Shown here piece by piece: positions 1-39,573 of a DNA stretch of 39,573 nt. The number at the start of each line of letters is the position of its first letter. Position 1 is the first letter of the stretch. The position numbers and the translations under genes are program-made. The DNA comes from Verrucomicrobiota bacterium. GTDB lineage: Bacteria; Verrucomicrobiota; Verrucomicrobiia; Verrucomicrobiales; DEV007. The DNA lies in NCBI GenBank assembly GCA_024277195.1, contig JAJRVS010000395.1:1-39573 (forward strand). Direction: 5' to 3'. A model generated the notes under the pieces. It worked only from the letters and a program-made list of their open reading frames with translations, was not told the DNA's origin and did not search any database.

Positions 1-23
1 ATAAATCTGATTAGTTAGTTTTT

Positions 24-1271
24 TCACGCCTGCCACCACTCTCCATCCTCGTGCATCTCCACATTAGAAAAAAGCTTAGAATAGCGTTCGGGCATAAAGC
101 TGTGAATGGGAATAACCTTTTTAGCCTCGATCGCCAAGGCTAATCGCTTGAGATCTGCGGTGCTAGCATGACCCGAGGTATGAATGCTCTGCTTCTCAAT
201 CCCGTGCTTCTGCAACCACTCTTTAGTCGTATCGCAACTTCCTCTCTCCCAATAGCCTTCCCATTGGGAGTGGATGAATGAAGATCCGTTCAAACACGCT
301 CCTCGTTCGAGATCAGCCATGTGCAATGACCGAAAGAGCAAAGTCGCTTCCTTCGAAACCTCATGGAGTTCCTCAATATAAATGCGATTGGACTTGTGAC
401 GCTGCAACAAATCAAACCATTTTTCTCTTTTGATCTGAACTCGCTGCTTCTGCGGAACATACAGCGCAAGCTCCGGCCAGTCCGATTGCGGAATACTCTG
501 GTTACCCGTCGCCTCTAGGATCGCTGCGGCATAAAGATCGATCACAAGCCTCCTCCCCGTCCGCTTAGAAGCCCGCATGATGGAAACCACACGGTCGATG
601 TTTTGAGCTGAAGTCTGCACCATAGCCAACCCCTCGGTATCGGAAAACGCTTTCACCAACTGCTCTTCAACATCGCTTTCCGTCGGAAAGGCTCGGTCAT
701 CGGCAATCCTACCAATCGTAGTGCCCTCCAGAATCAAAGCGTCTATGTTTTTAGGCGGATTCAATATCAACTTTTCAAAAATCGAAGCCTTGCGACCATG
801 GGCACGGAAATCACCACTGTAAAAAAGACGCTTCCCACCCGCTTCAATCAAAAAAGCGTAAGAATCATATGCGGAATGATCAACCAGATACGGCGTAACA
901 CAAAAAGGCCCCACATCGAAACTCTGTCCTGATTGGTAATCCCATCCTCTTGAAAGCGAATAGGCTCCCTCCCGCATAAAGGGAGCCGCAGCTTTTAGAA
1001 TCCTACGAGCCGCCGCTCCCATGCCAACCGAGATATTACCCGATAGATGCGCAAGTAATCCAAAATGATCAATATGCGGATGCGAAACCAGAACTCCCAA
1101 CAAAGTCGGATCACCACCATCCAAACCTACAATTTCGGGTAGATATTTTTCGTGACTCTCTCTCGCGTCCAAGGGCAGACCGAAATCAAGCAGCAACCTC
1201 TGTCCGTCGCACTCTAGCTCCACACAGCTACCGCCGACCTCCTTACTTCCTCTATGAATACAAACACGCAT
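24..1271 (-). CDS. RNase J-like MBL-fold/beta-CASP metallo-hydrolase
   Basis: A predicted zinc-dependent nuclease of the metallo-beta-lactamase/beta-CASP superfamily, 415 residues. The MBL motif SHPHIDHFG gives H64, H66, D68 and H69. Further ligand candidates are H132 (VDHSA) and D154 (YSGDFR). The beta-CASP part shows an acidic motif A (ALILEGT, E182), motif B (HTSGHAS, H368) and motif C (VIPIHSF, H390), as in RNase J and mRNA 3'-end-processing-like enzymes. It is shorter than RNase J (about 550 residues) and lacks its C-terminal extension. The ATG lies 10 bp after the stop of the DnaE-like gene, so the two are probably co-transcribed. Alternatives are a ligase-associated DNA exonuclease or a stand-alone RNase; no ligase or helicase is nearby. 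The fold is confident. Whether the substrate is RNA or DNA is unknown. Confidence 0.85.
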   Translation of the reverse strand: MRVCIHRGSKEVGGSCVELECDGQRLLLDFGLPLDARESHEKYLPEIVGLDGGDPTLLGVLVSHPHIDHFGLLAHLSGNISVGMGAAARRILKAAAPFMREGAYSLSRGWDYQSGQSFDVGPFCVTPYLVDHSAYDSYAFLIEAGGKRLFYSGDFRAHGRKASIFEKLILNPPKNIDALILEGTTIGRIADDRAFPTESDVEEQLVKAFSDTEGLAMVQTSAQNIDRVVSIMRASKRTGRRLVIDLYAAAILEATGNQSIPQSDWPELALYVPQKQRVQIKREKWFDLLQRHKSNRIYIEELHEVSKEATLLFRSLHMADLERGACLNGSSFIHSQWEGYWERGSCDTTKEWLQKHGIEKQSIHTSGHASTADLKRLALAIEAKKVIPIHSFMPERYSKLFSNVEMHEDGEWWQA

Positions 1272-1281
1272 GATATTGGCT

Positions 1282-3720
1282 TTAACTCTCTTCCCTGCTT
1301 TCCCACGAAGCCTTATAAATACCCATGCGTTGAGCCTCCTCTAAAATGATCTCACGTTTTCCGTCCCAGCTCTCAGAGCGCAAGAGCGCTTCCACAAATT
1401 CACTGGGATAATGCGCCTTCAGATAGGCCGTCTGATAGCTGGTGATCCCGTAGGCTATACTGTGCGATTTATTTAATACCTTAACGGACAAACCTTCTAA
1501 CCAGCCAAATAGCTCCTTCGCTTTTTTCTTGGAAATTTGATTCGTCCTCGCGCAACCTTCAACAAACAATCTAAATTCCTGCTTTCCCGTGATTTGCTTT
1601 TTCGCCATAGACCGGCGCAGTAGATCAGCCGTTCCCAAGCTCAGCCCCGATAGCAAACTTATAGCTTTCAGCAACTGCTCCTGATATATAAGCAAGCCGT
1701 AAGTTTCAGAGCAAACCTGCTCCAGCAAGGGGTGCAAATACTCTATTTTTTTCTTTCCACACTTCCTTTCCATATAAACGTCGATCTGTTCCATCTGCGC
1801 TGGGCAATACATTGCGATCAAGTCGCTGATATCTTCTATTCGGCTCACCCCCATACGCTTGCAAAGACTCGATATTCCACCCGACTCCATTTGGGGAACC
1901 CCAACCGTTTCACCCTGTTTAAATAGATCAAACGTAGATTTGTCCCTCAGATCAATCGTATCAATTTGGAAATCCGACTCTCGTTCCCGAATCAATTCCT
2001 CCGCATCTGCAATCACCGTCAAAGTTTTCAAACCTAGAAGATTCATCTTCAATAGTCCCAATTCAACCAAGGAGCCCATGGCATACTGAGTCACCAATTC
2101 CCCTTCGTGTCCACGGGTCAGCGGAATGTAATCCGATAAATCCCTGCCACTGATGACGATGCCTGCCGCGTGAATCCCTCTCCCACGCTGCATACCTTCA
2201 AGAAACTTCGCATAATCCCAAACCTGCTTGCTGACGACTTCTGTATCGAGCGCCTCCTTTAGCTTAGAATTTTTCTTTACCGCTATCTCAAGAGTAATGT
2301 TCAGCTCATTAGGAATCATTCTGGCTAGACGGCCCCCATCGTCGTAGCTCAGCCCCAACACTCTCGCCACATCGCGCACCACGCTTTTCGCTCCAAGGGT
2401 GCCGAAAGTTGCAACATGGGAAACCGCATATTCACCGTATTTCTGGCGTAGGTATTCAATCACTTCATCTCTCCTTACCTGACAAAGATCGATATCAATA
2501 TCCGGCGGAGAAACACGCTCGGGATTTAGGAAATTTTCAAAAACCAAACCAAAGCGTAGCGGGCAAACATCGGTGATTCCAAGAACATAATTCACCAGAG
2601 ATCCCGCAGCTGATCCGCGTCCGGGGCCAACAGGAATGCCATTTCCTCTCGCCCACTTGATCGCATCCTGGATGATGAGAAAATAGGACTCAAATATCAT
2701 CTCCTCTATGACCTCTATCTCATAATCAAGACGCGCTTTAAGTTCCGCGTCTGTATCTACCCTATCTCCATATCGAACTCGCAGTCCATCATTGCACAGT
2801 TTGCGAAAATACGCCTTCCGACTCAATTTGTGTGGAGGATCAAACTTTGGATATTTGGCCGAACTCATCGGATCAAGATCCATGCTAACCTCACAGCGTT
2901 CCGCAATAGCTACTGTATTGTGAATGGCTTCCGGCAATTCCTGAAACAAGTCACTCATTTCCTCACTTGTCTTGAAGTAGGTCTCCGGTGAATAACGCAC
3001 CCTGCGCTCATTACTTTGCAGCTCTCCCTCTCCAATGCAGACCAGCACATCATGCGCCTCATGATCACTCCGATCAAGAAAATGCACGTCATTTGCTGCT
3101 ACCAGTCCCAGATCAAACTCCTTGCCGAATTTGATCATCTGTTGGGCGCAAACATGCTGCTGCCTCAGACCGTGATCATGAATCTCAAGAAAAAAGTTTT
3201 CCCTCCCAAAAATTTCAGTAAATTCTTCCAGACTTTCCCGAGCTGCATCTATTTGCTCCTGCAATATTAACTGGTTAATCTCACCATTGATACTACCGCT
3301 CAAGCAGATCAATCCCTCAGAGTGTTCAGCCAGCAACTCCTTGTCAATACAAGCTTTGTGATCGCCCCCATCCAGATGAGCCCTGCTTACGAGTTTTATT
3401 AGATTATGCCAACCCTTGTTGTTCTGCGCCAGCAGGGTGAGGTGAGAATTCCTGCAACTTTCCAGAGCAGTTTTACCATCCTTTAATCTCACACCAGGAG
3501 AAGTCAGACTAAGTTCGCAACCGAGAATAGGCTTGATCCCCGCTTGAATGGCTTCTTTATAAAATTCAATAGCTCCAAAGAGATTCCCCTGATCCGTCAA
3601 CCCCACCGCCGACATCTTACAGCACTCTGCTTTCTGCATGAGTTGTTTTATTCTCACGGCACTGCCGAGCAGCGAATATTCAGTGTGGAGATGCAAATGA
3701 ATGAATGAATCAGATGACAT
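1282..3720 (-). CDS. C-terminally short DnaE-like (Pol III alpha) protein with altered active site
   Basis: A paralogue of the replicative DNA polymerase III alpha subunit, 812 residues against about 1160 in standard DnaE. The order is PHP domain (H10/H12 in HLHTEYS), palm (VGPGRGSAAGSLV and PDIDIDLC, with D407 and D409), and fingers (LLIYQEQ, GTADLLRRSMAKK, LNKSHSIAYGITSYQTAYLKAHYP). It stops right after the EAQRMGI segment, so the HhH, OB and tau-binding regions are absent. The residue expected to be the third catalytic aspartate (E. coli D555, in KFDFLGL) is N560 here (KMNLLGL, codon 2041-2043). Several PHP ligands also differ: LLDG reads LLGS, TDHG reads TDQG, and SGC reads SGS. The start is ATG 3720, which puts the PHP motif at the usual N-terminal place; the frame is open further up to a TTG at 3828. 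It may be inactive as a polymerase and act structurally, or be a DnaE2/ImuC-like relic. No imuA or imuB is nearby. Confidence 0.85.
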   Translation of the reverse strand: MSSDSFIHLHLHTEYSLLGSAVRIKQLMQKAECCKMSAVGLTDQGNLFGAIEFYKEAIQAGIKPILGCELSLTSPGVRLKDGKTALESCRNSHLTLLAQNNKGWHNLIKLVSRAHLDGGDHKACIDKELLAEHSEGLICLSGSINGEINQLILQEQIDAARESLEEFTEIFGRENFFLEIHDHGLRQQHVCAQQMIKFGKEFDLGLVAANDVHFLDRSDHEAHDVLVCIGEGELQSNERRVRYSPETYFKTSEEMSDLFQELPEAIHNTVAIAERCEVSMDLDPMSSAKYPKFDPPHKLSRKAYFRKLCNDGLRVRYGDRVDTDAELKARLDYEIEVIEEMIFESYFLIIQDAIKWARGNGIPVGPGRGSAAGSLVNYVLGITDVCPLRFGLVFENFLNPERVSPPDIDIDLCQVRRDEVIEYLRQKYGEYAVSHVATFGTLGAKSVVRDVARVLGLSYDDGGRLARMIPNELNITLEIAVKKNSKLKEALDTEVVSKQVWDYAKFLEGMQRGRGIHAAGIVISGRDLSDYIPLTRGHEGELVTQYAMGSLVELGLLKMNLLGLKTLTVIADAEELIRERESDFQIDTIDLRDKSTFDLFKQGETVGVPQMESGGISSLCKRMGVSRIEDISDLIAMYCPAQMEQIDVYMERKCGKKKIEYLHPLLEQVCSETYGLLIYQEQLLKAISLLSGLSLGTADLLRRSMAKKQITGKQEFRLFVEGCARTNQISKKKAKELFGWLEGLSVKVLNKSHSIAYGITSYQTAYLKAHYPSEFVEALLRSESWDGKREIILEEAQRMGIYKASWESREES

Positions 3721-3855
3721 AGAGTTTTTCCCGCTTTGAAGTGCTGACTCAATTGCCAACAAACATGGATTGGAGCAAAGCTCCCATTCCAACTCAATCA
3801 GGAAAGCACAAACCAAAAAGTTACACAAGCTTTATTTATGTTATTTTTATGGGTC

Positions 3856-3869
3856 ACATAAATTTATGT
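3856..3869. promoter_or_regulatory. Perfect 14-bp palindrome upstream of the DnaE-like gene (candidate operator)
   Basis: ACATAAATTTATGT is a perfect palindrome in the AT-rich gap before the DnaE-like gene. The half-site TTTATGTTA recurs as a direct copy about 30 bp nearer that gene (around 3835-3845). It does not match the TGTTC-N4-GAACA LexA motif reported for Verrucomicrobia. A role as a repressor site is inference. Confidence 0.35.
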
Positions 3870-3939
3870 TAAATATAATCCGTGAGCTATTTGAAATTAC
3901 TGTTATTCAGCAGTGTGCGCGGCGGCTAAATGTCAGCCC

Positions 3940-4269
3940 CTAGCGCCCAATCAACCAGCCACTACTTTTTTTCGGCAACAAAGCTTGAACCAGAACCTTA
4001 TGCTCCTCGGATAAAATACTGATCAGCCCTTCTTCCATACGTCTTGGGGCAATAAACCAAGTAGGCAGGCCGCGTGACTGCGGTGTTCCCAGAGGACTCC
4101 CTTTGTGTCCATTCCACCTCATCGCAAGAACAGGCTTACCCATCCAATTCCCAATGGCAATCGCAACGCGGTCACCAAACTCGTCCGGTTGATCCCCCTC
4201 TTCCAAGACTTTGATCAAAGCCCAGTGCTTTCGCGGAGACACAACATCTTCTGGTTTGGTATAGCTCAT
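3940..4269 (-). CDS. Conserved hypothetical protein with GTPQSRGLPTWF signature
   Basis: A small soluble protein of 109 residues from ATG 4269; a GTG at 4314 would add 15 residues. I recognise the overall pattern, an N-terminal HWALIKVL, a central VLAMRWNGHKGSPLG and the signature TPQSRGLPTWFIAPRRM, as that of a widespread uncharacterised bacterial family. No catalytic motif, signal peptide or membrane segment is visible. It is co-oriented with the DnaE-like gene but separated from it by about 220 bp containing a palindrome, so co-transcription is uncertain. No function is proposed. Confidence 0.65.
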   Translation of the reverse strand: MSYTKPEDVVSPRKHWALIKVLEEGDQPDEFGDRVAIAIGNWMGKPVLAMRWNGHKGSPLGTPQSRGLPTWFIAPRRMEEGLISILSEEHKVLVQALLPKKSSGWLIGR

Positions 4270-4314
4270 ATAATAGTACAGGTGAATCACACAATATCTC
4301 AATATAGCCTCCAC

Positions 4315-4587
4315 GAAAGCTTTTCATTTCCTATTTTTTGACTCCAAAATTTCCGTATCACTTTCCATTTCAGTCATTCTCCGCCCACTACCACATAGTC
4401 AAACCTCCGCCTACAATCAGATATCGAACCTGATTGCTTTCGAGTCATCTTATAACCTCACGAGAATCTTGATTCGATCTCTCCACCTTTCGCAAATGAC
4501 TCGGGAACAAGGATATCAACAAAATGGGGCTCCATTTTGGAGTGCGCGCGGCTCGACGCCGCTTTTCCGCACCTTGACGCACATCCT
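4315..4587. other. Intergenic region with two hairpins, no gene
   Basis: There is no convincing gene between the conserved hypothetical and ychJ. The short ORFs here lack any family signature. Two hairpins sit close together. CAAAATGG/CCATTTTG has an 8-bp stem and a 4-nt loop (4520-4539). GCGGC/GCCGC has a 5-bp stem (4548-4562). Their position just downstream of ychJ and their spacing suggest a REP-like element or a transcription end, but there is no clean T-run. Confidence 0.5.
4520..4562. repeat. Paired hairpins, REP-like element
   Basis: Two adjacent inverted repeats occupy the gap after ychJ: an 8-bp stem at 4520-4539 and a GC-rich 5-bp stem at 4548-4562 within GCGCGCGGCTCGACGCCGC. The GC-rich motif stands out from its AT-richer surroundings. 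Assignment to a dispersed repeat family is inference and needs a genome-wide copy count. Confidence 0.4.
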
Positions 4588-5022
4588 TCACCCCTTCCCG
4601 TCCAAATACTTCCACGCCCCTTTATGCCGCCGGAAGCGAGAACACTCATGCAATTCATACGCCTCGCCCTCAACATAATAATCCGCCACGAATTCGACCT
4701 TCCCCTTCTTGTCCTCTTTGCCCCCCTTCGATGTAGCTACGAGGTTTAAAAACTTCCACTTGACCTGATCAATCGTTTTCTCCAACTCTTCCCATAAATT
4801 AGCTTCCCTGGTTTTTGGGTGAGTGGTCTCCACCAGGTAATCCACATTGCGGAAAAAGTAAGCACTGTAACGCGAGCGCATCAACTGCTCCGCCGTCTCC
4901 GGCTTAGCCTTGCCATGATGAAAGGGCATACAACACTCCTTATAACTCATCCTACTCTTACACGGACACAAAGATTCCTCCCGCTCCCTAGGTATCCAAT
5001 CCGGATCATCTCTATCATTCAT
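4588..5022 (-). CDS. ychJ: YchJ family protein with N-terminal SEC-C zinc motif
   Basis: A 144-residue protein of the YchJ/UPF0225 family, whose function is not established. The N-terminus holds the SEC-C-type metal motif: C19-P-C21, then C30-C31 (LCPCKSRMSYKECCMPFHHG). The family segment AEQLMRSRYSAYFFRNVDYLVETTHP follows, and the C-terminal half (FVADYYVEGEAYELHECSRFRRHKGAWKYLDG) has an NTF2-like look. The ATG overlaps the 3' end of rsgA by 8 bp, so the two are translationally coupled. The family is confident; no molecular role is claimed. Confidence 0.85.
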   Translation of the reverse strand: MNDRDDPDWIPREREESLCPCKSRMSYKECCMPFHHGKAKPETAEQLMRSRYSAYFFRNVDYLVETTHPKTREANLWEELEKTIDQVKWKFLNLVATSKGGKEDKKGKVEFVADYYVEGEAYELHECSRFRRHKGAWKYLDGKG

Positions 5023-6142
5023 AACTCTTCATTTTATTCGGATCCAAATCCCGATCCAAGTCAATACGATCACCCAAATTTCTAGCCTTAATCCTGTGAT
5101 CTCTCTTCGCTCTTCGCTCGACATTCATCTGCCCCCGCTTACGTCGCTCACTCAGCTTAGCAATTTCTTCATCCAGCTTCAAAAAACTCTCAAACCTCCC
5201 CACATCAAGCTCACCACCCTGCACCGCCTCGCGAATAGCACATCCCTTATCATTGCCATGTTTGCAATCATGAAATTTACACCGCATCGCCAACTCCTCA
5301 ACATCCTTGAACTGCTCCCGCAACGTCGCTTCATCCGTCCACATGTGAACCTCCCGAATCCCTGGATTATCGATCAAAATCCCCCCGCCCCGCAAAACCA
5401 TCAACTCCCTCGCCGTCGTCGTATGCCTTCCCTTGCCCGACACCTCGTTCACCTCCGCCGTTATCTGCCACTCTTCACCCCCCAACAACTGATTCACCAA
5501 GCTCGACTTGCCCACCCCACTCGACCCTACCAAAGTTCCTGTGACCCCTTTCTGTAGATAAGTCCTAATCACCTCCACCCCCTCCGCATTCACCGCCGTG
5601 GTGATATGCACATCCACCTCCGCACTCAGCTCCCGAATCGCCGACGCCGCCGCCTCATTTTGTTCTGTAGGAAAAAGATCCGACTTGTTAACCAAAACCA
5701 CCAACTTAGATCCACTACGCGCTGCCAACGCAATGTAGCGCTCCATCCTTCGCAGATTAAAGTCCGTAGCCGCGTCCGTCACCACAATCACCACATCCGC
5801 ATTCGCCGCGATCACCTGCTCCGCAGAAGTTTTGCCCGGTGCCTTGCGCGAAAAACAGGTCTGTCGCGACAGCCGCTCGCGGATCACCGGTTCGTCCTGG
5901 TCACTGCCGATGTCGATCGCCACCCAATCCCCCACCGCCGGCAGCGCCGCATCATTTTTTGCTCGATGGTACACGTCACCGCTCATCACCACCTCCAACT
6001 CCTCTCCGCCATCGAGCAGCGCACCGTAAGTGATTTTGTTATCACGAATCAGCCGCGCAGGCTTCCAGCTTTTTTTATAAGAGGACTGAAACTCCGCTTC
6101 AAAAGCATCGTTCCAACCCAGATCTGCTAGTGATAATGACAT
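5015..6142 (-). CDS. rsgA: Ribosome small-subunit-dependent GTPase RsgA
   Basis: A circularly permuted GTPase that checks and matures the 30S ribosomal subunit, 375 residues from ATG 6142. An N-terminal OB-fold (about 25-95) precedes the G domain. The G motifs come in permuted order: G4 NKSD (152-155), G1 GSSGVGKS (206-213), G3 DNPG (258-261). The C-terminal zinc finger has C288, C293, H295 and C301 in the family spacing. The frame is open upstream to 6250, but that part overlaps the doc gene and looks non-coding; the ATG at 6142 lies 5 bp after the doc stop. It therefore appears to be read through from the antitoxin-toxin pair, an unusual position for a housekeeping GTPase. It is coupled downstream to ychJ. 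Confidence 0.95.
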   Translation of the reverse strand: MSLSLADLGWNDAFEAEFQSSYKKSWKPARLIRDNKITYGALLDGGEELEVVMSGDVYHRAKNDAALPAVGDWVAIDIGSDQDEPVIRERLSRQTCFSRKAPGKTSAEQVIAANADVVIVVTDAATDFNLRRMERYIALAARSGSKLVVLVNKSDLFPTEQNEAAASAIRELSAEVDVHITTAVNAEGVEVIRTYLQKGVTGTLVGSSGVGKSSLVNQLLGGEEWQITAEVNEVSGKGRHTTTARELMVLRGGGILIDNPGIREVHMWTDEATLREQFKDVEELAMRCKFHDCKHGNDKGCAIREAVQGGELDVGRFESFLKLDEEIAKLSERRKRGQMNVERRAKRDHRIKARNLGDRIDLDRDLDPNKMKSYE

Positions 6143-6147
6143 AAAAA

Positions 6148-6564
6148 TTAAAAGCTTACCCCCCCCTCCGCAATTAAGCCGCGCAGACGCTCCGTGCTTT
6201 CCCCGCGCTGCAATTTTCCCGCCGCAACATCCAATGTGAGTTTTTCCCATTGATCACTATCAGGACATGGAATCATTCCATTCAGACGCAGAAAAACCAA
6301 ACACGCACCCAATGCCACCCGCTTATTACCATCCACAAAAGCATGATTGCTGCAGAGAAAATACAAATACGCCGCCGCGAGATCGATCAAATCCTCATAA
6401 GTTGATCGCCCACCAAAAGTAGCTTGCGGAGCCGCCACTGCGGATTCCAGCAAGTCGAGCGAACCCAGACCTGGGCTGCCACCGAATTTATCAATCGCCG
6501 CCTGATGAATCTCCAGAACGATATCAATCGTCAGATGAAAACATTGATTAGCATTTTTTTTCAT
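6148..6564 (-). CDS. doc: Death-on-curing (Doc) family toxin, Fic fold
   Basis: A toxin of the Fic/Doc superfamily; the studied family member inactivates EF-Tu by phosphorylation. The Fic motif HAFVDGNKR lies at about residues 74-82 counted from ATG 6564, in the Doc-like form with Lys-Arg at its end. The conserved segments GLGSLDLLESAVAAPQATFGG and EDLIDLAAAYLYFL precede it. A TTG at 6576 overlapping the antitoxin stop (TTGA) would add four residues and is an alternative start. The partner immediately upstream is an AbrB-type protein, not Phd. The pair runs directly into rsgA, 5 bp downstream. Confidence 0.88.
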   Translation of the reverse strand: MKKNANQCFHLTIDIVLEIHQAAIDKFGGSPGLGSLDLLESAVAAPQATFGGRSTYEDLIDLAAAYLYFLCSNHAFVDGNKRVALGACLVFLRLNGMIPCPDSDQWEKLTLDVAAGKLQRGESTERLRGLIAEGGVSF

Positions 6565-6572
6565 GCCAAATA

Positions 6573-6803
6573 TCAAGCCAAACGTTTCATCGTTTTTGCA
6601 TAGTCGGTCATGGTCGTTTCGATCAGATCACTCACCGTTTTTTTATTGGGGAAATCATCCTCGACTGGCGTGATCGTAATCGTCCCCCCTGAGTGCACCT
6701 CAAGGTTCACTTTGTCACCGACATTCAACTTCGCCAGCTTCAACAAAGCCGAATCAAAGATGATTCCCTGTGAATTCCCCACTTTCGCAATGGTTTTGAT
6801 CAT
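6573..6803 (-). CDS. AbrB/MazE-type antitoxin
   Basis: A 76-residue protein with a swapped-hairpin AbrB/SpoVT DNA-binding domain at the N-terminus (TIAKVGNSQGIIFDSALLKLAKLNVGDKVNLEV, about residues 4-38). A short C-terminal tail (about 50-76) would bind and neutralise the toxin. It is the probable antitoxin of the Doc toxin; its stop lies at or within a few bases of the toxin start. A candidate promoter sits directly upstream. Such proteins usually repress their own operon, which is inference here. Confidence 0.85.
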   Translation of the reverse strand: MIKTIAKVGNSQGIIFDSALLKLAKLNVGDKVNLEVHSGGTITITPVEDDFPNKKTVSDLIETTMTDYAKTMKRLA

Positions 6804-6808
6804 AGGTA

Positions 6809-6836
6809 AAACTACGTATTACATCAATCCTGTCAA
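6809..6836 (-). promoter_or_regulatory. Candidate promoter of the AbrB-doc(-rsgA) operon
   Basis: On the minus strand a perfect -35 TTGACA (6836-6831) is followed after 16 bp by TAGTTT (6814-6809), a weak -10. With normal spacing transcription would begin at or next to the antitoxin ATG (6803). That would give a leaderless or nearly leaderless mRNA; no Shine-Dalgarno sequence is present in the gap. Confidence 0.35.
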
Positions 6837-6941
6837 GCTCAGCCTATCAGCGAAACAGGCATTTCCCGTGGTTAAGTAAGGACCCGTCATCAAGCAACGT
6901 ACCTAATCAATGCTCTTATTATCGTCATTTGCTTCCCCCGA

Positions 6942-7163
6942 TCAATACTCATCAAAAGCAATATCCCCTTTGACCAGCAAATACATCGTCAGCAAGGCAA
7001 TCAGAACCAGCCACAAATGCGGTAATCCTGTGTATAAAGGAATGACAACAAACCCAACTATAATCAGCAAGTAACAAACCCCCACAGCCAAGCGCGCGCC
7101 ATTTCTATACGCCGCCCCCGAAGCCAGTAAAAATAAACCAATAAGAACAGCGATCACAATCAT
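6942..7163 (-). CDS. Small hydrophobic membrane protein, unknown
   Basis: A 73-residue protein made almost entirely of hydrophobic segments: residues 1-18, about 26-45 and about 48-65. It ends in a short acidic tail (GDIAFDEY). The ATG is at 7163. I do not recognise the family. It stands alone between the AbrB-doc unit (promoter side) and the divergent AAA+ cassette, just left of the first 30-bp repeat. A membrane location is well supported by composition. Whether it belongs to either neighbour is unknown. Confidence 0.55.
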   Translation of the reverse strand: MIVIAVLIGLFLLASGAAYRNGARLAVGVCYLLIIVGFVVIPLYTGLPHLWLVLIALLTMYLLVKGDIAFDEY

Positions 7164-7198
7164 GCCTCATTGATAACCCCTCCCCCCGCCTGCCGGCC

Positions 7199-7228
7199 AT
7201 TACAAGAATCCCCCTTGTTTGTAATCCC
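7199..7228 (+). repeat. 30-bp repeat, left copy (flanks the AAA-WYL-DUF2779 block)
   Basis: This copy matches 12811-12840 at 28 of 30 positions in the same orientation; the differences are C/A at repeat base 14 and T/C at base 24. It contains a perfect 7-bp inverted repeat (ATTACAA/TTGTAAT) with a nested ACAAG/CTTGT. It lies between the small membrane protein and the AAA+ gene. Confidence 0.75.
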
Positions 7229-7323
7229 ATTTCAAACTCACCTCTCCGTGGGCAGCGGGTGCAGGACAAAATAGTTAGACATTATTTATTAAAAGCTACC
7301 TTATCACACACCAACATCATTAC

Positions 7324-7336
7324 GCCCTTTCAGGGC
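7324..7336. repeat. Small GCCCT/AGGGC hairpin, REP-like
   Basis: GCCCT-TTC-AGGGC forms a perfect 5-bp stem upstream of the AAA+ gene. It resembles the hairpins AGCCC-AAA-GGGCT and CCCCGGAC-AAC-GTCCGGGG found at 35492-35536. It may be a short REP-type element; regulatory use is unproven. Confidence 0.4.
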
Positions 7337-7398
7337 TGGCAATAAAAAACAATCCAACCCCTCCCACTTTTCGAGTCAACACTACTGCTCACTTTTAA

Positions 7399-9522
7399 TT
7401 GTCGCTGCCCTTAATAGCGACCTATTATGTCGCACCTCGTGCTAAGCTATGGCAACAAAATAAATCTTATGCCGATCAGCCATTTCAAAACTGCCTTTCA
7501 ACGTCAATGCGCCCTTTGGATCCTGCGTGCCTTTCCCCCTCTGTGGGCAGGCGTCATTTTATTGGAGTATCTCGCCATGGCACTACCTATACAGACCATG
7601 ATATTTGTCGATATCTAAAAATTCCTGAACCAGATGAGAATTTTTCCCATGCTCAAGTGTTCGAAATAATGGACAAGATGCAAGCTGCTTTGGAGCTTAG
7701 TAATCGCATTATCGATTTACCCCTTCGCGCAAAGAAAAGTTTAAAGCTTTTCTCAAAATCAACAGGACTTCGTGAAGATGAATTAAAAGTTCTTGAGTTT
7801 TTTGTATGTCGGCAAATTGAAGCTGCATTAATAGACACTTGCCGAGTTCTTGACAAGTTCCTCCTATGTGATTCTGGCAGGTATTTAAGTAAGATGCTGG
7901 ATCTCCCTCAATCCACCGTCGAACGCTGTTTGGCATTAGACGGACCATTGAGAATCTGCGGGTTACTTGTTGAAGATATCCCTAACAACGTTGTCTTCAC
8001 CTCGACAGCAGCCGCACGGTTGCTCTTTTACAAAAAGTATAATGAAGTTGCGATCATGAAAGAATTTGGGGTGGCAGTTCCTGATGCTCCCAAACTTTCC
8101 TTAATTCACTACCCTCACCTGAAGGATGAACTAGGCCTCCTGTCAGCACACCTCAAACGAGTCACACAAAAGAAATGCCGTGGCGTCAATATTTTGCTGC
8201 ACGGTGTTCCCAGCACGGGCAAAACACAACTTACGCGCACAATCGGACAAGAGGTCGAAATACCCGTTTTTGAAATAAATACTTCAACTGGGGGAAAATT
8301 TCTCATTTCTCCCGAAGATCGACTCGAAAATCTAAGTTTTGCTGATACTTTTCTCTCCAATAGCCCTTCACTATTAGTCTTTGATGAAACCGAGGATGTT
8401 TTCAATTCATCATTTACCGAACGCTCCACCGCATCTTCTCACAAAGGCTGCTTCAATCAAATACTGGAACGCAACCGCTGCCCGGTTTTCTGGATCTCAA
8501 ATACCATCTGGGGGATGGACCCGGCATTTACCCGCCGCTTTGATATGATCATTGAAGTTCCCGTGCCTCGCAAAGCCGAACGCCGGGCAATCGTTGATTC
8601 CGTCATTGGTGATTTGATCGATGCGGAATGGGCGGGAAAAATCGCCGCCGAAGAAACCATCGCTCCAGCTGTTTTAGAGCGGGCTGGCAATGTGATCCGT
8701 AGCGTAAATGGAAAAGTCTCGCGAAGCCAGCAAGGCAAAAACGTAGCCCAGCTGCTTTCAAGCACCCTCAAGGCACAAGGCCATGCTGATCCTTTTAGGA
8801 GAAAAGCTGGGGCTGCGGATTGCAAGCACTACAATCTGGACTTTCTCAACACAAGTCAAGACCTCGGCTCCATCGCAAAAAACTTGCGCTCAAATCCATC
8901 CGCACGGCTTTGTCTGCACGGCCCAGCCGGTACGGGAAAAACCTCTTTCGGGCATTGGTTGGCCGCCGAACTCGATCTTCCCCTCATCACAAAAAAAGCA
9001 TCTGAACTGCTCGATCCCTATTTAGGCATGACCGAAAAACACATCGCAGCAGCTTTTGAAGAAGCCGCGAGCGAAGGAGCTATTTTATTGATAGATGAAG
9101 TGGATTCCTTTCTTGCTGAACGAACTCAATCGCGGAAATTCTGGGAAATCACCGCCGTGAATGAAATGCTCACTCAAATCGAATCCTTTACTGGTATCAT
9201 GATCGCTTCCACCAATCGCCTTGAAGCCCTTGATCCCGCCAGCTTGAGACGTTTTGATCTCAAGCTCTATTTTGATTATTTACGCGCAGAGCAAGTTGGG
9301 AATTTATTAAAAAAACAATGCCGGTTGCTCGGTTTACCCAAACCCTCAGCCAACAGCATTCGCGCAGCATCAAAGCTGACAGGTTGCACCCCGGGTGATT
9401 TTGCCTTGACGGCTCGTCGCCACCGCTTCGCGCCCTTTGCCCATGCGGATGACCTCATTGTCGCGCTCAAAGATGAACTCATTCACAAAAATATGATCAC
9501 TCGTCCTATAGGATTTATTTAA
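7399..9522 (+). CDS. Double AAA+ ATPase of a putative AAA-WYL-DUF2779 cassette
   Basis: A 707-residue protein with two AAA+ modules after an unassigned helical N-terminal region of about 250 residues. Module 1 has Walker A GVPSTGKT (269-276), Walker B LLVFDETED (D329, E330), and WISNTIWGMDPAFTRRFD as sensor and Arg-finger-like segment. Module 2 has GPAGTGKT (508-515), ILLIDEVDSF (D566, E567) and ASTNRLEALDPASLRRFD. The second module is closer to the ClpX/proteasomal-ATPase type consensus. The start is uncertain: TTG 7399 gives the longest frame, and ATG 7507 or ATG 7669 are alternatives without a clear ribosome site. The WYL gene follows 28 bp downstream. No protease, helicase or membrane part is visible, so it likely remodels a protein or nucleoprotein. 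The ATPase call is certain; the target is unknown. Confidence 0.88.
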   Translation: MSLPLIATYYVAPRAKLWQQNKSYADQPFQNCLSTSMRPLDPACLSPSVGRRHFIGVSRHGTTYTDHDICRYLKIPEPDENFSHAQVFEIMDKMQAALELSNRIIDLPLRAKKSLKLFSKSTGLREDELKVLEFFVCRQIEAALIDTCRVLDKFLLCDSGRYLSKMLDLPQSTVERCLALDGPLRICGLLVEDIPNNVVFTSTAAARLLFYKKYNEVAIMKEFGVAVPDAPKLSLIHYPHLKDELGLLSAHLKRVTQKKCRGVNILLHGVPSTGKTQLTRTIGQEVEIPVFEINTSTGGKFLISPEDRLENLSFADTFLSNSPSLLVFDETEDVFNSSFTERSTASSHKGCFNQILERNRCPVFWISNTIWGMDPAFTRRFDMIIEVPVPRKAERRAIVDSVIGDLIDAEWAGKIAAEETIAPAVLERAGNVIRSVNGKVSRSQQGKNVAQLLSSTLKAQGHADPFRRKAGAADCKHYNLDFLNTSQDLGSIAKNLRSNPSARLCLHGPAGTGKTSFGHWLAAELDLPLITKKASELLDPYLGMTEKHIAAAFEEAASEGAILLIDEVDSFLAERTQSRKFWEITAVNEMLTQIESFTGIMIASTNRLEALDPASLRRFDLKLYFDYLRAEQVGNLLKKQCRLLGLPKPSANSIRAASKLTGCTPGDFALTARRHRFAPFAHADDLIVALKDELIHKNMITRPIGFI

Positions 9523-9550
9523 CCCAATCACCCAATCACCCATAACCCTT

Positions 9551-10570
9551 ATGCCGAGAGTCAATAAAGAATCCACCCTGTCCCGTCAATGGGAGCTCAT
9601 GAAGCTGTTGCCCAGTCGTTTGCCTGGAAAAACCTCCAGCGAATTGCGCACCAACTTAGTGGACGCAGGTTATGATGTCACCAAACGAACCATCGAACGT
9701 GATCTTGTTGATTTGGCGAAAACCTTCTCATTGCTTAGCAATCAAAGCTCTAAACCCTACAGATGGTATTGGGAAAAAAGTGCACCCCTCACTATTTCCG
9801 CAATGAATCTGCCTGAAGCGGTCTCTCTCGGCTTGCTCGAAAATTTGCTTCGCCAGTTAGTTCCAGATACTTTTTATCGTGTTTTGAGAAGCCGTTTTGA
9901 CCAGGCTCGGAAAAAGCTAGGAAATCTGTCGAACAATCAATACGCTGAGTGGGCTGACATCGTTCGTTACATTCCTCCCGGCATAAGCTTCCTCCCTCCT
10001 GATATTCCCGCCAACCTCATGCATGAAGTGCAAAATGCTCTGCTCCAGCAAAAGCAACTCAAAATCGAATACCGCCCGGCAGACGCAAGTCAGAGCAAGG
10101 AACTATTGATCCACCCTCTGGCAATGGTTCAACAAGGAGTGCGCCCTTACCTTCTTGCCACTACCTTCAATTATGACAAACCCGTATTCTACGCCTTGCA
10201 TCGCATGGACTCCGCGGTGACAACAAGAGAAAAATCCCGGCGACCAAAAGGCTTCTCGTTGGAAAAATTCATGGATCGGGGCGGAGCCCAATTTGGAGGA
10301 GGCAAAAGCATCACCTTAAAAGCAAAAATCAGCGGCAGCTTGGCAGCTTTGCTCAAAGAAACACCGCTCTCGACCGATCAAAGAATTGTGGTAAAAAAAC
10401 AAGTGCAGCTTCTTACCGCAACCGTGTTTGATTCCTGGCAACTTCGCTTTTGGGTATTGTCACAAGGCGCCTCGATTCTTATTCAACAACCTAAAGCCCT
10501 AAAAAACGACATCGTCGCCGAGCTTGAAGAAACACTCAAATCCTACAGCGAGAACCAACTACCCCAATAA
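9551..10570 (+). CDS. WYL-domain transcriptional regulator
   Basis: A 339-residue protein with an N-terminal winged-helix DNA-binding region (about 8-60; RQWELMKLLPSRLPGKTSSELRTNLVDAGYDVTKRTIERDL, written here only to mark the family pattern SELR...TKRTIERDL). A central WYL domain follows (about 175-215), with LIHPLAMVQQGVRPYLLATTF; the eponymous Trp-Tyr-Leu reads Pro-Tyr-Leu. A C-terminal WCX-like extension ends the protein. WYL proteins sense nucleic-acid or nucleotide ligands and often control defence genes; that is family knowledge. Here it sits between the AAA+ ATPase and the nuclease gene, with gaps of 28 and 2 bp. It is probably the cassette's own regulator or ligand sensor. Confidence 0.88.
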   Translation: MPRVNKESTLSRQWELMKLLPSRLPGKTSSELRTNLVDAGYDVTKRTIERDLVDLAKTFSLLSNQSSKPYRWYWEKSAPLTISAMNLPEAVSLGLLENLLRQLVPDTFYRVLRSRFDQARKKLGNLSNNQYAEWADIVRYIPPGISFLPPDIPANLMHEVQNALLQQKQLKIEYRPADASQSKELLIHPLAMVQQGVRPYLLATTFNYDKPVFYALHRMDSAVTTREKSRRPKGFSLEKFMDRGGAQFGGGKSITLKAKISGSLAALLKETPLSTDQRIVVKKQVQLLTATVFDSWQLRFWVLSQGASILIQQPKALKNDIVAELEETLKSYSENQLPQ

Positions 10571-10572
10571 TC

Positions 10573-12066
10573 ATGCGCCACCTTTCAAAATCCAAAATCA
10601 TCGCTTATCGCCAATGCCCCAAACGCCTGTGGCTCGAAATCCATCGCCCAGACTTGCGTGATGATTCCAGTTCAGTGACCGCCTTTAGAATAGGCAACGA
10701 AGTAGGCGATGTGGCACGGGAGATCTATGATGATAATGGAACTCTCATCGAGATCGAAACTCTCGGATTCGAACAGGCTTTTGCCAAGAGTGCCGCTCTG
10801 CTGCAGAAAGGTGATGCCCCCATCTTTGAAGCAGGATTTAAAGCAGCCGGAGCACTGGCCTTCGCAGACGTGATGCTGCCACGGCTTTCAGAGTCCGGCC
10901 TCAGCTGGGATATGATTGAAGTCAAAGCAAGCACTGGCGTGAAAGACTATCACCGCGATGACATTGCCGTTCAGAATTATGTGGCAACTGCAGCTGGAGT
11001 GGATTTGACATCGGTTTCATTGGCGCATGTCAACAATGCCTTTGTCTATCCGGGCGATCGTGATTATCAGGGCCTGTTGCATGAAGTGGATTTCACCGAT
11101 GAGGTAAAATCCCGTCATGGAGAAGTTGCCAAGTGGATCGAAGAAGCTCGGAAAATCGCCGAACTCAGTGATGCGCCGGAAATTAAAACCGGTGAGCAAT
11201 GCCATCAGCCCCACCATTGTTCGTTCTGCAATTATTGCGCGCCTCACGAAGCGCCTGATGAAACCTCCGAGGAATACCCATTGTCCTCATTGCCTAATTT
11301 CAGTGCGGACAAACAGCAGGAAATGAAGTCACGAGCGATCTACGATCTGCGAGAAGTGCCCGATGACTATCTATCCTGGAAACAGTTGCGAGTGAAAGAA
11401 CAAAGCCAAACGGGTGAAGCTTATTTTGATGCCAAAGGAGCCGCCGCAGACCTTGCTCTCCACGGATTCCCCTCAAGGTTCCTTGATTTCGAAACCGCCA
11501 TGTTCGCCGTTCCTATTTGGAAAGGAACACGCCCCTACCAGCAAGTTCCTTTTCAATTCAGCCTTCACAACATAGATGAAACAGGCACTTTAATTCACCA
11601 TGAATTTCTCGATCTGAGTGGATCGGATCCCTCTGAAGCTCTCACCGTCGCACTGATAAAACACTGCGGCAATGAAGGCCCTGTATTCACCTACAATGCA
11701 AGTTTTGAAAAACGCGTCATGCGGGATCTAGGTGAACGTTTTCCACAGTACCAACTTGCTCTCGACGCCATCATAGCAAGGGTGATCGATCTGCTGCCTG
11801 TCGCCCGCAACCGATACTACCACCCGAGTCAACACGGAAGCTGGAGCCTCAAGTCCGTGCTGCCAGCAATCTGTCCCGAGCTATCTTACGAAAATCTCAC
11901 CGGCGTTGCGGACGGCAGCATGGCCGTCGATGCCTTCAAAGAAGCCATCGCCCTTGAAACCTCACCCGAGCAAAAGAAAACTATCGAGCACCAACTGCTC
12001 GATTACTGCCAACTCGACACCTTAGCTTTGGTGGAAATTTGGAAGTTTTTCCGTGGGATAAATTAA
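10573..12066 (+). CDS. DUF2779 protein: Cas4-like PD-(D/E)XK plus DEDD exonuclease-like domain
   Basis: A 497-residue protein. The N-terminal half resembles Cas4/RecB-type nucleases: C15 (YRQCPKRLW), D99, E116-V-K118, and a cysteine cluster C210, C216, C219, C222 that could hold an iron-sulfur cluster together with C15. The C-terminal half is the DUF2779 domain and looks DEDD/RNase H-like. It shows D305-x-E307 (FLDFETAMFA), YNASFEKR (N375, E379) and DYCQLDTLAL (D482). It starts 2 bp after the WYL stop, so it is translated from the same message. A nuclease acting on DNA or RNA is likely; the function of DUF2779 itself is not established. Length and motif order fit the family, and no residue appears lost. 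Confidence 0.87.
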   Translation: MRHLSKSKIIAYRQCPKRLWLEIHRPDLRDDSSSVTAFRIGNEVGDVAREIYDDNGTLIEIETLGFEQAFAKSAALLQKGDAPIFEAGFKAAGALAFADVMLPRLSESGLSWDMIEVKASTGVKDYHRDDIAVQNYVATAAGVDLTSVSLAHVNNAFVYPGDRDYQGLLHEVDFTDEVKSRHGEVAKWIEEARKIAELSDAPEIKTGEQCHQPHHCSFCNYCAPHEAPDETSEEYPLSSLPNFSADKQQEMKSRAIYDLREVPDDYLSWKQLRVKEQSQTGEAYFDAKGAAADLALHGFPSRFLDFETAMFAVPIWKGTRPYQQVPFQFSLHNIDETGTLIHHEFLDLSGSDPSEALTVALIKHCGNEGPVFTYNASFEKRVMRDLGERFPQYQLALDAIIARVIDLLPVARNRYYHPSQHGSWSLKSVLPAICPELSYENLTGVADGSMAVDAFKEAIALETSPEQKKTIEHQLLDYCQLDTLALVEIWKFFRGIN

Positions 12067-12077
12067 TAGCCGAAATT

Positions 12078-12479
12078 TCACCACCTGACTTCTATCTGAT
12101 AATCAGCAAAAGAGCGATCCCTCGTCAACACTCCCAGTTGGTGGTTGATGGCTTGGGCGATCAATATTCGATCAAAGGGGTCGCGGTGGTGCATAGGTAA
12201 ATCTTGAACCAAACGACAATCGGAAACACTGATATCCAACAACGACACCCCTATCCGCTTCAATTCAATTTGAAACGATTCATCCCAAGTTGATTCGATT
12301 TCAAAATCGAACCCTTTTGAGCCCTGCTTGATCGCTATTTCCCAGAAACTCGCCACCGAAGCGTAAAGCAAAAGATCTCCATCAATAGCCTCAGTCGCAG
12401 GAACCGACAGTCGTTGATCCCCATAAAGCATCCATAACAGCGCATGCGTATCCAACAGCCAGCCTTTGACCTTTTTCAT
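12078..12479 (-). CDS. vapC: PIN-domain toxin, VapC-like
   Basis: A 133-residue PIN-domain ribonuclease of a type II toxin-antitoxin module. The acidic residues expected of PIN enzymes are present: D10 in LLDTHALLW, E in SFWEIAIKQG, D in HRDPFDRILIAQA, and D in LTRDRSF. It overlaps its antitoxin by 4 bp (ATGA type). Its 3' end faces the DUF2779 gene with an 11-bp gap, with no visible terminator. Family members cut RNA, often tRNA or rRNA; the target here is unknown. Confidence 0.9.
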   Translation of the reverse strand: MKKVKGWLLDTHALLWMLYGDQRLSVPATEAIDGDLLLYASVASFWEIAIKQGSKGFDFEIESTWDESFQIELKRIGVSLLDISVSDCRLVQDLPMHHRDPFDRILIAQAINHQLGVLTRDRSFADYQIEVRW

Positions 12480-12724
12480 CTTTCCAGAGGTTCTTGGAAA
12501 TGATCCGCCAGCCCATCATTCAACTTAGCATCATCAAAAGAAGCACCCATCTGAAAAGGTCTACCTTTCAACCCGCCTATGCGACTTCCTTCGCCCCTTT
12601 CAAGCAAGGGCGATAGCCTGACCACTGGTTTATTACGCTTGGAAATAATCACCTCTTCCCCAGCAATGACCTTTTCAATCAAACGGGAAAGATGAGTTTT
12701 GGCTTCATGAATACTCACTTGCAT
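12476..12724 (-). CDS. Phd/YefM-type antitoxin of the PIN toxin
   Basis: An 82-residue antitoxin with a Phd/YefM N-terminal DNA-binding domain (MQVSIHEAKTHLSRLIEKV... GEEVIISKRNKPVVRL, to about residue 42). A disordered acidic C-terminal part would bind the toxin. ATG 12724 is preferred over TTG 12730. A 9-bp inverted repeat begins 8 bp upstream and is the likely autoregulatory operator. Phd-type antitoxins with PIN toxins are known but less classical than AbrB-type VapB. Confidence 0.88.
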   Translation of the reverse strand: MQVSIHEAKTHLSRLIEKVIAGEEVIISKRNKPVVRLSPLLERGEGSRIGGLKGRPFQMGASFDDAKLNDGLADHFQEPLER

Positions 12725-12731
12725 ACTCAAC

Positions 12732-12754
12732 TACTTAGTCTTTATGACTAAGTA
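12732..12754. promoter_or_regulatory. Inverted repeat, probable operator of the Phd-VapC module
   Basis: TACTTAGTC-TTTAT-GACTAAGTA has perfect 9-bp arms and a 5-nt spacer. It lies immediately upstream of the antitoxin ATG at 12724. The position and symmetry fit binding of a Phd-type dimer that represses its own operon. This is inference; no footprint is visible in sequence alone. Confidence 0.6.
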
Positions 12755-12810
12755 AATCAACCTTATTCCCGTCATTCTTGCTCAGAGAACACCGCCCCAC
12801 CAACACGCGG

Positions 12811-12840
12811 ATTACAAGAATCCACCTTGTTTGCAATCCC
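12811..12840 (+). repeat. 30-bp repeat, right copy
   Basis: The second copy of the 7199-7228 repeat, 28/30 identical and in direct orientation. It lies upstream of the Phd-VapC module. The outer inverted arms are ATTACAA/TTGCAAT with one mismatch. The pair encloses 5.6 kb holding the AAA+, WYL, DUF2779, VapC and Phd genes and nothing else. Confidence 0.75.
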
Positions 12841-12873
12841 CGCCAACATTTCCGCCTTCTCCGCCCCTGTATT

Positions 12874-12903
12874 ATTAGTGCCCATTCGTGTGAATTGGTG
12901 GTT
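12874..12903. repeat. Three degenerate 10-bp tandem units
   Basis: Three consecutive units of the form ATTnGTGnnn (ATTAGTGCCC, ATTCGTGTGA, ATTGGTGGTT) lie 34 bp right of the 30-bp repeat. This looks like a dispersed intergenic repeat. I believe similar strings are common between genes in PVC-type genomes, which is memory and not a search. Confidence 0.5.
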
Positions 12904-12941
12904 CTCCCTCCAACAAAACACCAAAAATCCAAACTCCGTGG

Positions 12942-12970
12942 TTGAAATTGCTTAAGAAATCTTAAATGAT
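12942..12970 (+). promoter_or_regulatory. Candidate promoter of parE-parC
   Basis: TTGAAA (12942-12947) and AATGAT (12965-12970) are separated by 17 bp and end 31 bp before the parE ATG. A small inverted repeat, TTAAG-AAAT-CTTAA, lies in the spacer. The match to the -10 consensus is only moderate. Confidence 0.35.
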
Positions 12971-13001
12971 AAGGAACTGAGGTTCAAACCCTTGAGACAC
13001 C

Positions 13002-14906
13002 ATGGCTAAAAGAGAAGCGGGCAGCTACACCGAAGACGACATCAAATCCCTCGACTGGCGGGAACACATCCGCCTGCGTCCAGGCATGTACATCGGCAAA
13101 CTAGGCGACGGCTCCTCCAACGATGACGGCCTCTACATCCTGCTCAAAGAGGTGATCGACAACTCGATCGATGAGTTTGTGATGGGATTTGGCAAATTGA
13201 TCGAAATCGAGATCGATGAAACGTTTGTCCGTGTGCGCGACCACGGCCGTGGCATCCCACTCGGCAAGCTGATGGATTGTGCCGCCAAAATCAATACCGG
13301 AGCCAAATACGACTCCGAAGCTTTCAAAAAATCGGTCGGTTTGAATGGGGTCGGGATCAAAGCGGTCAACGCGCTGTCCCATTTTTTCGAAATCCAGTCG
13401 GTGCGCGAAAACAAAACCAAAGCGATCGAGTTCTCCCGAGGCGAAGTGACGGACGAAGTCAAAAACGCTCGCAAAACGTCCGAAACCAACGGCACCTCGA
13501 TCTGTTTCGACGCCGATACAGAAATCTTCGGCGAGTTCAAATGGAACCTCGATTTTGTCGAGCAGATGCTGCGCAACTACGCTTATCTGAACACCGGGCT
13601 GACGCTCAGTCTCAACGGCAAAAAGTTCAAATCAAAAAACGGACTGCTCGATTTGCTCACGGAAAACCTAGGCGACCAGGAATTGCTCTACCCCATCGCC
13701 CACCTATCGGATCACGACATCGAAGTCGCCATCACTCACACCGAGCAAAGCGGCGAAGAATATTACGCTTTTGTCAACGGTCAGCACACCACCATGGGAG
13801 GAACCCACCTCGCAGCTCTGCGTGAAGGCATCGTCGCCACCATCCGCACCCACTTCAAAAAACAATACGAAGCCGCCGACATCCGCAACGGCATCGTCGC
13901 TGCGATCAGCATCAAGGTCGAAGAACCCGTTTTTGAGTCGCAGACCAAAACCAAACTCGGCTCATCCCTGATGGCACCCAAAGGCGAATCGGTGCGCTCT
14001 TTTATCGGCAACTTCCTCGGTCAGCACCTCGACAACCACCTGCACCGCAACCGCGATGCGGGTAAGGCTCTGGTGGAAAAAATCACCCGCTCCGAACGTG
14101 AGCGCAAAGAGCTCAAGGGAATCAAAAAACTCTCCCGCGACCGTGCCCGGGCATCCAAGGTTCACAACAAAAAGCTGCGTGACTGTCGCGCCCACCTCAA
14201 TACCCGCCATAAAAAGCGCGAGGCCAGCACTCTGTTCATCACTGAGGGTGATTCGGCCAGCGGTTCGATCACCAAAGCACGCGATGTCGAAACTCAGGCG
14301 GTGTTCAGCTTGCGCGGCAAACCCAAAAACACTTTTGAACTCACTCGCAAAATTGTTTACGAAAACGAAGAGTTCAATCTCTTGCAAGCAGCGCTCGACA
14401 TCGAGAACAACATGGACAACCTGCGCTACAATAAAGTCGTCATAGCGACCGATGCCGATGTGGATGGCATGCACATCCGTTTGCTGTTGCTGACTTTTTT
14501 CCTCCAGTTTTTCCCCGACCTGATCCGCGACGAGCACGTCTACATCCTGCAAACCCCACTGTTCAGGGTGCGCAACAAAAAGGAGACCCGTTATTGTTAC
14601 TCCGAAGAGGAACGACACGATGCGATCAAAGCACTCAAACCCAATCCCGAGATCACCCGATTCAAAGGGCTGGGGGAGATTTCACCCGATGAGTTCAAGG
14701 ACTTCATCGGCAAAACCATGCGCCTCGAGCCAGTCATCATGCCGCCTTCCCCGCGCGCTATTGAGGAATTGCTGACTTTTTATATGGGGAAAAATACTCC
14801 CGAGAGACAGCAATACATCATCAAAAACCTGCGTGTCGAAACCGACATCATCGATGACGATCCCGACACAAGCGTAGCGGATCAAAGTGCGGACAGTGCC
14901 GCTTAA
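13002..14906 (+). CDS. parE: DNA topoisomerase IV subunit B (ParE/GyrB type)
   Basis: The ATPase subunit of a type IIA topoisomerase, 634 residues, which decatenates or relaxes DNA together with the next gene product. The GHKL ATPase has [22 protein letters not shown] and [15 protein letters not shown] in its first 130 residues. The transducer follows ([15 protein letters not shown]). The TOPRIM domain has TEGDSASGS with E415, then [12 protein letters not shown] and [13 protein letters not shown]. The length fits ParE or short GyrB proteins, without the long insert of E. coli GyrB. parC begins 20 bp downstream. ParE is chosen over GyrB because of the pairing with a short A subunit. A true gyrase is probably elsewhere in the genome. 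Confidence 0.93.
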
Positions 14907-14926
14907 CTTTTTATATTTTCTGACTC

Positions 14927-16909
14927 ATGGCCGACGGAAACACACCTGTAAATACCAACATCTCGATGAAAGGGATGTACTCCGACTGGTTCCTCGATTA
15001 TGCCAGTTACGTCATCCTCGAGCGTGCGGTGCCGCACATCGATGACGGCTTGAAGCCCGTGCAACGACGCATCCTGCACTCTTTCAAAGAAAAGGACGAC
15101 GGACGTTTTAATAAAGTGGCTAACATCGTTGGTCACACCATGCAGTATCACCCGCATGGCGACGCCTCGATCGGCGCCGCCATCGTCAACCTGGGTCAAA
15201 AAGATCTGCTGATCGAAACCCAGGGGAACTGGGGCAACTTGTTAACTGGCGACAACGCCGCCGCCCCTCGATACATCGAAGCGCGTTTATCAAAATTCGC
15301 CAACGATGTGCTGTTCAACCCCAAGACTACCACTTGGGCCGCCTCCTACGACGGACGCAACAAAGAACCGGTCACCCTGCCCTCCAAGTTTCCTCTCACT
15401 CTAGCGCAAGGCGTGGACGGCATCGCCGTTGGCCTCGCCTGCAAATTCCTGCCACACAATTTCATCGAACTGATCGATGCCTGCATTTGCTCACTGAAAA
15501 AAGAGCCTTTTGAACTCTTCCCCGACTTTCCACAAGGCGGCATCGCCGACCCCTCCGACTACAACGACGGGCTGCGCGGCGGCAAGGTGCGGGTGCGGGC
15601 ACGCATCACCGCCACCCGGCGCAAACAACTGACCATCACCGAACTGCCCTACGGCACCACCACCGTCAGCCTGACCGACTCGATTCTCAAAGCCAACGAT
15701 CAAGGCAAAGTCAAGATATCCAAAATCGAAGACAACACTGCGGATCAAGTCGAGATCCATATCTACCTGCCGCCGGGTGTCGATGCCGATCAGACCATCC
15801 AGGCTCTGTACGCTTTCAGTGATTGTGAAATCTCGCTCTCGCCCAACTCCTGTGTGATCGAGGACAACAAACCGAAGTTCCTCACCGTCACCGAGATCCT
15901 GCAGCGCTCTGCCAAACGCGCGCGCAACCTACTGAAAATGGAGTTGGAGATCCGCCTCGCGGAACTCGAGGAAAAATGGCACTTCTCCAGCCTCGAAAAA
16001 ATCTTTATCGAAAACCGCATCTATCGTCGCATCGAGGAATGCGAAACCTGGGAAGCCGTGATGGAGGAAATCTGGGAAGGGCTGAAACCTTTCCTCAAAC
16101 TTTTCAAACGCGAAGTCACCGCCGAGGACGTCGCGCGTCTGACCGAGATCAAAATCAAACGTATTTCCAAATACGATGCCTTCAAGGCCGACGAGCAAAT
16201 TCGCAATATCGAAACGGGCATCGCCGAGGTCAAAAAAAACCTGCGCAACCTGACCAAATACACCATTGCCTGGTTCGAGAACATCAAACAGAAATACGGC
16301 AAAGGTCGCGAACGCTTGACCGAGTTGTCCACCTTCGACAAGATCGATGCCAAGCAGGTCGTGGTCGCCAACGATACGCTCTACATCAACCGCAAGGAGG
16401 GTTTTGCCGGATGGAGCATGAAACGCGACGAGACCGTCTGCCGGTGCTCACGCATGGACGACATCATCGCCTTCAGCCGTGACGGCAACATGCGGGTGGT
16501 TAAAATCGCCGACAAGGTTTTTGTCGGAAAGAATAATATCCTGGTTGATGTTTTCCGCAAAGACACCCCCAAGTTCTACAACATGATCTACCGCGACGGA
16601 CGTCAAGGCAACGCCCTGGCCAAACGCTTCCAAGTGTCTGGAGTCACTCGAGAAAAACTCTACGACCTGACCAAAGGCACCGCCGGCACCCGGGTGATGT
16701 GGCTGTCCGAGCACGACACCGAAGAAGACGCCAACATCAAAATCCGCATTCACCTGAAACCCGCCCTGCGGCTTAGAAACGTACAGATTGATTTCGACTT
16801 CGGCGAACTATCGATCAAAGGCCGCGGCTCAAAAGGCAACATCATCACCCGCCACACCATCGACCGCGCAGTGCGCATCTCCAAAGCCGAGCTAGAGCTG
16901 GAAGGCTAA
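14927..16909 (+). CDS. parC: DNA topoisomerase IV subunit A (ParC/GyrA type)
   Basis: The DNA-cleaving subunit, 660 residues. The winged-helix/tower core starts at YASYVILERAVPHIDDGLKPVQRRIL and contains HPHGDASIGAAIVNLGQ. The catalytic tyrosine is Y116 in AAPRYIEARLS. A coiled-coil region lies at about 330-460 (LLKMELEIRLAELEEKW). The C-terminal 170 residues form a short, divergent pinwheel-like domain (LYINRKEGFAGW, IIAFSRDGNMRVVKI); no GyrA box of the QRRGG type is seen. This supports topoisomerase IV over gyrase. The gene ends convergently, overlapping the acpS stop by 4 bp, which leaves no room for a terminator between them. Confidence 0.92.
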   Translation: MADGNTPVNTNISMKGMYSDWFLDYASYVILERAVPHIDDGLKPVQRRILHSFKEKDDGRFNKVANIVGHTMQYHPHGDASIGAAIVNLGQKDLLIETQGNWGNLLTGDNAAAPRYIEARLSKFANDVLFNPKTTTWAASYDGRNKEPVTLPSKFPLTLAQGVDGIAVGLACKFLPHNFIELIDACICSLKKEPFELFPDFPQGGIADPSDYNDGLRGGKVRVRARITATRRKQLTITELPYGTTTVSLTDSILKANDQGKVKISKIEDNTADQVEIHIYLPPGVDADQTIQALYAFSDCEISLSPNSCVIEDNKPKFLTVTEILQRSAKRARNLLKMELEIRLAELEEKWHFSSLEKIFIENRIYRRIEECETWEAVMEEIWEGLKPFLKLFKREVTAEDVARLTEIKIKRISKYDAFKADEQIRNIETGIAEVKKNLRNLTKYTIAWFENIKQKYGKGRERLTELSTFDKIDAKQVVVANDTLYINRKEGFAGWSMKRDETVCRCSRMDDIIAFSRDGNMRVVKIADKVFVGKNNILVDVFRKDTPKFYNMIYRDGRQGNALAKRFQVSGVTREKLYDLTKGTAGTRVMWLSEHDTEEDANIKIRIHLKPALRLRNVQIDFDFGELSIKGRGSKGNIITRHTIDRAVRISKAELELEG

Positions 16910-17292
16910 GCCGTTAAAGCAATCGCGTGGGCTACGGCGTAATGATCGGAATGGGACAAGGTAATTAGCACCTGCACGATACCATTTTCCTCGGCAAAAC
17001 GCTTGCCTTCACCACTCAGCACGATCTGCGGCTGACCACTTTCCAGTCGCACCACCTCGGCATCTGACCAGAGCAAATCCTTGCCAAAACCGGTGCCAAA
17101 ACTTTTTGCTACAGCTTCCTTCGCCGCAAAGCGGGCGGCATAGTGGATCTCGGACTTCTTCATTCGACCACAATAGTCCTGCTCCGCCTGGGTGAAGACC
17201 CGGTTGATAAAAGCCATGCCATGACGCTCAACCGATTTTCGAATCCTTTCGGTTTCGACGATGTCCACTCCAATGCCAAAAATACCACTCAT
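16906..17292 (-). CDS. acpS: Holo-[acyl-carrier-protein] synthase AcpS
   Basis: Transfers 4'-phosphopantetheine from CoA to apo-ACP; 128 residues. The family's N-terminal GIGVDIVETERI supplies metal ligand D10. The second motif, ARFAAKEAVAKSFGTG, supplies the conserved glutamate. The C-terminal ITLSHSDHYAVAHAI is also typical. It is the last gene of the minus-strand run starting at yfiH and lies 15 bp after the zinc-finger membrane protein. Its stop overlaps that of parC. Confidence 0.94.
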   Translation of the reverse strand: MSGIFGIGVDIVETERIRKSVERHGMAFINRVFTQAEQDYCGRMKKSEIHYAARFAAKEAVAKSFGTGFGKDLLWSDAEVVRLESGQPQIVLSGEGKRFAEENGIVQVLITLSHSDHYAVAHAIALTA

Positions 17293-17307
17293 CTTCTTTT
17301 ATTATAA

Positions 17308-17910
17308 TCAACCTATCGAATCCACAATAGCCGCCACCCATAAAACCAACAATGCCAGCCAGCCCAACGAAAAAGTGATGCTCAGAATCATCGCCAGCCA
17401 CCAGCGAAACGCGCTCCTCGGCACGATGCCGCGCGAGGATTTGCGGTAGCGAATCAAATAATACAAAGCCATCGGCGCGGTGAACAAACTGAACGGCGAC
17501 AAAAATAAAATCAAAGCCAGTGCGGTATTATCGTACAGCACCCTCTTGGCGAGGAATTCGTCTTTACCCTTGCCTTCCCGCAAAGTATGCAGACAGGGCA
17601 TGCAGAGATCACGCCCTCCCCAGGACAACGCGGCTTTTTTTGAAAGAAAACATCCACACTCATCACACACCGCTTCTGCTTTCAAATCAGGATAAAAACG
17701 ACACACCGCATCCCCTTCCCCAGACAGAGCCTGCGCTGAAGTTGGTGACTCCCTCAAGCTATCCGGGGCTGCTCGCAGGCGCGCATAGCTCTTGATAAAA
17801 AGGGAAGCTCTGCAAGCAGGACAAGACGCCTGGTCTGAATGTTGCTGCATCCATTCATCCGGCACACGCCAGTAACATTTTGGGCAGTTAACTTGGACAA
17901 GGATTGACAT
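17308..17910 (-). CDS. Zinc-finger membrane protein (zinc ribbon plus B-box-like), unknown
   Basis: A 200-residue protein with two cysteine clusters and a membrane C-terminus. The first cluster is a zinc ribbon (C9-P-K-C12 and C30-P-A-C33). The second, at about residues 80-110, has the spacing of a B-box-like finger (AVCDECGCFLSKKAAL then GRDLCMPC). Two hydrophobic segments follow at about 127-150 and 168-197 (LALILFLSPFSLFTAPMALYYL and AMILSITFSLGWLALLVLWV). The protein is predicted to be anchored with its zinc domains in the cytoplasm. It starts 5 bp after the GYF/RDD gene, so the two are likely partners. No precise function is claimed. Confidence 0.75.
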   Translation of the reverse strand: MSILVQVNCPKCYWRVPDEWMQQHSDQASCPACRASLFIKSYARLRAAPDSLRESPTSAQALSGEGDAVCRFYPDLKAEAVCDECGCFLSKKAALSWGGRDLCMPCLHTLREGKGKDEFLAKRVLYDNTALALILFLSPFSLFTAPMALYYLIRYRKSSRGIVPRSAFRWWLAMILSITFSLGWLALLVLWVAAIVDSIG

Positions 17911-17915
17911 ACTCT

Positions 17916-18884
17916 TCAGACCGTCGTTTTCTTTTTAACCACCCTGGTGGCGCACACCCTGTCATGCAAGGTTCGTTTCTCCGCATCCCTCCCACACATC
18001 CAATAGGGGAACAAGGCCAGTGGATACAACACCAACATAGCTCCAAACATAAGCCCCATCATTCCTATAATACCTTCCGCATTTGGCGTTCCTTCTCCGC
18101 CAACCATGCTACCGGCTCCAAAAACCGCAAACAATACAATCGGCACCATCACAACCATGCCCGCTATGGTTCCGTTCAACAACTTCTTTGCCGCCCAGCG
18201 GCCAAAACTCCTGCCATAAGTGATACGCCTCCCATCCGGGTCAACCACCACGACGCCTATGGCCATCTTGCCCACCGTCGCCTGATATTTCCCGATCATC
18301 CAGGTCTCATAAAAAATACTAATCGCCAACTGCCCTCCCAAAGCTACTGCGTAGGCGATGATAACGCTGGCAGTCCATATATCCATAGGGTTGGGGGGCT
18401 CACCATCAACTCCTTTACGTTCAGCCTCATTAGCAAAAAGCGCTATATAATAAGGAATCTGACAGAGCATCACCGGGATAATTTTGACAAAATAATCAAT
18501 CACCGCCGCCAAAACCCGCCACCAAAACCCGACATACTGCAAAGCATACACCCCGTCCTCATTCAGCTCCAAACGCTCCCCCTCCATCATCCGCTGGACA
18601 AACGCTTCTTTGTACTCCGGCGCTACCCAGGCGTCACCATAGGGAACCATCTCATTTTTTGCCAAGACCTTTCCGGAATGCGCGCACACCGCCGTCTCGG
18701 TAGCAGCTTCGCCCGCCGCCGTAAAAATTTCATCCGCCACCTCGCGGAATTCCTTCCAATCCGCCATGCCCTCCCGCCAAACCAAGGAGCCCCCGGAAAG
18801 AGTGTCGCTCTTTTGCAAAACAATCAAATCAGCCGCAGATACCGGCCCCTTTTGTTTACTGTCTTGTGAATAATACCACTCCAT
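17916..18884 (-). CDS. GYF_2 plus RDD family membrane protein
   Basis: A 322-residue protein. The N-terminal GYF_2-type domain (about 1-55) begins MEWYYSQDSKQKGPVSAADL and contains LVWREGMADWKEF. An RDD-type membrane domain follows from about residue 133 (GFWWRVLAAVIDYFVKI). Several hydrophobic helices come next, and the C-terminal RDD hallmark is TLHDRVCATRVV. A GYF-like domain often recognises peptides; RDD proteins are poorly characterised transport-like proteins. It is translated just ahead of the zinc-finger membrane protein, and the pair may form one membrane unit. Confidence 0.8.
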   Translation of the reverse strand: MEWYYSQDSKQKGPVSAADLIVLQKSDTLSGGSLVWREGMADWKEFREVADEIFTAAGEAATETAVCAHSGKVLAKNEMVPYGDAWVAPEYKEAFVQRMMEGERLELNEDGVYALQYVGFWWRVLAAVIDYFVKIIPVMLCQIPYYIALFANEAERKGVDGEPPNPMDIWTASVIIAYAVALGGQLAISIFYETWMIGKYQATVGKMAIGVVVVDPDGRRITYGRSFGRWAAKKLLNGTIAGMVVMVPIVLFAVFGAGSMVGGEGTPNAEGIIGMMGLMFGAMLVLYPLALFPYWMCGRDAEKRTLHDRVCATRVVKKKTTV

Positions 18885-18944
18885 GGGCGCTTATTGTGGA
18901 GGTAAAGTCACAAGAGCTCAATTCTTAATTTCTAAATTCGAGTC

Positions 18945-19196
18945 TCAGCCTCCTTGCACCGGCGGCATGATCGCCAGTTCCTGGCCATCCTTTAACTCTA
19001 CGTTTCGCTCCACATACTCCATATCCAAAGCCAGCAGGATTTTGCCATCCCAGATCTGTAACCCTTCGTATTTTTCATACAAGTCGGCAAGCACATCCGA
19101 GACCAGCCACTGCCGCCCCCCAGCCAATTCTTGCTCGATTTCCGGCGCTCCTACCAAATCTTGTAAAACTGAAAAAAACAATATTCGAATCTTCAT
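18945..19196 (-). CDS. moaD: Molybdopterin synthase sulfur-carrier subunit MoaD
   Basis: A ubiquitin-like sulfur carrier of 83 residues from ATG 19196 (MKIRILFFSVLQDLVG). It ends in the required Gly-Gly (PPVQGG), the site that is thiocarboxylated to feed molybdenum cofactor synthesis. The middle shows the MoaD-like segments LLALDMEYVERNVELKDGQELAIMPP. It is longer than ThiS (about 66 residues), which favours MoaD. It lies 17 bp after ispE. No other cofactor gene (moaE, moaA, moeB) is in the window, so the partner must be elsewhere. Confidence 0.85.
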   Translation of the reverse strand: MKIRILFFSVLQDLVGAPEIEQELAGGRQWLVSDVLADLYEKYEGLQIWDGKILLALDMEYVERNVELKDGQELAIMPPVQGG

Positions 19197-19213
19197 CAAC
19201 TTATTATTTATGT

Positions 19214-20074
19214 TTATTTTGCACTTCCCAATGTTCGACCTACATAGGTCCACATATTTTCACTAAAATGCTCCTTCAACCTCTGCTGCAAACGCCCGCC
19301 GCCATCGATTCCTGCCAACACAACCAGCAAGGTGGAGCCTGAACCCGAAAGCAAAGCCGCATGGGTTTCTCCTTGATCCAACAGCCACATCTTCAAGCGG
19401 GCAAGGAAAAGGTACTTCTCATAAACCGGGCGTTCCAAATCATTAACCATCTCGCCCCATGGACACAACTGCGGCGCGTAGGTGACCCCCGGCAGCTCTA
19501 TCGAAGCCGCTCTATTTTGATAAGCCCACGCCGCACTAACTCCAAAGCCCGGCTTGACCAATAGAATGGGTAACTCGGTTTTAAATTCAACCGGACTGAC
19601 CACCTCTCCCCGCCCACTGCAATCGCAGGGAGTATCAAAAATAAAAAAAGGCACGTCCGAGCCAATCTGCGCAGCCAATCCCAGCAAGGTTGCTTGATCA
19701 AGTTTCAGATCCAACAACTGGTTCACCCCCTTTAATAAAGCGGCCGCATCACTGCTCCCTCCCCCCAAGCCCGCCGCCAGTGGGATTTTCTTATCCAAAT
19801 GAATACGTAGATCAAAACTCCTCCCGCAGTGTCGCTCCAACAAGCGGAGCGCACGCATCACCAGGTTTCCCTCTCCCACGCCGAGCGAGGCATCGCTGCA
19901 CTGCAAACCAGCGCCCTGCCCTGACGGCATAAGTTCCAAACTCAACCGATCCGCCAAGGACAAAGCCACCATGCGGGTATCCACCGCATGGAACCCATCT
20001 TCACGCCTACCCAAAATACGCAACCACAGGTTGGTTTTTGCTGGCGCAATGATTTCTAATGTTCTCTTAGCCAT
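19214..20074 (-). CDS. ispE: 4-diphosphocytidyl-2-C-methyl-D-erythritol kinase IspE
   Basis: A GHMP kinase of the non-mevalonate isoprenoid pathway, 286 residues, which phosphorylates CDP-methylerythritol. It shows the N-terminal APAKTNLWLRILGRREDGFHAVDT, the ATP-binding loop PLAAGLGGGSSDAAALL and the IGSDVPFFI segment. The C-terminal AALLSGSGSTLL is the third GHMP motif. Its ATG is 12 bp after the yfiH stop. It belongs to the six-gene minus-strand run. Confidence 0.94.
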   Translation of the reverse strand: MAKRTLEIIAPAKTNLWLRILGRREDGFHAVDTRMVALSLADRLSLELMPSGQGAGLQCSDASLGVGEGNLVMRALRLLERHCGRSFDLRIHLDKKIPLAAGLGGGSSDAAALLKGVNQLLDLKLDQATLLGLAAQIGSDVPFFIFDTPCDCSGRGEVVSPVEFKTELPILLVKPGFGVSAAWAYQNRAASIELPGVTYAPQLCPWGEMVNDLERPVYEKYLFLARLKMWLLDQGETHAALLSGSGSTLLVVLAGIDGGGRLQQRLKEHFSENMWTYVGRTLGSAK

Positions 20075-20086
20075 CAGCCTTTGCCT

Positions 20087-20743
20087 TTATTCCTGCCAAC
20101 CCAATACCGCCAACATTCGCCCAGTCAAACCTTTCTCCCGACGATACGAATAATATCTGTCCACCGCGGCAGCCGTGCAAACTCGTTCGTCGTGGATATT
20201 TTTCTCCAGCAAACCTGCCGTCCGGCACTGATCTCTAATCGCCGCAGCAAAATCTACCTCATACCAAGGCGGACGAATGCAGGGACTCAGCTGGACTATC
20301 AAATTTTGCGGAACACTGCCATACTCGCGTTCCATCAGCTCGATCGCCTGAGGCACGATCTCCTGCTCTGTCCCACATTTCCCCGAATGCAAAAGCGAAC
20401 ATGCCTTGTTTTCCACGTCCACCAAATACACCGCGCAACAGTCCGCAACATAAATCCCCAAAGTCGATCCCTGCACAGAAGTCATCAAACCGTCCGCGTC
20501 TGATTGCAAAACCGCACTGCCCTGATCGTCACAGCTGGCAATGAGGCTGCCATGAACCTGCTCCGCCGTCCACAGACGGGAAACATCCACGCCCATACCC
20601 GAAAGCAACTCATCATGCTCCGGTTTCAATCGACGCATGGCTTCATCTCTCTCAACAGCCACATCCACACCCGGCACACGTTGCACAAAAGCGTGTCGCA
20701 AACCTTCAATTCCCGATAATGCTCTAAATGATTCAACCCACAT
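20087..20743 (-). CDS. yfiH: YfiH/LACC1 family copper-or-purine-metabolism enzyme
   Basis: A 218-residue member of the YfiH (polyphenol oxidase, laccase-domain) family; tested members act on purine nucleosides. The three metal-site motifs are present: EQVHG, VADCCAVYL and LHSGKCGT. The last normally reads HAGWRG, so the Trp and Arg are replaced while the His is kept. The C-terminal YYSYRREKGLTGRMLAVLGW is typical. It is the first gene of the run with ispE, moaD and acpS. Family assignment is confident; substrate is not. Confidence 0.85.
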   Translation of the reverse strand: MWVESFRALSGIEGLRHAFVQRVPGVDVAVERDEAMRRLKPEHDELLSGMGVDVSRLWTAEQVHGSLIASCDDQGSAVLQSDADGLMTSVQGSTLGIYVADCCAVYLVDVENKACSLLHSGKCGTEQEIVPQAIELMEREYGSVPQNLIVQLSPCIRPPWYEVDFAAAIRDQCRTAGLLEKNIHDERVCTAAAVDRYYSYRREKGLTGRMLAVLGWQE

Positions 20744-20757
20744 ATTATTGCCTATTC

Positions 20758-20798
20758 AAAAAAAATCCGCCATTCGCTCGCAAGCGATGACGGATTTT
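20758..20798 (-). terminator. Rho-independent terminator of the MarR gene
   Basis: Read on the minus strand, AAAATCCG pairs with CGGATTTT, and the inner stem (ATCGCTTGCGAGCGAATG region) continues the pairing with two mismatches. The stem is followed by eight T residues (the A-run at 20758-20765). It lies 59 bp after the marR stop and just before the yfiH start, and so separates the two transcription units. Confidence 0.75.
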
Positions 20799-20856
20799 CT
20801 CACGATCAATTATTAACTCGGACAATCGTTATTACCAAAATTTTCCAGTCTCCATT

Positions 20857-21315
20857 TTATACGCCCGCCATGAACTCGCGCAACTGGGGAGGAATCGATT
20901 CTTTTTTCTCAACATCTTCCGCTTCTCCGCCGACCATCGCCGAAGTAACACTTCTGGCGATCACATCGCGCAAGCGTTTGACCAACTCGATGCCTTTACG
21001 GGAAATCTGAACCATCACCTTACGACGGTCATCAGCGGCATGCAGTCGCTGCACATAACCCAGTTTTTCCAAACGATCCACCAAGCCAGTGGCAGCTGCC
21101 GTAGAGTGACCCATTTTCCTGGCAATGTCAGTCATTGTCAGATACTCCTCCTTGGCCAGATAACCCAGCAGGAAAAATTGGGCGTAAGAAACTTTGCCGT
21201 CATTCAGTTCGTTCGAGAGATCGAGTAAAAATGATCTCTGGGTGAACATGATAAAATCCGCCAGTTGATCCACGCGATTCGCCACTTCCTTATTTTGTTC
21301 TTCAATTACCTGCAT
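20857..21315 (-). CDS. MarR family transcriptional regulator
   Basis: A 152-residue winged-helix regulator. The helix-turn-helix (about 65-105) reads LTMTDIARKMGHSTAAATGLVDRLEKLGYVQR, and the wing AADDRRKVMVQISRKG contains the conserved DDRR. Helices on both sides (about 15-50 and 115-145) form the dimer interface. A ribosome site AGGAG lies 9 nt before the ATG, unusually good for this window. It has a terminator and its own promoter, so it is a single-gene unit. The regulated target is unknown; no effector gene is adjacent. Confidence 0.9.
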   Translation of the reverse strand: MQVIEEQNKEVANRVDQLADFIMFTQRSFLLDLSNELNDGKVSYAQFFLLGYLAKEEYLTMTDIARKMGHSTAAATGLVDRLEKLGYVQRLHAADDRRKVMVQISRKGIELVKRLRDVIARSVTSAMVGGEAEDVEKKESIPPQLREFMAGV

Positions 21316-21357
21316 TGTCTTTGTCTCCTAATGATTTGGTTTTTTAGCAACAAGAGA

Positions 21358-21386
21358 ATTTAACCAGAAATCCTCATCCTCTGCAA
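21358..21386 (-). promoter_or_regulatory. Promoter of the MarR gene
   Basis: On the minus strand TTGCAG (21386-21381) and TTAAAT (21363-21358) are separated by exactly 17 bp. They lie 43 bp upstream of the ATG at 21315. Confidence 0.45.
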
Positions 21387-21871
21387 GTATAATTTTAAAA
21401 TAATCATAATTACCAGAGATACTTTAGTGATATAGTTAATTTATATTAAAAATATTGCCTGCTTACAAGGATTCTTTCGCAAAAATTAAATATAAATTCG
21501 ATTGGATTGTCATTTTTGAGAAATATTCAGGCAAAACTTCGAAATAACGGCAAATAAATTTATAAATTATTTTTCTACTTTAACTGGGATCCCCAGGTGA
21601 GAAGCTCAGCTTCCATAACGGCACCGGTGGACGATAGGCGGTGATCCCCATTGTTTGGCAAATTGCTTACTAAAGATACTCTGAGCACAAAAACCAAGCT
21701 CAACGCTTATCAGCGCGACGACCTATACGCCAATCCTGAATACGCTTCGCCTCTTGCAATCTTAAAAATCCAATTCGCTACTCTGTGCAAAAAAGTAGGT
21801 GACACCGATGAGGATTTTCCCCAACTTAATAACAACGTCCCGAAATTCTGGGATTAATGATGACCGCCTAG
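21387..21871. other. AT-rich intergenic region with a GC-rich island
   Basis: The stretch from the marR promoter to the sulfatase start is AT-rich up to about 21590. It includes the palindrome AATTTATAAATT at 21557-21568. A GC-rich island at 21590-21650 follows, with a near-perfect palindrome GAAGCT-C-AGCTTC and a CACCGGTG site. From 21651 a TTG-started frame of 68 codons runs to 21857 (ending NNNVPKFWD). It has no family signature and its start is poor, so it is not called as a gene. Confidence 0.45.
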
Positions 21872-23395
21872 ATGAGTTCACTACAAAGAAGCAAAAAAAC
21901 AAATACCCGAAAAAGTAAATTCTCACACTGGATCCGCTTAATCGGCGGAGTCTTGTTGCTCTGCTCTCAGACAAGCTGCAAGCCAGGCTCAGCCAGTGCA
22001 AGCGATCCCAAAACAACAACACCTAATGTGTTGTTCATCGCCATTGATGACTTGTCCAACACCTTGGGCTGCTACGGGGATCCTGTCGCAAAAACCCCTC
22101 ACCTGGACGGCTTGTCCGCCCGCGGCGTGCGTTTTGACCAGGCCTACTGCCAACTCCCCTTGTGCAACCCGAGTCGCGCATCGGTGATGACCGGACTGCG
22201 CCCGGATACGATTCGGGTATACGATCTCGACGCTCACTTTCGCGATACCCTACCCAAGGCGGTTACCCTTTCGGAGTTATTTCGCAACAATGACTACCGA
22301 GTCGAGCGGGTCGGTAAAATTTATCACTACAACGTACCGGCAAGCATCGGCACCGACGGTCACGACGATCCGCAAAGCTGGGATCACACCACTAACCCTA
22401 AAGGTCGTGACACAGAGGAAGAACACCTGATCACCAATCTCGAACCGCATCGCAAAATCAGCGCCGCGCTCTGCTGGCTCGCTGCGGACGGCACCGATGA
22501 AGAACAAACCGATGGCATGGTGGCCACTGAAGCGATCAAAATCATGGAGGCCAATCAGGGCCAGCCTTTTTTTCTCGGAGTGGGTTTTTTTCGCCCCCAC
22601 ACGCCCTACGTGGCTCCCAAAAAATACTTCGACCTTTACCCGATGGAGCAGATCAAGTTCCCTTATGCCCCTGAAAATGACCGTGACGACATTCCTCCCG
22701 CTGCTTTTGCCCACAATTGTCCGAATCCCAATTACAATCTGCCGGTCGAAAGGTGCCTCGAAGCAAAACGCGCTTATTACGCCACCGTGTCCTTTGTTGA
22801 TGCCCAGATCGGTCGTTTGTTCAAAGCCCTCGAGCGCCTGAACCTCGCTGAGAACACTATCATCGTCGTCTGGTCCGATCATGGTTATCATCTCGGCGAG
22901 CATCAGGGCATTTGGCAAAAACGCAGCCTCTTTGAAGAGTCCGCCCGCGCCCCGCTGATTGTCTATGCGCCTCAAGCGAAAGGCAACGGCAAGCCCTGCG
23001 GGCGGGTCGTCGAATTTGTCGACATCTACCCCACCATTGCTGAGTTGTGCGGCTTGACTCCCCCGACCAAGCTCGAAGGCCAGAGCCTCAAACCACTACT
23101 GGACAACCCCGATCGTGACTGGAAAGAAGTAGCCGTCACCCAGGTGCTTCGACCAGGCGAAGATGGCAAGATGATCATGGGACGCAGCATCCGTACCGAG
23201 CGATGGCGTTATACTGAATGGAACGGTGGCGAAGCCGGCACCGAACTATACGATCACTCCGCCGACGCCAAAGAATTCACTAACTTGATTGACTCGGTTC
23301 AGGCCAAAGACGTCATCCCCAAGCTAAAAAAAATATTATACCAACGAGCTCAAGCAGGACCACCTCCATCCCCAGTGAACCCCAAGCGCCTGTAA
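21872..23395 (+). CDS. Exported sulfatase, iduronate-2-sulfatase type
   Basis: A 507-residue type I sulfatase that would hydrolyse sulfate esters, likely on a polysaccharide. The N-terminus has a basic stretch and a hydrophobic segment (about 22-35) ending in SQTSC. That could be a lipoprotein site but is a poor lipobox. Metal ligands include DD in FIAIDDLSN (about 57-58). The formylglycine cysteine is C98 in [11 protein letters not shown], so an FGE maturation enzyme is needed. The C-terminal metal site is in [14 protein letters not shown], and the [13 protein letters not shown] region matches the iduronate-type subfamily. A Gfo/Idh/MocA gene follows on the same strand. Confidence 0.92.
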
Positions 23396-23494
23396 AATCT
23401 GGCACTTCATTTTTAGGACTGAACCGCTCTTCAGCTCTCCCCACACGAAATTATTTCGTTGCACAACGACAAAGCTTTGCTTAATTCATTTATT

Positions 23495-24874
23495 ATGAAA
23501 ACGGAAAAACAATCCCCATTGCAAGCACGTCGCCATTTTTTAAAAGGAGCTGCAGGAATGATCGGCATAGGTGCCGCTGCTCCGATGATCTTACCCTCAT
23601 CCGTATTGGGAGATAAAAAACGCAGCGCAGCCAGTGAGAGAATCACCGTGGGAGTGGTGGGGCTGGGAGCCCGGGGTTTTGTTAATCTCGAAGGCATGAT
23701 GAAACTTCCCGACACCCAGATCGTCGCCCTTTGTGATGTCGATACTTTTCACTATCGGGAGAATGCCAGTCGCAAAGGTCGCGCCTACGGACTCGAACCT
23801 GCAAAAATGGCTGTGGGGAGTTACTACGCAAAAAAGAACAACAGCACTCAAACAAGCACTTGCGACACCTACAGCGACTACCGTGAACTCTGTGCGCGCA
23901 AAGATATCGATGCCGTGGTAGTCGCCACCCCAGATCACTGGCATGCGCTGTGTACCCTTGAAGCTCTACGCTCAGGCAAAGACATCTACTGCGAAAAACC
24001 GGTAACCCATCTTTTTGCCGAAGGGCAGGCAGTTTATCGAGAAGTCGCCAAACAAAAAGCCATCTTTCAAACTGGTTCCCAGCAACGCTCCAGCAAAGAG
24101 TTCCACCAAGCAGTCGAACTGGTCATCAATGGTCACTTAGGAAAAATCACACGCGTCGAAGTAGGCTTACCCGAAGGGTACCGTGAGGCCAAAGGCAGCA
24201 TCACTGTAGAAGAACCCCCAGCGAATCTTGACTACGCCATGTGGTGTGGTCCTAGCCCTGCTCTCCCCTACATGCGAGCTCGGCATCATCGCTGGTGGCG
24301 TGGTCATCTGGCCTACGGAGGTGGCAACATCATGGACTTCATCGGTCATCACAACGACATCAACCACTGGGCGCTCGGTCTGGATTCAAGTGGCCCTTTA
24401 AGTGTCGAAGCGGTGAACTGGAAATTCTCACCAACTGAAGTTTACAACACCCCAATGGATTATGAAATCCGCTGTGAATACCCTGGCAACATCGATGTGT
24501 CGATAGCGTCATCCCACCCAGGCGGCATCAAATGGATCGGAAAAAATGGCAGTTGGATCTATGTCACCCGAGGTAAACTGGAAGCATCCAATCCAGCATG
24601 GATTGCGAAAGGTTATGACGCAGGGGCTAAAAAAGCCTACAAGTCTCCTGGTCATCACCGTAATTTTGTGGATGGCATCAAATCCCGCAAAGCCTGCATT
24701 GCACCTGCAGAAACAGCGCATCGATCAGTCAGCCCGGGTCATTTAGGCTACGTATCGCAAGCTGTGGGCAGGAAGTTGAAATGGGATGCTGCGAAAGAAC
24801 AGATCATCGGAGATCAAGAAGCTCAGAAGCTATTAACAGAAGTGCCCTATGTCGGAGACTGGAAGCTGGGCTGA
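23495..24874 (+). CDS. Tat-exported Gfo/Idh/MocA family oxidoreductase
   Basis: An NAD(P)-dependent sugar oxidoreductase-like protein of about 459 residues with a twin-arginine leader (QARRHFLKGAAGMIGIGAA, residues 10-28), so it is probably exported folded with its cofactor. The Rossmann motif VGVVGLGARG is at about 50-59. The family lysine lies in IYCEKPVTH, and the C-terminal half has GGGNIMDFIGHHNDINHWALGLD. ATG 23495 is chosen because it puts the RR motif at the usual place; the frame extends to TTG 23459. It follows the sulfatase by 99 bp and may act on the desulfated sugar. The substrate is unknown. Confidence 0.9.
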   Translation: MKTEKQSPLQARRHFLKGAAGMIGIGAAAPMILPSSVLGDKKRSAASERITVGVVGLGARGFVNLEGMMKLPDTQIVALCDVDTFHYRENASRKGRAYGLEPAKMAVGSYYAKKNNSTQTSTCDTYSDYRELCARKDIDAVVVATPDHWHALCTLEALRSGKDIYCEKPVTHLFAEGQAVYREVAKQKAIFQTGSQQRSSKEFHQAVELVINGHLGKITRVEVGLPEGYREAKGSITVEEPPANLDYAMWCGPSPALPYMRARHHRWWRGHLAYGGGNIMDFIGHHNDINHWALGLDSSGPLSVEAVNWKFSPTEVYNTPMDYEIRCEYPGNIDVSIASSHPGGIKWIGKNGSWIYVTRGKLEASNPAWIAKGYDAGAKKAYKSPGHHRNFVDGIKSRKACIAPAETAHRSVSPGHLGYVSQAVGRKLKWDAAKEQIIGDQEAQKLLTEVPYVGDWKLG

Positions 24875-24938
24875 GTCAGATAAATTTTAACCACCTCAGA
24901 AAAACTCACCAAAGCTCGACAAGTCAGCCCTTCTCTCC

Positions 24939-26084
24939 CTAAGTATTATCTTGGGAAAAACCCGGCTCCTCAGGGGCAGGAGGCGCAGGCGGTGCTGGTT
25001 GCGGACGATTACGGCTCGTAGTGCTAGTTGATGTCGAGGTATTATTCGAAGTATTTTCCTCCGTCACCCCACTGGAAGTAACCGCAGAGTTTTTACGACG
25101 CACGATTTTAAACATACGCTCTGCCAAGTGACGACGGCGCGGTTTGAAGACACTAGCCAACATGCTGCGCATTTCTCCCTGACCCCAGGGAATCTCGATA
25201 CTCACTGAAGCCAACCAGTTGTCGCGATAAAGCTGCTCACTTTCAAACCAAGTAGTGCCTATCACCAGGTTGGGCACTGGCCGGGCTTCAACCCCTATAC
25301 GCCAGCCCTCGATATTAGAGGTCGCCTTACGGTCACCAGTGAAGCCATAATAACCACCGATCAATTGCAAATCCATATACTTGTCGATACCCGGCACCAG
25401 AAGTGCCAGCTCTACATCCCAACCTTCCAAAGCTTCTTCATATGTTTCAAACACACTGCGAGTCGTCGTCGTCGTCTTAGTCGTCCTGACGGCTCTGGAT
25501 GATGCACTCGTGCTCGACGACGTGCTGCTCGAAGTCGTGGTGCGACGGCTGATAACATTTTCATCGCTTAAAGGAATGTAGTAATTTGCCCGAAATTCAA
25601 TGTAGCGCGATCCTGCCTCCAAACCCAAACCCGCTTGCCAAAAATTCCCGCCATTGCCCGTGCTCGCATAATCGATGAAGGCATTGGCTCCGATAAACAC
25701 CCCCTCCCCCAACAAACCGGGATCAGTCACGCTCATCGCCTCGCTGACACTTTGATTGCTGAACAAACGGCGATAACCCAAACCTAAAGAAGCTCCCAAT
25801 TCACCGCCACTCGCCCATGTATTGTAAGATTCCACAAAAAAGGTCGACCCATCCATGGTGCCCCCTTCCCCAATGGTATTATTCCAAGGATACAAAAAGA
25901 ACAAGTTTCCCTCGACAAACTCACCATTGAACTTCACCCCCTTGCCCACATTGCCAGCCGTCCAGGCGGGGTCGAGGCTGACTTCTTCAACCGCTTTAGC
26001 GCTCACCTCTCCGGCTTGCGACGAAGTGACAAATAGCGGGGCCGAGCAAAGAGCAAGCGCCAGAGTAGTACAGATACGTTTCAT
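24939..26084 (-). CDS. Inverse-autotransporter-type outer-membrane beta-barrel protein
   Basis: A 381-residue secreted protein with a signal peptide (MKRICTTLALALCSAPLFVTSSQAG, cut near residue 24). It resembles the inverse autotransporter (intimin/invasin) beta-domain: GELGASLGLGYRRLFSN, GANAFIDYASTGNGGNFWQAGLGLEAGSRYIEFRANYYIPL, with alternating barrel strands. A Ser/Thr low-complexity insert at about 180-215 interrupts the barrel, probably in a surface loop. The C-terminus is Ser/Thr- then Pro-rich (PAPPAPPAPEEPG). No bacterial Ig passenger domain follows, unlike classical invasins. It may be a stand-alone barrel or adhesin remnant. The family is likely but not certain. Confidence 0.72.
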   Translation of the reverse strand: MKRICTTLALALCSAPLFVTSSQAGEVSAKAVEEVSLDPAWTAGNVGKGVKFNGEFVEGNLFFLYPWNNTIGEGGTMDGSTFFVESYNTWASGGELGASLGLGYRRLFSNQSVSEAMSVTDPGLLGEGVFIGANAFIDYASTGNGGNFWQAGLGLEAGSRYIEFRANYYIPLSDENVISRRTTTSSSTSSSTSASSRAVRTTKTTTTTRSVFETYEEALEGWDVELALLVPGIDKYMDLQLIGGYYGFTGDRKATSNIEGWRIGVEARPVPNLVIGTTWFESEQLYRDNWLASVSIEIPWGQGEMRSMLASVFKPRRRHLAERMFKIVRRKNSAVTSSGVTEENTSNNTSTSTSTTSRNRPQPAPPAPPAPEEPGFSQDNT

Positions 26085-26242
26085 AGAAGAATTTGGTTCA
26101 GGAGACAACGAGTTGGACTACAGAAAAGCTCAGCTTTCATCTACATAGTTCGTTGCCATCCAGCTATAAGTAAATTCTCCAACTATGTCAATTTTTTCCT
26201 AACAATACAAGAGACTAGGAAAAAATACCCATTCCTTACTCC

Positions 26243-26524
26243 TTATCTTTTTTTCTGCACGATCACGATGATCAGAAGAAAAAGGAAAGCTCCCAGAAAA
26301 GCCGCGATCAAATCCTGCAGACTGACCGCAAAAGTACCCAAGCCAAGATCTATACGAAATAACTTGAACAAACCTCCTCCGATCAACGCCCCCACCAGAC
26401 CAATACCCAAGTTACGCCAGCGACCATACCCTTCCCGACTACGCTTTACCAACATTCCCACCACCGGCCCCGTCAAAGCGCCCACCACAAGCCATACAAT
26501 AATTTCGCTGATAGAAAACTCCAT
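26243..26524 (-). CDS. GlsB/YeaQ/YmgE-like membrane protein
   Basis: A 93-residue membrane protein of the transglycosylase-associated (GlsB/YeaQ/YmgE) family. The pattern is three hydrophobic helices with glycine-rich turns: IIVWLVVGALTGPVVGMLVKRS, NLGIGLVGALIGGGLFKLF and FLGAFLFLLIIVIVQKKR. ATG 26524 is preferred to TTG 26554. The family is often stress-induced but its role is not known. It is a single-gene unit. Confidence 0.8.
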   Translation of the reverse strand: MEFSISEIIVWLVVGALTGPVVGMLVKRSREGYGRWRNLGIGLVGALIGGGLFKLFRIDLGLGTFAVSLQDLIAAFLGAFLFLLIIVIVQKKR

Positions 26525-26713
26525 AGACAGTGTATCAGAACACAGCTTGCTCAAAAACCCAAATAAGAAAATCCCGCTTTTTCAGTTTTCACTCCCCCTA
26601 TTACTTAATCGTAAATTTGTTAATAAAGTTGCAAAAACATAATCGCAATTTTGCTTGATTGTTTTACCCAAAACATGAAATAATCCCATCAAGTTTCCTT
26701 GGGGGGAAATATC

Positions 26714-26744
26714 AGCCTCACTCAGACACAAGTCTGGTGGGGCT
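26714..26744. promoter_or_regulatory. Imperfect hairpin upstream of the RelE-like gene
   Basis: AGCC..CAC..CAGAC pairs with GTCTG-GTG..GGCT around an ACAA loop, giving about 12 bp with small bulges. It lies 56 bp before the RelE-like ATG. No T-run follows, so it is not a terminator on the plus strand. It could be a leader structure or operator. Confidence 0.35.
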
Positions 26745-26799
26745 GTGACTTTTCATCTACCCACCCTTCTTTCACCGCTCATGCTCTTCGAGAATATGC

Positions 26800-27216
26800 A
26801 TGCAGCGCCAAAAAACACTGGCGATTTCCTCTATATCGCGCCAAAGTTCTATTGTGTTTCAAGTTATTTTTAATGAGATCAGTGCAGCGGAGTTATCTCA
26901 ACTGCCCACTTTGACCCAACTGGAGTTACTGGATGAATTCCAGGTCACGCCTGATGATCTGGAAAATCCGGACGGCGATAAATTCGGGCTATTACAGCGT
27001 GACCACAAAAACCTGTTCAGATACCGGGCTAAAGATGTGCGCATCTATTTCGAAGCCACCGAAGAGGGCATCCTGGTTCATCGGGTGCTCAACAAAAACA
27101 CCTTCCAAGACTTTCTCTTTCGCACCAATCTGCCATTATCCGAAGATGAGGCTTTGAGCCAATCAAAGGTTTTCTGGCAATTGATCGAGGAAGGTGAAAA
27201 CGCCCGGCGGACCTGA
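26800..27216 (+). CDS. RelE/ParE-like protein, possible orphan toxin
   Basis: A 138-residue frame from ATG 26800; a GTG at 26854 that starts just before FQVIFNEISAAEL is also plausible. The C-terminal half shows the RelE/ParE-type pattern LFRYRAKDVRIYFEATEEGILVHRVLNKNTFQDFLFR (about residues 74-110). No antitoxin gene is next to it on either side. It may therefore be an orphan toxin, or a derived protein with another role. The fold is moderately supported by pattern only. Confidence 0.6.
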   Translation: MQRQKTLAISSISRQSSIVFQVIFNEISAAELSQLPTLTQLELLDEFQVTPDDLENPDGDKFGLLQRDHKNLFRYRAKDVRIYFEATEEGILVHRVLNKNTFQDFLFRTNLPLSEDEALSQSKVFWQLIEEGENARRT

Positions 27217-27271
27217 ACATTCTCCCTCCACCCGGCAGCTACGCTCTAAAGCCAACCTACTCTAATCACGC

Positions 27272-28441
27272 ATGAACTACTTTGATCAATTAGATCATGA
27301 CGAAACTTTCCGTCATCAAAACTTCCCCGTCACCCGGGAGCGCATTTTTCTCGCCCACGCAGCAATCACCGTTTTACCCAAAGCCGTGGAGCAGGCGATG
27401 CACGATTTCAACCACAACTACGCCACGGGTGACATCGATTTCACCGCCGTGCATTTGAGCGAAATGGATGCCGCGAGGGAATCTGCCGCCCGGCTGCTCG
27501 GCGCATCCGCCAATGAAATTGCCCTGCTCGGCCCGACTTCCCTCGGACTCAATCTGGTCGCCAACGGCCTGGACTGGCAAGCTGGCGATGAAGTGGTCTG
27601 TTACCTCGATGACTACCCCGCCAATGTTTACCCCTGGCAGCACCTGCAAGAGCAAGGCGTCAAAGTCGTTTACCTCGAGCCTGGACTATCCGGCGAAATC
27701 ACGCCTGAATTGGTAAATCACGCCCTCACCCCGCGAACCCGACTGGTATCTCTCGCCTCCTGCCACTTCCTCAGCGGCTACCGTATCGACATTGATGCCA
27801 TTGGTCGGCTGCTGCATGATCGCGACATTCTATTCTGCCTCGACGCCATCCAGACCTGCGGAGCTTTTCCTATTCCCATCGAGCACGTGGATTTTCTCTG
27901 TGCCGACTCCCACAAATGGATGCTCGGCCCTGCCGCCGCCGGTATCTTTTATGTGAAAGAAAAGCATTTTGACAGATTAAAACCTACCCTACACGGAGCT
28001 TGGAACGTAAAATGCCCTGATTTTGTCGCCAAAACACAAATTCAATATGAAGCCGGCGGACGTCGTTACGAACCCGGTGTATTGAACTTTTCCGGTATAT
28101 TTGGAATGAAAGCCGCTATTGATTTGATCAATACCATCGGGGTAAAAAACATCGCCAAGCGCATTTTATCTCTTAAAAAGCACCTTGTCAGCGGACTGGA
28201 ACAACGAAATTGCCAGATTTTGCCCCCTTCAGAAGGATCCTCGGCTACAGGAATCACCACTTTCATCAAGCAGGATGCCGCCTGGATGCGGCGTTGTTTT
28301 CGCCATTTGGCAGAGAAAAATGTCGCCGTCTCACTTCGCAGTGACCGCCAAGGGCAGAGCTACATCCGCTTTAGCCACCATTTCTACAATACTACAGCCG
28401 ATTTCGACCGTGTATTCGCCTATCTGGACGAAATAAAATAG
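27272..28441 (+). CDS. Class V aminotransferase (isopenicillin-N epimerase/cysteine-desulfurase-like)
   Basis: A PLP-dependent enzyme of 389 residues. The PLP lysine is K215 in DSHKWMLGPAAAGIFYV, preceded by the Asp-containing segment LDAIQTCGAFPIPIEHVDF. An HxA-type N-terminus (LAHAAITVLPKAVEQAM) and ALLGPTSLGLNLVANGL fit the class V family. It lacks the C-terminal active-site cysteine loop expected in true cysteine desulfurases, so an epimerase, kynureninase-like or lyase role is possible. It precedes accB by 140 bp with a promoter between, so it is probably a separate unit. Confidence 0.85.
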   Translation: MNYFDQLDHDETFRHQNFPVTRERIFLAHAAITVLPKAVEQAMHDFNHNYATGDIDFTAVHLSEMDAARESAARLLGASANEIALLGPTSLGLNLVANGLDWQAGDEVVCYLDDYPANVYPWQHLQEQGVKVVYLEPGLSGEITPELVNHALTPRTRLVSLASCHFLSGYRIDIDAIGRLLHDRDILFCLDAIQTCGAFPIPIEHVDFLCADSHKWMLGPAAAGIFYVKEKHFDRLKPTLHGAWNVKCPDFVAKTQIQYEAGGRRYEPGVLNFSGIFGMKAAIDLINTIGVKNIAKRILSLKKHLVSGLEQRNCQILPPSEGSSATGITTFIKQDAAWMRRCFRHLAEKNVAVSLRSDRQGQSYIRFSHHFYNTTADFDRVFAYLDEIK

Positions 28442-28492
28442 CTGTGCAGAATGCACGCATAGGGACTTGACGAAGGCGATGACAGAACTAGC

Positions 28493-28521
28493 TTCCATCG
28501 CGTGCCGTTTTCCTGTATAAT
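28493..28521 (+). promoter_or_regulatory. Candidate promoter of the accB-accC-thiE-pfkB unit
   Basis: TTCCAT (28493-28498) and a perfect TATAAT (28516-28521) are separated by 17 bp. They lie 60 bp upstream of the accB GTG. Only the -10 is strong. Confidence 0.45.
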
Positions 28522-28581
28522 GGCGACGTTAACTGTAGATACTCTACTCATTATTTAACTAAATTCCGCAAGGTCGAAACC

Positions 28582-29055
28582 GTGGATATTAAAGAAATCA
28601 AACAAATCATCGAGCTCATGAACGAGAATGAGCTCACTCATTTTCACCTCGAGCGAGATGGCGACAAAATCAAATTGCAGAAAGGCGGCGATTTAGAAGC
28701 CCTGCAACAGGCCCTGTCCACCATGGCACCTGCCCCAATGGCAGCCGCGGCTCCCGCAACCGCAGTCGCTGCTACAGAACCAGCCGCAGCCGATCCCAAT
28801 GCACTCGCCGCTGGAGAAGTTGAAATTCCCTCCCCAATGGTGGGCACTTTCTACCGAGCTGCAGACCCCGAAGCCGGCTCATTTGCCGACATCGGTGACG
28901 AAGTGGGTGAAAACAGCACGGTATGCATCATCGAAGCCATGAAGGTGATGAACGAAATCAAAGCCGAAATACAAGGTACCGTCACCAAGGTTCTGGTCGA
29001 AAACGGCACCCCGGTTCAATATGGAGAACCCCTGTTCCGGGTAAAAACCTCCTAG
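28582..29055 (+). CDS. accB: Acetyl-CoA carboxylase biotin carboxyl carrier protein AccB
   Basis: The biotin carrier of acetyl-CoA carboxylase, first step of fatty-acid synthesis; 157 residues from a GTG start. The N-terminal helix MDIKEIKQIIELMNENELTHFHLERDG is standard. An Ala/Pro-rich linker (about 48-72) follows, then the biotinyl domain (about 78-156). The biotin lysine is K121 in the EAMKVMNE motif. The accC gene follows 48 bp after its stop; the frame between them is a spurious TTG extension of accC. Confidence 0.96.
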   Translation: MDIKEIKQIIELMNENELTHFHLERDGDKIKLQKGGDLEALQQALSTMAPAPMAAAAPATAVAATEPAAADPNALAAGEVEIPSPMVGTFYRAADPEAGSFADIGDEVGENSTVCIIEAMKVMNEIKAEIQGTVTKVLVENGTPVQYGEPLFRVKTS

Positions 29056-29103
29056 TTGGCAACTCGCCGATTCAAGATTCAGCCGCTTCGATCCATCCCA
29101 GCC

Positions 29104-30489
29104 ATGTTTCAAAAAATTCTTGTAGCCAATCGTGGAGAAATCGCCCTCAGAGTGATTCGAGCCTGTAAAGAATTGGGCATCAGCACGGTTGCTGTTTATT
29201 CAGAAGCCGACAGCGATTCGATGCACGTGCAACTGGCCGACGAAGCCATCTGCATCGGACCCGGCCCCAGTGCCGAAAGTTACCTCAAAGTTGACGCCAT
29301 CATGAGCGCCGCCGAGATAGCTAACGCCGATGCTATTCATCCTGGCTACGGCTTTCTAGCAGAAAACGCACGCTTCGCAGAAATTTGCGGAAGCTGCAAT
29401 ATCAAATTTATCGGACCCTCACCCGAAGTGATCACCATGATGGGTGACAAAAACATGGCGCGAGCCATGGCGGTCAAACACGGTGTTCCAGTGACCCCGG
29501 GCAGCCCGGGCATCGTCCCTACCGTGGAAGAAGCCCTTATAGTGGCAGAGGAACTGGGTTACCCGGTTATGATCAAAGCCACCGCAGGTGGAGGAGGCCG
29601 CGGAATGCGACCCGCACAGGATAAAGATGAATTGCCATCGATGTATCAAGCAGCCAGAGCTGAGTCCAAAGCTTGTTTTGGTGAAGATGATGTCTACATC
29701 GAAAAGCTAGTTCTCAACCCGCATCATATCGAATTTCAAATCATCGGCGACAGCCATGGCAATGCCGCACAACTCGGCGAGCGTGACTGCTCACTGCAAC
29801 GACGCAACCAGAAAATCATCGAAGAAACGCCTTCTCCCCTGATCAGCGAAGAATTGCGCCAACGCATGGCAGAGGCCTCGGTCAACCTCACCCGTGAGAT
29901 TGGCTATGAAAACTGCGGCACCATCGAATACCTGGTCGATGATGAAGAAAATTTTTACTTCATGGAAATGAATACTCGGATTCAGGTCGAGCATCCGATC
30001 ACCGAAGAAGTCCGGGGATGTGACTTGATCAAGGAACAAATCCATGTCGCTGCAGGTAAACCCATCTCCGATCACGTTCGCAACAGCGTCGTGAGAGGGC
30101 ACTCGATTGAATGCCGGATCAACGCCGAAGATCCCTACAACAACTTCGCTCCCAGCCCTGGGAAAATCGAGCTTTTCTACGCCGCCGGCGGACGCGGTGT
30201 CCGGGTAGACACTCATGTTTACAGTGGATACAGCGTGCCACCCTATTACGACTCGATGATCGCCAAACTGATTGTCACCGCATCCTCTCGTGCAGGCGCC
30301 ATCGCCCGCATGAACCGTGCCTTGAACGAATTTTTAGTAGAAGGCATCAAGACAACCATTCCTTTCCAATCTTCGATCCTCAACCACCCCGACTTCAAGG
30401 CCGGCACCTATGATATCGGTTGGGTAGAGAACTTCATCAACTCGCAGCCTGATCCACCCGAAGCATCAGCCGCCGAATTGGATTCTTAA
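29104..30489 (+). CDS. accC: Biotin carboxylase AccC
   Basis: The ATP-grasp subunit that carboxylates biotin on AccB, 461 residues from ATG 29104 (MFQKILVANRGEIALRVIRACKELG). The family marks are HPGYGFLAENARFAE, the glycine-rich ATP loop KATAGGGGRGMR, ERDCSLQRRNQKIIEE, and the catalytic MNTRIQVEHPITEEV with ECRINAEDP. A TTG at 29056 would add 16 residues of unlikely sequence. thiE starts 46 bp downstream. Confidence 0.96.
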   Translation: MFQKILVANRGEIALRVIRACKELGISTVAVYSEADSDSMHVQLADEAICIGPGPSAESYLKVDAIMSAAEIANADAIHPGYGFLAENARFAEICGSCNIKFIGPSPEVITMMGDKNMARAMAVKHGVPVTPGSPGIVPTVEEALIVAEELGYPVMIKATAGGGGRGMRPAQDKDELPSMYQAARAESKACFGEDDVYIEKLVLNPHHIEFQIIGDSHGNAAQLGERDCSLQRRNQKIIEETPSPLISEELRQRMAEASVNLTREIGYENCGTIEYLVDDEENFYFMEMNTRIQVEHPITEEVRGCDLIKEQIHVAAGKPISDHVRNSVVRGHSIECRINAEDPYNNFAPSPGKIELFYAAGGRGVRVDTHVYSGYSVPPYYDSMIAKLIVTASSRAGAIARMNRALNEFLVEGIKTTIPFQSSILNHPDFKAGTYDIGWVENFINSQPDPPEASAAELDS

Positions 30490-30535
30490 TATCCCGCCAA
30501 ACAGTGCAAAGCAGCGCCGAAATACTTCCTGGCTA

Positions 30536-31159
30536 ATGAAAGCGATCAGCGACTGTTTCCTATACGGCATCCTCGACGGTGATTACACCCCAAGAGAACA
30601 AGCCTGTGAAACTGTGACCAAAATGCTCGACGGCGGCATTGACATCCTGCAGCTGCGCGCCAAAAACTGGTCGATGGATGAAATCAGCCAAACCGCCCGC
30701 GCCATTCACCCGCTAAGCCAGGCTGCCGGAGTATCCCTCATCATCAACGACTACCCTGAAATCGCACGCGACATCGGAGCCGAAGGTGTTCATGTGGGAC
30801 AGGACGATCTTTCAGTGAAAGAAGTCCGTGAAATGCTCGGATCAAAAATACTGCTGGGCCTTTCAACCCACAGCATGGCACAAGCTCAAAACGCCGCTAC
30901 TCAGGATGTTGACTATATTGGCTTCGGACCGCTGTTCAGCACCGCAACCAAACCCGACTATCAACCTATCGGCACCAAGGAAATCGCCCAGGTTCATCAA
31001 GAGAATCCGCACTTGCCTGTTTTCTGTATCGGTGGCATCAAACAACAAAATGCTGCCGCAGTGCTCGAAGCCGGCGCGCGGCGCCTCGTTGTGGTTTCCG
31101 GCATTCTCCAAGCAGCGGATATCGAAGATTACACCCGCCAGCTCAAATCTTTACTCTAA
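30536..31159 (+). CDS. thiE: Thiamine-phosphate synthase ThiE
   Basis: Joins the thiazole and pyrimidine halves of thiamine; 207 residues, TIM barrel. The signatures ILQLRAKNWS, LIINDYPEIARDIGAEGVHVGQDDL, YIGFGPLFSTATKPD and FCIGGIKQQNAAAVLEAGARRLVVVSGI are all present in order. It sits between accC (46 bp) and the pfkB-type gene (22 bp). No TPP riboswitch was recognised upstream, and no other thi gene is in the window. Confidence 0.93.
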   Translation: MKAISDCFLYGILDGDYTPREQACETVTKMLDGGIDILQLRAKNWSMDEISQTARAIHPLSQAAGVSLIINDYPEIARDIGAEGVHVGQDDLSVKEVREMLGSKILLGLSTHSMAQAQNAATQDVDYIGFGPLFSTATKPDYQPIGTKEIAQVHQENPHLPVFCIGGIKQQNAAAVLEAGARRLVVVSGILQAADIEDYTRQLKSLL

Positions 31160-31181
31160 TCAAAAACTTAATCCAACTATC

Positions 31182-32093
31182 ATGAGTGTACTAATATCCG
31201 GTTCCATCGCCATCGATCACGTCAAAACCCCGCACGACGAACATCAAAACCTGCTTGGAGGATCCGCCTCCTTTGCCGCCATCGCCGCCAGCTTTTTCAG
31301 CCCGGTGAATTTGATCAGCATCGTCGGTGCGGATTTTCCAGAAAGACATATCGACCTGTTCAAATCCCGCGACATCAACCTAGACGGGGTGCAATTCTCT
31401 GACGGTGAAACCTTCCGCTGGAGCGGCGAGTATTTCGACGACATGAACACCCGCGAAACCCTCGACGTGGCGCTCAACGTGCTGGAGGAATACCAACCCA
31501 AACTACCCGAGTCCACCCAGGATTCCCGCATTGTGCTGCTCGCCAATGACAGCCCCGACAATCAACACTCCGTCCTCGACCAGCTCGGCAACCAACCCAA
31601 CTTTGTCATCGCCGACACCATGGACTTGTGGATCACCGTCGCCAGAGAACGCCTATTGGAACTCCTGCCTCGCCTCGATCTGTTAGTGCTCAACGATGGC
31701 GAAGCCAAACTTCTGCTCGAAACCGGCAATCTGGTCGAAGCAGGGCACCGCTTGCTTGAAATGGGACCCAAATTTGTCATCATCAAAAAGGGCGAACACG
31801 GAGCCATGCTGTTTGGCAAGAACCGCTTTTTCACCTGCGGAGCCTACCCGCTGCTCACCCTCCACGACCCAACCGGAGCCGGCGACTCATTCATCGGCAG
31901 CATGGCGGGGTACCTGTGCCAGCTCAATAAATCCGAACTCGACTTCGACCACCTCACCGGAGCCATCGCCCGTGGCACCATCATCGCGGGTTACTCTTGC
32001 GAATCATTCAGCACCCACCGCCTACAGCAGCTCTCCACCGAGGAATTCGAAACCCGTTTGGAAGAGTTTCGTCAATACTCGACCTTTTCATAA
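31182..32093 (+). CDS. PfkB/ribokinase family kinase
   Basis: A sugar or nucleoside kinase of 303 residues from ATG 31182. The N-terminal GSIAIDHVKTPHDEHQNLLGGSASFAA matches the family's first motif. The second, DPTGAGDSF (229-237), holds the catalytic base D235. The frame is open upstream to 30828, but that part overlaps thiE. The substrate is not fixed by sequence; adenosine- or ribo-kinase-like enzymes fit. It ends the accB run and has a terminator 40 bp downstream. Confidence 0.9.
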   Translation: MSVLISGSIAIDHVKTPHDEHQNLLGGSASFAAIAASFFSPVNLISIVGADFPERHIDLFKSRDINLDGVQFSDGETFRWSGEYFDDMNTRETLDVALNVLEEYQPKLPESTQDSRIVLLANDSPDNQHSVLDQLGNQPNFVIADTMDLWITVARERLLELLPRLDLLVLNDGEAKLLLETGNLVEAGHRLLEMGPKFVIIKKGEHGAMLFGKNRFFTCGAYPLLTLHDPTGAGDSFIGSMAGYLCQLNKSELDFDHLTGAIARGTIIAGYSCESFSTHRLQQLSTEEFETRLEEFRQYSTFS

Positions 32094-32116
32094 GCTTAGG
32101 AGGCGCGCCCTAAACC

Positions 32117-32869
32117 TCATTTACCCGTTCCAGAACCAGCCTTTTTTACAGGAGCTGGTTTTTTTGTCGCCGCTTTGCCCGGCTTCGCTTTCAGCTCTTC
32201 CTGCTTGGACTCCGATACCACCAAAGCTACCGGCTCACCCAATATTTCCGGTTGGGTGTCGAAGACATAAAGATCCAATACCACCAGAACCCGAGCCAGA
32301 TATTCTCTCAACCGGGCTTTGAATGAATGTTTCAAATCAACCGGCGCGCTACTGAAGGCAATCGCATCCAACCCCGCATGACGGGCGATGAACAAGGCGC
32401 GATATACATGGAAGCCGTCCGAGATGATCGTGACTTTTTCCAACTGGTAAACCTTTTCTGCCCGGATAATGGAATCCAAAGTGCGCAAGCCGGAATTATC
32501 CGAACGGATCACCTGTGGCCCCACCCCCAAGCCAACCAACTTGGCTGTCATATCGCGTGGCTCATTATAATATTTGGAAGCACCGTCACCACTGACCAGC
32601 AAAACCCTCACTTTGCCCTCTTGGTAAAGTTCCGCCGCCGCTGCCATGCGGTTCTCAAAATGTGGGTTTGGACTGTCAGGCGCCACTTTTTTGGACGTCC
32701 CCAATACCAGGCCAATGGTATTAATTTTCACCTCATCGATTGAATCATATACCCTCGATTGCGTCGAAAGAAGCACCCACCAATTGCAAAACAAGACGAA
32801 CAACCCTATTAGCAATATGAAAATCGCCGCCAGCCTGAATAATAGAGAACGTTTTTTCTTTTGCGACAT
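32117..32869 (-). CDS. SanA/YdcF-like (DUF218) envelope protein
   Basis: A 250-residue protein with one N-terminal membrane segment (about 10-34, AAIFILLIGLFVLFCNWWVLL) and a DUF218 domain facing the periplasm. The family pattern is IGLVLGTSKKV, NRMAAAAELYQEGKVRVLLVSGDGASKYYNEPRDM, LRTLDSIIRAEKV and ISDGFHVYRALFIARHAGLDAI. A Lys/Pro/Ala-rich tail (about 225-250) is unusual. ATG 32869 has a strong purine-rich site (GGAAGGGG) just upstream. It is convergent to the pfkB gene. The role in envelope integrity is family knowledge only. Confidence 0.87.
   Translation of the reverse strand: MSQKKKRSLLFRLAAIFILLIGLFVLFCNWWVLLSTQSRVYDSIDEVKINTIGLVLGTSKKVAPDSPNPHFENRMAAAAELYQEGKVRVLLVSGDGASKYYNEPRDMTAKLVGLGVGPQVIRSDNSGLRTLDSIIRAEKVYQLEKVTIISDGFHVYRALFIARHAGLDAIAFSSAPVDLKHSFKARLREYLARVLVVLDLYVFDTQPEILGEPVALVVSESKQEELKAKPGKAATKKPAPVKKAGSGTGK
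32134..32165 (+). terminator. Rho-independent terminator of the pfkB operon, inside the sanA 3' end
   Basis: AACCAGC (32134-32140) pairs with GCTGGTT (32154-32160), with a 13-nt loop, followed by T residues to 32165. It lies 40 bp past the pfkB stop and within the last codons of the convergent sanA-like gene, so one stretch serves as both coding sequence and terminator. Confidence 0.7.
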
Positions 32870-32993
32870 TTTCCCCTTCCAGACAAACAATTGACCCAGC
32901 AGCATTGAGAAAAACAAACTTCAGCAAAAGCTAAAGAATGATTCCCTACTGGAAACTACACAAGATCTGCCATATTTCATTATTTACCTGCCT

Positions 32994-34751
32994 ATGAATA
33001 CCACCTTTCGAGTCTTTTCCTATTTGCGCCGCTACCCCTTGCTCGGCTCGACGCAAATGTTCTGCGCCGTATTGATGACGCTACTGATGTTAGTCTTCCC
33101 ACAAGTGACCAAACACATCGTCGGCGAAGTTATCCCCAACGGGAACAGTAGCGACCTGATCACCGCAGCCATGATCGCCCTCGCAGCTTTTGCTGGCACT
33201 AATCTCTTCAACTCCCTACGCATCGTCATCAACAACACTTTCGAGCAACGAGTGATCTACGACATCCGCTCCGATCTCTACCAAAAGTTGCAACGCCTGC
33301 CAATGCGCTGGTTCGACAACAAACGCACCGGAGACGTCATGACTCGTGTCACCGAGGATGTCACCGCCATGGAGCGTGTATTGATCGATGGCATCGAGCA
33401 AGGTGTTGTCGCCATCCTCCAGATTATCGCCTTCGGCCTCTGGATGGCGTGGCAAAGCCCGGCACTAGCAGGCATTGCGCTGATCCCGCTGCCCTTACTC
33501 ATCGCTGGCGCTTTTATCTACACCCTTACCGCCCCCCAACGCTACCGCCAGGTGCGCAGCGCCACCTCGGATATGAACTCGCTCTTGCACGACAATCTCG
33601 ACGGCATGCAGCAGATCAAAACCTTCACTCGAGAGAAGTCTGAACTGGAAAATTTCAACCAATCCAGCGACCTCGTTCGAAGAGCGGCTCTGCGTGTGAT
33701 GAAAATCTGGGCGATCTACAGTCCCGGCATGGAACTCTGTCGTAATCTTGGTTATGTGCTCGTGCTCGGCTTCGGTGGTTACTGGATGATCACCAACGCT
33801 CACGGCTTCACTCCAAGCAGTATCGGAACCCTAACAGGATTTCTCGTCTCATTATCACTCTTTTACGATCCCATCACCCGGCTGCACCAACTCAACCAGA
33901 TCATCCAACAAGGGCGCGCTGCTGGAGAACGGGTTTTTGAAATCATCGACGCCGAAGCAGAGCCCGGTATCGACGAAGGCATCGAACTCCCCCTGCCCGT
34001 GCGCGGACATGTGATGCTGAAATCCGTCGGTTTTTCCTACAATCAGGATTTGCCTACCCTGAAAGATGTTTCCATCGAAGCCAAACCCGGACAGACCATC
34101 GCCTTGGTAGGCCACACTGGTGCGGGGAAATCAACCATCATCAATCTGCTCAACCGTTTTTACGAATACGATTCCGGGACTATCAGCATCGACAGCCTGG
34201 ATATCCACAACGTGAAAAAATCGTCCCTACGCGCCGCCATCGGTTACGTAACCCAGGAATCCTTCCTGTTTAACGGATCGATCCGCCACAATCTGGAACT
34301 CGCCTGTACCGAAACCCGTAATGACGAACAACTCTGGCACGCCCTTGATGTCGCCAACGCGCGTGATTTTGTTGAACGACTACCCGAAGGGCTCGAAACC
34401 AACGTCGGCGAACGCGGAGTCAAACTCTCCGTCGGTGAAAAACAACGCATCTCCATCGCCCGCGTGGTGCTGAAAGCCCCGCCCATCCTGCTGCTTGACG
34501 AAGCCACTGCAAGTGTCGATACAGAAACCGAAAAGCTCATTCAGGACGCACTGGAAAACTTGATGACCGACCGCACCAGTTTTGTCATCGCTCATCGCCT
34601 CTCCACCGTACGCAATGCCGATTGCATCTACGTCATGCATCGCGGCCAGGTCATCGAACAGGGCAGCCACGAAGAACTAGTTGAAAAAGGCGGCCACTAC
34701 GCCACCCTCTCGCGCACCTCCCTGATTGCCGAAACCAAAACCGATGGCTGA
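32994..34751 (+). CDS. MsbA-like ABC transporter, fused permease and ATPase
   Basis: A half-size ABC exporter of 585 residues. Residues 1-320 form the six-helix membrane domain (YPLLGSTQMFCAVLMTLLMLVF and later segments). Residues 340-585 form the ATPase: Walker A GHTGAGKST (373-381), the signature LSVGEKQRISIARVV, Walker B PPILLLDEATASVD and the switch AHRLST. It probably works as a homodimer exporting a lipid or drug; the substrate is not readable. A membrane protein gene follows on the same strand 27 bp later. Confidence 0.93.
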   Translation: MNTTFRVFSYLRRYPLLGSTQMFCAVLMTLLMLVFPQVTKHIVGEVIPNGNSSDLITAAMIALAAFAGTNLFNSLRIVINNTFEQRVIYDIRSDLYQKLQRLPMRWFDNKRTGDVMTRVTEDVTAMERVLIDGIEQGVVAILQIIAFGLWMAWQSPALAGIALIPLPLLIAGAFIYTLTAPQRYRQVRSATSDMNSLLHDNLDGMQQIKTFTREKSELENFNQSSDLVRRAALRVMKIWAIYSPGMELCRNLGYVLVLGFGGYWMITNAHGFTPSSIGTLTGFLVSLSLFYDPITRLHQLNQIIQQGRAAGERVFEIIDAEAEPGIDEGIELPLPVRGHVMLKSVGFSYNQDLPTLKDVSIEAKPGQTIALVGHTGAGKSTIINLLNRFYEYDSGTISIDSLDIHNVKKSSLRAAIGYVTQESFLFNGSIRHNLELACTETRNDEQLWHALDVANARDFVERLPEGLETNVGERGVKLSVGEKQRISIARVVLKAPPILLLDEATASVDTETEKLIQDALENLMTDRTSFVIAHRLSTVRNADCIYVMHRGQVIEQGSHEELVEKGGHYATLSRTSLIAETKTDG

Positions 34752-34778
34752 ACGGTAGTCGCTTTAATCCCGCTCCAG

Positions 34779-35318
34779 ATGTTGCAACAAGTTCCATTAG
34801 CCCTGCAAACCTACATGCTTGTTTACGCTCTCTTTATGCTAGCCGCCGGCCTGTTGATCATCAAAAATTACACTCGTTACCAGCTATTCACCCCGGACTA
34901 CTGGCGTTTCATTTTCACCCCCGTCAAAATAGCCATCTACATTGCCGGGACTCTCGCCCTGCTGCTACCCGTCAACTATCTCAACTTACACTCCTGGGAC
35001 CACACCATCGCCCTGTTCCAACCTTTTTTCACCTATCTCACCGCCCCTTGGGCCGTAGCCGTTTTTTACCGCACTTACAAGCGCCGCTCTCCTTGGGACG
35101 AGACTTTTGTAGCTTGCATTTTACTCTTTTTTTGCGGTTCCTGGTCAGTAGAGATTTATCTTTTATTCAGAGACGGCTTCTACATGCCTGATTGGCTCTT
35201 CAACATTCCAATCGGAATCACCTGCTACGTAGCCGCCGGATTAGTCTGGAATATACAGTGGCGCAACAGCCAAGGCCGCTACGCCTTCATCGATAACGAT
35301 GAAAAGCACCCCCGCTAA
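34779..35318 (+). CDS. Multi-pass membrane protein, unknown
   Basis: A 179-residue hydrophobic protein with about five predicted membrane segments: 10-27, 46-66, 77-96, 108-124 and 140-160. No family motif is recognised. It starts 27 bp after the ABC exporter gene and is likely co-transcribed with it. It ends in a short charged tail (DNDEKHPR). It may be a partner of the exporter, which is inference from position only. Confidence 0.65.
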   Translation: MLQQVPLALQTYMLVYALFMLAAGLLIIKNYTRYQLFTPDYWRFIFTPVKIAIYIAGTLALLLPVNYLNLHSWDHTIALFQPFFTYLTAPWAVAVFYRTYKRRSPWDETFVACILLFFCGSWSVEIYLLFRDGFYMPDWLFNIPIGITCYVAAGLVWNIQWRNSQGRYAFIDNDEKHPR

Positions 35319-35348
35319 TCAATTCCACCATCTCCACGCCCCCACTCA

Positions 35349-35382
35349 ACTTAAATATTGAGTGAGGTCTGACCCTTTACCG
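35349..35382 (+). repeat. 34-bp direct repeat, copy A
   Basis: Copy A differs from copy B (35434-35467) at 6 of 34 positions and shares the core CTGACCCT. Between the two copies a shorter tandem repeat recurs (CGACTCA twice, 19-20 bp apart). The pattern resembles end sequences of REP-type elements linked to RAYT transposases; that link is inference. Confidence 0.55.
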
Positions 35383-35433
35383 ACTCATGACCTTTTATCG
35401 ACTCAAGTGAAACCCGCCCATTTGCGGCCCACA

Positions 35434-35467
35434 ACTTTAATATTGCATGAGGCCTGACCCTCTCCCG
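35434..35467 (+). repeat. 34-bp direct repeat, copy B
   Basis: The second copy of the 35349-35382 repeat, 28/34 identical, 85 bp downstream in the same orientation. It is followed 25 bp later by the hairpin cluster. Confidence 0.55.
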
Positions 35468-35491
35468 CTTTCCCAACCTCCTTGCAACCCA

Positions 35492-35570
35492 AGCCCAAAG
35501 GGCTGCCCCTATGTCAGCCCCGGACAACGTCCGGGGTAAAATTCATCCTCATTTTCAGCACCCCCGGTGC
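35492..35570. repeat. Cluster of three perfect hairpins, REP/BIME-like
   Basis: AGCCC-AAA-GGGCT (35492-35504), CCCCGGAC-AAC-GTCCGGGG (35518-35536) and GCACC-CCC-GGTGC (35558-35570) lie in 79 bp. All three have 3-nt loops and perfect stems. The arrangement is typical of repetitive extragenic palindromes. Confidence 0.6.
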
Positions 35571-35751
35571 GGCCCTAATCCTTCCGCCCCTCAATTCTAT
35601 CTCCAGCACGCACAAGTATGGTTTTGCTTGGGGAATCTCCCCTGACCTCTCGACCTAATGTCATCGCAATTAATCCCAAATTGAATTATTTCCACCAATA
35701 AAAAATAACTTTTAAGCTGGAAAATTTGGACGTATCTGACATGATCAGCTT

Positions 35752-36282
35752 ATGAAGCAGGCAATAACCTTTTTACTGACCTTTATTCTTTCCCACCTTA
35801 TCCTCCAGTCAGGCTTTTCGCAAGATCCGACACCCGTTTTCGAAGCCGCTGATGGCCAGGCTATCACTGCCAAGCTCGGCCAAAGAATCACCGTGAGGGG
35901 CACGGTCACCGAAGTCAGAAAAACCAGCAGCGGCACCAACTTCATCAACTTTGAAAACAGCGACTTTTATTTGGTGACCTTCAAAAGTGATTTGACCGCT
36001 TTTGAAAAGGGCGAGCCCGCTGAACTTTACCAAGGCAAACACCTCGCAGTCACCGGAGTGGTTTCAACCTACAAAGGGAAACCTCAAATGAAACTCGCCC
36101 ACCCTGACATGGTCAAAATAATCACTGGCGACGCCCCACTGCCTGCAGGCAAAAAGCAGTCCAAGCAAGTGAGCAAAAAGACCAAGCCTAAGACTACAAG
36201 CTCCAAAAGTGAAAGTAAAAGCAAAACCAGCGAACAAAAAAAGAAGGCCACCCCCGTCAATGCTAAAAAATATTTCAAATAG
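35752..36282 (+). CDS. Secreted OB-fold-like protein with Lys/Ser-rich tail
   Basis: A 176-residue protein with a signal peptide (residues 1-23, MKQAITFLLTFILSHLILQ...FS). A compact domain (about 30-125) shows an OB-fold-like pattern: GQRITVRGTVTEVRKTSSGTNFINFEN and LYQGKHLAVTGVVSTYKGKPQMKLAHPDMVKII. It resembles exported nucleic-acid-binding-like modules. The C-terminal 45 residues are almost all Lys, Ser and Thr, a positively charged tail. It stands alone on the plus strand. Function unknown. Confidence 0.7.
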   Translation: MKQAITFLLTFILSHLILQSGFSQDPTPVFEAADGQAITAKLGQRITVRGTVTEVRKTSSGTNFINFENSDFYLVTFKSDLTAFEKGEPAELYQGKHLAVTGVVSTYKGKPQMKLAHPDMVKIITGDAPLPAGKKQSKQVSKKTKPKTTSSKSESKSKTSEQKKKATPVNAKKYFK

Positions 36283-36319
36283 GTAGTCCTCCCCTCTCCC
36301 CAAAAAAGCAATCCCCTTG

Positions 36320-38773
36320 TTATTTTTTCACAGCATGCGGAGGCTTTGCTTTAGTCTTACCCGCCCCCATCGACAGCCCCCGGGCGACATCTTGCAAAGT
36401 GCCTTCGTCGAGATTGAATATCGTAAAACCTCCGGTGCCCACTTGGCGATTCAGCTCAATTTGACCAACCACCCGATCCGCACTCTGGGTTTTACCGCGC
36501 AACGAAACCCCTATGCCTGGATACAAGGGAAACCCTTTGGGCAACAGGGCTTTCTGCTCAATGATCCAATCCAGATATTTTTCATCATTGTCAGTATAAT
36601 CCATTGGGCAGAGGAAATCGACATAACCCTCTTTAGCCCATAGTGGCCAATCCTGGGCGACCCACTGACGGCATCTGGGATAATCACGAAACACCGCCGC
36701 CGATATTTTGATACCCGGACGAATGATCCGTGCCTGCTCACTCACCGCTTTGACCAATTTAGTGATTTGCGCACAACGCCAATCCGTATAAGCCTCCTTG
36801 AGCGCCCCGTCATAACAATCCGCCGGCCAGTTTTTCACCCTATTCCCGGTATCCGCTTCAAATTTTTTGCGACTGTATCCACTGAAGTCATTTCTAGAGT
36901 TAGGGTAGCGAATGTAATCAAAGTGAAACCCGTCGATATCATAGTTACGCACCACTTCCAAAATTGACTCCAGTTCCATCTTGAAATTATCCGGATGCGC
37001 TGGATTGAGCCAATCTCCCGGCTCGCCCTCAACATCCACTTGCAACCGGTCAGCCGCACGCAGCTTTTTCACATACGCTTCAGGCACATTATGCCCAAGA
37101 TTATAATTCACCTTCCACACATGAACCTCGATGCCGCTTTTATGCGCAGCCTCGACGCACTGCTGGATTTGATCTCCGTAATTTTCAAAAGTTTTTGACC
37201 TGGGCAATACATCGGAAGGGTAATGCGCCACCCCACCCCACAACATATTGGGCAAAATCATATTCAAACCTGCTGCTGCCATTTCATCCGTGGTGCGCTG
37301 CCAGTCTCCGGGATAGGCTCCGGTGCCAGAATGATTCCAAAACGCACGCGCTTCCACCTCCCGACTAGGTTGTGAACTCAGATAAGCATCCGCAAACAAG
37401 GTGCGGGCACGCTTGGCAGCTTGCAACGCAACAAAACCCTGATTACCTGCCAACAACTCTTTCGACCGCGCCATCTCACCTTGCGCTTGGACAAACAACT
37501 TCTCTCCCGCCTTGCCTTTCACCACTTCAGCAAGCTCGGCAACTGACTGGCAGTGCCCCGTTTTTTCTGCCAAAACCCAGCTATTACCTGCCGCCTCTTG
37601 CCAAATCTGCGGATACAATTTCCCCAATAAAGCCAGCAGCATCGCCTTTTTGTTCGACCAGTCATCAGCAAGAATAATATGGCTAAAAAAGACGCCACGA
37701 TCACTGACCAGCAAAGCTGCTTTCCCCGTCGCTTTACCCTCGCCATCCAGCCAGCGCCCAATCACCCGTGCCTGATGCCCACTGGGTACCGCTGTTTTTA
37801 TATTCCATGAAACCTGTCCCACCTTGGCGGGCAAACCGGGCACCTCTTTATTCTCAAATTGTAAAGCAGAAAAATCACCCGGCTTCTTTTGGGCAAAATA
37901 ATCGGCTATTTTAAATCCCAAAATCTCGCCCAACTCAGCATCCAGGCTATAACAGGCAAAGATTTTTCCACCATTTTCAACCAAATTTCCGAGTGCGGCC
38001 AGAGCCTCACTCCCCAAGCGAGGGTTATGCGGCAAAATAACCAACGGTCGTTCACCCAATGCTCCGCTAACCAAAGATCCTGTATCAATAAAATCACTGC
38101 CCACTCCACTCTCTCTTAGCATCTGGGCGATGCGCTCAGCAACAGCTTGTGATGTTTTAAATTCTGAATTCTCAGCATCAGGCACAACAATCGCAACCTG
38201 ATTCCAAAAAGCCTCAAGCTTGCCAAGATCAAAAGCACTGTCCTTGGCATTTTTTTCAGAGCGCCAGATCGATATTCGTATGCTATCAATCTGATCCCAA
38301 CCCGCCGGGGTGCCTTCCTCAGCAAAATCCTCTTTGTTGAAAACCAGCTTACGCCAGCCCGACTTGCGCAGATACGCTCCCCCGCTGTACCAACCTTGGC
38401 CACTATGAAAATACAAACTGACCCTTGAGTCCACTTGCTCTCCATCGCCCTTCACCTGAATCGCGAATGAAGTCGCCACCGCTAGATCCAGGTCGATCTT
38501 CCGATCCATAGTGATCCGAGCGCTTTCTAACTTCGACGCAAACGGCGCAGCCCAACGAACCGTCTTGTTCTGTTTCCCTGCTATTACCTCGGCAAGAGGA
38601 TCTCCACTGTGCATGGGGTGCCAGTTTTTTCTCAATTTCGGCGTATCGGAATAGTCAAAACTATCAAGAGTTAACGATACCGCCGGCTCCAGCGCCCTCA
38701 CTTGATGCAAGCTCAGCAACAAAATAATAAAAAGCCCACTGATCAATCTTGTTTTGTGCGAATCGTATTTCAT
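36320..38773 (-). CDS. Exported GHL10-type (DUF187) glycoside hydrolase-like protein
   Basis: An 817-residue exported protein with a signal peptide or anchor (ISGLFIILLLSLHQV, about 10-25). Residues about 30-200 resemble a carbohydrate-binding beta-sandwich (FASKLESARITMDRKIDLDLAVATSFAIQVKG, SVYFHSGQGW-like stretch). Residues about 205-390 look like a flavodoxin/GATase-like domain (LVILPHNPRLGSEALAALGNLVENGGKIFACYS). The C-terminal half from about 470 is the GHL10 TIM barrel: EARAFWNHSG, IEVHVWKVNYNLG, the core DGFHFDYIRYP near residue 610, FLCPMDYTDND and GGFTIFNLDEGTL. The likely role is polysaccharide breakdown. ATG 38773 is preferred to TTG 38803. Confidence 0.85.
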   Translation of the reverse strand: MKYDSHKTRLISGLFIILLLSLHQVRALEPAVSLTLDSFDYSDTPKLRKNWHPMHSGDPLAEVIAGKQNKTVRWAAPFASKLESARITMDRKIDLDLAVATSFAIQVKGDGEQVDSRVSLYFHSGQGWYSGGAYLRKSGWRKLVFNKEDFAEEGTPAGWDQIDSIRISIWRSEKNAKDSAFDLGKLEAFWNQVAIVVPDAENSEFKTSQAVAERIAQMLRESGVGSDFIDTGSLVSGALGERPLVILPHNPRLGSEALAALGNLVENGGKIFACYSLDAELGEILGFKIADYFAQKKPGDFSALQFENKEVPGLPAKVGQVSWNIKTAVPSGHQARVIGRWLDGEGKATGKAALLVSDRGVFFSHIILADDWSNKKAMLLALLGKLYPQIWQEAAGNSWVLAEKTGHCQSVAELAEVVKGKAGEKLFVQAQGEMARSKELLAGNQGFVALQAAKRARTLFADAYLSSQPSREVEARAFWNHSGTGAYPGDWQRTTDEMAAAGLNMILPNMLWGGVAHYPSDVLPRSKTFENYGDQIQQCVEAAHKSGIEVHVWKVNYNLGHNVPEAYVKKLRAADRLQVDVEGEPGDWLNPAHPDNFKMELESILEVVRNYDIDGFHFDYIRYPNSRNDFSGYSRKKFEADTGNRVKNWPADCYDGALKEAYTDWRCAQITKLVKAVSEQARIIRPGIKISAAVFRDYPRCRQWVAQDWPLWAKEGYVDFLCPMDYTDNDEKYLDWIIEQKALLPKGFPLYPGIGVSLRGKTQSADRVVGQIELNRQVGTGGFTIFNLDEGTLQDVARGLSMGAGKTKAKPPHAVKK

Positions 38774-38839
38774 AACAGCTAACAATAATGCCCAATATCC
38801 CAAACTACACCACCAACAAATTTACGAACTGAATCATGC

Positions 38840-39573
38840 TCACTTACCCACCCAATCCAAAAATAACTGATCCAAAGCTTGCCAATCTTTTACCCGACTG
38901 CCTTCCTGAGCCTCGGCAGCCTCTTCAAAATGCGCTAGTTGAAGAATAATCCATTGCTGTAAAATCGAAGGGAGTTCAATAACATGCCCCTCCAAAGCCG
39001 TTTCTTTTTGCAGGCGAACTTCACAAATTTGCTCAATCACATCAGCAGGCGCAAGTTCGGCATCCAATAAGTTTTGAAAATCCGTAGGCGGCATGCTGCC
39101 CTTTCCCTCAATCCAAGCACAGCAAAAAAGCGGCCTAACGACATAAAAGAGCTTCTTAATTCCTATTCGGCCTTGATCATTGTGCTTCCCATACACCTTC
39201 TTCGCCATGCATAGATAATGATGCATAGCCTTTTGCGGATTAAAAAAATCCGCGACCATTACCGCAAGTTCCTGCTCAAAACCGTCTGCCGAATAATAAA
39301 TTTCAGGGCTATCCAACCACTCATTCAAGGACAAATTGCAGCCATAAAAAAGTCGTAAAGTCTTCCTCAGATCCCATCCCGCCAAATCCAGATCACCCGG
39401 CAAAAACCTATCGATGAAATCTTTTTCATCATTCAAACCCAAATACCAATCTTTCGGATGGACATAGATAAAACGTATGTCGTAATCGCTGTCTGGAGAG
39501 GCAAAACCCCACGCCCGCGAACCGGATTCACAAGCGTAGAGAACTCGAATGTCACATTCGTGTTCTAAAGCGC
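38840..39573 (-). CDS. RlaP/YcgL-type nucleotidyltransferase, 5' end outside the window
   Basis: The reading frame runs off the right edge, so the true start is not in the window; the 39442 ATG-like start is internal. Upstream of it the frame encodes ACESGSRAWGFASPDSDYDIRFIYVHPKDWYLG, the polymerase-beta-type nucleotidyltransferase signature (GSRAWGF followed by DSDYDIR). The rest (about 200 residues) has FEQELAVMVADFFNPQKAMHHYLCMAKKVYG and a helical C-terminus. At least 244 residues are present. It may modify nucleic acids or small molecules; substrate unknown. Confidence 0.82.
   Translation of the reverse strand, partial: ALEHECDIRVLYACESGSRAWGFASPDSDYDIRFIYVHPKDWYLGLNDEKDFIDRFLPGDLDLAGWDLRKTLRLFYGCNLSLNEWLDSPEIYYSADGFEQELAVMVADFFNPQKAMHHYLCMAKKVYGKHNDQGRIGIKKLFYVVRPLFCCAWIEGKGSMPPTDFQNLLDAELAPADVIEQICEVRLQKETALEGHVIELPSILQQWIILQLAHFEEAAEAQEGSRVKDWQALDQLFLDWVGK

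Follow-up and report, generated by a model that had tools for sequence, protein, structure and literature searches.

DNA polymerases of the C family carry three aspartates, D401, D403 and D555, which a survey of about 2000 genomes states to be absolutely conserved (PMC3919608). Their PHP domain has nine metal ligands, HHDHEH(C/H)DH, according to the table of Barros et al. (PMC3666897). In the DnaE of E. coli the PHP domain is a variant one, in which metal ligands are lost and the fold is kept; the short DnaE paralogue described here likewise has lost metal ligands in this domain, whereas E. coli DnaE retains an intact polymerase triad and ligand 3 (D19) and is essential (PMC3666897). The steric-gate His of the E. 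coli enzyme is H760, which lies in the NKSH motif (PMC8485763). The sections consulted of a 2026 survey of bacterial polymerases describe Y-family proteins and PHP domains that are inactive, and contain no inactive C-family polymerase (PMC12926913). The ImuB/iPolY proteins resemble the short paralogue in being polymerase homologues with a disrupted active site, but in the account given by the same sections they belong to the Y family, are widespread and have conserved partners, and nothing comparable was found for the short copy (PMC12926913). No inactive or truncated DnaE paralogue is described in the literature searched, which was mostly that available without subscription.

Domains and active sites of the short DnaE paralogue

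The window, the whole stretch of 39,573 nucleotides that was analysed, encodes a short dnaE paralogue of 812 aa on the reverse strand (1282..3720), with its ATG at 3720 and its stop at 1282-1284; an in-frame TTG upstream of the ATG would lengthen the frame to 3828. Pfam (PHP, DNA_pol3_alpha and DNA_pol3_finger), NCBIfam, alignment to solved DnaEs and a fold search of the model all gave PHP, palm, thumb and fingers in this order. With Pfam and alignment to E. coli and Taq DnaE, the PHP domain was placed at residues 1-283 (2872..3720, PF02811) and the palm and thumb at residues 284-565 (2026..2871, PF07733), and Pfam placed the fingers at residues 566-801 (1318..2025, PF17657). The NCBIfam matches were to DnaE families; the cut-off of the superfamily model TIGR00594 was reached and that of no equivalog model, and the best match reaches no further than about position 802 of the 1146 in its profile. 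Since phmmer E-values against solved DnaEs range from about 1e-156 to 1e-192, chance resemblance is not an issue. DnaE homology stops at residue 801, the truncation point; beyond it the alignments leave 11 unmatched residues and the stop codon (1282..1317). Compared with the full-length protein, about 375 residues are absent from the window, and the short copy lacks the C-terminal HhH/clamp-binding, OB and tau-binding part, of which the window has no remnant; the loss proposed in the earlier note is thereby confirmed, although its figure of about 350 residues was somewhat low. The 812 codons contain no internal stop or frameshift, and the two single-codon deletions are both in frame. The GC3 of the short copy is 0.49, compared with 0.59-0.63 in full-length dnaE.

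Two of the catalytic aspartates, D407 and D409, are retained (codons 407-409, 2494..2502), as seen in the alignment and in a comparison with 43 full-length DnaEs. The third is replaced by Asn at codon 560, which reads AAT (2041..2043). In the phmmer alignments N560 pairs with Taq D618 and with E. coli D555, the latter within KFDFLGL, with no gaps nearby, and all three catalytic positions hold Asp in 43/43 of the full-length DnaEs, which come mostly from the same family. The claim that D407 and D409 are kept and the third Asp is N560 was thus borne out, and the alignment to E. coli and Taq DnaE that the earlier note had proposed as a check leaves no other Asp at the third catalytic position. 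Also retained in the short copy are D411, both LRRSM Arg residues and NKSH with its steric gate.

The remainder of the palm and fingers had been described beforehand as well conserved, and this was not supported. Among the positions that are invariant over this set of 43 DnaEs, the short copy has changed 51/302 (17%), whereas three full-length comparators have changed 1/303, 1/303 and 2/302 (<1%); two of these comparators (L006 and L017) are at variable positions at least as distant as the short copy. By part, the changes number 13/87 in the PHP domain, 10/115 in the palm and thumb and 28/100 in the fingers, an excess in the fingers over the rest (Fisher P 0.0005). Several finger motifs are broken: RPGPM has become CPAQM, AMGKKK has become SMAKKQ and, in the run-up to the O-helix (residues 739-749 in the alignment, 1474..1506), the EKFAGYGF that precedes NKSH has become EGLSVKVL. 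As the finger motifs are broken too, the case for lost catalysis stands on more than one residue. Judged from its sequence, the short copy is a duplicate of DnaE1 that lacks a working polymerase site, and it belongs to the DnaE family by descent alone; two of the tested features that define an active DnaE are absent, namely the full set of three catalytic Asp residues and the C-terminal HhH/clamp-binding, OB and tau-binding part.

In the PHP domain the ligands H10, H12, E69, H93, D211 and H213 are kept. The alignment gives Asp to Gly at ligand 3 (codon 19, 3664..3666), a change also present in the sister-species copy, His to Gln at ligand 4 (codon 44, 3589..3591) and Cys to Ser at ligand 7 (codon 143, 3292..3294). 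These are exactly the three differences that had been read from LLGS, TDQG and SGS. Positions 3, 4 and 7 of the nine-ligand set of an active PHP exonuclease are therefore G, Q and S, while the full-length DnaEs of the genus keep all nine ligands.

An AlphaFold model of the short copy reached a pLDDT of 68.6 and a pTM of 0.47, and the full-length DnaE of the same genome, modelled as a control over the same span and alignment, reached 70.4 and 0.52. The best PDB matches of the short-copy model are DnaEs. Because both models, of moderate confidence, are poor in the palm, they do not separate a kept from a lost fold, and they neither support nor weaken the former.

Descent of the short copy and its counterpart in a sister species

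A profile search of the contigs of this genome (5.49 Mb, 422 contigs, estimated contamination 1.28%) gave one other DNA_pol3_alpha match, a complete and ordinary DnaE (contig C41) that is 67% identical to the short copy. Over residues 1-801 the short copy is 67-68% identical to DnaE1 of the same genome and genus, with which it has in common the order of PHP, palm, thumb and fingers and two of the three catalytic Asp residues; unlike the short copy, these DnaE1 proteins have the third Asp, all PHP ligands, the finger motifs and the C-terminal part (HhH/clamp-binding, OB, CTD). Placement with the genus DnaE1 by descent is supported by ultrafast bootstrap values of 85-100 on the relevant splits and by 64-72% identity. 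Assignment to DnaE2 (ImuC) was rejected, as the short copy is 67% identical to DnaE1 and the second-class C-family matches in relatives are 26-33% identical; no proteins of the imuA or imuB types were found among the scanned neighbours of the short copy.

A second DnaE1-like gene occurs in 1/75 genomes of the family, that of a sister species (G001, Verrucomicrobiota bacterium isolate CSMAG_116, metagenome-assembled). Other apparent dnaE doubles in genomes of the family are contig-end fragments, and that in one of them (G453) consists of overlapping contig ends at 84% identity, probably from mixed strains. Two scans of named genomes gave no orthologue in the first and, in the second, the G001 record and distant DnaEs; the viral contigs searched gave DnaEs at 27-38% identity only.

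The sister copy (DAOUQC010000017, contig L023 9059-10366) has 436 codons and is homologous to the short copy up to about residue 434 of the latter. It is the sister sequence of the short copy, lies in the same neighbourhood and has losses in common with it, including PHP D19G and palm R396N; in contrast to the short copy it is only 436 aa long, keeps 8/9 PHP ligands and carries D407E and D409N, reading PPEINIG where active DnaEs have PPDIDVD. Whether orthologues carry the same Asn had been proposed as a check, and the sole orthologue found ends before the third Asp position and lacks the fingers together with some of the palm. In an LG+G4 tree the two copies pair at an ultrafast bootstrap of 100, beside the DnaEs of the genus. 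Both are long branches and attraction is a possible cause of their grouping, but the six identical changes that they carry at invariant positions, such as D19G, P37S, I66L, I227V or like, R396N and F412L, would argue against it. The two copies are 68% identical to each other, and the full-length DnaEs of the same two species are 91% identical over residues 1-432 and 97% over residues 433-801.

Selection on the short copy and its possible fates

Custom-written codon models (GY94-type, F3x4, with branch classes) gave an omega of 0.15 for the whole branch of the short copy (G000) and 0.026 for full-length branches, values that are rough, with synonymous sites near saturation on several branches. 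Over the whole branch both omega = 1 (2ΔlnL 31.7) and equality with the background (2ΔlnL 29.9) were rejected, and dN/dS was below one in every domain; constraint on the short copy is relaxed five- to six-fold relative to full-length DnaE. Omega was unequal between the parts (2ΔlnL 32.9, 2 df), at 0.127 in the PHP domain, 0.111 in the palm and thumb and 0.256 in the fingers, the least constrained part, where the background is 0.021. In the sister copy it was 0.129 in the PHP domain and 0.347 in the palm remnant (unequal, 2ΔlnL 22.6), and the mean BLOSUM score of this remnant, -0.47, compares with about -0.5 under neutrality. Constraint is thus lowest nearest the truncation in both species, which fits decay from the C-terminal side. 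On the terminal branch of the short copy alone omega was about 0.27 and omega = 1 was not rejected (2ΔlnL 3.3). When this branch, with about 211 substitutions, was simulated as neutral, about 8 stops were expected and the probability of none was about 0.0007, while up to about 60 neutral substitutions without a stop were still plausible (P 0.08). The low dN/dS and the open frame together indicate that the short copy was long under selection, and for the same reasons its losses at invariant positions cannot all stem from a recent neutral phase. We conclude that selection acted on it over most of its existence and may have been lifted recently, or still acts weakly.

The account that we favour, with moderate confidence, is of a lineage-specific dnaE (DnaE1) duplicate, now in decay, whose polymerase chemistry is gone. 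The duplication would have preceded the split of the two species and the copy would have been useful for a long time, as suggested by the low dN/dS and the open frame; selection would then have weakened, most of all on the C-terminal side, and in this genome the 3' end would have been lost at the point where an MBL-hydrolase gene now abuts. The protein, if still made, should neither copy DNA nor attach to the clamp by way of the usual C-terminal part, which in E. coli DnaE is the clamp-, OB- and tau-binding part, and would at most bind DNA or partners of the N-terminal half. What sits uneasily with decay is the open reading of all 812 codons against the stops expected on a neutral terminal branch, and a dN/dS below one in every domain, which together mean that decay was held in check over most of the copy's existence. 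These same data favour the main rival, a less likely but serious candidate, in which a non-catalytic protein is kept by selection, for example to bind DNA or a partner through its PHP and palm parts. Such a protein would agree with an omega of 0.11-0.13 in the PHP, palm and thumb, with the constraint on the PHP domain even in the sister copy and the retention of a PHP-containing piece by both species, and with R396N and D19G, which are found in both copies and probably predate the split, so that both lineages would have kept an already altered copy. It is harder to reconcile with the terminal branch, on which neutrality was not rejected, with lengths that differ by species and a sister palm remnant that changes almost neutrally, and with the fact that the searches found no orthologue beyond these two genomes and that there is no conserved partner gene. 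The earlier proposal that selection keeps the fold without the chemistry stands in so far as there is no competent site and the frame has been selected (dN/dS 0.15, no stops); the extent of change at invariant sites and the absence of fingers and part of the palm from the only orthologue look more like decay than like a kept fold.

Other explanations carry less weight. That the copy has simply been a pseudogene ever since it arose, its frame staying open by chance, is improbable: its truncation, accelerated change, lower GC3 and restricted distribution would all follow, but its whole-branch dN/dS is far from 1, none of the roughly eight expected stops has appeared and its two small deletions are in frame. 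A slim chance is given to a dead DnaE kept by selection in a variable, partly defence-like neighbourhood, acting without catalysis as a decoy or sensor for phage proteins that attack the replicative polymerase, or as a binder of replisome partners of the N-terminal half, for which the open frame, the constraint on the PHP part in both species, the PDC-S26 candidate nuclease beside the sister copy and the IetA-like AAA gene near both copies could be cited. We regard an assembly or binning artefact as very unlikely; the gene does lie near a contig end, in an assembly of many contigs with some estimated contamination, but its contig has RsgA, YchJ, Fic, AAA, WYL and DUF2779 genes in common with the sister genome, an independent assembly that holds a related copy. 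Least credible of all is a polymerase that is still active, perhaps error-prone, with Asn 560 or a neighbouring acid substituting for the lost Asp. The retention of D407, D409, D411, both LRRSM Arg residues and NKSH with its steric gate is set against a triad reported as absolutely conserved in the C family (PMC3919608), against the broken RPGPM, GYGF and AMGKKK motifs and the missing C-terminal clamp-binding part, and against a sister copy that has lost the other two Asp residues.

This pair of sister species has a DnaE1 duplicate that has persisted without a triad reported to be absolutely conserved (PMC3919608), broken differently in each. If decaying, it offers a clear snapshot of a duplicate replicase being lost from the C-terminal side; if kept, it would be a C-family pseudo-polymerase, of which none is described in the literature searched.

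The adjoining MBL-hydrolase gene and the wider neighbourhood

An MBL-fold/beta-CASP (RNase J-like) hydrolase of 415 aa with an HPHIDH motif is encoded on the same strand (24..1271) and starts 10 bp after the dnaE stop. Despite this spacing, a conserved MBL-dnaE operon was rejected, with a DnaE paralogue beside the MBL gene at 0/11 loci examined. Relatives of the MBL gene were found in 13/388 genomes of the phylum, this one included, and also on rhizobial, Ochrobactrum and Sphingomonas plasmids, the closest being mostly alphaproteobacterial, and there the genes beside it are different ones; the near relatives have the family at marginal scores at most. At several of these loci a conserved protein of about 330 residues and of unknown kind comes next. 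The MBL gene is probably an unrelated acquisition from a mobile, plasmid- and island-borne family, and the short dnaE may have lost its 3' end when this gene arrived. A distant MBL homologue (29-32% identity) lies divergent from a dnaE start at a contig end in another genome (G373, L088 1-2025), which we read as coincidence.

The two copies lie at different points of the same neighbourhood. That of the sister species sits between the AAA gene and the Fic gene, adjoining a PD-(D/E)XK candidate defence gene rather than an MBL gene, and that of the window sits beyond YchJ, on the other side of RsgA; no flanking sequence is common to them and their homology starts at the start codon. A repeatedly rearranged region would account for the same neighbourhood with a different site. 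Neither the short DnaE nor the MBL protein matched a PADLOC model. The PD-(D/E)XK protein (L023 7727-8971, forward strand), encoded immediately upstream of the sister copy, matches the PADLOC candidate PDC-S26.

Further along the forward strand of the window, 7399-12066 encodes a two-AAA-module ATPase, a WYL regulator and a DUF2779 protein, a block that is conserved in G001 at 66-85% identity and lies near the short dnaE in both genomes. The second module of the ATPase matches models of the anti-phage ATPase IetA/IteA, and the DUF2779 protein has weak Cas4-like matches. A dispersed repeat of about 106 bp, MITE- or REP-like, lies at 7256-7361; about nine copies are present in another sister genome (G002), and copies are also found near dnaE in this genome. 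Adjacent GyrB/ParE-like and GyrA/ParC-like genes, the former with a weak C-terminal match, occupy 13002-16909 on the forward strand, and 24939-26108 on the reverse strand encodes a protein with an inverse-autotransporter beta-domain (PF11924).
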